Below are positions 1 through 41,558 of a DNA stretch of 41,558 nucleotides, piece after piece. The stretch's first letter is position 1. The number at the start of each line of letters is the position of its first letter. Under the pieces are notes generated by a model. The model was not told where the DNA came from. It saw only the letters and a list, made by a program, of their open reading frames with translations, and did not search any database. Made by a program: the position numbers and the translations under genes. Origin of the DNA: Candidatus Krumholzibacteriota bacterium. GTDB taxonomy: Bacteria > Krumholzibacteriota > Krumholzibacteriia > JAJRXK01. Where the stretch lies: NCBI GenBank assembly GCA_024276305.1, contig JAJRXK010000053.1, forward strand, positions 1-41,558. Reading direction: 5' to 3'.

Positions 1-32
1 AAACAACGGTCTGTCGCGTAGAATTGGGCATG

Positions 33-98
33 CGAAAACCTTTTGTGTTGGCTTGTGTTGGCGTCGTAACCACATTCTAGCCGACCAAAAGGTTTTCG
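33..98. repeat. 13-bp perfect inverted repeat forming a long hairpin
   Basis: The arms CGAAAACCTTTTG (33-45) and CAAAAGGTTTTCG (86-98) are perfect inverted copies. Pairing can continue inward as GTTGGC (47-52) with GCCGAC (80-85), with one bulged T at 46 and one G-T pair, leaving a loop of about 27 bases. Inside sits a direct repeat of TTGTGTTGGC (43-52 and 53-62). The stretch is clearly AT-richer than the genes around it. It could be a terminator for a gene left of the window, a structured RNA or an end of a small mobile element; the sequence does not decide. Confidence 0.55.
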
Positions 99-135
99 TC
101 TTTATGCCTCATGAATAATCCGGGCTAGGGGTGGG

Positions 136-164
136 TTGACAGCCTCCTCGGCAGGAGCCATTCT
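136..164 (+). promoter_or_regulatory. sigma70-like promoter for the TonB receptor
   Basis: TTGACA (136-141), a 17-base spacer and CATTCT (159-164) form a near-canonical promoter about 60 bases upstream of the receptor start codon. This is pattern reading only. Confidence 0.45.
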
Positions 165-224
165 CGCCCTTCACTTCTCGATCGGCAGCCATCGGACCAG
201 AACCGGTCGCAACGTGGAGACTCC

Positions 225-2300
225 ATGGGTTCGAAACCCTGCCTCTTCATCATCACGACCCTGGTGCTCTTGGCTGCCCTCCCCCTTCGGGCAGAGGAGC
301 CACCTCCCTCCGACCCTCGCCACCATGCGGGGGAGATTGCGCCGCCCGACTCCCTTCGGCACCTCTACCACTCCAGCGCCCTCCAACCCTTGGTCCTCGA
401 TGAGCTGCCGGTGCGGGCGCCGCAGATCACCCGTCGCGCCGCCGCCGATCACATCGTCCTCTCGGAGGAAGTCCTCGCCGCCCGCGATGCGGGATCGGTC
501 GCGGACCTGGGGGTCCTCCTGCCCTCGACCCAACTCCACGTGAATTCCCGAGGCGAGTCCCTCTTTCTGGTTCGCGGCGCCTCGGAACGTCAGCTCGGGA
601 TCGAACTCGATGGCATTGCGATGACCATCCCCTGGGACGAGCGCAGTGACCTGGGGATGATCCCCCTGGTGGGCGTGGGATCGGTGGTGGCCCGTCGAGG
701 AGTCGGGAGTGTCCTCGACGCCCCCAACTCTCTCGCCGGGGTCGTGAGCCTGCAGAGCCGTTGGCGAGAGGCGCCCGGAACGCACACTCGAATCGGCGCG
801 AGCATCGGCGAAGTCGAATCCAGAGACCTCCGGCTCTTGCACGAGCGCCGCGACGGAAAGTGGCAGTCGACGCTGGCTCTGGAACACCGGCAACAGAAGG
901 GTTTCCTCCTGCCACGCGACTATGCGGCCGACCTTCACCAGGGTCCGGGCCGCAGCCGACGCAACACCGACTTCGACCAGCAGTCCCTGCTCTTCGGAAT
1001 GCGCCGCCAGGGAAGCGGTCGCTTCCGAGGACAACTCCTCGTCCAGGCCAGCCGTGCGGAGAAGGGAGTCGCACCCGAGGACCACCTCGCCGACGCTCGT
1101 TTCTGGCGCCTCCCACGCCGCGACCGATTCCTTGCCGCGCTGCGGGCCACCGTCGACACCACCGCGACTTCCCCCTGGTCCTGGGATTGGATGGGCAGTG
1201 CAGATTTCTTTCGCCAGGACATCCGTCCTTTCGAGGACGAGCGATTCCAGACTCCGGACCTCGGTCCGGGCGTCGATTTCGAGGCCGACCGCGACCGCAC
1301 CTTCTTGACCGAAGTCCGGTCCACCCGTCACGGTCCTTCTTGGACCTGGCGCAGCCGCGCCCGGCTGCGCCACAGCCGCCATCGCGAATCTCTGGTCGTG
1401 GCCGGCCCCCGACTCGACTACGTGCAGGATCTGGGCGGCACTGCGATCGAAGGCGAGTGGCGACCCCAGAGCGGAAGGGTCCTGAGAGGGGGCGTGGGAT
1501 GGGAGTTCTCACGCACTCCGGTCACCGGGGACAAACCGGCCCGCGCCGTCGACCACGGGGTCTCGGCCCAAGTCGCAGCCGAAGTGGAGGCCGGCCCCGG
1601 TCTGCGCTGGCATGCCAATCTCTCCCACCGACCGCGCTTCGCGTCGTTGCGAGAACTCTTCTCCGGCGCTCTGGGACGCTTTCGGGTGAATCCCGATCTG
1701 CGTCCGGAGCGGCAGGATGCCCTCGAGATCGGTGGCAGCAGGATGGGCCAGCGGGTCGACCTCAGCGCCAATGTCTTCGCCCAGCGTCTGGACGGTGCGA
1801 TCGAGAGGGTTCCCGTCGCGGGCACCCCCCTGCTGCAACGCGTCAATCTCGATTCCATTCTGAATACGGGGATCGAGTTGGGGCTGATCTGGCGAGTGAG
1901 CCGCGGTCTGAGCTTCGACTGGCAGCAGACATTCCTCCACAGCCGTCGCGAGGACGGAGGTCGCGTCGAAGACCGTCCCGAATGGCTGAGCACCTTGGCG
2001 GTGGACTATGTGCACTCCGCAGGCATCCGAGGCCGCCTCGAAGCCATCGGCATCGGCCCGCGCTACAGTCTCGACGAGCGCGCTCCATCCGATGGCGATG
2101 CCCTCACTCGCCTCGACGCGGATCTTCGTGCGAATCTGCGGCTGAGTTGGCGCTATTTCGGACGCAGTCCTTGGTTCGAAGGAGCCGAAGTCTACCTGCG
2201 GGTGGACAATCTCTTCGACGAGATAACTTTCTCCCAGCTGGGACTGCCCGAATCCGGACGCAGTGCACGCGTCGGACTGCGATTCGACCTGCGAAGCTGA
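225..2300 (+). CDS. TonB-dependent outer-membrane receptor
   Basis: The 691-residue protein opens with a Sec signal peptide (hydrophobic stretch IITTLVLLAALPLRA, about residues 8-22). A TonB-box-like segment (LVLDELPVR, about 48-56) is followed by a plug domain (about 60-185; RGASERQLGIELDGIAM and GVVSL near its end) and a 22-strand-type barrel to the C terminus, which contains the usual VDNLFDE turn near the last strands. The family transports chelated iron, cobalamin, sugars or other ligands across the outer membrane using ExbBD-TonB energy. Ligand specificity cannot be read, and no transport partner lies next to it. The start has GGAGA (215-219) just upstream. The last residues are GLRFDLRS, without the common terminal aromatic. 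apaH follows after 22 bases, possibly co-transcribed. Confidence 0.88.
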   Translation: MGSKPCLFIITTLVLLAALPLRAEEPPPSDPRHHAGEIAPPDSLRHLYHSSALQPLVLDELPVRAPQITRRAAADHIVLSEEVLAARDAGSVADLGVLLPSTQLHVNSRGESLFLVRGASERQLGIELDGIAMTIPWDERSDLGMIPLVGVGSVVARRGVGSVLDAPNSLAGVVSLQSRWREAPGTHTRIGASIGEVESRDLRLLHERRDGKWQSTLALEHRQQKGFLLPRDYAADLHQGPGRSRRNTDFDQQSLLFGMRRQGSGRFRGQLLVQASRAEKGVAPEDHLADARFWRLPRRDRFLAALRATVDTTATSPWSWDWMGSADFFRQDIRPFEDERFQTPDLGPGVDFEADRDRTFLTEVRSTRHGPSWTWRSRARLRHSRHRESLVVAGPRLDYVQDLGGTAIEGEWRPQSGRVLRGGVGWEFSRTPVTGDKPARAVDHGVSAQVAAEVEAGPGLRWHANLSHRPRFASLRELFSGALGRFRVNPDLRPERQDALEIGGSRMGQRVDLSANVFAQRLDGAIERVPVAGTPLLQRVNLDSILNTGIELGLIWRVSRGLSFDWQQTFLHSRREDGGRVEDRPEWLSTLAVDYVHSAGIRGRLEAIGIGPRYSLDERAPSDGDALTRLDADLRANLRLSWRYFGRSPWFEGAEVYLRVDNLFDEITFSQLGLPESGRSARVGLRFDLRS

Positions 2301-2322
2301 GGAAGGAGCGGAGGACCCACCC

Positions 2323-3189
2323 ATGGCCACCTACGCCATCGGAGATGTTCAAGGCTGCGCGCAGACCTTGGAGACCTTGGTGGATCGTTGCGCCTTCGAC
2401 CCCGACCGGGATCGCCTCTGGTTCACCGGTGACCTGGTCAACCGGGGACCAGCCTCGGTGCAGGTCCTCGAATGGGCCTACGCCCACCGCGAGGCGGTCA
2501 CCGTGGTTCTGGGCAACCACGACCTCCACTTGCTGGCCCGAGCCGCGGGGGTGGCCGCTGCTCGACCGCTCGACACGCTCGACGAAGTCCTGAGCTCGCC
2601 GCGGCGACCGATCCTCTTGGAGTGGCTCCGGCAACGGCCGCTGATGCACCGGCAAGCCCTCGACACCGATCGGGGCCGAGAGGAATTCCTGCTCCTCCAT
2701 GCGGGCATCCTACCAGGATGGACCGTTGCCGAGGCCGAGGACCGAGCCCGAAAGGCGGAGCAGAAATTGCGTGGCCCCCACCATCGGGAGATGCTGCGCC
2801 GGTTGGCTCGATGCCGAACCCTCTCCCCCGGACGCCATCGACGGGCCTCTCGAGCCGCTGCGGCCACCGCCCAGGTGCTCACGAACCTGCGCGCCTGCGA
2901 CTCGCGCGGCCAACCCGTCTTCGGCCCGAACGGCCCTCCCGACTCCCTCCCGCCGGGGCTCCGCCCCTGGCATGCCTTCGCCGCACGCCGAAGCGACGGC
3001 GTGACCTTCGTCTGCGGACATTGGGCCGCCCAGGGAGCGCGCATCGATCCGCCCCTCCTGGCCCTCGACTCCGCTTGTGTGTGGGGTGGAACTCTGACCG
3101 CGATCCGGCTCGAGGACGGTCAGCTCTTCGAGGTCGACTGCTGCGACCCCATCGACGATCCGCCTTCCTCCGACTCCGACTGCAGATAA
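2323..3189 (+). CDS. apaH: bis(5'-nucleosyl)-tetraphosphatase, symmetrical
   Basis: A 288-residue cytoplasmic phosphoesterase that hydrolyses diadenosine tetraphosphate to two ADP, and in some bacteria also decaps Np4-RNA. The calcineurin-type metal motifs are in order at the N terminus: GDVQGC (about 7-12), TGDLVNRGP (35-43), LGNHDLHLLA (62-71) and LLHAGILPGW (about 124-133). Length matches the family (E. coli about 280). The start is the ATG after a strong GGAAGGAGCGGAGG leader (2301-2314); an upstream in-frame ATG at 2263 lies inside the receptor gene and is rejected. The last 70 bases overlap the convergent DinB-fold gene, so its tail (VDCCDPIDDPPSSDSDCR) is encoded antisense to that protein's tail. 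Confidence 0.93.
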   Translation: MATYAIGDVQGCAQTLETLVDRCAFDPDRDRLWFTGDLVNRGPASVQVLEWAYAHREAVTVVLGNHDLHLLARAAGVAAARPLDTLDEVLSSPRRPILLEWLRQRPLMHRQALDTDRGREEFLLLHAGILPGWTVAEAEDRARKAEQKLRGPHHREMLRRLARCRTLSPGRHRRASRAAAATAQVLTNLRACDSRGQPVFGPNGPPDSLPPGLRPWHAFAARRSDGVTFVCGHWAAQGARIDPPLLALDSACVWGGTLTAIRLEDGQLFEVDCCDPIDDPPSSDSDCR

Positions 3190-3692
3190 CGCTCGCCCGC
3201 GATGCGCATGTGGTGGCGTTCGTGTCCGGCCAGGATCCAGGCCAGAGCCCGAACACTGCAGCCCCTTCCGCCTGCCACTCCCCGGCGAAGCTGCCGCTCC
3301 TCGTCGAGTCCTTCGAAGAAGGCCAGAGTGGCCGCGCGCAGGCCTCGATACTCGGCCAGAAGATTCTCGATGGCCCGGCCGTCGAAGCGGGCGTGGCGCA
3401 CGTAGTCGTTCTCGTCGAATCCCGGCAGCTGGGCAGGATCACACCGAGAGAAGGCCAGGGCACGGGTCAGGAAGACTCTCTCGACATCCAACAAATGGCC
3501 GAGGATCTCCTGCAGCGACCACTTCCCCTCTTCGTAGCGATAGTGCAGCTCTGGGAGTTCGAGGGATGCGAAGAAGGTCTCGATCTCTTCTCCCTGGCGG
3601 CGGAGGACCTGCAGCACATCCTCGCCTTCGACAAGACCCACATAGCCGGCGAAGGTGTCGTTCATCTCTTCGGGGGAGGGACGAGCAATCAT
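3120..3692 (-). CDS. DinB/YfiT-fold putative metalloenzyme
   Basis: A 190-residue protein with the four-helix DinB-like pattern. It has an N-terminal helix with a conserved Trp (EEGKWSLQEILGHLLDVERV, about 50-69), a central LPGFDEND segment and the C-terminal histidine cluster AGHERHHMRIAGE (about 155-167). The histidines of LGHLLD and HERHH are the likely divalent-metal ligands. The superfamily includes thiol transferases (bacillithiol and mycothiol dependent) and many proteins of unknown substrate, so the reaction is not assignable. The start is ATG 3692 (MIARPSPEEM); the upstream extension is poor in family features. The gene ends inside apaH (70-bp convergent overlap). Confidence 0.78.
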   Translation of the reverse strand: MIARPSPEEMNDTFAGYVGLVEGEDVLQVLRRQGEEIETFFASLELPELHYRYEEGKWSLQEILGHLLDVERVFLTRALAFSRCDPAQLPGFDENDYVRHARFDGRAIENLLAEYRGLRAATLAFFEGLDEERQLRRGVAGGRGCSVRALAWILAGHERHHMRIAGERYLQSESEEGGSSMGSQQSTSKS

Positions 3693-3811
3693 GGGACTCC
3701 ACTTTCTTCGAAAGGCCAACATCGACACCGGGTCGGGCCATACTACCACGTGCCGTCCGTTTTCCTGCTTCCGACTTCCTCTCGACTCGCTTCCGCCGCG
3801 GAGGTGCCGCA

Positions 3812-3840
3812 TTGCATCCAACGGCCACTTGCCCTAGAGT
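3812..3840 (+). promoter_or_regulatory. sigma70-like promoter for the methyltransferase
   Basis: TTGCAT (3812-3817), a 17-base spacer and TAGAGT (3835-3840) stand 40-70 bases upstream of the two candidate start codons. There is no experimental support. Confidence 0.45.
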
Positions 3841-3910
3841 GCCGACGATTTGCTCGGAACCTTCTCCGATCGGAGTCTGCATGCGCGACCTGCGCGAGGA
3901 GTCGTCGGGC

Positions 3911-4717
3911 ATGAACACCGACCACATCGCCACCGAAGCGCCTCCGTTCTACGACGAGCCCCTGATCTACGACGTGCTCTACGGTCCCGGTACGGCGACC
4001 GAAGTGGATCTTCTGACCCGCATCGAAAGGGAGCACAGCCGCTCCCTCACTCCCCGGCCCCGCCGCGTGTGGCTCGAGCCCGCCTGCGGGAGTGGGCGAT
4101 ATCTGCGAGTCCTGGCCTCGCGGGGGCAACCATGCATCGGATTCGATCGCAACCGGGCCATGCTGGCCTACGCCCAAGAGCGACTCGGTCCTCAGCAGAA
4201 AAGGCGGTGCCGGCTCCTCCACGCCGATCTTCGACGCTTCGCCGACGCAGTCGGAGACGACGCGGCCGACTTCGCCTTCATCCCCGTGAACACTCTCCGG
4301 CACCTGATGACCGGCCCGTCGGTGGCCCGTCACTTCCGAGAAATGGCCCGCGTGCTGCGCCCGGGCGGAATCTACGTAGTCGGGATCAGTCTGAGCTGCT
4401 ACGGAGAGGAGGAGGTCATCGAAGACCGGTGGGAGGGCCGACGAGGGGCTCTCCATGTCGAGCAGACCATCTCCTACATCCCCCCCGAGGCTGCGCTCCG
4501 CCGGGAACAAGTGATCAGCCACCTTCGGATTCGCCGACCCCGCGGTGGGGAGTACCGCGACTGCAGCTATTGGCTGCGCAGCTATGACGAATCCCAATGG
4601 AAGAGCCTCGTCCGCCGCAGCCCCTTCGACCGCGTAGCGTCCTTGGACGACGAGGGACGGGCTGTGGGCGAGAGCCTCCTGGACTACCAACTCGAGGTCC
4701 TGCGTCTGCCGCGCTGA
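3911..4717 (+). CDS. class I SAM-dependent methyltransferase
   Basis: A 268-residue cytoplasmic enzyme. Motif I is LEPACGSGRYLRVLASRG, followed by an acidic residue in GFDRN at the end of strand 2, LHADLRRF (motif II region) and a post-motif helix AREMARVLRPGGIYVV-like segment (as REMARVLRPGGIYVVGIS). These are Methyltransf_25/11-type features. An N-terminal FYDEPLIYDVLYG helix is common in this group. The substrate is unknown. ATG 3911 is preferred because GAGGAG (3896-3901) sits 9 bases upstream; ATG 3881 with GGAG at 3872-3875 would add ten residues. Its stop is one base from the convergent yhbY stop. Confidence 0.82.
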   Translation: MNTDHIATEAPPFYDEPLIYDVLYGPGTATEVDLLTRIEREHSRSLTPRPRRVWLEPACGSGRYLRVLASRGQPCIGFDRNRAMLAYAQERLGPQQKRRCRLLHADLRRFADAVGDDAADFAFIPVNTLRHLMTGPSVARHFREMARVLRPGGIYVVGISLSCYGEEEVIEDRWEGRRGALHVEQTISYIPPEAALRREQVISHLRIRRPRGGEYRDCSYWLRSYDESQWKSLVRRSPFDRVASLDDEGRAVGESLLDYQLEVLRLPR

Positions 4718-4718
4718 C

Positions 4719-5048
4719 CTAGTCCGTCGAGGACTCCCGCTGCGGAAGACGAATCCGTCGCTTCTGGGGATCGCAGTGTTCGCGATAGAGAATGACGACG
4801 TGTCCGACCATGCCCGCGACATGGGCGTGGCACTGGTCGGCGATCGCCGCGGACAAGTTCCGTTTCTCTTCCTTGTGATCGACGAACTTCACTTTGATCA
4901 ATTCGTGCGCGTCGAGGGCCGCCTCGATGCTCGAGATCACCGCCGGTGTCAAACCGGCCTGGCCCACGAGGACCGCAGGGTCGAGGCGATGGGCCAGACC
5001 CCGGAGGGCCTTGCGCTGAAATCCGGCGAGTTCCTCGGCCATACTCAT
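4719..5048 (-). CDS. yhbY: CRM-domain RNA-binding protein YhbY
   Basis: A 109-residue protein that is a single CRS1/YhbY (CRM) domain. It has the conserved AHRLDPAVLVGQAGLTPAV start (about 19-37), LIKVKFVDHKEEKRNL (about 50-65) and the closing strand VVILYRE. Members associate with pre-50S ribosomal particles in bacteria, so a role in large-subunit assembly is likely. The ATG overlaps the truD stop as ATGA, indicating translational coupling with truD, another RNA-acting gene. Residues after the domain (CDPQKRRIRLPQRESSTD) form a basic tail. Confidence 0.9.
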   Translation of the reverse strand: MSMAEELAGFQRKALRGLAHRLDPAVLVGQAGLTPAVISSIEAALDAHELIKVKFVDHKEEKRNLSAAIADQCHAHVAGMVGHVVILYREHCDPQKRRIRLPQRESSTD

Positions 5049-6145
5049 CCTTTCTCGGAGACGGGACCGCTTTGACCGCCCCTCTGCACCTCTGCCACCA
5101 CCCGGGTGGCATAACTGCCCGAAGGTAGCGCGAAATGCAGGGCCACGCCCTCAGAAAGGTCGCCTTCGGCCCCGACTTCTTCGGCCCGGAAACCCACCAG
5201 CTTGGCCCGGAAGCTGCGCCGAGTCCCCGGGAGCTTCTTCCCGAAACTGCGAAGAGCCTCCATCCTCACGCCGCAGCGCGACAGGAGCTCCGCCTCCTCC
5301 CGCGCCGCCGGAGATCCCTCCCGGGGCGTGCGCATCTTCGAGCCGTAGATGGGACCGGTGATCTCGATCTCTCCCGCCTCCAGCCTGGGCTGATCATCGG
5401 CCGGCGCATCGGCGGTGAACATCCCGCCGGTGTCGGTGCGCTTCACCAACTCGCCTCCCCGAAGAGTGTCGACCTCGCCTTCGCGCTGGCGCCGGAGCAG
5501 GTAGAGATTGAAGAGTACCGACTGGGCTGCGCTCAGCTCGAAGAGATCGGGACGTCGATGCCGTCCCTCCCTCAGTCGAGTCATTCCGGCCAGGATATTC
5601 GCGCCATCTCTTCCGAAGCGCTGGTCCCCGAAGAAGTTGAGAATCCCGCGGCTCAGGAGTGCCCGCTTGGCCTCCACCCTCCGGAGGGCTTCTTCCACCG
5701 GGACATCGAGGTCGCGAATCACCACTCGGAAACGATTCCCCAGGTTGTGACCCCGTCGCAGTTTCTGGCTGTGAGGATGGACTTCGAGGATGCGCAGCCG
5801 CGGGTGATCGAAGTGGGCCAAAGCGGGCTCGCACTTCGCCGGAAGGCTCAACCACTGGCGGGTGAGCGCCGCTCGGTCCTTGCGGCCGGCGACCCCGACC
5901 TCCGACGATGCGAGAGTGAGCGCCTCGCAGAGCAGGCGCAACGCGAGCGGAGTGTCGATGTCTTCCTTTTCGATTCGAACCAGAAGGTGACGGTCCCGGA
6001 TGCCGTCCGGAGGGTAGGCCGGAATCTCGTCGACGACGAAGTCCGAAGGGCAGGCGCGGATCCTTCCGCCGATCCCCGGAAGGGCGGCCGTCTCGAGGGG
6101 AGCATCCCGGATCAGGGCTCGGGTCGCAGGATCCTCGAGGTCCAT
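5045..6145 (-). CDS. truD: tRNA pseudouridine(13) synthase TruD
   Basis: A 366-residue enzyme isomerising U13 of certain tRNAs to pseudouridine. Family signatures are clear: FVVDEIPAYPPDG near the N terminus (about 37-49), the catalytic-loop region VAGRKDRAALTRQWLS (about 84-99; Asp of GRKD is the nucleophile) and NFFGDQRFGRDG (about 170-181), which leads into the inserted TRUD domain. ATG 6145 overlaps the stop of the upstream reductase gene as TGATG. A TTG three bases further up is therefore not needed. The gene sits in an operon with msrC and yhbY. Confidence 0.93.
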   Translation of the reverse strand: MDLEDPATRALIRDAPLETAALPGIGGRIRACPSDFVVDEIPAYPPDGIRDRHLLVRIEKEDIDTPLALRLLCEALTLASSEVGVAGRKDRAALTRQWLSLPAKCEPALAHFDHPRLRILEVHPHSQKLRRGHNLGNRFRVVIRDLDVPVEEALRRVEAKRALLSRGILNFFGDQRFGRDGANILAGMTRLREGRHRRPDLFELSAAQSVLFNLYLLRRQREGEVDTLRGGELVKRTDTGGMFTADAPADDQPRLEAGEIEITGPIYGSKMRTPREGSPAAREEAELLSRCGVRMEALRSFGKKLPGTRRSFRAKLVGFRAEEVGAEGDLSEGVALHFALPSGSYATRVVAEVQRGGQSGPVSEKG

Positions 6146-6651
6146 CAACTCTCGAGACCCGTGGAATCCGCGATCCGGCTCAAGTCGCTGTGGTGGAGGA
6201 AGATCCTCGCGATCTCCTCGAGACCTTCGCGGTCCACCTCATCGAATCGTCCCAGATGGGGACTGTCGAGGTCCAGCACCCCCACGACCATGTCGTCGAC
6301 CACCAGCGGAACCACGCATTCCGAATTCGACGCCGCATCGCAGGAGATGTGCCCGTCGAATTGATGAACGTTGTCCACCACCAAAGACCGGCCCTGGTCC
6401 GCGCTTGTTCCGCAGACGCCGCGGCCGAGTGGAATTCGAACGCAGGCACTTCGTCCCTGGAAGGGGCCGAGGACCAGGTCGGATCCACGAAGGAAGTAGA
6501 ATCCCACCCAATTCAGCTCCGGCAATCGCTCGTAGAGAAGGGCGGAAGTATTGGCCGCGTTGGCCACGAAATCGGATTCTCCGTCGAGCAGGAGGTTCAG
6601 ATCTCGGTGAAGTCGGGAGTAACGTTCGGATTTCTTCGCGGAAGGTTCCAT
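6145..6651 (-). CDS. msrC: free methionine-(R)-sulfoxide reductase (GAF fold)
   Basis: A 168-residue single-GAF-domain enzyme that reduces free Met-R-sulfoxide with thioredoxin. The whole motif set is present: LNWVGFYFL, GPFQGRSACVRIPLGRGVCG, and GHISCDAASNSE, with the three cysteines of the E. coli enzyme (positions 84, 94 and 118 there) all conserved. VLDLDSPHLGRFD closes the fold. The start ATG 6651 is 17 bases downstream of the symporter stop; the long upstream extension of the frame lies within the symporter gene and is rejected. Its stop overlaps the truD ATG. Confidence 0.92.
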   Translation of the reverse strand: MEPSAKKSERYSRLHRDLNLLLDGESDFVANAANTSALLYERLPELNWVGFYFLRGSDLVLGPFQGRSACVRIPLGRGVCGTSADQGRSLVVDNVHQFDGHISCDAASNSECVVPLVVDDMVVGVLDLDSPHLGRFDEVDREGLEEIARIFLHHSDLSRIADSTGLES

Positions 6652-6668
6652 GCGTCGACGACCTGCCC

Positions 6669-7925
6669 TCAGCTCTCGTTGATTCCGGCTTCTCCCTCGT
6701 GGACCGCGATGATCGCCGCGCCGCAGGAATCCGAGAGCACATTGGTGACCGTCCGCAACATATCCAGAGGTCGATCGATTGCCAACATTGCCCCCACGAT
6801 CAGCCCCACTTCGGGCCCTTTCAGGCCCACCGACTCGGTGACCACGAAGATCATCACCAGCCCGGCCGACGGGATCCCCGCCGCTCCGATCGAAGCCAGG
6901 AGAGCGGTGATCACCACCGTGAGCTGGGCCGAGAAGTCGAGGCCGAAGCCCAAGACCTGACTGATGAAGATGACCCCCACGCACTCGTAGAGGGCGGTGC
7001 CATCCATGTTCACCGTAGCCCCCATGGGCAATACGAAGCTCGCGGTGCGATTGCTCACCCCGACCCGCTCCTCCGCGCAGCGCAGGGTCACCGGCAAGGT
7101 CGCACTGCTACTGCTGGTCGAGAAGGCCATCAACAGGGCCTCACTCATGTTGCGGTAGTGCACGAGGGGATTCATCCGACCGACCGTGGTCAGCAGGAGA
7201 GGGAGAGTCACCAGGACGTGGATCCCCAGGCCCGCGACGATGGTCAGCGCGTAGACTCCGAGAGGCCCGAAGCTCTGCACCCCCGAGGTCGCCACCGATC
7301 GGGTGATCAGTCCCAGCACCCCCAACGGCGCGAGGCGGATGATCCCTCCGGTGATCTTCATCATGAGTTCGAAGAGATCCTCGAAGAGGAATCGTAGCCG
7401 GTCGAATCGGGTCGTCGGCAATCGGGTCAGAGCGACTCCGACCACCAGCGCGAAGAAGATGACCGCGAGCATGTCGCCTTCGGCCAGCGCCCGCACCGGA
7501 TTGGTCGGAATCATGCGCACGAAGATCTCGGCCAAATTCGACGGGGTCTCGATCTCGGGAACGGTGGCCATCGATGCGGGACCCAGGTCCGCGCCACGGC
7601 CCGGTCCGATGAGATTCACCAACACCAGGCCGGTGAGAATCGCCGCGAAGCTCGTCACGATGTAGTAGAAGAAGGTTCGCAGACCCAAACGCCCCAGACT
7701 CGAACCACTTCCCACCGCGGCCACTCCGGAAACGATGCTCGTGAAGATGAGCGGAACGATCACCATGCGAAGCAACCGCACGAAGATCGTGCCCATCCAC
7801 CCCACCGCGGTCACCGCAGGGTCACCGACCAACGAGCCCAATAGGATCCCTGCGACCATCGCCGCTGCGATCTGCCAGTGGAGCCGGAGATAGAAAGGTT
7901 GGGTGTCGATTCCGGGATTCTGCAT
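6669..7925 (-). CDS. dicarboxylate/amino-acid:cation symporter (DAACS)
   Basis: A 418-residue inner-membrane transporter of the GltP/DctA/GltPh family with eight membrane segments and two re-entrant hairpins. HP1 carries the serine-rich tip STSSSSATLP, TM7 has NMDGTA, HP2 has ASIGAAGIPSAG and TM8 has DRPLDMLRTVTNVLSD. The Asp-x-x-Arg pair of TM8 (D394 and R397 in GltPh) is kept, which favours acidic substrates such as glutamate, aspartate or C4-dicarboxylates driven by Na+ or H+. The usual Gly before the last Asp is Ser. The start is ATG 7925 (MQNPGIDTQPF); no Shine-Dalgarno is seen and a promoter-like element ends about 9 bases upstream, so the message may be almost leaderless. First gene of the msrC-truD-yhbY operon. 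Confidence 0.92.
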   Translation of the reverse strand: MQNPGIDTQPFYLRLHWQIAAAMVAGILLGSLVGDPAVTAVGWMGTIFVRLLRMVIVPLIFTSIVSGVAAVGSGSSLGRLGLRTFFYYIVTSFAAILTGLVLVNLIGPGRGADLGPASMATVPEIETPSNLAEIFVRMIPTNPVRALAEGDMLAVIFFALVVGVALTRLPTTRFDRLRFLFEDLFELMMKITGGIIRLAPLGVLGLITRSVATSGVQSFGPLGVYALTIVAGLGIHVLVTLPLLLTTVGRMNPLVHYRNMSEALLMAFSTSSSSATLPVTLRCAEERVGVSNRTASFVLPMGATVNMDGTALYECVGVIFISQVLGFGLDFSAQLTVVITALLASIGAAGIPSAGLVMIFVVTESVGLKGPEVGLIVGAMLAIDRPLDMLRTVTNVLSDSCGAAIIAVHEGEAGINES

Positions 7926-7931
7926 GGGCAG

Positions 7932-7960
7932 ATCTTGGTGGGCTGGAGCGGGTCCGTCAA
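7932..7960 (-). promoter_or_regulatory. possible promoter of the symporter operon
   Basis: On the minus strand TTGACG, a 17-base spacer and CAAGAT end about 6 bases before the symporter ATG. If used, transcription would begin at or next to the start codon, consistent with the missing ribosome-binding site. Coordinates are read by hand and may be off by a base or two. Confidence 0.3.
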
Positions 7961-8108
7961 CGAGACAGTTGGGGCCATTCTTTCGAGAATCCCTGCTCCG
8001 AGGACGCCGAATCGTCGTCGTCACTCCACCCAGTCGGCACGATTCTCGCTCCGAATCCCACGCATTGTTCCGGTCCCATAGAACTCCCTCTAGCCAGAAG
8101 TATCCACA

Positions 8109-8972
8109 ATGCATCGAATCCCAACTTCGAGCTTTTCTTTCGGCGTCTTGGCCATCCTTGCAACGATGGCCCTCGGCAGCTGCGGCAGCGATACCAAGAG
8201 CCCCACGGGTCCTGGTGCATCGCCGACTGTTCCGAGGATCGTATTCGCCAGTGATCGATCGGGGACCAAGGTGCTCTACAGCATGAAGATCGATGGCACC
8301 GACCTACAGCCCATTGCGACGGCCGGCGCGACCAGCTTCGGAGCCAGCAACGTGGACGGGACTCGGATTGTCTACTCGTCCGTCCGAGGCTCTCAACAAG
8401 ACATCTTCGTGTCCAACTTCGACGGGACGAACGAGCTTCCGTTGACCAACGATGGGCCGCACGACTACCGTCCCGTGTGGTCGCCAGTCGACGATCTCAT
8501 CGCCTTCGTGAGCGATCGCGACTCGGTCGGTGGACGCGACATCTGGATCATCGGGGCCGATGGCAGCGGCCTCCGACAACTCACCCACGACCCGGCCGAA
8601 GACACCTTCCCCGTATTCGACCGCAACGGACAACGGGTGCTGTTCACCTCGTTCCGAGGTGCCACCGCACAGATCTATTCTGTCGCCATCGACGGCACCG
8701 GGGAAGTGAATCTCAGCAACAACGCCTTCGGTGATCTCAGCCCCGTGGCGAATCCCGCGGCCGACAAGATCCTGTTTGCGAGCAATCGCAGCGGCGACTT
8801 CGAACTGTGGACCATGAATCTCGACGGCTCGGGCCAGACGCAATTGTTGACCATCGTGGGAAACGAATTCCACCCGTCTTACACTGCTGATGGTTCACAG
8901 ATCATCTACTATTCCAATGTTGGCGGAAACAACGACCTGTACATCGTTGAGGCTACGGGGGGGCTCCCGTAA
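8109..8972 (+). CDS. TolB-like beta-propeller lipoprotein, frame broken at poly-G
   Basis: A 287-residue protein with a lipoprotein signal (hydrophobic core then ALGSC, Cys about residue 25) and about six TolB/PD40 propeller repeats. Each is of the form I-V-F-A-S-D-R-S-G...L-Y-x-M...D-G-T-x-L-x-x-L-T, for example RIVFASDRSGTKVLYSMKID, DIWIIGADGSGLRQLTHDP and ILFASNRSGDFELWTMNLDG. Such proteins are periplasmic or surface scaffolds. The frame stops at TAA 8970-8972 in the middle of a repeat. The -1 frame, entered at the G7 run 8957-8963, continues as GAPVTLTTDPGSDTKISS and ends at TGA 9026-9028, which completes the repeat. The natural product is therefore probably longer by about 20 residues. 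Confidence 0.82.
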   Translation: MHRIPTSSFSFGVLAILATMALGSCGSDTKSPTGPGASPTVPRIVFASDRSGTKVLYSMKIDGTDLQPIATAGATSFGASNVDGTRIVYSSVRGSQQDIFVSNFDGTNELPLTNDGPHDYRPVWSPVDDLIAFVSDRDSVGGRDIWIIGADGSGLRQLTHDPAEDTFPVFDRNGQRVLFTSFRGATAQIYSVAIDGTGEVNLSNNAFGDLSPVANPAADKILFASNRSGDFELWTMNLDGSGQTQLLTIVGNEFHPSYTADGSQIIYYSNVGGNNDLYIVEATGGLP

Positions 8973-9028
8973 CCCTCACCACCGACCCTGGATCGGACAC
9001 CAAAATCAGCTCCCTCATTGCACCTTGA
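8957..9028 (+). other. G7 tract and out-of-frame continuation of the propeller gene
   Basis: The run GGGGGGG at 8957-8963 is followed in frame 0 by a stop six bases later. In frame -1 there are 21 further sense codons, starting GAPVTLTTDPGSD, which match the end of a TolB repeat. In frame 0 the heptamer reads G_GGG_GGG, a possible slippery site. Options are a sequencing or assembly indel, phase variation by slippage, or programmed -1 frameshifting or transcript slippage. Confidence 0.6.
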
Positions 9029-9799
9029 GTCCGCGATGCAGGGTGGTGGTGTGTACGGATTCCCCTTCATAGGTCGCTCCTCGCAACCGCGCACGTGAGA
9101 TCGTGCGTACGCCTTGCTCAAGAGGATAGTCTCGAGCTGCTCTTCGATACCTGATAACAAGGTCGTCAGTAGGAAGCTCGGCACTTGCAGCGAACCCGCG
9201 GTCGATCCGGGCTGCATCGAGAGTCATGCCAGGATGAACCACGAATTCAGCAGTTGCAACGAACTGTTCCGAGTATTCTTGGGCCTTGGCCACCGATCTT
9301 CTCGAATGGAAACCACAATTGCTGTCCAGCCCGAATGGGCTGACCCGGAACGGTGGCGAGATATCCATCGCCAAGTACGGTGCCTGTGCGGACGCACGCC
9401 CCGAATTCGCCAATCCGATATGGAGGGACACGTTCGCACCCGGGCTGACCAACCGTACTGAGAGTTCCAGTTCAGGCCGCTGTCGTCGTCTACCTCTTCC
9501 ACGACTGGAGAAACCGCGTCTCCCGAAAACTCGTTCAATCGAGAGTAGAATTGCGCGACATTCGAAATCGGTTTCCATTCGCTGGCCCGATCAATACCGC
9601 TTCCGTTCCGTTTCACCACTACGCCCAACACCCAGGTCGAACTCTGGACCGGCGCAACCCTCCGGCTGGAATTCAGTCCCATCTGAATCAAAACTCGGTG
9701 TGTGCTCCCTTCTCCTCGTAACCCCTCGTCGTCGATGGACAGCAACGACGAGAGACCGATCGGAGTGCCCTGCGACGAAGTGAACGCGGCTCGCCGCAA
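9015..9799 (-). pseudogene. frameshifted low-GC gene relic of unknown function
   Basis: Two overlapping minus-strand frames look like halves of one protein. The first runs from about 9799 to about 9475 (contains ASEWKPISNVAQFYSRLNEF) and the second continues from about 9475 to the stop at 9015 (contains PELELSVRLVSPGANVSLH, LANSGRASAQAPYLAMDISP and ELPTDDLVIRYRRAARDYP). One missing base near GACAGCGG (about 9472-9482) would explain the switch. The second half has the look of a beta-sandwich domain like those that trail some AlbA_2/Schlafen-type ATPase proteins, but I cannot confirm this. Nothing upstream supplies an N-terminal domain, because the next gene starts on the other strand at 9864. 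GC content is visibly lower than in the flanks. Confidence 0.45.
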
Positions 9800-9863
9800 T
9801 GGTCACTCATATCCATGAACCGTCGCACTCCGTGCGCACAGCAGAGAGCTTGGTGATTCCACC

Positions 9864-10796
9864 ATGACCTACAAGAAGATTACGCGCCTCCTCTTCGTCC
9901 TCGCGATCTCGATCACGGCTACCCTTGTGGCCTGCGGCCCCGAGGGTGAGACTCCTCTCAGTTCAACCGATGATTTTTCTTCGAACTCCAGAGTGGTGCC
10001 CGGCCAGGTGACTCCGATCCCGATCTTTCAGAGCTGGCCGACGATCGTCGACTATCAGGCGCTGGTCGACTCCACCAGCAATCAGCTATTCCAGCGGACT
10101 GGAATGGCCCTCACCCTCGATGGGCCCATCGGTGGCGCTGGTTCGATCAACTCGGGCGACGCCCTGTTCCAAGAAACCTTCCCGAACGTGACGGTGAAGC
10201 CCTACACGGTCGCCGTCAGCCGGGTCCAAGACGTCTACGCGGACGTATACATCGATCCAAACACTGGAAACTCCTACGACGTCGTCATCACGACCTTCGC
10301 GGGCACGATCAACAGCGGAATCGCTTCGGTGAGCATCGACCTCAGCGCCGTGACGATCACCGACTACCAGGCCTCCACGGGACACTACCTGTTGGTCGCT
10401 GAGCCATCCGGCCCAGCGATCGCTAAGCTGCCTGGCTTCACAAGTGCAGAACCCTACCTTCTCGGCGACCGTGCAACGGGAAAGGTCCAAGCGGACCAAG
10501 AAGACCCCTGCGACGGCTGCATCACTACCCACAACAAGGCGCGCAACAAGGCGCTCAAGCGCCACAAGAGTTGCCGCCGCAAAGCACTGCTCTATGGCGG
10601 CGGGGCCACGCTCCTGGCCAGCTTCGGAGGACCCTGGGGAACCGCAGGCGGGCTACTCGCCACGGCCGCGGCGGTCGACGCATGCAACACGACTCTGCAA
10701 CAGGCAAAAGAAGACGCGATCGATGCGTACTGCCAGTGCTGGGCGAACAACGACTGCGATCCAAGTAACTCGGACTATGAGGAGAACTGCGGATAG
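9864..10796 (+). CDS. lipoprotein with Cys-rich, glycine-rich C-terminal hairpin
   Basis: I do not recognise the family. The 310-residue protein has a lipoprotein signal (LLFVLAISITATLVAC, Cys about residue 24). A beta-rich middle (about 50-215) follows, with YTVAVSRVQDVYADVYIDP and SYDVVITTFAGTINSGIAS. The distinctive C-terminal region (about 217-310) carries DPCDGCITTHNKARNKALK, a lone Cys in HKSCRRKA, a small-residue hydrophobic stretch (LLYGGGATLLASFGGPWGTA then GGLLATAAAV), DACNTT and finally YCQCWANNDCDP and EENCG. Nine or so cysteines suggest disulfides outside the cytoplasm. The start has no strong ribosome-binding site. It is followed by a GC-rich hairpin, so it is probably monocistronic. 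Confidence 0.75.
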   Translation: MTYKKITRLLFVLAISITATLVACGPEGETPLSSTDDFSSNSRVVPGQVTPIPIFQSWPTIVDYQALVDSTSNQLFQRTGMALTLDGPIGGAGSINSGDALFQETFPNVTVKPYTVAVSRVQDVYADVYIDPNTGNSYDVVITTFAGTINSGIASVSIDLSAVTITDYQASTGHYLLVAEPSGPAIAKLPGFTSAEPYLLGDRATGKVQADQEDPCDGCITTHNKARNKALKRHKSCRRKALLYGGGATLLASFGGPWGTAGGLLATAAAVDACNTTLQQAKEDAIDAYCQCWANNDCDPSNSDYEENCG

Positions 10797-10823
10797 CGCA
10801 GTGTGACGCGGAGCAGCTCTGGC

Positions 10824-10854
10824 GGCGCCGGGCCCCCGAGTGGGGTTCGGCGCC
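10824..10854 (+). terminator. GC-rich hairpin after the Cys-rich lipoprotein gene
   Basis: GGCGCCG (10824-10830) pairs with CGGCGCC (10848-10854), and inside it CCCC (10834-10837) pairs with GGGG (10842-10845) around a GAGT loop. It lies 28 bases after the stop codon. There is no T run, so it would be a factor-assisted or structure-only terminator. Confidence 0.5.
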
Positions 10855-10941
10855 GACTGCTGATCGGCATGCCGAAGCATCTACTCTGCTACTGTCTCCT
10901 TGACCGGGAAACTTACGAATGAACCACTCCTCGCAGGGCAG

Positions 10942-10970
10942 TTGATCCCCGCCACAGAACGCGCTAGCAT
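10942..10970 (+). promoter_or_regulatory. sigma70-like promoter
   Basis: TTGATC (10942-10947), a 17-base spacer and TAGCAT (10965-10970) stand about 80 bases before the start of the small membrane protein gene. Confidence 0.45.
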
Positions 10971-11052
10971 GGTCCCCTGCCACTGGAGAACAGCTCGAGG
11001 ATCGCTGCGGTCGTAACGGAAATGTTCGAGACTTCGCAGACAGGAGTGGATC

Positions 11053-11721
11053 ATGCAGGAGACTCTGCACCGGGACCCCCCCTCAGGCCCTCACCCCGCG
11101 GTGGCCGATTTCCTCACTTTGGTGGGTTCGGCCCTGTGGCTCGATCTCTACGCAGCCCTTCGAGGAGCCTGCCCCTTCGACCTCTCCTCTAGCCAACACC
11201 TGATTCTCATCGCAGCTCATAGCGCTCTCGTGGCGGCCTTCCTGCCGGGCTATTTCACCCAGATCGTGGAACACCCCCGGTTGTTCCTCCTGGGAACCTT
11301 CGTCGTGGTGGGGGGAGTGACGGTCCTGGACTTCCTCCCCACGACGCTGTTTCTGGGCTTCGTCGTGGTGACTCTCTCCACCTCCCTCGCGTGGAGGGCC
11401 GTGAAGGACACGGTCTTCGGCGACAGCGCGGATCCGCTGCGTCGACTCCGGCAGGCCGAAAACAAGAACCCCGAGGTGAAGATGGACGAGTTCTTCCGGG
11501 CTCGCCGTATCGTGCTCGAAGCTCTCGACCGGCGGCCCAGACTGCCCCGCACGGAGTTGGTGGAAGCGGCCCAGCGCCAAGGAGTGAGCGAATTGGCGAT
11601 GATGGAAGCGGTGGCGAAGTATCCCTGGGTTCTCCACGATCCGCGAGACGACTGCTTCTGGATGAAGGAGTCCCCAGCCCAGGAAGAAGAGACCGATCCC
11701 TACTCCTGGATCCGCGGCTGA
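11053..11721 (+). CDS. membrane protein with helical cytoplasmic tail, unknown function
   Basis: A 222-residue protein of no family I recognise. Residues about 18-120 hold four hydrophobic segments (ADFLTLVGSALWLDLYAAL, HLILIAAHSALVAAFLPGYF, LFLLGTFVVVGGVTVLDFL, LFLGFVVVTLSTSLAW). The rest is a charged helical domain (EFFRARRIVLEALDRRPRL then ELVEAAQRQGVSELAMMEA) whose helix pattern resembles a winged-helix or small helical adaptor, ending in an acidic tail. The start is supported by AGGAG (11042-11046) six bases upstream. It appears to be a single-gene unit. Confidence 0.7.
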   Translation: MQETLHRDPPSGPHPAVADFLTLVGSALWLDLYAALRGACPFDLSSSQHLILIAAHSALVAAFLPGYFTQIVEHPRLFLLGTFVVVGGVTVLDFLPTTLFLGFVVVTLSTSLAWRAVKDTVFGDSADPLRRLRQAENKNPEVKMDEFFRARRIVLEALDRRPRLPRTELVEAAQRQGVSELAMMEAVAKYPWVLHDPRDDCFWMKESPAQEEETDPYSWIRG

Positions 11722-11823
11722 GCTCCGCGCTACCACCGATCTCCAGAGATCGAGTCCCCAGCCTTGCCAAACACTCCGTGACGGGTGTTCCAAGGTTGCA
11801 CTCATCCCTCTCGGAGGTCTGTC

Positions 11824-14800
11824 ATGTCTCAGCACCACTCTCGTGTTCTCGCCCGGCGGCCGGCCGGGATCCTTCTCTGCCTTCTGGCGATCATCATGGG
11901 CGCGACGGCATTCGCACCGCCGGCCCCTGCGGCCTGGTCCAACGGCAACTGGACCGAAGTCTTCACCTCCTCCACCGATATCCAGCGGCTGGTCGTGTCC
12001 TCCGACGCCAACGGTGGCACGCTCGCCATGATCATCAACTCCGAAACCTATCCCGCGCGGGGACGGGTCTCGAGGCTCTCGCGTACGGGCACGGAGCTCT
12101 GGGGGACCGAAGGGATCCAAGTCCCCTTCGACATCGCGACTTCCAACCAGGAAGTCCCCATCGCGGTGGCTCCGGACGGGACCGGAGGTTCGTACATCGT
12201 GTGGGCGGAGGCGATCCCTCCGGTCTACGAACGCCTGCGTCTGAGCCGCTTGGACGCCAATGGCACCTTCCTCTGGTTCGTGACCATCGCCGCCATCTCC
12301 AACGACATCGGCCAGGCGGGGGCGATGCTGGTCCTCGAGCCCGGAGTCGGGGTCACGGTGGGTTATGTGGACGCGGGACTCCCGCACGTGTTGCGCGCTC
12401 AGCGCTACGATCCCAACGGCGCCCTGCTCTGGGCCACCGACGTCAACACCTACTACGAGCACAACATCGCGCTCGGGGCCTCAGGGCCGATGACTCAATT
12501 CGACATGCAATCCGATGGCCAAGGGGGCGTCCTCTTCAGCTGGCTGCGCTGGGATCCCATCGCCTTCCAGAACTACGGCTGGAAGGAAATGCAGATCGGG
12601 GTCCAACGCATCGACAGCACCGGTCAGCGGATGTGGGGAAATGACGGCCACCTGGTCTGGGATACCAACAACTTCTTGGAGCTCTGGGCCTACCAGGCCA
12701 AGGTCACTCCGGACGGTGGTGGCGGCGCCTTCGTGGTGACCTCCGGAGGTTCCAAGGCCTATGCCCAGCACGTCTCCGCGGCCGGTTCCGACCTGTGGGC
12801 CTCGGGCGGAATCATGGTGCAATCCGCGAGCACCTGGGGCCAGTCGACCGATCCGCAGATCTGCTCGGACCAGACCGGAGGATTCATCCTCATACAGGCG
12901 TTGACCACGATCTACGCCCAACGCGTGGACGGAGCGGGCACCTTGCTGTGGGGTCCCAACGGCATCGTGGCTGCAGCGCCCAGCTCTACCCAAGAAAACT
13001 ACAGTGGCCCCTCCCTCGCTCCCGATGGATTCGGTGGCGCGGTCGTGGGCTACCGACGCTGGGACAATGGAGCCGAATCCGTGGGCGGTCTGCGTCTCGA
13101 TGCCTTCGGCAACCTGCTCTGGGCGAACGAGATGCTCTTCAGCGCGACGGGAACCGACGGGGTTCTGGACGTTCATGTCGTCGCCGATGGAATCGGGGGC
13201 GCCAAATACGTCTGGAAGCGCCGCGTCCCCGGACCGCCGCGCAAGGACGACGTCTACGCCCTCGGAGTCAACGGTCAAGGTCTCACCCCCGACCCCATGC
13301 TCTACGGCCTGGTCCCCGACGCGGGCGAACCCGGCGACATCCTCCCCACCCTGCTCTTCGGCGACTACATCGACGAGACCTTCGGCTACGAACTCCGTCA
13401 CGGTCCCACCGTCATTCCCTTCACCGGCGTCGCCGCGATCAATCCCGGCCTCGTCGGAGGATGGCTGGACCTGAGCGGAGCACCCCTCGGCGCCTGGGAC
13501 CTCTTCGCCACCCAGGGAGGAGCGGATCGCGCGAGCCTGGCCGACGCCTTCGGCGTCGGACTACGGCCGGGGTGTACCCTCGAAATGGACGCGGTGCGAT
13601 TCCAGACCGTCGAGAGCTTCGGCACCGCTCGCAAGATGCACTTCGGCTCCGACGGTCAGGTCGGATTCGCATACATGTTCTACAACAGCGGGACGAACGA
13701 ACAGCTCATCTACGGAGGCACCCGAGACGACGACAGCATGGGCACCGGCTTGGTGGAGGTGTCTCCGGGGAACGTCCTGAGCGACCTGGCCTTCACCGTC
13801 GATTCTCTCGACCGAAGCACCTTCGCCTACATCCGCAATGGGAATACGCTGGTGAGCCACACCTACGACTGGACGAACGGGGGCCTGGTGCCCTCCCTCA
13901 CGATCGATCAAGTCTTCAGCACTCCCCTTCGCCGTCCAGTGATCGTTCCGATGAACAACGGTCTGACCCGCATCGTGGTCGAGGCGGACAACGCTGGAGT
14001 CGCCGAACTGTGGGAAGCCTGGGACGACGGCTCCGGTCTCAACGCGCATCCGATCCCGCAGACCGGAATCAATGCCCACGATGTCGACCTCGCTCCGACC
14101 GAAGACGGGCTCGCGATGGTCTACCTCCGCGACAGCTGGTTTCCGGGAGTGAGCGAGCTCTGCCTCCAACACTTCCGCAACGGAGCCTGGGAAGCCCCGG
14201 TCGTCCTCACCTTTGCGCTCTCCCTGCAGAGCCCGACGGTGGCCTCCGACCGGGCGGGCGGGGTCCTGGTGGCTTGGATTCTCGACAACTCGGGGAATGG
14301 CTCGGCGCCGCTGTTGCAGACGACCTTGGTCACCAACGACGTCGTGGGGCCGATCCGCACTCGGGCCACCGCTGGAACCATTCTGCGCGTACAGGTCGAC
14401 GCCCAAGGTCCACAACGCTACTTCATGATGACTCAGGAAACCGGACAGCCCATGCAGATCTTCTTGCGCGGAGGCGACGGGAATGTCTTCTACCCCACGC
14501 AACGACTGAACTCCGACGATGACACGGATTGGCCCAGCTTCGCGGCGCAATACGGAGGTCTGCGCGTCGCGGCCATGTGGCAGACCTACAACAGCCCGAG
14601 CTTCGGCGATGCCCTCTTGACCTGGTTCTGCCGATCCGGAGTGATGACCGCTGTGCCCGACGGAACCCCCACCGTCGCTCTGTCGAAAGTGCAGGCCGTC
14701 CCCAATCCCTTCAATCCGAGAACTCGGTTGGAGTTCGAGCTCTCGACTTCGCAGTGGGTGAAGGTCGCGATCTTCGATAGCCGAGGCCGGCGCGTCCGCT

Positions 14801-14955
14801 TGCTCCACGACGCCACCCTCAGCGGCGGGCCGCAATCGCTGGAATTCGACGGCCGGGACGACACCGGATCACCCCTCGCCTCGGGAGTCTACTTCGCGCA
14901 ACTACGCCCGTCTCTCGATGCGCCGGGAGTGGTGAAACTCACCCTGCTGAAGTAG
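11824..14955 (+). CDS. secreted beta-propeller protein with FlgD-like C-terminal sorting domain
   Basis: A 1043-residue exported protein. It has a signal peptide (AGILLCLLAIIMGATAFAPP, about 14-33). Seven evenly spaced Gly-x-x-Leu-Trp motifs (GTELWG, GTFLWF, GALLWA, GQRMWG, GSDLWA, GTLLWG, GNLLWA) between about residues 75 and 450 suggest a seven-bladed propeller. A long beta-rich part follows, and the C-terminal Ig-like domain (about 955-1043) starts VPNPFNPRTRLEFELS and ends GVYFAQLRP. That tail is the FlgD-like or T9SS-type sorting domain seen on secreted proteins of FCB-related bacteria. The start is ATG 11824 with GGAGGT (11813-11818). A GTG at 11785 in the same frame is rejected. The last 17 bases overlap the convergent CHAT gene. 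Confidence 0.85.
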   Translation: MSQHHSRVLARRPAGILLCLLAIIMGATAFAPPAPAAWSNGNWTEVFTSSTDIQRLVVSSDANGGTLAMIINSETYPARGRVSRLSRTGTELWGTEGIQVPFDIATSNQEVPIAVAPDGTGGSYIVWAEAIPPVYERLRLSRLDANGTFLWFVTIAAISNDIGQAGAMLVLEPGVGVTVGYVDAGLPHVLRAQRYDPNGALLWATDVNTYYEHNIALGASGPMTQFDMQSDGQGGVLFSWLRWDPIAFQNYGWKEMQIGVQRIDSTGQRMWGNDGHLVWDTNNFLELWAYQAKVTPDGGGGAFVVTSGGSKAYAQHVSAAGSDLWASGGIMVQSASTWGQSTDPQICSDQTGGFILIQALTTIYAQRVDGAGTLLWGPNGIVAAAPSSTQENYSGPSLAPDGFGGAVVGYRRWDNGAESVGGLRLDAFGNLLWANEMLFSATGTDGVLDVHVVADGIGGAKYVWKRRVPGPPRKDDVYALGVNGQGLTPDPMLYGLVPDAGEPGDILPTLLFGDYIDETFGYELRHGPTVIPFTGVAAINPGLVGGWLDLSGAPLGAWDLFATQGGADRASLADAFGVGLRPGCTLEMDAVRFQTVESFGTARKMHFGSDGQVGFAYMFYNSGTNEQLIYGGTRDDDSMGTGLVEVSPGNVLSDLAFTVDSLDRSTFAYIRNGNTLVSHTYDWTNGGLVPSLTIDQVFSTPLRRPVIVPMNNGLTRIVVEADNAGVAELWEAWDDGSGLNAHPIPQTGINAHDVDLAPTEDGLAMVYLRDSWFPGVSELCLQHFRNGAWEAPVVLTFALSLQSPTVASDRAGGVLVAWILDNSGNGSAPLLQTTLVTNDVVGPIRTRATAGTILRVQVDAQGPQRYFMMTQETGQPMQIFLRGGDGNVFYPTQRLNSDDDTDWPSFAAQYGGLRVAAMWQTYNSPSFGDALLTWFCRSGVMTAVPDGTPTVALSKVQAVPNPFNPRTRLEFELSTSQWVKVAIFDSRGRRVRLLHDATLSGGPQSLEFDGRDDTGSPLASGVYFAQLRPSLDAPGVVKLTLLK

Positions 14956-17900
14956 TCGACGCCCGGTGGCGAAGAAGGGCGGCGATGGCCAACAGGATGG
15001 TGCTGAGACCAAACCAGAGCCATGCCGTCCGAGGGGCGCGGCGCATCTCGAGAGGGATGCGCTGCGCTCCGTCTCCCATCACCGACCACGCCGCCCAGTA
15101 GAAGGGCTCGGCGGTCGCGGGCCGTCGCATGAGTTCCAACTGAGTCTGGCGCAGCGCCGCCCCCACGCTCTCTCCCTCCGCCAGTCGACGATAGATCCGC
15201 GCGCTCGTCCAGGACGCAAGCTCATCGTCCACACTCCACGCCGTCGCGAGCACGGCCCGGCTGCCGGCGTCCAAGAGGGTCTGCGCGAAACTCTCTCGGG
15301 AGGAATGCAACACCGCATCCTCGCGCCGAGCGGTCTCACAGGCGGCCAGGGTGACCAGGTCATGGTCGATCCGCAGTCGGCTCAGATCGGCCTGCTGCAG
15401 GAACGGCTTGGCCGTCGAGGCATTCCACTCCCGGCCGCTCGCATAGAGCCCCGAACGCCAGGCCCGCCGCTCATCGAAAAAACCATGACTGTCGAAGTGG
15501 AGGACCCGCGACCGGGGCCATCGCCGGGGACGAGAGTCGGAAGAGGCGAAGGAAGAGGGCGGAAGGCGACGGCTGCGCCGGAACACAGTTGCGATCGAAG
15601 CCCTCGACTCCGTTCCCGCAAGCGAATCGTCGACGGCACAAACCACGAGGTCGAAGTCGAAGGCTCGCTCCGACCGCGGCCTCTCCCGCGCCGCGAACCA
15701 TGCAGCCAGGGAGGTCACCCGCTGCACCGCGGCGACCTCGATGAGACGGGGCGCGCCCTTCCATCCTTCCATCCGGAGCGCAGTGAAGGCCAGGTCGGAG
15801 AGTGCGCCATCGGCGGCGATCACCAAGGTGCCCCTCTCCTCGTCCTCCGTCCACCACGGTGGCAAGAGCGCCCGACCGACCTTCGAGGCGAGGCGTCGCT
15901 CGGCCTCGGCTTCGCCATCGCTCCGAGGGGGTCGGCGCAGGAGTTCCTTCCACAGGCCGATCTGCCGACGCAGTCGATCCTCCTCCGCGATTCGGTCCAG
16001 GTGCAGCCTTCCATCGCGATCGATGAGAATGCGGAGCAACCCCACTCCCTCGGGACCGATCCGGGGAGGTCCGAGGACATAGGAGATCAGGGTGAAGTCG
16101 CCCGCCGCCGCTTCGCGCAATCTCTCCAGAGAGGGGATCAAGGGAGCCAGATGCCTCGCGCGGTCCGGCGAGACCTCGGCCACCGCTCGGCGGAGAGCCT
16201 GCAACGCGGTCTCCGCTTCGGCGAGCTCGAGACGCAGCGCGGCAGGGCTCTCGGCCTGGGCCTGGATCTGTAGCTCTTCGACCCTTCGATGCAGCTGAGA
16301 CTCGACCGTCAACAGGGAATCGACCTCCGCGCTCGCCCTTTCCGGCTCCCGCCGATCCACGCCGACTCTCTCGACCCGCGTGTGGAAGTCCATGGCCAGG
16401 CGCAGCAGCTCCTCGAGCTGTGCCCCGGGGTCTCGGGATGCCGCAGAACTTTCGTAGAGGACCCGCATGGCGGTGCAGAGCGCGCGATCTTCGGCCGAAC
16501 GATCCACGACCTGCGCACCGGACTCTCCCCGCGCCAGGCTCCACCGTCGCACCGATTCTCGCGCCCACTCTCTCGCCTCTTCGTGCCGACCGCTGCGCGA
16601 GAGGAGATCCGCTCTCGCACAGGCCACCGAAGCGGCCGGGGCGAGCCGCGTCAGATCCTGGGCCAGACTCTCTGCGACCACGGTGGTCCGCAGGGCCTGT
16701 TCCACCTCTCCCAGTCGAAACTGGAGGTCGGCCAGTCGAATCAGGGTGGGAACTCTCGGACCTCGGCCTCCCCGCACTCGTTGGAGGGAATCGGCGCTGG
16801 CCAACCAACCCCGAGCCTGGGGCAGATTCCCCTGGCGTTGGGCAACCCGTCCGGACCAGGCCAGGGCATTGGAGAGCACATCGAGATTGCCCTGGCGCCG
16901 GGCTGCGGATCGGGCCCGGCCGAGGAGTTGGGCCGCGAGATCGAGCTGCGCCTCGTCCGCCAGCACCATCGCCAGATTGATCGTGGGCGAGAGGCGCAAA
17001 CGCCCCCGACTTTCGGACAACTCCACTGCGGTCCGGAAAAACTCTCGAGCCTGCTCGCTCTCTCCGAGTTGCAGGCAGGCCAGACCCAAGTTGTTCAGGA
17101 CATCCAGTTCTCCCTCGCCATCACCCTGCTCTCGATCGAGATCGAGGAGGTCGCGGTAGATCTCGACCGCCCGGTCCGGACGCCCCCGTCGATCTTCGAG
17201 GACTGCGACATTGTTCAAGAGCATCCGGCGCTGACCGGCATCGCCTCGGGCCTCGGCCAGATCCAGTCCGCGCCGGTAGGACCGAGACGCGCGCTCCCAG
17301 TCGCCGACATGAAAGAAGGCGACGCCCAGATTGTTCTCGGTCTGCGCCTCCCCCCATCGATTCCCCGAATTCCGCCAGAGATCCCGGGCCTGCGCCGAGA
17401 GCTCGACGGCCTCGTCATGGGCCCCCACCTGATCGAGGTCCCAACCCTGGCCCATCGCGGCATAGGCCCAGGCGATGCTGTCCTCGGTCGCCGCGAAGTG
17501 CTCCACCGCGGGAGCCCTCACCGCGACCGCTTCGGCATAACGATGCTGAGCCTCGAGCAGCAGGGCCAGGTAGCTGCGGGAGAGCCCCGCGCTCCGCCTC
17601 GCCCCCACCGAATCGGCGAGGGAGATGCACTCCCGGTACAGCCTCTCCGCCTCCGCGGCCGAGGCCTGCCGCTGCTTCAGACGAGCGGCCAACAGCAGAG
17701 CCCGGACCTCGGTCCAAGCCAGGCGAGGCCGATCCAGCTTCCAGTCTCGACGCCACGTCGGCGAGAGCTCGGCGCCCCGCCGGACCCCGAGCAACTTCGT
17801 CCGCAAGGCCAGGAACTGACGGAGGACGGGCGAAGGTACCCGGGCCCGCACCGCACCGAGTTCATCGCTCCACGCTTCGAGACTCTCGGGCGCGGCCCGG

Positions 17901-18367
17901 CCGAGACGGAGACGCTCGTAGAGGAGAACCCACCGATCCACGGGGTCGGTCGGGTCGAGAGCGGCACGACCGAGGTAGTGGGCGGCCACCGCCTCTCGCC
18001 CGGTGGACCGGGCCACCACCGCCCGACCGAAGTCGAGCTGCCCCTCGGGCACGATCGAGGAGAGCGAGTCGAGGAATGCCCGAGCGCGAGCGACACCCTC
18101 GCGCTCGACGGTCAACTCGGTGCAGAGCCAGAGAAGGGCGAGGGACCGGGGTGCGGCCCGGCTGGCGGCCCGAACCCTCGGAAGGGCGCCGGCCAGGTCC
18201 TGGTCCTCCGCCTGGGCGAGCCCTCGGACCATGGATTCTGTGACCGACGCAGAGGAGTCCGAAGCTCCCATGGTCAGGACGGCGATCACCAAAGCGAGGA
18301 TTGAGAACGACCACCTGCTCGGGGCGCAGCACCGATCGCCGCTCGCGTTGGATCCGTCCACTTCCAT
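14939..18367 (-). CDS. membrane-anchored TPR-CHAT putative cysteine protease
   Basis: A 1142-residue protein. An N-terminal signal or anchor (FSILALVIAVLTMGA, about 21-35) is followed by many tetratricopeptide repeats (about 40-620; for example RWGEAQTENNLGVAFFHVGD and GELDVLNNLGLACLQLGE). A coiled-coil-like linker (about 690-750) leads to a C-terminal CHAT domain (caspase-like, about 770-1100). The catalytic pair is visible: His in HFDSHG (about 961) and Cys in LAACETA (about 1010), with the usual AVLATAWSVDDELAS after it. A final hydrophobic helix (WLWFGLSTILLAIAALL, about 1116-1132) and a short basic tail suggest a second membrane anchor, placing TPR and CHAT outside the cytoplasm. It is divergent from an ECF sigma/anti-sigma pair 110 bases away, so a role in that regulatory circuit is likely. 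The substrate is unknown. Confidence 0.85.
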   Translation of the reverse strand: MEVDGSNASGDRCCAPSRWSFSILALVIAVLTMGASDSSASVTESMVRGLAQAEDQDLAGALPRVRAASRAAPRSLALLWLCTELTVEREGVARARAFLDSLSSIVPEGQLDFGRAVVARSTGREAVAAHYLGRAALDPTDPVDRWVLLYERLRLGRAAPESLEAWSDELGAVRARVPSPVLRQFLALRTKLLGVRRGAELSPTWRRDWKLDRPRLAWTEVRALLLAARLKQRQASAAEAERLYRECISLADSVGARRSAGLSRSYLALLLEAQHRYAEAVAVRAPAVEHFAATEDSIAWAYAAMGQGWDLDQVGAHDEAVELSAQARDLWRNSGNRWGEAQTENNLGVAFFHVGDWERASRSYRRGLDLAEARGDAGQRRMLLNNVAVLEDRRGRPDRAVEIYRDLLDLDREQGDGEGELDVLNNLGLACLQLGESEQAREFFRTAVELSESRGRLRLSPTINLAMVLADEAQLDLAAQLLGRARSAARRQGNLDVLSNALAWSGRVAQRQGNLPQARGWLASADSLQRVRGGRGPRVPTLIRLADLQFRLGEVEQALRTTVVAESLAQDLTRLAPAASVACARADLLSRSGRHEEAREWARESVRRWSLARGESGAQVVDRSAEDRALCTAMRVLYESSAASRDPGAQLEELLRLAMDFHTRVERVGVDRREPERASAEVDSLLTVESQLHRRVEELQIQAQAESPAALRLELAEAETALQALRRAVAEVSPDRARHLAPLIPSLERLREAAAGDFTLISYVLGPPRIGPEGVGLLRILIDRDGRLHLDRIAEEDRLRRQIGLWKELLRRPPRSDGEAEAERRLASKVGRALLPPWWTEDEERGTLVIAADGALSDLAFTALRMEGWKGAPRLIEVAAVQRVTSLAAWFAARERPRSERAFDFDLVVCAVDDSLAGTESRASIATVFRRSRRLPPSSFASSDSRPRRWPRSRVLHFDSHGFFDERRAWRSGLYASGREWNASTAKPFLQQADLSRLRIDHDLVTLAACETARREDAVLHSSRESFAQTLLDAGSRAVLATAWSVDDELASWTSARIYRRLAEGESVGAALRQTQLELMRRPATAEPFYWAAWSVMGDGAQRIPLEMRRAPRTAWLWFGLSTILLAIAALLRHRASTTSAG

Positions 18368-18405
18368 CCGCTACACTCGATCTTCAAGGGGGTCTTCTCG
18401 GAGTC

Positions 18406-18430
18406 TGAACGAGTCCCGGATCCTCGTCAA
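18406..18430. promoter_or_regulatory. dyad in the CHAT/sigma-factor divergent region
   Basis: TGAACGAG (18406-18413) and CTCGTCAA (18423-18430) form an imperfect inverted repeat in the middle of the 110-base region between two divergent start codons. GAAC followed after 14 bases by CGTC resembles an ECF-type promoter on either strand, although the spacing is shorter than usual. It may be an operator or an autoregulated promoter. Confidence 0.3.
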
Positions 18431-18477
18431 CTCGGTCCGGCAACTCGTCTTGCCATTCTCCGCCTTCGAGGTGTTCC

Positions 18478-19095
18478 ATGCATGAACGCCCCAAACCCGG
18501 TGTCATGGCCTCTCGAAGCGACGAGCAATTGCTATTGCTCCTCCGCGAGAAGGGCGACCGGTGGCGTGAGGCCCTGGCAGTCCTCTTCGAACGCTACCAC
18601 GCGCGGGTACTCCTGAGCTGCGAGAGGATTCTCGGGCCGGGACCCGCCGCCGAAGACGCGATGCAGGATATCTTCCTGAGCCTGATCGAAAAGGCTCAGC
18701 GATACGAGAATCGCAGGAGCTTTGGCGCGTGGTTGTTCGTGGTCACCCGCAACCACTGCCTCAATGCTCTGCGCCGGAGGAGACGAGAGGTCGACATGGA
18801 CCCTTACGAGGACTTCGTCCACGAGGCCAGCCCCGCACCGGGGCCGGCGGAGGACGCAGCAGACTACGAACTCGGAGAGCGCATCCGTCAGGCCTGTGAG
18901 GAACGCCTCTCGCCGATGGAGCGCCGGGTCGTGGATCTGCGTCTGAAGTGGGGGCTTTCGGTGAAGGATATCGACAACCTCCTCGACCTGACCAATGCCT
19001 CGGGGGCTCGGACCTACCTCAGCACGGCCAAGCGGAAACTCCGTGCCGCCCTCGCCGAGTTTTTTCCCCCGTCGACCAGAGGGGGCGGAAGTTGA
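18478..19095 (+). CDS. ECF-type RNA polymerase sigma factor
   Basis: A 205-residue sigma70-family factor with regions 2 and 4 only. Region 2 (about 25-95) contains LFERYHARVLLSCERI, AAEDAMQDIFLSLIEKA and GAWLFVVTRNHCLNALRRR. Region 4 (about 140-195) contains LSPMERRVVDLRLKWGLSVK and SGARTYLSTAKRKLRAAL, the recognition helix for the -35 element. The linker is acidic. Its TGA overlaps the TTG start of the anti-sigma gene, as expected for a coupled pair. ATG 18505 is an alternative start; 18478 has GAGGTG upstream. Confidence 0.92.
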   Translation: MHERPKPGVMASRSDEQLLLLLREKGDRWREALAVLFERYHARVLLSCERILGPGPAAEDAMQDIFLSLIEKAQRYENRRSFGAWLFVVTRNHCLNALRRRRREVDMDPYEDFVHEASPAPGPAEDAADYELGERIRQACEERLSPMERRVVDLRLKWGLSVKDIDNLLDLTNASGARTYLSTAKRKLRAALAEFFPPSTRGGGS

Positions 19096-19763
19096 GCGAC
19101 CAACGCCACATCGATCCTCTCACTCTCGCCGCCTACGCCCTGGGCGAACTCGATGCCGAAGAATCCGCCGTCCTTCGTGCGCACCTCGAGACCTGCGGCC
19201 GATGCCAGGCCGAGGCCGATCTCGCCGCCGACCACTTCCGGGTCGAGCCCAACACTCGTCTGCATCCGCGCAGCGAGAGTCTGGCCAACTCCTTCGCCCG
19301 ACGCCTGTCCCGGGAAGCCGTCCTTCCGCGGTCAGGCCCGAACGGAGGGTCCTCCCCCACGCCCGTCGCCCGCTGGCGCGGCCGCGCCTCGTGGTGGTTG
19401 GTCGCTGCCGCCGTCGTCTTCGCGGGGATCGGCCTGCGGGAGATGATGCCCGCTTCGAATGGCCCACTGCCGACGGGAGTGTTGCGCGGAGAGGGAGCTC
19501 GAGGAAGCGAAGTCCAAGTCGAGCGCGGAACCGAGTCATGGATCCTCCGTTGCCCAGAATGCGCGCCCCTGCAGAACTTGGAAGTGTCGGTGGTCGACGA
19601 CCAAGGAGAGATCGTCTTCCGCAGTCCGCTCTCTCCGGACCGATGGGAGATCCCCTTCTCGGCGGTGGGAGAGAGCCCCGACTCCACCTTGCACTTCGTC
19701 AGGATCCGGGGAGTGGATGATGCGGGAAGGCGGTGGGAGTCTCCCCCCGTGCTCCTACCCTGA
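19092..19763 (+). CDS. zinc-type transmembrane anti-sigma factor
   Basis: A 223-residue protein with a cytoplasmic ZAS-like domain (about 1-50) bearing His31-x3-Cys35-x2-Cys38 in RAHLETCGRCQAE. A proline-rich linker, one transmembrane helix (SWWLVAAAVVFAGIGL, about 100-115) and an extracytoplasmic beta-rich domain (about 125-223) follow. The latter carries a further CxxC (ILRCPECAP) and ends in a fibronectin-like pattern. By family knowledge it sequesters the sigma factor at the membrane until a signal releases it. The start is TTG 19092, overlapping the sigma-factor stop. The CxxC in the outer domain could make it redox responsive (inference). Confidence 0.82.
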   Translation: MSDQRHIDPLTLAAYALGELDAEESAVLRAHLETCGRCQAEADLAADHFRVEPNTRLHPRSESLANSFARRLSREAVLPRSGPNGGSSPTPVARWRGRASWWLVAAAVVFAGIGLREMMPASNGPLPTGVLRGEGARGSEVQVERGTESWILRCPECAPLQNLEVSVVDDQGEIVFRSPLSPDRWEIPFSAVGESPDSTLHFVRIRGVDDAGRRWESPPVLLP

Positions 19764-19774
19764 GACCGCAGATC

Positions 19775-19806
19775 GAAGCGCCGCGAGCTCTCGCTCGCGG
19801 CGCTTC
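19775..19806. terminator. 13-bp perfect hairpin between convergent genes
   Basis: GAAGCGCCGCGAG (19775-19787) and CTCGCGGCGCTTC (19794-19806) pair perfectly around the loop CTCTCG. It lies 11 bases after the anti-sigma stop and 33 bases beyond the TPR-gene stop on the other strand. It is symmetric and has no T tract, so it is a likely bidirectional, structure-only terminator. Confidence 0.6.
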
Positions 19807-19839
19807 CACTGGTGAGATCCTACCCGCCAGAATTTCGTC

Positions 19840-20892
19840 TCACCAGCGAACCAAACTTTCGGAATCTCCTTCGACCGATTCCTCGGTCCTGGTCGCGACC
19901 CATTCCTCTCCCAGATCCGCCGCGTCCGCTTCGACCACGGCCGAGGCATCGACCGCAGTCAGCTCGGCCAAGAGCTCCGCCGCCTCGAGGAGCTCCACCG
20001 AATCCGCGGTGGCGAAGTCGACACCCTCCGCGGTGAGGCGAGTGGCGACCCGAGCGTGACTGGTGGCGGCGGCTTCACTGCCCATCAGATCGGCCTTGGC
20101 ATAGGCCAGAGCAGCCCGGCTCAGATCCTCGGTGCGCTCGAGGGCCACTCCCAGATTGTTGAAGAAGACGGCATCGGGTCGGGGCGACCGCACCGCGTGG
20201 AGAAGGGCCTCGCTCGCCTCGGCGAAGCGCTCTTCCTGGATGTAGAGGTAGCCCAGATTGTTCCAGGCCCAGGCATGATCAGGATCGCGAAGAATCGCGG
20301 CGCGAAAGGCGGCCTCGGCCTCTTCCCCCTGACCCTGGGCCATCTCGATGCGTCCCAGGACCTGCCAGGCATCCGCCGCATCGAGGTCGATCTCCAGGGC
20401 GCGGTCCACGGCTTCCCGCGCCGCCTCGGGCTCCCCCAAGTCCAACTGCACCCGGCCGAGGGCGAGGAGGGTCTTCACGCTCTCGGGCGCGAGGGCGAGG
20501 CTGCGTTCGAATTCGGTGAGGGCGGCCGCCACCGACCCATTCCGCCGAAAGGCCAGACCCAGGAGGTAGTGGCGATAGGCCGAGTTGGGGCGCTCTTCGA
20601 CGCTGGCCTTCAACGCCGCGAGGGCCACCTCCAGATCACCGCTCTGGAAGGCCTGCACCCCGACCCGCCAGGGATCCTCGAAGTGCGGAGTCTCGGTGGG
20701 GCGAAGCTCCGCTTCGGTCAGGACCTGCGGGGGTTCCGGAGCCGGGTCCACCACCGCCGGGGTGGGAGGAGGGGTCGTCTGGGGCTGAGGAGCCTGGGCC
20801 ACGGCGTCCCCTCCGGTCTGCGCGACGAAGATGAGCGCGTAGGCCAGAGCGCCGGAAAGAGCGAGGAAAGACATCGTCCACTTCATGTTCAT
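19840..20892 (-). CDS. tetratricopeptide-repeat envelope protein
   Basis: A 350-residue protein. It has an N-terminal signal or anchor (WTMSFLALSGALAYALIFVA, about 5-24), a Pro/Gln-rich linker (about 30-75), and about six TPR units (about 80-300), for example WRVGVQAFQSGDLEVALAAL, LLGLAFRRNGSVAAALTEFE and AWNNLGYLYIQEERFAEASE. The C terminus is acidic. TPR arrays hold protein complexes together; the partner is unknown. The start is ATG 20892 with GAGAGGTG upstream. Its long leader contains a GTGTCC/GGACAC hairpin (20916-20932), and two repeated dyads lie 140-250 bases upstream, next to a sigma54-activator gene. Confidence 0.8.
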   Translation of the reverse strand: MNMKWTMSFLALSGALAYALIFVAQTGGDAVAQAPQPQTTPPPTPAVVDPAPEPPQVLTEAELRPTETPHFEDPWRVGVQAFQSGDLEVALAALKASVEERPNSAYRHYLLGLAFRRNGSVAAALTEFERSLALAPESVKTLLALGRVQLDLGEPEAAREAVDRALEIDLDAADAWQVLGRIEMAQGQGEEAEAAFRAAILRDPDHAWAWNNLGYLYIQEERFAEASEALLHAVRSPRPDAVFFNNLGVALERTEDLSRAALAYAKADLMGSEAAATSHARVATRLTAEGVDFATADSVELLEAAELLAELTAVDASAVVEADAADLGEEWVATRTEESVEGDSESLVRW

Positions 20893-20915
20893 CGTTGCAC
20901 CTCTCGCGTGCTGGA

Positions 20916-20932
20916 GTGTCCGGCGGGGACAC
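20916..20932 (-). promoter_or_regulatory. hairpin in the leader of the TPR gene
   Basis: GTGTCC (20916-20921) and GGACAC (20927-20932) pair around five bases, and the stem can lengthen with GGAG/CTCC and one bulge. It lies 24-40 bases before the start codon, just above the ribosome-binding site. Confidence 0.35.
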
Positions 20933-21032
20933 CTCCCCCTTGCAGGAGCCGCACCGCGAAGTTGCTTTGATTCAACTCGTTTGATTACAATGAGTTGTGC
21001 TGATTTCGATCGGAGCAGAGGAGAGCCGAATC

Positions 21033-21142
21033 GTGTCTCTGCAGACACAGTCCTGGACCCGGTTCGGAGGAAGGGGCCTCGAATCGCCCACCGGAGGACG
21101 GAGACGCCACTCTAGCGACTGTGTCTCTCCGAACACAGTTGC
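21033..21142. promoter_or_regulatory. two repeated dyads, possible enhancer-type operator pair
   Basis: GTGTCTCTGCAGACACAGT (21033-21051) and GTGTCTCTCCGAACACAGT (21121-21139) are near-identical palindromic sequences 88 bases apart. The second extends into a 10-bp stem (21115-21124 with 21133-21142). They lie in the 274-base gap between the NtrC-type regulator (stop 21167) and the TPR gene (start 20892). Spacing and placement suit upstream activating sites for a sigma54 enhancer-binding protein. I could not find a convincing -24/-12 promoter. Confidence 0.5.
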
Positions 21143-21166
21143 CGGTGGCGAACCCAGCTCCTGGGA

Positions 21167-22528
21167 TCAGATCCCGCCGCGGAGATCGAGTCCCAGAGCC
21201 CGCGCTTTCTTGTAGAGATGCGCTCGTTCCAGACCCAAGCGCCGCGCGACCTCGCTCATATTGCCATCGGCGGCGCGGACCGCCGCCGCGATCGCCTGCC
21301 GCTCGGCCTGCGCCACGATTTCCCGGAGCGTGAGAGCCTGGGCCTGCGGACCGTCCTCCCGCACCACGGCTTCGAGTTCCGCCTGGACGAAGGCCTCGTC
21401 GATCCGCTCTCCGGGAGCGAGAATGGCCAGGCGCTCCACGAAGTTGCGGAGCTGTCGGACATTGCCGGGCCAGGGATGGCGGCCGAGGACCCGCAGGGCT
21501 CGCCGGTCGAAGCGGCGCGGAGAGAGTTTTTGGCGCTGGGTCGAGAGACGCAAGAAATGCTCGGCCAATTCGGGGATGTCTTCCCCTCTCTCCCTCAGGG
21601 CCGGCACTCTCAGAGGCACCACATTGAGGCGGTGAAAGAGATCCTCCCGGAAGGTCCCGGTCCTGGCCTGCGATGCGAGGTCCTGGTGGGTCGCTGCCAC
21701 CACCCGAACATCCACCCTCTGCAGGGCATGGGTCCCGACCTTGGTGATCTCTCCGGTCTCCAGCACTCGCAGCAGTTTCGCCTGCATGGGCCGGGGCATG
21801 TCACCGATTTCGTCGAGGAAGAGGGTGCCCGAGTCCGCGGTCTCGAAGACGCCGGCCCGCGAGCTGGTCGCCCCGGTGAAGGCGCCGCGGACGTGGCCGA
21901 AGAGTTCGCTCTCGATGAGTTCGGCCGGGACCGCGGCGCAGTTCACGGCCAGGAAGGGCCGATCGGCTCGGCCGCTGCTCCGGTGCAGAGCCCGCGCCAC
22001 CAGCTCTTTACCACTCCCGCTCTCCCCGGTGATCAACACCCGCGCGTCGGTCGGGGCCACCTGGCCGATGCGTTCGCGCAATGCCTGCATCAGGGGAGAC
22101 CGACCCAGGAGTTCCCCCTCTCCGGCCGCGGCTCGCAAGTCCCGATTCTCCAGCGTCAGCGATCGCAGTCGCAGCGCATTCTCGAGGGTGAGCAGGGTCT
22201 TGTCCCGGCCGAGAGGTTTCTCGAGAAAGTCCGCGGCTCCGTCCCGCACCGCTTGGACCGCATCTTCGATGCTCCCGTGACCGCTCATCATGATCACGCT
22301 GATGTCCGGATGCTTCTCGTGAATGGTCCGCAGGGCTTCGAGTCCGCCCACCCCCGGCAAACGCACGTCCAGCAGCACCGCGTCGAAGGCCGCATCCCCT
22401 TCCAGCAAGTTCAGCGCGGACTCCGCATCGTGGCGACTCTCCACGCGATAGTCGGCGAGCTCGAGGGTCTGTTCGAGCATGCGGCAGATGTTGCGCTCGT
22501 CGTCGACGACGAGAACCCTTCCCTTCAT
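21167..22528 (-). CDS. NtrC-family sigma54-dependent response regulator
   Basis: A 453-residue regulator in three parts. The receiver (about 3-118) has acidic pocket Asp9/Asp10, phosphorylation site Asp54 in LLDVRLPG and the conserved Lys in EKPL. The AAA+ domain (about 140-375) has Walker A GESGSGKE, the sigma54-contacting loop GAFTGAT, Walker B LFLDEIGDMP and FREDLFHRLNVVPLRVPALR. The Fis-type helix-turn-helix is at about 405-450 (GNMSEVARRLGLERAHLYKK). The start ATG 22528 overlaps the histidine-kinase stop (ATGA). It should activate sigma54 promoters when phosphorylated by the adjacent kinase. The nearby paired dyads are candidate targets. Confidence 0.93.
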   Translation of the reverse strand: MKGRVLVVDDERNICRMLEQTLELADYRVESRHDAESALNLLEGDAAFDAVLLDVRLPGVGGLEALRTIHEKHPDISVIMMSGHGSIEDAVQAVRDGAADFLEKPLGRDKTLLTLENALRLRSLTLENRDLRAAAGEGELLGRSPLMQALRERIGQVAPTDARVLITGESGSGKELVARALHRSSGRADRPFLAVNCAAVPAELIESELFGHVRGAFTGATSSRAGVFETADSGTLFLDEIGDMPRPMQAKLLRVLETGEITKVGTHALQRVDVRVVAATHQDLASQARTGTFREDLFHRLNVVPLRVPALRERGEDIPELAEHFLRLSTQRQKLSPRRFDRRALRVLGRHPWPGNVRQLRNFVERLAILAPGERIDEAFVQAELEAVVREDGPQAQALTLREIVAQAERQAIAAAVRAADGNMSEVARRLGLERAHLYKKARALGLDLRGGI

Positions 22529-24219
22529 GTGGGGAGCCCTTTCTCTGGAGTGGAGTCGATGACCCGATCGTCCCCGGAGGCGGAGTCCCGGCGCAGGGGC
22601 AGGAGGACGCGCATCTCCCACCCCTCCCCTTCGCGTTCACTCCACTCCAGCCGTCCTCCGTGACCCTCGACGATCTGCAGCACCACCGGAAGGCCCAGCC
22701 CGGTCCCACCTTCGCGCGTCGTGAGGTAGGGCTCTCCCAGCCGCGACCGCAGTTCCGGGGCGATGCCCGGTCCGGAATCCTGGACCGCCGCCCACCACTC
22801 CTCGCCCTCGCTCCCCCACACCAAGCGGATCGGACCGGTCTCACTGGCCTCCACCGCATTCTTGAGCAGGTTCAGCAGCGCGCGGCGCAACTGCTCGCTG
22901 TCGCCGTGGGCGAGAGCCAGGGTCTCGGGCCCCTCGGCCTCGAAACTGCGGGAGGGGTGGGCGATGGCCACCGACTGCAAGGCCGCCCGGCAGAGCTCGA
23001 CCGGATCGAAGTCGGCGAAGAGGAGCTGGGGTGCGCGTGCGAAGTCGTGGAACTCGCGGACCAGCCGGTCGAGGCTCTCCAATTGCTCCCTCGCGGTCTG
23101 CAGACTGCCCTCGATGATGGCCTCGCTCCGTTCGTCCCGTTCCCGCTTCGTCGCGGTCTGGACATTGTCCACGGCCAGAGAGAGGGGACTGAGGGAATTG
23201 CGAATCTCGTGGGCGATCCGCCGGGCGATCTCCCGCCAGGCCGCCCTCCGCTCCGCGCTCCGCATCCTCTGCTCCGCGTGGCCCAGATCGCGGCTGAGAG
23301 TGTTCAAGGCGAGGGCGAGAGCCCGGGTCTCGGAGGGCCCGCTCACTTCGACCACCACGTCCCGGGAACCCCGTCCGATGTCCTGAACGGCCTGCGCCAT
23401 TCGGCTCAGGGGCCGGGCCATGGTCGAACCCAACCAGGGCGAGAGGAGCAGGCCGAGCAGGAGGACCGAACCGCTCACCGGCACCAGACGCCGACGCAAG
23501 GTGCGCAGGGTGGCGGTCGCGGGGGCCTCCCCCAGATCCACCGCCAACTCGGCCCCTTGGCTCAGCTGCCATCCCGCCGGGAGGCTGAACCGCTCCTCTC
23601 CGGGCAACGGATCCCCCCAGTGGAGGGCTCTCGCCCCCGACCGCTCCCGGAGTCGAGCCAATATCGCCTGATCCATGCGCTGCCCACTGATCACGACATA
23701 TCGCCGCCCCCCACTCACCCTCAGACTGCCGCGGGCCCCCAGGAACCAGGGGTCCTCGGCTCCGGCCTCACCGAAACGCCACAGGACGGGGGCGAAGGAG
23801 AGGACGTTCAGCAGGAAATCCCGGGTGGGGCCCTGGAGTGCGGTCACCTCCCAGGGACTGTGGGCGCTGATGAGGCGCCCCCGGGGATCGAAGACCAGCA
23901 GCGCATCCACCCCCAACTCCGGGCCTCGACTCGGGGCCCAATCCGCAGCGGCGCGCAGCGCAGGCGCACCAGCCCAGGCCAGATCCTCGAGGGTGGATTC
24001 CAGATCCGGATCGTCGAGAGCCCGCTGCAGGTTGCGAGAGGCCACGTCGGCCAGGGTCCGGAGCTCTCCCCGCAACTCGGCCCGGCGACCCTGCTGCCAC
24101 CGCTCCTGTTCGCGTTGGGCCTGCGCCCGCAGGGTCCACTCGACCGTCACCGTCACCGCAAAGAGGACCGTCGCGGCAAAGCCGAGCAGAATCCAGGTCC
24201 AACGCCAGCGGAGACTCAT
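22525..24219 (-). CDS. NtrB-like transmembrane sensor histidine kinase
   Basis: A 564-residue kinase. TM1 (WILLGFAATVLFAVTVTV, about 9-26) is followed by an extracytoplasmic sensor (about 30-245), TM2 (VSGSVLLLGLLLSPWLG, about 248-264), a HAMP segment (ARPLSRMAQAVQDIGRG), a HisKA domain with His337 in IAHEIRNSLSPL, and a HATPase domain. In the latter the N box is LLNLLKNAVEA (Asn about 454), G1 is DSGPGI (about 481) and G2 is GGTGLGL (about 504). All phosphotransfer residues are present. It forms one transcription unit with the regulator downstream and, 15 bases upstream, a Trp-rich exported protein, which may take part in sensing. Confidence 0.92.
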   Translation of the reverse strand: MSLRWRWTWILLGFAATVLFAVTVTVEWTLRAQAQREQERWQQGRRAELRGELRTLADVASRNLQRALDDPDLESTLEDLAWAGAPALRAAADWAPSRGPELGVDALLVFDPRGRLISAHSPWEVTALQGPTRDFLLNVLSFAPVLWRFGEAGAEDPWFLGARGSLRVSGGRRYVVISGQRMDQAILARLRERSGARALHWGDPLPGEERFSLPAGWQLSQGAELAVDLGEAPATATLRTLRRRLVPVSGSVLLLGLLLSPWLGSTMARPLSRMAQAVQDIGRGSRDVVVEVSGPSETRALALALNTLSRDLGHAEQRMRSAERRAAWREIARRIAHEIRNSLSPLSLAVDNVQTATKRERDERSEAIIEGSLQTAREQLESLDRLVREFHDFARAPQLLFADFDPVELCRAALQSVAIAHPSRSFEAEGPETLALAHGDSEQLRRALLNLLKNAVEASETGPIRLVWGSEGEEWWAAVQDSGPGIAPELRSRLGEPYLTTREGGTGLGLPVVLQIVEGHGGRLEWSEREGEGWEMRVLLPLRRDSASGDDRVIDSTPEKGLPT

Positions 24220-24234
24220 GGGTCTTCCTCGGTC

Positions 24235-25713
24235 TCAGCCCGCGCGAGCGCGGGGCATCTCGAAGAGGGACTCCCCGCGGGGAACTTGGTCGACACTGCG
24301 GTACCACCGCGCCTCGAAGCGTTCGGCGGCCCACCAATCGCTCCAGAAACGCATCGCCGCGAAGTCGCTGAGCTCGACCGAAGTCGGCGGTGAGATCCCG
24401 GTGATCTGGCCGAGGATCTGCCGGATGAAGGCCTGGACCTGGGGCCAGGGAATCACCACCCAATCGCCCCGGAAGTCGCGGCGGGGCAGGAGGAGGCGAC
24501 GTCGGTAGGAGAAGTTGAATCCCGCCGCGAGGGCCTCCTCCCGATCCATCTCCAGGAGCTCCATCAATTCGGCCACGATCGGCGCGTGCTCCGGCCCCAG
24601 CTGCTCGACCAGGAAGTCCCGGCTCCCGAGGGTCACGTAGAGCTTGCGCACCCAGGAGGCGATGGCGACTCCACCCTCGGCCACACTGCGGTCGAGCCCT
24701 TCCATCCAGGGGTCGAGAGTGGGAGAGGCCCGAGGATCTCGCCAGTAGCGCGCTTGGAACCGGGCCCTCTGCCACCAGGAGACCCAGTCGTTGCGCAGAG
24801 CCCGCTCGTCGGCCCCGCTGGCGATGTGCCCCGTCACTCGATCGAGGATCTGCCGGGCGATGCCTCGCAGATCTTCGATGCGATGCCCCAGATTCTTCCC
24901 CAATTCCGGAGACCAATGCCGACCTTCGATCCCGCTCTGCGCGAAGCTCACCCCGTCGATCCGCTGGACCTGCACACACTCGGCGGCGAGATAGGCGTGG
25001 TCGCCCTCGTTGAGGGCCTCCAGGAAGAGGCGAAGGCGCAGTCCGCTCCCGTCGAGACGGGCCAGCAGTCTCAGCCCGGACCAGGTCGTGTCGACCGGCA
25101 CCTCGGCCACTTTGGCCAGCCACTCTCCGGGGTCGGGGATCCGCCGAGGATCGTGAGTGAGACGAGGGTCGTCTCCCCGGTCGATCCACCACCGGCGAAA
25201 GACGTCGACCTGCGCTCCCACCTCCGAGGGGCGAGCCGAACGACCCTCCGGACGCAGCGCCTCCCACTCGCGAAGCGCTCGGAGATCGCGGGCCTTCGAC
25301 AGGTCGAAGGCGATGCGGGAGAGGAGTTCGACGCCCACCTCTCGAACCCGGGCCCAGGCGGGGGGGCGCTCCTCGGGCGGCAAACCGAAGTCACGAATCA
25401 CATAGAGCTCGGGGAGCTGTCGATGGGCCTCGGGCTCGGGCAAGGTCACGAAGGCCAGAAGGGAATCGGTCACAACCCGCGAAGTGGTGTCGGCGACGGC
25501 CAGTACCCGCTCCCGCGCCGCCTCGTCGGCCGCGAGGCGGAAGAGGGCTTCCGGCAACCCGGTTCCGGCCGGAATCAACGTCTCGACCCCGGCCCGCTGC
25601 CAGAGGGATTCGAGGGCGGCCTGAAAAGAACGAGCGGGAGCGGGGGCGGCCGAGGCGAGAGATCCTCCCAGCACCACCGCAGTCCACACACTCAGGATGA
25701 TGAGCCCTCTCAT
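24235..25713 (-). CDS. exported Trp-rich repeat protein, unknown function
   Basis: A 492-residue protein that I do not recognise. It has a signal peptide (LIILSVWTAVVLGGSLASAA, about 4-23). The mature part is rich in Trp, Arg and Asp/Glu and holds at least three copies of a W-W motif with aromatic follow-up: DVFRRWWIDRGDDPRL, DWVSWWQRARFQARYWRDP and RFWSDWWAAERFEARWYRS. The region between copies is helical in character. The start ATG 25713 overlaps the GT2 stop as ATGA. It sits between a glycosyltransferase and a two-component system in one operon, so it may be an envelope or sensor accessory protein. Confidence 0.72.
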   Translation of the reverse strand: MRGLIILSVWTAVVLGGSLASAAPAPARSFQAALESLWQRAGVETLIPAGTGLPEALFRLAADEAARERVLAVADTTSRVVTDSLLAFVTLPEPEAHRQLPELYVIRDFGLPPEERPPAWARVREVGVELLSRIAFDLSKARDLRALREWEALRPEGRSARPSEVGAQVDVFRRWWIDRGDDPRLTHDPRRIPDPGEWLAKVAEVPVDTTWSGLRLLARLDGSGLRLRLFLEALNEGDHAYLAAECVQVQRIDGVSFAQSGIEGRHWSPELGKNLGHRIEDLRGIARQILDRVTGHIASGADERALRNDWVSWWQRARFQARYWRDPRASPTLDPWMEGLDRSVAEGGVAIASWVRKLYVTLGSRDFLVEQLGPEHAPIVAELMELLEMDREEALAAGFNFSYRRRLLLPRRDFRGDWVVIPWPQVQAFIRQILGQITGISPPTSVELSDFAAMRFWSDWWAAERFEARWYRSVDQVPRGESLFEMPRARAG

Positions 25714-26696
25714 GCATCGACCTTCGTGGAGGTGGGTTGAAGGTCCGAGGGCGCGGGGCCGGTGGCGCCGCACTGATAATCGCGCCAGGCCGCGCGGAGG
25801 GCCCGCCATCCGGAGACCCCGATCCCACTCAGGAGAGCCGGGCGCCAGAGCCTCAGCCAGAGCACCGCCACCGCCCGCCGGCTGGGTGCTCCCTCCGGGC
25901 CGTGGCGCCGCACCAGGGTCAGGCGACTGCGGAGGTTGTAGTAGAGAAAGAGAGGGCTCGACACCCGAGTCGTGGCCGACACCTTGTGGCGCAAGCGGGA
26001 GGACTCGGCCACCGCGACCTCGTAGCCCTGGGCTTTGGCTCTCAGACACAGATCGACATCCTCGCAGAAGTGGAAGTAGGTCTCGTCCAACGCCCCCACC
26101 TCCTCGAGGAGCGATCGACGCAGAAGCATGGTGCAGCCGGTCACGTAGAACTGGCGATGCCCCGAGGCTCTCAGATCTTCCCGACCCACGGGTTTCTGCA
26201 GGTGGCGCACCCAACCGGTCGAGATGTCGAAGAATCCGCCGCCATAGGCCCACAGGCGCCCGGGTTCTTCCTCATACGCAATGCTCGACCCTACGATTCC
26301 CACTTTGGGATCCGCGTCGGCCATCTCGACCAGGGGACCGAGAAAATCGGGGTCGACCACGGTGTCGTTGTTCAGCAGGACCACATGGTCCGCCCCGCGC
26401 TCGAGGGCCCAACGGATCCCGGCGTTGTTGCCGCCGGCAAATCCCAGGTTGGCTCCGGTCTGCAGCAGAGGGTATTGGGGGAAGGCCTCTCGGATGGCCT
26501 CTTCACTGCCATCCGTACTGCCGTTGTCCACCACGAGGACCGTGAACTCTTGGTAGTCGACGCGGGACAGACTGTCCAGACACTCGAGGGTGTCCTCCCG
26601 TCCGTTCCAATTCAGAACCACCACGATCACGCGCGGATTCGCCAATCCCATCCCCCGCTCCGGCCGAGACATGATTTTGTGAAGGGCCTTTGCCAT
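25710..26696 (-). CDS. family 2 glycosyltransferase
   Basis: A 328-residue GT-A enzyme that moves a sugar from a nucleotide donor to a glycan or lipid acceptor. Motifs are in order: VVVLNWNGREDTLECLDSL (about 24-42), VVDNGSTDGS, LGFAGGNNAGI, LLNNDTVVDPDF (the DxD-equivalent region) and the acceptor/base segment ETYFHFCEDVDLCLRAKAQG (about 213-232). It resembles rhamnosyltransferase-like GT2 proteins of surface polysaccharide pathways. The C-terminal part (YYNLRSRLTLVRRHG) is typical. The acceptor is unknown. The start ATG 26696 is only 29 bases from the divergent DUF1684 start, so any promoter must extend into that gene. First gene of the operon with the Trp-rich protein and the two-component pair. 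Confidence 0.9.
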   Translation of the reverse strand: MAKALHKIMSRPERGMGLANPRVIVVVLNWNGREDTLECLDSLSRVDYQEFTVLVVDNGSTDGSEEAIREAFPQYPLLQTGANLGFAGGNNAGIRWALERGADHVVLLNNDTVVDPDFLGPLVEMADADPKVGIVGSSIAYEEEPGRLWAYGGGFFDISTGWVRHLQKPVGREDLRASGHRQFYVTGCTMLLRRSLLEEVGALDETYFHFCEDVDLCLRAKAQGYEVAVAESSRLRHKVSATTRVSSPLFLYYNLRSRLTLVRRHGPEGAPSRRAVAVLWLRLWRPALLSGIGVSGWRALRAAWRDYQCGATGPAPSDLQPTSTKVDA

Positions 26697-26725
26697 CCAC
26701 GCCTGCCAACGCTACGCTAAGGCTC

Positions 26726-27415
26726 ATGAACCTGCTACACCAAGCCCCCACCGCCCTTTTCTTCGGCACCCTCTTGGGTCTCGGGAGTCTGGGCTGCCAG
26801 TCCTCGAATCCCGATCTGGCCCAGGTGGCGAAGATCGAGGATCGGGCGGCCTACATCTCTCGAATCGAAGCCGATCGCCGCGAACGCGAGACCTTCTTCC
26901 GCAACTCCGAGCAGAGCCCGGTGCCTGCGGAGATCCGACCGACATGGTCCGGCCTCGAATTCTATCCCGTCGACCCGAATCTGCGACTCGAGGCGCCGTT
27001 GGTGCGCAAGACCACCGGACGCGAATTCGCAATGGCCACGAGCACCGGAGAGCAGCGTCCTTGCCGCGAGATCGGCTACTTCCTGGTGGACCTGGGAGCG
27101 GGCGAAGAACAGCTGCCGGTCTACGAGTTCCTGAACGAGGAGGATGCCGACGCAGACCTCTTCCTGCCCTTCACCGATGCCACCACCGACGACGAGGAGA
27201 CCTATCCGGCCGGCCGCTACCTCAACGTCGCTTCGCTGGGCCGGGGCAGATATCTCCTGGACTTCAACCTGGCCTACAATCCCTACTGCGCCTACGGCGG
27301 GGCCTGGGATTGCCCCGTCGCCCCGCCCGAAAACCACCTCGAGGCCGCGGTCCGGGTGGGAGAGAAGGGCTGGTATCGGGAGTCGGAAGAGGAAGTCGGA
27401 TCTAGCTCCGATTGA
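26726..27415 (+). CDS. DUF1684 family lipoprotein
   Basis: A 229-residue protein. It has a lipoprotein-like signal ending GLGSLGCQSS (Cys about 24), then the DUF1684 pattern: helix with RRERETFFRNSEQSPVP (about 51-67), the WSGLEFYPVDPNLRLEA strand, the central GYFLVDLGAGEEQLPVYEF, LFLPFTDATT and the signature DFNLAYNPYCAYGGAWDCPV followed by PPENHLEAAVRVGEK (about 185-219). The family is widespread but its function is not established. The start at ATG 26726 keeps the signal peptide at the N terminus. The last 14 bases overlap the convergent sensor-kinase gene. Confidence 0.85.
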   Translation: MNLLHQAPTALFFGTLLGLGSLGCQSSNPDLAQVAKIEDRAAYISRIEADRRERETFFRNSEQSPVPAEIRPTWSGLEFYPVDPNLRLEAPLVRKTTGREFAMATSTGEQRPCREIGYFLVDLGAGEEQLPVYEFLNEEDADADLFLPFTDATTDDEETYPAGRYLNVASLGRGRYLLDFNLAYNPYCAYGGAWDCPVAPPENHLEAAVRVGEKGWYRESEEEVGSSSD

Positions 27416-29351
27416 GATAGAGGCGCACCGCGCCGCCATCCCGAGCCGCAGTGTCCACCCAGAGGCGCCAGGAGTCGGGCATGAGCCGCTCCAGCTTCTC
27501 CTGGAGCCGACGCAGGCCGCCGTCCTCGGGCAGTCTCTGAGGGTCGAAGCCCACCGGGAATCCCCCTCCATTGTCGAGGACTTCGACCTCGATGGTCTCC
27601 TCCTCCGCCTTCACGTGGATCTCCACCCTCCCCGTCCTCAGCTGCCGTCCCACCCCGTGGCGAAAGGCATTCTCGAGGAGAGGATGGAGAATCCCCCGGG
27701 GGACCGCTGGGTCGTCCACCCGCGGATCGACCCCTACCACCACCTCCAGACGGTTCCGGAGGCGGAGCTTTTCCAGGGCCAGATAGTCCTGAGCGAAGCG
27801 GAGCTCCCACGAGAGGGGCACGCGATCTCCTTCGTCGTCGAGGTGCTTCTGGATGCGATGGACGCGCCTCAGGACCTCGACCGCCACCTCCGGATCCCGG
27901 TCCGCCACGTCGTAGCCCACCTCTAGGACCTCCGCCATCCACTCCCGATCGATGGCCGCCTCGAGATCCCGAGGGGAAATCGGCGACCGAGAGGAGGGGC
28001 CCGGCTCCGGAGCCAGCTCTCCCTCCGGAACGACGGAGAGCGCCGCTTCATCCTCCGCCTCGCCGCGACGCAGCTGCACGATGGCCGCCGCCAGGAGCGA
28101 CGCCACGACCTCGAGGCGACGGAGTTCGGTGTCGAAGTAGGGGTAGAGATTCCGGCGTTCGCCCATCAGAAGCCACCCCACGGGGCTTCCCTCGCAGCGC
28201 AGCGGGAGCCGGATCCGAGTCGACGAGGGATCGACCTCTTCGGGGATCTGCTCTCCGACCACCACCTGGACCGAATGGGCGTGGAATTGTTCCGAGAGGT
28301 CGGATCCCACTCCGACCACCAATTCGGACAGACCCCGGGCCCGGCCCAATCTCCTCGCAAAAGCCCGCAGGAGATCGCTCAGCGTCGCCGACCGGGCGAA
28401 GAGCACCCGGTCTGCCCATCCCACCATCCGATTGCCCAGCCACGGTCCGCCGGCGACCGCCAGGAGCAGCACCCCGATCCGCAGACTGCTGGTCAGGTAG
28501 CGGCCGTAGCCCAGCGAGGCGAAGTGCATCCGGTTGTAGAGGAAATAGGCTCCCACCACCGCGACCGTCCAGGCCAGGAAGCGCAGCGCGGCCGAGACAT
28601 AGGCGTCGAGAAAGGAGAATTCGTAGCGGAGGAAGGCCAGGAAGACGCAGAAGGCCACGCTCTGGAGATTCAGCCAAGGCAAGAGGGCCAAGCTCACCCG
28701 GCGGGAATGGTCATCGTGCCACAGGGCGATCAATCCCAAGCTCAGACCCAGGCTCAGCAGAAGGGCCGCTCGTCCCAGGGCCGGAACGGGGATCTTGTCC
28801 TGCCCGGGCCGGGCCGGAAAGAGGACGAAGGTCATGAAGAGGAGGCTGCCCCCGAAGAGGTAGGCCGAGGTCGGCCCGATGGCCCCCCGCAGCCTCTCGA
28901 GGATGCCCCCGGTGGCAGCGCTGTCCGCCGCATAGAGGACCATTCCCACCGCCACTCCGCCGTAGGCGAGGGGGATGTAGGCGCGGCGACGACAGTGGAC
29001 GTGGGTGGTGATGGCAGCCCTCAGGCTGGGGGCCTGCCGACGATAGCGTCGTTCGAAGGTGGCGAAGAGCTGGAAGAAGAGGGCCAGCACCAGCCCCCCC
29101 ACCAGCAATTCCGCTCCGTGCAGGACAGAGAGCCACCGGGCCCGCAATTCCACCAACTGCAGGGTCTGGGTGTACTCGACGCCCTGGAGCAGGTGCCAGG
29201 CCGCGAGCATCCAATTGGCCGTCGCGAAGACCCTTACTTCGACCGCCCGATAGCCCCGACGCTGAATCGAAATGGCAAGACCAGCGTGAAGCGCAGCGGC
29301 AACGATATAGGCCAACAAGAAGGCGAGAGTGACGTCAGCCCGATCCATCAT
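27402..29351 (-). CDS. LytS-like membrane sensor with degenerate phospho-acceptor site
   Basis: A 649-residue protein. About eight to nine hydrophobic segments occupy residues 8-310. A GAF-like domain (about 325-435; LRAFARRLGRARGLSELVVG onward) and a His_kinase/HATPase region of the LytS/YehU type (about 456-645) follow. ELRFAQDYLALEKLRLRNRL, ILHPLLENAFRHG (N box, about 555-566) and VLDNGGGF (G box, about 592-598) are well conserved. The position where the family has NPHFLFN reads IDREWMAEVL (about 467-476), with no His. Autophosphorylation there is not possible, so it may act as a pseudokinase. A -10-like TATACT lies 10 bases upstream and no Shine-Dalgarno is seen. Confidence 0.82.
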   Translation of the reverse strand: MMDRADVTLAFLLAYIVAAALHAGLAISIQRRGYRAVEVRVFATANWMLAAWHLLQGVEYTQTLQLVELRARWLSVLHGAELLVGGLVLALFFQLFATFERRYRRQAPSLRAAITTHVHCRRRAYIPLAYGGVAVGMVLYAADSAATGGILERLRGAIGPTSAYLFGGSLLFMTFVLFPARPGQDKIPVPALGRAALLLSLGLSLGLIALWHDDHSRRVSLALLPWLNLQSVAFCVFLAFLRYEFSFLDAYVSAALRFLAWTVAVVGAYFLYNRMHFASLGYGRYLTSSLRIGVLLLAVAGGPWLGNRMVGWADRVLFARSATLSDLLRAFARRLGRARGLSELVVGVGSDLSEQFHAHSVQVVVGEQIPEEVDPSSTRIRLPLRCEGSPVGWLLMGERRNLYPYFDTELRRLEVVASLLAAAIVQLRRGEAEDEAALSVVPEGELAPEPGPSSRSPISPRDLEAAIDREWMAEVLEVGYDVADRDPEVAVEVLRRVHRIQKHLDDEGDRVPLSWELRFAQDYLALEKLRLRNRLEVVVGVDPRVDDPAVPRGILHPLLENAFRHGVGRQLRTGRVEIHVKAEEETIEVEVLDNGGGFPVGFDPQRLPEDGGLRRLQEKLERLMPDSWRLWVDTAARDGGAVRLYLNRS

Positions 29352-29361
29352 GGTGAGATCG

Positions 29362-29367
29362 AGTATA
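29362..29367 (-). promoter_or_regulatory. -10-like element next to the sensor start codon
   Basis: TATACT on the minus strand ends 10 bases before the first ATG (29351). Transcription would start about 4 bases before the ATG, suggesting a nearly leaderless message. No good -35 is visible 17 bases upstream. Confidence 0.3.
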
Positions 29368-29389
29368 GCAGACTCTCAGCGGGGGCCCA

Positions 29390-29869
29390 TCAGGCTTCGG
29401 CTCGGCCCGACGATCTCTTCTCGTTGTCCCGAAGCCGGTCAAGTACCGTACTCACGCCCTCGGCAAATCGGTTGAGAGCCGCGTCGTCGAGGTCGGAAAC
29501 CTGTTGCAGGAAGAAGTCCGATCCCCGGGGTTCGAGCCGATTCACGGTGGCGATCCCCTTGGGCGTCGCGAAGATCCGGAAGCTGCGTCGATCCTTGGCA
29601 TCGGGACGCCGGTCGATGAGGCCCTTCTTCTGGAGCCGCACCACCATCCCCGTCATGTTCTGCTTGCTCACGCAGAGCTGGCGGCAGAGCTCGGTCGGGG
29701 TCATTCCCGGTTCCCCCACCCGCGTCAGCATTCCCAGAGTGAGCCACTGGGCCGAGGTAATGTCCGCCTCCCGAGCCAGAGCACCACCCTGACGGTCGAG
29801 GAGATTGGCCAACCGGAGCGCATCGAGGAGGGCGCGCCTGGCGAGTCGGGCCCGTTCGAAGTCCTGCAT
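29390..29869 (-). CDS. MarR-family transcriptional regulator
   Basis: A 159-residue winged-helix dimer. Dimerisation helices flank the DNA-binding part, which has ITSAQWLTLGMLTRVGEPGM, the recognition segment TPTELCRQLCVSKQNMTGMV (about 57-76) and the wing KKGLIDRRPDAKDRRSFRIF (about 82-101). Such proteins repress transport or stress genes and respond to small aromatic ligands or oxidation. The target here is unknown; neighbours are the sensor protein (38 bases downstream) and queF upstream. A good promoter of its own is visible. Confidence 0.9.
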   Translation of the reverse strand: MQDFERARLARRALLDALRLANLLDRQGGALAREADITSAQWLTLGMLTRVGEPGMTPTELCRQLCVSKQNMTGMVVRLQKKGLIDRRPDAKDRRSFRIFATPKGIATVNRLEPRGSDFFLQQVSDLDDAALNRFAEGVSTVLDRLRDNEKRSSGRAEA

Positions 29870-29909
29870 CTCTCACCTTCCCGTCGTCCACGTGGAGGAT
29901 CTGGCGCCC

Positions 29910-29938
29910 AAGGTAGAGGGGGGCCGATATGCGAGCAA
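29910..29938 (-). promoter_or_regulatory. sigma70-like promoter of the marR-type gene
   Basis: On the minus strand TTGCTC (29938-29933), a 17-base spacer and TACCTT (29915-29910) lie about 40 bases before the regulator start codon. Confidence 0.45.
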
Positions 29939-29958
29939 GCCGCAGAAGCGTGATCTCG

Positions 29959-30312
29959 TCAGGATTCGTACTTCGCTTCCACCACCGTCCGGATCCCTCC
30001 CCGAACGTAGAAGTCGCTCTGCACCACCATCTTACGAGGATGAAGGGCCTTCACCAGGTCGTCCAGGATCTGGTTCGTCACCGCCTCGTGGAAGGTTCCG
30101 ACCTCCCGGAAGCTCCACATGTAGAGCTTCAGGGACTTCAGCTCCACGCACCGACGGTCGGGTACATAGCGAATGTGGAGGGTCGCGAAATCCGGTTGGC
30201 CGGTCTTCGGACAGAGGCAGGTGAACTCCGGAATCTCGAAGCGGATTTCGTAGTCGCGGTCGGGATGGGGATTCTCGAAGGTCTCGAGCTCCCGGGAGGG
30301 CTCGGTGGGCAT
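29959..30312 (-). CDS. queF: NADPH-dependent 7-cyano-7-deazaguanine reductase
   Basis: A 117-residue tunnelling-fold enzyme that reduces the nitrile preQ0 to preQ1 in queuosine biosynthesis. The active-site segment [16 protein letters not shown] (about 29-44) holds the catalytic Cys34 and Asp41 equivalents of the B. subtilis enzyme. [21 protein letters not shown] carries the NADPH-binding motif and the substrate Glu. The length fits a short unimodular type. The start is ATG 30312 with GGGAG upstream; a longer frame to 30408 is rejected because it crosses the porin terminator. The other queuosine genes are not in the window. Confidence 0.93.
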
Positions 30313-30365
30313 TCTCGGCTCCCTGCCCCGGTTGGGGCGGATGAGGGTCCACGGGGTCGAAATAG

Positions 30366-30390
30366 AAAAAGGGAGCCCCGGAGGGCTCCC
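30366..30390 (-). terminator. intrinsic terminator of the porin gene
   Basis: On the minus strand GGGAGCCC (30390-30383), the loop TCCG and GGGCTCCC (30378-30371) are followed directly by TTTTT (30370-30366). It lies 24 bases after the porin stop, the clearest rho-independent terminator in the window. Confidence 0.8.
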
Positions 30391-30414
30391 TCGCTTCGTT
30401 CTGGCCAATTGCGC

Positions 30415-31602
30415 CTAGAACTTGAAGGTCGCCTCGAGACGGCTCACCAGCGGCGAATCGTTGCCGAGGCTGAAGGCCTTGTCGAGGTTGTTCTGGACGA
30501 ACTCGCCGGTCACGCGGAAGCCGGCCTCGTTCTCCCAGAAGATGCCGCCGCTCCAGTCGAAGTTGAAGCCGGACATGCTCGTGTCGTTCTCGTTACCCAC
30601 GATGGTGTTCTCGTTGGAGCCGAAGATGTGATAGGCGTCGGCACCGAGAATCACGCCGAAGTGGTCGCTGACCTTCTGCGAACAGGCCGTCCGCAGTCCG
30701 GGGACCGCGAAGTTCTTGTTCTGGTCCTTACCACCGGCGGTGGGCTCGAACTTGGAAGTCATGTACTGGAGGTAGAACTCGGCGGAGACCTGACCGTCTG
30801 CGTCGTCCTTCAGCATCTGACCCACGTTGAGGAGTGCGCCGAAAGAGCTGAAGTCGTCGCTCTCGATGGTACCACCCGCATCGCGCTCGATCGAGCCACT
30901 GCCGATGAATCCGCCGAACTGATAGATCCAGTCGTTGTGGGTGTAGCGACCGTAGGCATCGAACATGAGGTCATCGTTGCCCAGATCGGTCGTCCCATTG
31001 TTGTTGGTGGTGCTGCCCTTGGCAAAGCTGGTGGCCACATCGAAGCCATTGCCATTGCCCCAAGTGAACTGGGCCCCAAAGGCCGTCGAGCTCTGCTCGG
31101 TGTTGGCAGTGTTGTCCTTCGTGCCGTTGTCGGCGAAGAATCCACCAATGGAGAAGGCGCCGTTGGTCAGGTTCCGCGCGAGCGCGAGATTGACCACTTG
31201 GCCATTGGTCAGGGCATTGTAGCCTCCGGCGTTCACGCCGGCCGAACCCGAAAGCAGCGGGGTCATCGAACCGAACATGAAGCGGCTGTTCTGCGAACCC
31301 AGATCCATGTCACGGACCCGGAAGAGCAGAGTGTTGTCGTCATCGTAATCCCAGATCAGGGTTCCCTGGGGCCCGTAGGGGCCGCCACTGCCGAGGGACT
31401 GGGTGTTCAGCTCGGAGTAGTTCCCGTAATCCTTGGCCCAATGGGTCCAAGTGTTCAGCTGCGCCGAGGTGTTCATGAGCGTCGAGCCCATCATGGCGCT
31501 GTGGGAGACCTCACCCGCCTGGCCGCCAGCAAGGGCCGCCGCCGGCAGAACGAAAGTGAGAGCCATGAGAAGCGCAGTCGCGCGCCAGAAAGCAGACTTC
31601 AT
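30415..31602 (-). CDS. outer-membrane beta-barrel porin-like protein
   Basis: A 395-residue exported protein. It has a signal peptide (ATALLMALTFVLPAAALAGG, about 8-27) and a mature part with alternating polar/apolar strands, many Asn/Gly/Asp turns and few charged runs (for example GGYNALTNGQVVNLALARNL, AFSIGGFFADNGTKDN and DLMFDAYGRYTHNDWIYQFG). The last residues RLEATFKF end in Phe, as in BAM-folded barrels. It probably is an abundant general porin: it has its own strong-looking promoter, a 5' leader and a T-rich terminator. The family is not identified; the substrate is unknown. The start is ATG 31602; the upstream frame extension is non-protein-like. Confidence 0.8.
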   Translation of the reverse strand: MKSAFWRATALLMALTFVLPAAALAGGQAGEVSHSAMMGSTLMNTSAQLNTWTHWAKDYGNYSELNTQSLGSGGPYGPQGTLIWDYDDDNTLLFRVRDMDLGSQNSRFMFGSMTPLLSGSAGVNAGGYNALTNGQVVNLALARNLTNGAFSIGGFFADNGTKDNTANTEQSSTAFGAQFTWGNGNGFDVATSFAKGSTTNNNGTTDLGNDDLMFDAYGRYTHNDWIYQFGGFIGSGSIERDAGGTIESDDFSSFGALLNVGQMLKDDADGQVSAEFYLQYMTSKFEPTAGGKDQNKNFAVPGLRTACSQKVSDHFGVILGADAYHIFGSNENTIVGNENDTSMSGFNFDWSGGIFWENEAGFRVTGEFVQNNLDKAFSLGNDSPLVSRLEATFKF

Positions 31603-31757
31603 GTTGAGCCAGCTCCTTGTTTGGTTATTCGACAAAGTCGTCACCGCAGGCGACGGACGACCGCTTCCCTCTTCGGTCGCTTCGCTTACGATGAAGCGGA
31701 CAGCTCCTGCCGGCACCGAGATGCGCTCGGCCGGCTGCCCGATCGTTCAGCGCGCAT

Positions 31758-31785
31758 ACACTAGTACGAGAAGGGAGAGTGTCAA
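31758..31785 (-). promoter_or_regulatory. porin promoter
   Basis: On the minus strand TTGACA (31785-31780), a 16-base spacer and TAGTGT (31763-31758) form a near-consensus promoter, leaving a 5' leader of about 150 bases before the porin ATG. Confidence 0.5.
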
Positions 31786-31826
31786 CGCCGAACTAACAAC
31801 ATTCTTCTCCTTCAGCGGTTTTTTCC

Positions 31827-31855
31827 TTGTCAATAGCCAAGAGTGAACTCATTAT
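31827..31855 (+). promoter_or_regulatory. promoter of the GT-C/TPR gene
   Basis: TTGTCA (31827-31832), a 17-base spacer and CATTAT (31850-31855) precede the next plus-strand gene by about 65 bases. Confidence 0.45.
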
Positions 31856-31920
31856 TAAAAGTTACATCTCCAATTGGCAGAATCTCTGCAACCACGCCGA
31901 TGCCCCCATCCCCGAAGCAC

Positions 31921-34044
31921 ATGACCAACTCGGAGCCATCCTCCCCAAGCCGCCGCATGGGGGGACTTTTGCCCCCGATCCTGGTGCTGGGCCTCGGATT
32001 GTGGATCCGGGTGGTGGATTTGGGCTGGGGCCTTCCCGCCGTCGAAGAAGAAGCCCTTCCCATGAAGAAGGCCTTCGAAATGTGGGGTTGGGCGGATGGG
32101 CACCTGCGGCTGGACCCGCAGACCGCCGGGTGGCCGGCGCTCTCCTTCTATCTCCACCTCGGACTCCAGCACCTGCAATATGCCGTGGGCCGGCTGAGCG
32201 GCGCCTACTCCAACCCCCTGGACTTCTTCGTCGCCTATCAGCTCGACCCCTCGGTCACGGTGCTGTGGGCGCGGAGCCTCGGTGTCCTCGCCTCCCTCGG
32301 CGTGATCCTGGTGGCGATTCGTCTGGGACGTCGCTTCGAGCAAGGGCCGGTGGCTCTGCTTCCCGCGCTCCTCCTCGCGACGAGTCCGCTCTTCGTCGAG
32401 CACTCCCAGATGGTGACCCCCGACATTCTCCTGACTCTCTTCTCCGCTCTGGCCCTGGACCGGATCCTGGAGGTGGGTGCGCACGGCCGTAGTCGAGACT
32501 ACGTCTGGGCCGGAGTCTTCGCGGGCCTGGGAACCGCGGCCAAGTACACGCCCCTTCTGCTCTGCGCCGGGCTCTACCTCGTGCACCTCTCTCGCCGCCG
32601 CAAGGATGGTCACTCCCTGTCGATGCTGGGCCTCGAAGACCGCCGTCTCGGCTGGGCTGCCATCGCCACCGTCTTGGCCTTCTGCCTCACGAGCCCCTTC
32701 ACCTTCGCCGATTTCGAGATTCTCCGACGAGATTTCTCCTACCAGATGTTGCACATGCAGCGAGGGCACTTCGGCCACTCCGCCCAGGGGCCGGGCTATC
32801 TCTACTACCTGCGTTCGGTCCTGGGTCCCGGAATGGGTTGGACGGCGGTGGTCGCCGGATTGGCCGGCCTCGGCCTCGGGATCTGGAAGCGCCAGGAGCG
32901 GTGGCTCCACTTGGTCCTGGCAAGCCTCCCCATGGCCCTGGTCCTCGGATCTCTGAGCACCCGATTCGACCGCTACATGCTCCCCCTCCTCTTGCCTCTC
33001 AGCCTGGGTGTCCTCGGCAGTCTGGGCTGGGTCGCAGGCCTCCTGCAACGACGGGGATTCCGGGGGTCGAGGTGGGTGGTGGCGGCGCTCGCTCTGCTCC
33101 TCCTTCTTCCGACGGCGCAGGGAGCCTGGCGCCACCATCTGCAGGTCGAACGTCCCAGCACCCAACTCCTCGCGGCCCAGTGGCTGGAGAGTCGCCCCGA
33201 CGCCGCGACCCTCTATTTCGTCACGGAGTACTACGGGCCCCAGGTCGACGACGATCGCCGACAGGAGGTCCAGGCCACTCCGGTATTCGCCCGGCTCTCC
33301 CCGGCCCAACAGAAGGCCCTCCTCGCCCGACCCTTCCTCCGTTTCCACCGCCTTCCCCTCTATTCCACTCGAGTGGAGCTGGGCGCCTTCTACTACGACC
33401 TCCGATTCTTCCTCTCCCACGACTATGTCATTACCTCCGGAGCGGTGCGAAATCGCTACGAGGCCCGTCCCGAGCGGTTCCCCCGCCAAGTGCAGTTCTA
33501 CCGCGACCTCGACGAGACCTGCGACCTCGCCGCACGCTTCACTTCGTCCTCCGAGGCCCGTGGACCGGAAATCCGCATCTACCGGATCACCGATCGCACG
33601 CGGGAGCAATTGGTCCGCCAGCGGGGAAGACTCCGGCCTGGCTTCACCCGCGAGTGGTTCTCACGGGTTCACCGTCCGCACTTTCTGGCCTTCTTGGAGA
33701 GGATCGGAGCCCAGGCCATCGTGAAGGAGGACTTCGCCCGAGCGGCGCTCTTCTACACCTCGCTCTTCGAGGTCACTGCGGAGACCGATCGGAGCTATGT
33801 CCTCGAGCGCGTCGCTTACGCCCAACTCCGGGCGGGATGGCTGGACCTGGCCGAAGAGAGCTACCGTCGCCTGGAAGTCGACCCCGCCTATCGCGCGGTG
33901 GCTTGGGCCAATCTGGGCTTCGTACAGGAGTCGCGGGGCGACCAGGCCGGCGCGATGGACTTCTATCGGCGCAGCATGGAAGAGTCCGGAAACGAGACGG
34001 TCCGGCAGTGGGTCGAGGGACGCATTCGAATGCTAGAACCCTGA
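31921..34044 (+). CDS. GT-C-like polytopic glycosyltransferase with C-terminal TPR
   Basis: A 707-residue inner-membrane protein. TM1 (LLPPILVLGLGLWIRVVDLG) is followed by an acidic loop (PAVEEEALPMKKAF) in the place where GT-39/ArnT-type enzymes carry the catalytic acid. About ten more helices run to about residue 410, including TSPLFVEHSQMVTPDILLTL, typical of the PMT_2 fold. A soluble domain (about 415-590) and two to three TPR-like units (about 610-700; FARAALFYTSLFEVTAETDR, GWLDLAEESYRRLEVDP, ANLGFVQESRGDQAGAMDFY) follow. It likely transfers a sugar from a polyprenyl-phosphate donor to an envelope acceptor. The start is uncertain (31900, 31921 or 31957; none has a good ribosome-binding site). 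It overlaps the convergent gene by 12 bases. Confidence 0.8.
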   Translation: MTNSEPSSPSRRMGGLLPPILVLGLGLWIRVVDLGWGLPAVEEEALPMKKAFEMWGWADGHLRLDPQTAGWPALSFYLHLGLQHLQYAVGRLSGAYSNPLDFFVAYQLDPSVTVLWARSLGVLASLGVILVAIRLGRRFEQGPVALLPALLLATSPLFVEHSQMVTPDILLTLFSALALDRILEVGAHGRSRDYVWAGVFAGLGTAAKYTPLLLCAGLYLVHLSRRRKDGHSLSMLGLEDRRLGWAAIATVLAFCLTSPFTFADFEILRRDFSYQMLHMQRGHFGHSAQGPGYLYYLRSVLGPGMGWTAVVAGLAGLGLGIWKRQERWLHLVLASLPMALVLGSLSTRFDRYMLPLLLPLSLGVLGSLGWVAGLLQRRGFRGSRWVVAALALLLLLPTAQGAWRHHLQVERPSTQLLAAQWLESRPDAATLYFVTEYYGPQVDDDRRQEVQATPVFARLSPAQQKALLARPFLRFHRLPLYSTRVELGAFYYDLRFFLSHDYVITSGAVRNRYEARPERFPRQVQFYRDLDETCDLAARFTSSSEARGPEIRIYRITDRTREQLVRQRGRLRPGFTREWFSRVHRPHFLAFLERIGAQAIVKEDFARAALFYTSLFEVTAETDRSYVLERVAYAQLRAGWLDLAEESYRRLEVDPAYRAVAWANLGFVQESRGDQAGAMDFYRRSMEESGNETVRQWVEGRIRMLEP

Positions 34045-34791
34045 CCACCGAGACTTGAGTTGACCCACGCTCGTGGATTCGGTCCGCACCCGGGTGTCGG
34101 GTTGCACTCTCTCTCGAGAGAGATCGATCCAGCTCCAGATGCTGGCACCGTAGCCCGGATAGCTCAGGGAGCCGATCAAGACGCGTCCTACACTCAGATT
34201 CGCCCCTCCCCGGGGGAGAGCCCGGATCACCTCCTGGCCGTCGATCTCGACGCTCACCCACTCTCCCTCCACACCGTCGGAAGCGTTCTTGGTGAGCAGA
34301 ATCTCGTGGGGCGAGCTGAGATCCACGGCCGCACTCCCGAGCCAGCGGGTCTCGCGAGCGCTGGCGCGCTCCACGAGGTCCACGCGCAGGGGGCGGAGCC
34401 GGAGGATGACTTCCAGACCGGGGCGGCTGATCTCGACCAGGGCTCCGTCGCCATCGAGGTTCGAGAGGACCTGCACCTCCGCCCGCACCGTGACCCGGTC
34501 GGCGGCCTCGATCTCTCCCAACCAGGTTTGGTAGGCCACGCGGGCCAGACCGGAATTGTCGTTGAGGAGGAGGCGAGCTCCCGAGAGGACCAGGGCCGGC
34601 GCATCTCCCACCCGCGTCCACGAGGATCCGCTCAGCTCGGGAAGGGCCGCGAACTGCGTGGTCAGGCGCACCGGCGCTCCGGTCTCGGCCATGGCCGCTG
34701 CCGCCCAACAGACGGTGAGAGTGCAGAGAAGGGTGCCGATGCGAAGACCCCGGCGAGCAGAGTCCTCCCATCGGCGGCTGGGCTGGGGCAT
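34033..34791 (-). CDS. exported beta-sandwich-like protein, unknown function
   Basis: A 252-residue protein with a signal peptide (LRIGTLLCTLTVCWAAAAMA, about 16-35). The mature part has the strand pattern of a lectin/glucanase-type jelly roll (VTVRAEVQVLSNLDGDGALV, EILLTKNASDGVEGEWVSVE, VEIDGQEVIRALPRGGANL), with SYPGYGASIWSWIDLSRE near the end. The assignment to a concanavalin-like fold is inference only. GGAGGT lies 10 bases before the ATG. Its stop lies inside the end of the convergent GT-C gene. Confidence 0.68.
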   Translation of the reverse strand: MPQPSRRWEDSARRGLRIGTLLCTLTVCWAAAAMAETGAPVRLTTQFAALPELSGSSWTRVGDAPALVLSGARLLLNDNSGLARVAYQTWLGEIEAADRVTVRAEVQVLSNLDGDGALVEISRPGLEVILRLRPLRVDLVERASARETRWLGSAAVDLSSPHEILLTKNASDGVEGEWVSVEIDGQEVIRALPRGGANLSVGRVLIGSLSYPGYGASIWSWIDLSRERVQPDTRVRTESTSVGQLKSRWSGF

Positions 34792-35118
34792 GGACGTGGT
34801 GACCTCCCCGCTCCCGATGACCTCGCTTCCCCGGCGAAGGGAGAGGAGGTGCAGGAGGGGCCAGAGTATGGAGCAGCCCCTATTCTAACATTTTGGAGAT
34901 GGATCGGAGGAGATTTCTGTGCGGGCGAGGATTCCAGGTCCAGAATCATAGAAACGGGCTGTGCCATTGGCGACAGCCCGCTTCCCCTGTCCTTCCGCCC
35001 GCGCCGATGCATCCTCGGTGCCAGCGTGGAATCCTTGGAATCAAAGCAGTTGGAGGTCTTCTGGGAAGTCTCCGCGTACCCTGAGGTACAGAGCGTCCCC
35101 CTGAGGACGAATCGGGAG
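34792..35118. other. intergenic region with terminator, no gene seen
   Basis: A 327-base gap between two minus-strand genes. It holds the hairpin listed at 34955-34980, a small GTACC/GGTAC stem at 35076-35089 and, near 34880-34895, an AT-rich patch that could be a promoter for the exported-protein gene. A 63-codon plus-strand frame here does not look like protein. Confidence 0.5.
34947..34980 (-). terminator. terminator of the EAL-HDOD gene
   Basis: CGGGCTGT (34955-34962) pairs with ACAGCCCG (34973-34980), extended by GCC/GGC inside with one bulged base. On the minus strand the stem is followed by TTTCTATG. It lies about 140 bases after the EAL-HDOD stop. Confidence 0.6.
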
Positions 35119-36369
35119 TCAGATCCCCAACTCTCGGCTCGCTCCGTGCGCCCACTCGATGGCGTCGAGGTAGCACATGCGGATGTCCTGGGGACTGAGA
35201 TCGCGGTAGCCCACGCTCTGCCAATCGCCCCGCTCGTAGGCCAGCACGCACTGGAGGACCTCTCCCAGACTCCCCCGGTGTTCGCAATGGAGGGCCTGCG
35301 AGAGCTCTTCCGCCAATCCCAGGGTATCGAGAATCTCCTCCATGGGCATGTCGAGCATGGCATCGAGGGTCGAGAAGAGCCCGATGGTGAAGGCGACGTC
35401 GGCGTTCATCTGACCGGCCTCCTCGCAGATCCGCTCGGCCATTTTGGCCCGGATCATGGCGGTCACCGTGAGCTCCCCCGGCTTGTCCTGCAGCGAACTC
35501 ATGGTGAGCAGACTCACCCAACTGCGGATCTGTTGGAGGCCCAGGAGCACCAGGGTCTGCCGGATCGATTCGATGCGCTGGGGCAGGGAATAGAAGGCCG
35601 AGTTGATGAGGCGCAGCAACTTGTAGCTGAGGGAGAGATCCTCGCGAATGACCTGTTCGAGGCGGTCGAGCTGGACGTTGGGATCCTGGAGTTTGGCGAG
35701 AAGACGCAGCGTCGCCATCCGATTGGCGGGAATGCGGTAGCCGCTGACCACATTCGGCCGACAGAGGAAGAAGCCCTGGTAGAGGTCGAAGCCCAGCTTT
35801 CGGCAGTATTCGAAGTGCTCGTGGGTCTCGACCTTCTCGGCCAGTAGCACCACGTCGTAGGGGGCGAGGATCTCGAGCTGGGTCTCGATCTCCCGCGGGC
35901 CGAGTTCGAGGACATCGATCTTGACGATGTCGGCGAGGTCGAGGAGAGCATCGTAGTCTGGAGAGTAGACGAAATCATCGAGGGCAATGCGATAGCCAGC
36001 GGCCGAATATCCGCGAATCGCTTCCACCAGGGGCGGATCGATGCATTCGCCCTCGAGAACCTCCAGCACCACCCGATCCTTGGGAAAGGGCAGTTCTTGG
36101 GCACCGAGAAAGAAATTCCGCGTCAGATTCAGGAATGCCGGCGTCGAACCCACGATCTGGTCGAGGCCAATGTTCAAGAAGGTGTCCAGAATGACCTGGG
36201 TGCTCGCGTCGTCCCGGTTGTCGAAGATCGCGCGATCGTCGCTCAGCTGTTGACGGAAGAGCAGTTCATAGCCCACAACATCCTGATCCCGATCGAAGAT
36301 GGCCTGCCGCGCCACCAGGGCCGGCTGCTGGGTCAGGACAGAATCTGCGGTGGGCGGGGTCTGAGGCAT
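35119..36369 (-). CDS. YuxH-type EAL-HDOD signalling protein
   Basis: A 416-residue cytoplasmic protein. The N-terminal EAL-like domain (about 18-205) has VGYELLFR in place of the EAL triplet, LNLTRNFFL, VVLEVLEGE, RIALDDFVYSPDYDALL, VKIDVLEL, LLAEKVETHEHFEY and YQGFFLCRP. Most c-di-GMP-pocket acidic residues and the Lys are recognisable, but activity is uncertain. The HDOD domain (about 210-400; ANRMATLRLLAKLQDPNVQL, SYKLLRLINSAFYS, IRSWVSLLTMSSL) is a non-catalytic HD relative. This domain pair is typical of YuxH proteins linked to c-di-GMP and motility or biofilm control. The start is ATG 36369, with GGAG upstream; the divergent gene starts 82 bases away. Confidence 0.9.
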   Translation of the reverse strand: MPQTPPTADSVLTQQPALVARQAIFDRDQDVVGYELLFRQQLSDDRAIFDNRDDASTQVILDTFLNIGLDQIVGSTPAFLNLTRNFFLGAQELPFPKDRVVLEVLEGECIDPPLVEAIRGYSAAGYRIALDDFVYSPDYDALLDLADIVKIDVLELGPREIETQLEILAPYDVVLLAEKVETHEHFEYCRKLGFDLYQGFFLCRPNVVSGYRIPANRMATLRLLAKLQDPNVQLDRLEQVIREDLSLSYKLLRLINSAFYSLPQRIESIRQTLVLLGLQQIRSWVSLLTMSSLQDKPGELTVTAMIRAKMAERICEEAGQMNADVAFTIGLFSTLDAMLDMPMEEILDTLGLAEELSQALHCEHRGSLGEVLQCVLAYERGDWQSVGYRDLSPQDIRMCYLDAIEWAHGASRELGI

Positions 36370-36451
36370 GAAAACTCCGGCCGCTCCGAATTGCGGTGAG
36401 ATGTCGGGGAAACCAAGCCTTGCCAGCCGCGTGCCAGTCAGGAGTCCTGCG

Positions 36452-38266
36452 GTGACCATTGCAAATTCCCCGAGCTCTGATTCGAGCGCCGGCCCCGCCG
36501 GGCCGCACCCGCCCTCCTTGCGCCAACTGGGGTGGGTGATCGTCTTCGCTGCGGTGGTGGCCCAAATGCCCGCGCTGCGCAGCTGGTTCGCCCAGGAGGA
36601 CTGGGACTTCCTGGCTCGGGCGGCAGGAATGGTTCCCACCCCCGACTGGCCGATTCGGCCCCTGGCCACGGTCTGGAGCTGGCGGATCCTCTACGGCATC
36701 TTCGGCCTCGATGCCACCGCCTACCACGGCGCCGCCCTGGTGGGCTTCGCCCTCGCCTCCTTGATGGCCCTCCGGGTGGGAGCGCGACTGGGACTGGACC
36801 GCATCGGCCTGGCGGCGGCCGGAATCTGGATGGTGGTCACCCCCTTCGCCCTCCGTCCCATCGCCTGGGCCAGCGCCTCGGGAGAGATCTGGGCCGCGCT
36901 CTTCGCCCTGGCGGGGCTGGATCTCTGGCTGCGACCCTCCTCCCCGTCCCGACCGTGGTCGCTTCTGGCCGCCGTGGCCATGGTCCTGTCCTTTGCGTCG
37001 AAGGAGAGCGCCCTCCTCCTCCCCCTCCTCCTGCTGACCACCTCCCGCGGGTGGCCCCAGAAGGAAGAGCCCGCGATCCGAAGGGCCCGCTTCCTCCTGG
37101 GGGTGGCCCTTCTGACCGGAGCCGCAATCACCGCTCTGGTCGTGGGCCGGCAAATGGCTTCGGGCCCCCTCGATGCCTATCGGACCGGCGGTCCGCTGAC
37201 CGTCCTGCGCAATCTGGCCACCTTCGGGGCCTGGTTCCTCACGCCCTTCCTGCGCTCCCCCCTCTCCCCCTCGCCGGGCGTCCTGCTGCTGGGATCGGTC
37301 TTCTGGGGGGCGTGGATCCTCGACGCCTGGCGGCGCCGCGACCGACGCCCCCCGCTCGCACTCTTCGCTGGGGCCTGGGCCGTCGCCGGCTTGACGCCGG
37401 TGGTGGCGCTGGAGCACCACCTGGAGAACTACTACCTCCTGCTCCCGACGGTGGGAGTGGGCTGGTGGATCGGAAGCCTGGTCTCGCGCATCCCGGTCCT
37501 CGGGAGATGGACCAGTCCCTGGCGGGCGCCCGCCTACCTTCTGGTGGTGGTGTGCCTGACCGCCGGCACCGCCTGGCAGACCCACGCGCAGATGAGCCGA
37601 CGAGGGGCGAACGGAGGCCTCGCAGATCCGATCCTGAGGCGGGGAGCCATCGCTCTCGACACCGCCCGCCTCCTGAAGGCCGTGCCCCAACTCCGAGAGA
37701 CCCCGCTGGTCGCCATTCTCCAGGCCACGCGGGTGGAAGTCCCGGAGGAGACTCCCCTTCCCGAGGGAGGAGAAATCATCGTCTCCACCCCGGTCTACCA
37801 ATCTCTGAGTGGAGCGACGGGCCTGAGACTCCTGCTTCCCCAGGGAGTTCGAGGGCGGTGGGTCACCCACCTCGACGACCTTCCCCTCGATACTCTGGTA
37901 CTGCTCGACGCCGGGGACTCACGGCTGCGAGTCCTCGGACCGCTGGAGAATGCCCGCCTCTACTCGGCCATCATCGCCGTGAGCGCCGGCCAGTTCCCCC
38001 GAGCCCGCCACGATCTGTGGCAGGTCATCGGAAAAGTCGGGACCGAGGTGCGCTTCGTCTACCGCGCCGAGAATCTTCCCATCGCCGCTTCCGACCTCGA
38101 TGCCGAGGCGGAGGGCTTCGTCCGCTACCTCGAATCCGAGAGACAGCCCGCTTCCGAACGAGTCCTCAAGTTGTTCGCGCAGATCTACGAGGCCATCCGG
38201 GGGCAGCCGCTCTTCGTCGAGACCTGGAAGCTCCGTCCCGAGCGGATTCGAATCGACGACGACTAG
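36452..38266 (+). CDS. polytopic membrane protein, GT-C/dolichyl-mannosyltransferase-like
   Basis: A 604-residue inner-membrane protein with about 10-11 helices (first one LGWVIVFAAVVAQMPALRSWF). A following loop, FAQEDWDFLARA, has the acidic pair in the place expected for GT-C enzymes. Further helices include FALASLMALRVGARLG, LLAAVAMVLSFASKESALLL and YLLVVVCLTAGTAWQ. A soluble C-terminal domain (about 400-604) ends in WKLRPERIRIDDD. Donor and acceptor are unknown. GTG 36452 is preferred because AGGAG (36440-36444) lies seven bases upstream. The in-frame ATG at 36368 would share its CATG with the divergent EAL gene and leave no promoter space. Confidence 0.75.
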   Translation: MTIANSPSSDSSAGPAGPHPPSLRQLGWVIVFAAVVAQMPALRSWFAQEDWDFLARAAGMVPTPDWPIRPLATVWSWRILYGIFGLDATAYHGAALVGFALASLMALRVGARLGLDRIGLAAAGIWMVVTPFALRPIAWASASGEIWAALFALAGLDLWLRPSSPSRPWSLLAAVAMVLSFASKESALLLPLLLLTTSRGWPQKEEPAIRRARFLLGVALLTGAAITALVVGRQMASGPLDAYRTGGPLTVLRNLATFGAWFLTPFLRSPLSPSPGVLLLGSVFWGAWILDAWRRRDRRPPLALFAGAWAVAGLTPVVALEHHLENYYLLLPTVGVGWWIGSLVSRIPVLGRWTSPWRAPAYLLVVVCLTAGTAWQTHAQMSRRGANGGLADPILRRGAIALDTARLLKAVPQLRETPLVAILQATRVEVPEETPLPEGGEIIVSTPVYQSLSGATGLRLLLPQGVRGRWVTHLDDLPLDTLVLLDAGDSRLRVLGPLENARLYSAIIAVSAGQFPRARHDLWQVIGKVGTEVRFVYRAENLPIAASDLDAEAEGFVRYLESERQPASERVLKLFAQIYEAIRGQPLFVETWKLRPERIRIDDD

Positions 38267-38286
38267 GCCGGTTTCTCCACTGCGAC

Positions 38287-39177
38287 TCAGCCTCCCCGCG
38301 GCACGAAGAGTCGCAGAGCCCGGGTCTCGATGAGGCAGGAGAATTCCTGGTGATTCCCGAGGTCGTCCCCGTCGATCTGCAGTGGAACTTCTTCGTGGGC
38401 CCGCACCGAGATCCGCCGGCCGCGGATGACTTCGACTCCTCGGTTGGGAACATCCTCGCGAAAGAAGGGAGTGACCAGGAGGTCGAGACCCTGGTCGAGG
38501 GTCTCCGCCCGCATCAGCGCCACATCCAACTGACCATCGGTGGCATCCACTCGGGGAGGGTAGACCCAGGGGCCGATGTAGGTGCCCACGTTGGCCACCA
38601 TCACGCTGCAGGCACGGGCCTCGCGAGGTATGCCATCGACTTCCAGCGTGAAGTCATGGTGGCGAAGGGGGAGGTTGCGCGCGGCTCCCCACAGATAGGC
38701 CAACTTGCCCACCTGCTGCTTGAGGCGACGGTCCGCCTCGCGCATCACCCTCGCATCGATCCCCACCCCCGCGGTCAGCAGAAAGGGCCGGTCCCCGCAG
38801 AGGCCCACATCGATCTCCCGGATCTCTCCCCGGCGCAGGAGTTGGAGGGCGGCCCCGAGACGAGTGGGAATCCGAAAGCGGTGGGCCAGAATATTCCCGC
38901 TGCCGCGGGGCACGACCAGAAGTGGACGCTCCGAGCCGCGGAGTTCGCGCACCGCATTGCGAATGGTCCCATCGCCCCCGACCACCACCACCGGACCGGC
39001 CCCGGGATTCTCGGCCACGATCCTTCCCGCATCGTGGTCGATGCGGGTTTCGAACCAATGGGGCTCCAGGCCTTCCGCGGCCAGAGCCCGCCCCAGACGA
39101 CGTTGTTCGATTGCCCTTTGGGCCACCGGCCCGGAGACGGGATTGACGATGACCAGGGGGGGATGGCCGAAAGCCAA
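38287..39177 (-). CDS. diacylglycerol-kinase-family lipid kinase
   Basis: A 296-residue DAGK_cat/YegS/DgkB-type enzyme that phosphorylates a lipid (diacylglycerol or a sphingoid-like alcohol) with ATP. Family motifs are LVIVNPVSG (about 8-16), VVVVGGDGTIRNAVRELRG (about 63-81), LLVVPRGSGNILAHRF, EIDVGLCGDRPFLLTAGVG and VPLQIDGD, the conserved acid near the C terminus. The start is TTG 39177 with GAGGA six bases upstream; no ATG in the frame gives a better N terminus. Phospholipid recycling or cell-envelope glycolipid synthesis is the likely role. Confidence 0.88.
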   Translation of the reverse strand: MAFGHPPLVIVNPVSGPVAQRAIEQRRLGRALAAEGLEPHWFETRIDHDAGRIVAENPGAGPVVVVGGDGTIRNAVRELRGSERPLLVVPRGSGNILAHRFRIPTRLGAALQLLRRGEIREIDVGLCGDRPFLLTAGVGIDARVMREADRRLKQQVGKLAYLWGAARNLPLRHHDFTLEVDGIPREARACSVMVANVGTYIGPWVYPPRVDATDGQLDVALMRAETLDQGLDLLVTPFFREDVPNRGVEVIRGRRISVRAHEEVPLQIDGDDLGNHQEFSCLIETRALRLFVPRGG

Positions 39178-39358
39178 GACGATTCCTCGGCAAGAAGATG
39201 ATCCGGTGTACGGCGCGAAGTCATAGTAGCGCGATCCTTCCTCGTTACTATACCGTCCCCCTCAGAGACTGGACAGCTGCTTCTGAGGACAGCGACCATA
39301 GAGGGCACCCCTTCTGTATGTTCGTTCAGCCTGCGGCCTCAGCAATGAGATCTTGAGC

Positions 39359-39381
39359 GGGTGGGGCGATCACCCCCACCC
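39359..39381 (-). terminator. GC hairpin after the small exported protein gene
   Basis: GGGTGGGG (39359-39366) pairs with CCCCACCC (39374-39381) around seven bases. It lies 41 bases beyond the minus-strand stop at 39422. There is no T run. Confidence 0.45.
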
Positions 39382-39421
39382 CGAATGCGGCTCGAAGCGC
39401 CGGAACCCAATCCGTGAAAGG

Positions 39422-39799
39422 TCAGCTCTGATGAGGGATGACCTTCCCGGTGATGATGATTCTCGGGAATTGCGTCGTTCCACTGCACTGGATGACCGCA
39501 GAAGACTTGCTCTTGTTCCGACGCGTGGGCTCTCCGATACTGGCTGTGGCGAAAGCAGAGCAGACACCAAAAGATGCATTCCATCGGCCTGTAGCGTCGG
39601 TATCTGTTGTGCCGAGGAATGTGCCGTACGGCCCGGGGCCTTCGACGTATAGACTCACTGACACACCCTCGATCCCATTGCCTTGTGCATCCAAGACTAG
39701 CCCGGTTGCATTGAATGACCCGGCCTGGGCGATTCCTGCACCGAGACAAAGAGCCGCGAGTGAGATCATAGTTCCCATCAAACCAAGAGTACGTTTCAT
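39422..39799 (-). CDS. small exported protein with carboxypeptidase-regulatory-like fold
   Basis: A 125-residue protein. It has a signal peptide (LMGTMISLAALCLGAGIAQA, about 7-26) and then FNATGLVLDAQGNGIEGVSV with DTDATGRWNASF, the pattern of a CarboxypepD_reg/transthyretin-like beta-sandwich repeat (about 29-78). The last 45 residues carry two cysteines (FGVCSAF and IQCSGTT) and may form a disulfide. Function unknown; likely a surface or periplasmic adhesin-like module. GGAG lies six bases before the ATG. A palindrome AGCGTGAACACGCT sits at 39830-39843 in its upstream region, beside a TATAAC (39819-39824) that may be the -10. Confidence 0.68.
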   Translation of the reverse strand: MKRTLGLMGTMISLAALCLGAGIAQAGSFNATGLVLDAQGNGIEGVSVSLYVEGPGPYGTFLGTTDTDATGRWNASFGVCSAFATASIGEPTRRNKSKSSAVIQCSGTTQFPRIIITGKVIPHQS

Positions 39800-39822
39800 A
39801 TCAAGCTCCGTTTCTTGTTATA

Positions 39823-39843
39823 CGTGAACAGCGTGAACACGCT
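39823..39843. promoter_or_regulatory. palindrome with tandem CGTGAACA, possible operator
   Basis: AGCGTG-AA-CACGCT (39830-39843) is a perfect palindrome, and CGTGAACA occurs twice in tandem (39823-39830 and 39832-39839), about 30 bases upstream of the small exported protein start on the minus strand. This could be a repressor site over the promoter. Confidence 0.3.
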
Positions 39844-40051
39844 ATTGATGTTCTTCGGAAGCAGGTGTGGAATTCCGATGTCGAACCCACGCCAATTTCC
39901 AGACGTGCGCCGCACAGGAATTCTTGATTCGATTCCGAAGAGTAAGATCAGTGAAAGAGCATTCACGGAGTGATCAAGTGCTGCGCCGTGTTCGGCGGCC
40001 GGAGCTTGGTACGGGATGCGGAGTGAGAATCTGATTCCTAGGAGAGAAATC

Positions 40052-40369
40052 ATGAAGAAGCATTATCTGGGCGCGATTTCGGCTGCATGTTTGTACGTGG
40101 CGCTGTTCTCGGGGCCAGCCCTCGCCGGCGACGCGGATGGGTTGGCCGGCCACCACGACCCGAATCTGCACAACAGCAACTCGACGACCACCACAAGCGG
40201 TTTGGTTGCTACGCAACCGGAAGCGGAGTTCCTTGTACCCACACGGGTCGAGCGCAGCACTCGGGTAGGCCAAATCTTGCGAGCCACCGATGCAACGCGC
40301 GCGACTCGGGGATGGCTAGATCGACTGCGAGTCGTCTGGCTGAGCGCAGTTTCCCGACTCCACGTCTGA
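40052..40369 (+). CDS. small exported protein, unknown
   Basis: A 105-residue frame with a strong ribosome-binding site (AGGAGA, 40040-40045, six bases before ATG) and a good signal peptide (YLGAISAACLYVALFSGPALA, about 4-24, read across position 24 with AG following). The mature part starts DADGLAGHHDPNLHNSNSTT, and its C-terminal half is Arg-rich and of low protein-like character (RVERSTRVGQILRATDATRA). The true end may have been altered by a frameshift or by element insertion just downstream. Function unknown. Confidence 0.5.
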   Translation: MKKHYLGAISAACLYVALFSGPALAGDADGLAGHHDPNLHNSNSTTTTSGLVATQPEAEFLVPTRVERSTRVGQILRATDATRATRGWLDRLRVVWLSAVSRLHV

Positions 40370-40476
40370 ACTTCGACCTTATGGAGTAACCGGCCACCCT
40401 TTGGCTACCGTAGAATCGCGTGCTCTCAGGCCTGCAAGGAGTTTGAGTAACGCATACGGAGAAAGGATGACCGGCC

Positions 40477-40542
40477 ATGACGGATTCTATCACATGGGTT
40501 GGGATCGATGACGACAGGAAGAGCCTGACGATCGCGCCGTAA
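40477..40542 (+). pseudogene. N-terminal remnant of an IS110-family transposase
   Basis: The 21-codon frame reads MTDSITWVGIDDDRKSLTIA and then stops. The VGID...K-S-L-T-I-A pattern is the start of the DEDD (RuvC-like) domain of IS110 transposases. The match ends abruptly where the IS3-family element begins, so the gene was probably cut by that insertion; the remainder may lie beyond the window. The assignment rests on a short motif. Confidence 0.5.
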
Positions 40543-40612
40543 GCTTCCCCTGATCTGAGACAGGTCAAAAGTAGAGTGTTCTGGCATACTACCCAGCAGC
40601 CAGGAGGCTCAG

Positions 40613-40879
40613 ATGAAGCGATCGAAGTTCACGGAGGAACAAATCGTCCGGATCCTGAAGGAGTCCGACGCGGGCGGTACGGTCAAGGACCTGTGCCGTC
40701 GCCACGGCATCGCCACGGCCACTTTCTACCAGTGGAAGTCGAAGTACGGCGGTTTGGAGGCTTCGGACCTGCGAAAACTCGAGGAGCTCGAGCATGAGAA
40801 CAGTCGGCTCGAGAAGATGTACGCCGACCTCTCGCTCGAGAACCACGCGCTGAAGGATCTCATCGGCCGAAAGCTTTGA
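40613..40879 (+). CDS. IS3-family transposase OrfA
   Basis: An 88-residue DNA-binding protein. The helix-turn-helix is RSKFTEEQIVRILKESDAG and then LCRRHGIATATFYQWKSKYG (about 28-47), followed by a leucine-zipper helix (LRKLEELEHENSRLEKMYAD, about 54-73). It binds the terminal repeats and forms the N terminus of the OrfAB transposase made by -1 frameshifting. GGAGG lies a few bases before the ATG. The stop TGA overlaps orfB. Confidence 0.93.
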   Translation: MKRSKFTEEQIVRILKESDAGGTVKDLCRRHGIATATFYQWKSKYGGLEASDLRKLEELEHENSRLEKMYADLSLENHALKDLIGRKL

Positions 40880-41558
40880 CGCCACCAGCGAAACGCGACG
40901 CGGCCTCGTTCCTGGTGGCTGAACATGGTTTGAGCAAGAAGAAGGCGTGCGCCGCGGTGGGATTGTCCCGCGCCGCCTTCTACCGGCCCTCGCCGGATTC
41001 GGGACGGGACGAGGCCGTTGTCGCGGCCTTGAACAAGCAGGTTGGCCTGCATCCGCGTTGGGGCTTCTGGAAGCTTTTCAAGCGCATGCGGGCGTTGGGC
41101 CACACCTGGAATCACAAGCGCGTGTGGCGGGTCTACAAGGCCCTGAAGCTGAATCTGCCGCGTCGGACCAGGCGGCGCCTGCCGGACCGAGAACGGCAAC
41201 CGCTCGACACGCCAGCCGCGGTCAACGCGATCTGGGCGATGGATTTCATGAGCGACGCGCTCTGCAACGGCCGCCGCTTCCGAACCTTCAACGTTCTCGA
41301 TGAGGGCGTACGGGAGGCATTGGACATCGTGATCGACACCTCGATTCCATCAGGTCGCGTGGTGCGCACCCTGGAGCAGATCAAAGCCTGGCGCGGGACG
41401 CCGAAAGCGATCCGCGTCGACAACGGCCCGGAATTCCTCGGCCAGGCCTTCGTTGACTGGTGCGAGGCGAACCAGGTCGAAATCCGTTACATCCAGCCCG
41501 GAAAGCCGAACCAGAACGCCTACATCGAACGATTCAACCGGACGTACCGCAGCGAAGT
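40876..41558 (+). CDS. IS3-family transposase OrfB (rve integrase), truncated by window end
   Basis: The frame lies in -1 relative to orfA and starts around TTG 40876. The N terminus (AEHGLSKKKACAAVGLSRAA) is the HTH_21 segment. The catalytic core has the complete DDE triad: Asp in AIWAMDFMSD, Asp in IRVDNGPEF and, 35 residues later, Glu in AYIERFNRTYR. The last few dozen residues lie beyond the window. Nothing visible is disrupted, so the element may be active. Confidence 0.93.
   Translation, partial: MTPPAKRDAASFLVAEHGLSKKKACAAVGLSRAAFYRPSPDSGRDEAVVAALNKQVGLHPRWGFWKLFKRMRALGHTWNHKRVWRVYKALKLNLPRRTRRRLPDRERQPLDTPAAVNAIWAMDFMSDALCNGRRFRTFNVLDEGVREALDIVIDTSIPSGRVVRTLEQIKAWRGTPKAIRVDNGPEFLGQAFVDWCEANQVEIRYIQPGKPNQNAYIERFNRTYRSE

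Follow-up and report, generated by a model that had tools for sequence, protein, structure and literature searches.

The 41,558-nucleotide contig of a Candidatus Krumholzibacteriota bacterium analysed here (the window) carries a gene for a TPR-CHAT protein head to head with an ECF sigma factor gene, which is followed by an anti-sigma gene. To our knowledge, few bacterial CHAT proteins have been assigned a physiological substrate. The locus raises the question of whether the CHAT protein acts on the anti-sigma factor encoded beside it and, if so, at which position.

Proteins encoded by the trio

The TPR-CHAT gene (14939..18367, minus strand) encodes 1142 aa, a predicted membrane-anchored extracytoplasmic caspase-like protease according to the ORF, Pfam matches to CHAT and TPR, orthologues and Foldseek. 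The CHAT domain (aa 825-1099; 15071..15895, minus strand) matched PF12770 with 103.8 bits against a cut-off of 24 (E 1.5e-29), and Pfam also detected TPRs, which form a superhelix (aa ~237-615; 16523..17659, minus strand) of helix hairpins with mostly high pLDDT in the AF2 model. The His/Cys pair that the preliminary description had placed at about H961 and C1010 of this 1142-residue protein was borne out. Both residues (codons 15485..15487 and 15338..15340, minus strand) fall in motifs conserved among CHAT domains, and neither varies across an alignment of 20 homologues; His is present in 103 of 106 sequences and Cys in 105 of 106, the remaining one being truncated. The dyad is intact in 102 of the 105 complete ECF-linked CHATs, and hence the loss of the pair from most orthologues, which had been named beforehand as an argument against proteolysis, was not observed. 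In 3 Gemmatimonadota CHATs, His961 is replaced by Tyr and the trio is nonetheless kept.

Hydropathy analysis located the hydrophobic segments described earlier at both ends of the protein, one at aa ~18-36 (a signal peptide or signal anchor, helical in the model, with aa 18-33 at 18269..18316, minus strand) and the other at aa ~1113-1132 (14972..15031, minus strand), the latter being a C-terminal TM anchor followed by RHR, with its end predicted to be cytoplasmic. TPR cores contain only ~0.006 such segments per 100 aa. The CHAT domain, lying between the N-terminal signal/TM and the C-terminal TM, is predicted to be extracytoplasmic, and not cytoplasmic, the placement that had been listed as unfavourable to the earlier proposal. 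The AF2 model, a weak one (mean pLDDT 67), combines the TPR superhelix with a caspase-like fold, and its best Foldseek matches were human separase bound to SCC1 (top), DdvA (rank 2/4) and Csx29; DdvA was also the best HMM match of the CHAT profile. These matches point to a predicted caspase-like protease, the TPR part of which is presumed to be the sensor or partner-binding portion.

Across a divergent spacer of 110 bp (18368..18477), the length given in the preliminary description, lies the ECF sigma factor gene (18478..19095, plus strand; 205 aa). Its product matched TIGR02937 over the full length (81.2 bits, positions 1-165/165) and Sigma70_r2 of Pfam, and consists of regions 2 and 4 only, as is characteristic of ECF sigma factors. 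The anti-sigma gene (19092..19763, plus strand; 223 aa) overlaps the sigma stop codon with its TTG start. The start is most likely this TTG at 19092 (TTGA overlap) and not 18948, the longer ORF being a frame extension.

The anti-sigma factor had been described as a ZAS-type protein with one TM helix and an outer beta domain, and each part was recovered. It matched zf-HC2 (32.4 bits, cut-off 22.2) and contains the zinc motif HLETCGRC (H31, C35 and C38; 19182..19205, plus strand), a single TM helix (aa 97-118 by AF2 and hydropathy; 19380..19445, plus strand) and an outer FN3-like beta domain (aa 142-223 by AF2 and Foldseek; 19515..19760, plus strand). With the zinc motif, a co-encoded sigma factor (gene overlap) and the TM helix, it has the sequence features of class I ZAS proteins. 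It also matched the ChrR ZAS in PDB and, below threshold, the general anti-sigma model NF052375 of NCBIfam. In its AF2 model (mean pLDDT 76), a zinc helical bundle and the TM helix are followed by a low-confidence segment (125-136) and by the beta domain from residue 142, the Foldseek matches of which were mostly FN3, with weak E-values (best, 1.8e-3). We regard this protein as the putative inhibitor of the neighbouring ECF sigma factor. Spread of the anti-sigma gene by plasmids was rejected because no plasmid match was found for it.

Linkage and co-divergence of CHAT and sigma genes

The source genome contains 11 CHAT genes and ~20 sigma-70 genes, and 9 of the 11 CHAT genes are located <1 kb from an ECF gene (P ~2.5e-12, given a chance of ~0.033 for each random gene to lie at this distance). 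Among relatives picked by CHAT similarity only, an ECF gene was present within 1 kb at 27 of 39 and 25 of 41 unique CHAT loci. The trio was found, with its gene order reshuffled, in Krumholzibacteriota, Latescibacterota, Aminicenantes and Bacteroidota. Because it occurs in four relative orientations (divergent, upstream, downstream and convergent), the linkage outlives rearrangement. Two genomes from the same family encode orthologues of the window CHAT (G002, 46% identity; G003, 32%), and in both the divergent layout with ZAS/TM anti-sigmas is retained. The layout in Bacteroidota (Winogradskyella, Aquimarina, Maribacter and others) is convergent, with the CHAT gene pointing towards those for the anti-sigma and sigma factors; the trio is carried by cultured Flavobacteriaceae (Aquimarina, Maribacter and Winogradskyella). 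The linkage between CHAT and ECF genes is thus real: both the statistics within the source genome and the linkage across several phyla reject a chance neighbourhood, and relatives do share the neighbourhood, the absence of which had been put forward as a point against the earlier proposal. PADLOC gave no specific match for the trio to a defence system of known type. In addition, 32 exported CHATs have no nearby ECF gene, indicating that CHATs also do other things; none of these 32 adjoins a partner protein with an RG linker.

The CHAT and sigma trees co-diverge, the distances of within-genome locus pairs being correlated with r=0.82 versus 0.66 in the best of 1000 within-genome CHAT-sigma shuffles. 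Exported CHATs pair with TM anti-sigmas, and CHATs without a signal or TM pair with soluble ZAS proteins (44-48 exported/TM, 7-9 cytosolic/soluble and 4-6 off-diagonal, depending on thresholds). This agrees with the earlier claim, also consistent with the predicted topology in the window, that the protease and the anti-sigma sensor lie on the same side of the membrane. However, the pattern amounts to roughly a single change along the CHAT tree. Its p-values therefore overstate independence, and we downgraded it as independent statistical evidence; the topology match is consistent with same-side action rather than strong proof of it.

A conserved arginine and the proposed proteolytic switch

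In an alignment of 14 anti-sigmas, the only invariant columns are C35, C38 and R132. R132 (codon 19485-19487) lies just outside the TM helix in the juxtamembrane linker motif GVLR|GEG (19476..19496, plus strand), within the segment 125-136 where pLDDT in the AF2 model is <50 and which is presumably disordered; the stretch around the candidate cut between R132 and G133 reads PTGVLRGEGARG. The Arg is aligned in all 32 CHAT-linked anti-sigmas of the window's group and is present in 20 of 20 from Bacteroidota, although the outer part of the latter is an unrelated TPR-like domain. In the outer linkers, an Arg followed by a small residue recurs as VLRG in Krumholzibacteriota, YRGT in Aminicenantes and PIVRGE or TITRSD in Bacteroidota, and the soluble anti-sigmas of cytosolic CHATs contain DVRG/DMRG.

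As controls, 40 anti-sigma loci of the genomes that supplied the linked set were retrieved on the basis of zf-HC2 without regard to the linker, and 34 were usable, with no CHAT gene within the fetched stretch. The motif [LIVMFWYT]R[GSATD], at most 45 residues away from the TM helix and worded after the linked set had been seen but before the controls had, was present in 68 of 80 CHAT-linked and 13 of 34 unlinked anti-sigmas (p=2e-6, motif p-values being inflated by the relatedness of the sequences). Shuffling gave expected fractions of 0.36 for linked and 0.33 for unlinked sequences, the latter close to the observed value. The motif occurred in 65 of 74 linked anti-sigmas when the gap was <1 kb, and a narrower version, [LVMIWYT]RG, in 46/80 linked versus 3/34 unlinked sequences; versions with Lys, Asp or Glu showed no significant enrichment between the same two sets. 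The conserved juxtamembrane Arg of CHAT-linked anti-sigmas is new here. Separase, gingipain-R and MALT1, members of the same clan CD, cleave after Arg (PMC4626109), and the R132 linker motif is a candidate for the place where CHAT would cut. The preliminary description had suggested that CHAT could cleave the outer domain of the anti-sigma factor or another partner. Cleavage on the outer side now has a candidate site in the juxtamembrane Arg, but the linker is a likelier target than the folded domain. As the candidate site is one Arg, a single substitution can test the proposal.

We propose that the trio constitutes a transmembrane signalling switch, and assign a probability of roughly two in three to the reading that CHAT is a dedicated site-1 protease that cuts the anti-sigma factor after Arg132, whereupon RseP frees the sigma factor. 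The zinc domain of the anti-sigma factor would retain the ECF sigma factor at the inner face of the membrane in which TPR-CHAT is also anchored, with its protease outside. A signal sensed by the TPR part would activate CHAT, and the H961/C1010 dyad would then cleave after Arg132 in the flexible juxtamembrane linker (VLR|GEG), a site-1 cut predicted to fall outside the membrane. The trimmed anti-sigma factor would next be cleaved within the membrane by RseP, releasing the sigma factor. A candidate for this site-2 protease is encoded by an M50 gene in the genome (G000:C75, 8.3e-70), as expected for ECF systems controlled by regulated intramembrane proteolysis (RIP). Physical contact between CHAT and the anti-sigma factor, cleavage at Arg132, the sequence of events and the signal are what we infer from these data.

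The alternative that survives best, though unlikely, is that expression of the CHAT gene depends on the sigma factor, which, once freed by another protease, would switch on CHAT to serve as an effector in the envelope or in cell death. Neighbouring genes in divergent or co-directional orientation are frequent targets of ECF sigma factors, and CHAT proteins can be executioners. Furthermore, the divergent spacer contains an element, GTCAAC (18426-18431), that is also present in the spacers of both orthologues and could be an ECF promoter; its distance to a second element is variable. However, GTCAAC faces the sigma gene, no mirror copy facing the CHAT gene was seen in the divergent spacer, and the convergent layouts of Bacteroidota would be odd for a shared promoter. 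Under this explanation, there is also no reason to expect the Arg conserved among the partner anti-sigmas, the matching compartments or the co-divergence of CHAT and sigma. It is somewhat less probable still that CHAT regulates the anti-sigma factor by binding, as a sensor or scaffold that does not cut, with the Arg as a binding element. The Gemmatimonadota that lack His961 fit this idea, as all 3 keep the trio and their anti-sigmas still have the Arg (HRAP), but the near-universal retention of the dyad and the location of the Arg in a presumably disordered linker argue against it.

DegS and Prc are among the site-1 proteases that serve many anti-sigmas in common. Signal peptidase is another protease of this type (PMC8844934), and a general site-1 protease might cut the Arg linker while CHAT merely activates or presents it. 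In unlinked anti-sigmas, on which the general proteases of these genomes would act as well, the Arg motif does not exceed background, and we consider this explanation the least probable.

Beyond the window, we consider the chances about even that the dedicated site-1 protease proposed here represents a multi-phylum family of caspase-like enzymes, in which every member has its own ECF/anti-sigma pair and cuts after a single conserved Arg in the linker. Its extracytoplasmic form would be that of the window and of Krumholzibacteriota, Latescibacterota, Aminicenantes and Bacteroidota, and its cytosolic form would cut soluble anti-sigmas at the matching DVRG. If this is true, a large share of bacterial CHATs in several phyla would be signal-gated, Arg-specific proteases that release sigma factors, and separase/caspase-type proteolysis would be broadly used in bacterial signalling beyond CRISPR and the fused DdvA.

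Comparison with known systems

The closest known counterpart, DdvA/DdvS of Myxococcus xanthus (PDB 8rot, 8rw5), likewise comprises an ECF sigma factor, a zinc TM anti-sigma factor and an outer TPR-CHAT. The DdvA study (Sci Adv 2024) reportedly proposed autoproteolysis in trans, followed by RseP; the active site of DdvA is presumably incomplete. In DdvA, the anti-sigma factor and CHAT form one polypeptide, whereas the window CHAT is encoded by a separate gene and has an intact dyad and a C-terminal anchor, and the window anti-sigma factor carries an FN3-like domain and an Arg linker of its own. The separate genes rule out a DdvA-type anti-sigma factor, and the window system is a split, three-gene version of the DdvA type with an intact dyad. 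No fused form (ZAS, TM and TPR-CHAT) was found in ~160 CHAT ORFs scanned. DdvS, the partner of DdvA, controls a CBASS-CRISPR island (PMC12288465). No description of the three-gene module was found among the papers searched.

In the type III-E CRISPR system Csx29/Csx30/CASP-sigma, a TPR-CHAT protease also cuts an inhibitor of an ECF-type sigma factor (PMC10028731). Unlike the window system, it is cytosolic, RNA-activated and dependent on Cas7-11, and Csx30 is not a ZAS TM protein. Csx29 cuts a loop of Csx30 at 427-429 with no essential residue (PMC10028731), so specificity for Arg is not a general property of TPR-CHAT proteins. The window locus is not a type III-E Craspase, as no CRISPR effector match was obtained among the 7 neighbouring proteins. 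RseA/DegS/RseP resembles the proposed switch in having a TM anti-sigma factor and a juxtamembrane cut outside the membrane before the action of a site-2 protease, but its site-1 enzyme is a serine PDZ protease without one-to-one gene pairing with an anti-sigma factor.

In ECF54, genes for CHAT, subtilase and carboxypeptidase lie beside the ECF gene, and proteolytic control has been proposed on the basis of the CHAT and subtilase neighbours (PMC8999054; Casas-Pastor 2021, Huang 2015). ECF54 is described as having no anti-sigma factor, whereas the window encodes a TM anti-sigma factor and has no subtilase gene near the CHAT gene; thus, its gene context is not that of ECF54. The cytosolic CHAT-ECF loci analysed here do fit the ECF54 context: subtilase genes are present at 9 of 20 of them versus 2 of 80 exported loci, although many of the cytosolic loci carry a soluble ZAS protein.

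Variants of the CHAT, sigma and anti-sigma trio

At loci L012, L015, L171, L175, L176, L178 and L189, a cytosolic class of CHAT is encoded together with an ECF sigma factor and with a ZAS protein that is soluble and has a [DS][VMI]R[GA]-like motif in the interval between its zinc domain and C-terminal beta domain. A subtilase gene often adjoins the cytosolic CHAT-ECF loci, and those with this neighbour are similar to ECF54, a known ECF group with CHAT and subtilase neighbours. In three Gemmatimonadota trios (L108, L118 and L159), the catalytic His of CHAT is replaced by Tyr, and HRAP is conserved in the anti-sigma linker in place of LRG. The protease may have lost its activity or changed its mechanism in these His-to-Tyr trios.

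CHAT gene number

The genome G003, from the family of the window genome, contains >20 CHAT genes, which represent a large lineage expansion; 14 of them belong to ECF-linked loci that entered the CHAT-sigma distance correlation. In some Aminicenantes and Bacteroidota loci (L106, L153 and L111), a single sigma/anti-sigma pair has a CHAT gene on either side.

Sigma upstream region and other window genes

Three orthologous spacers upstream of sigma share GTCAAC (18426-18431 in the window) and TTGCCA (18450-18455), separated by a variable distance, and these sequences may represent an ECF promoter element.

The gene at 11785-14955 is convergent with the CHAT gene, and its last 17 bp (14939-14955) overlap the CHAT gene. 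This convergent gene encodes a secreted protein with a weakly FlgD-Ig-like C-terminal domain. At the contig end (40613-41558), two ORFs resemble IS3-type transposase genes (orfA/orfB), judging from sequence reading only.
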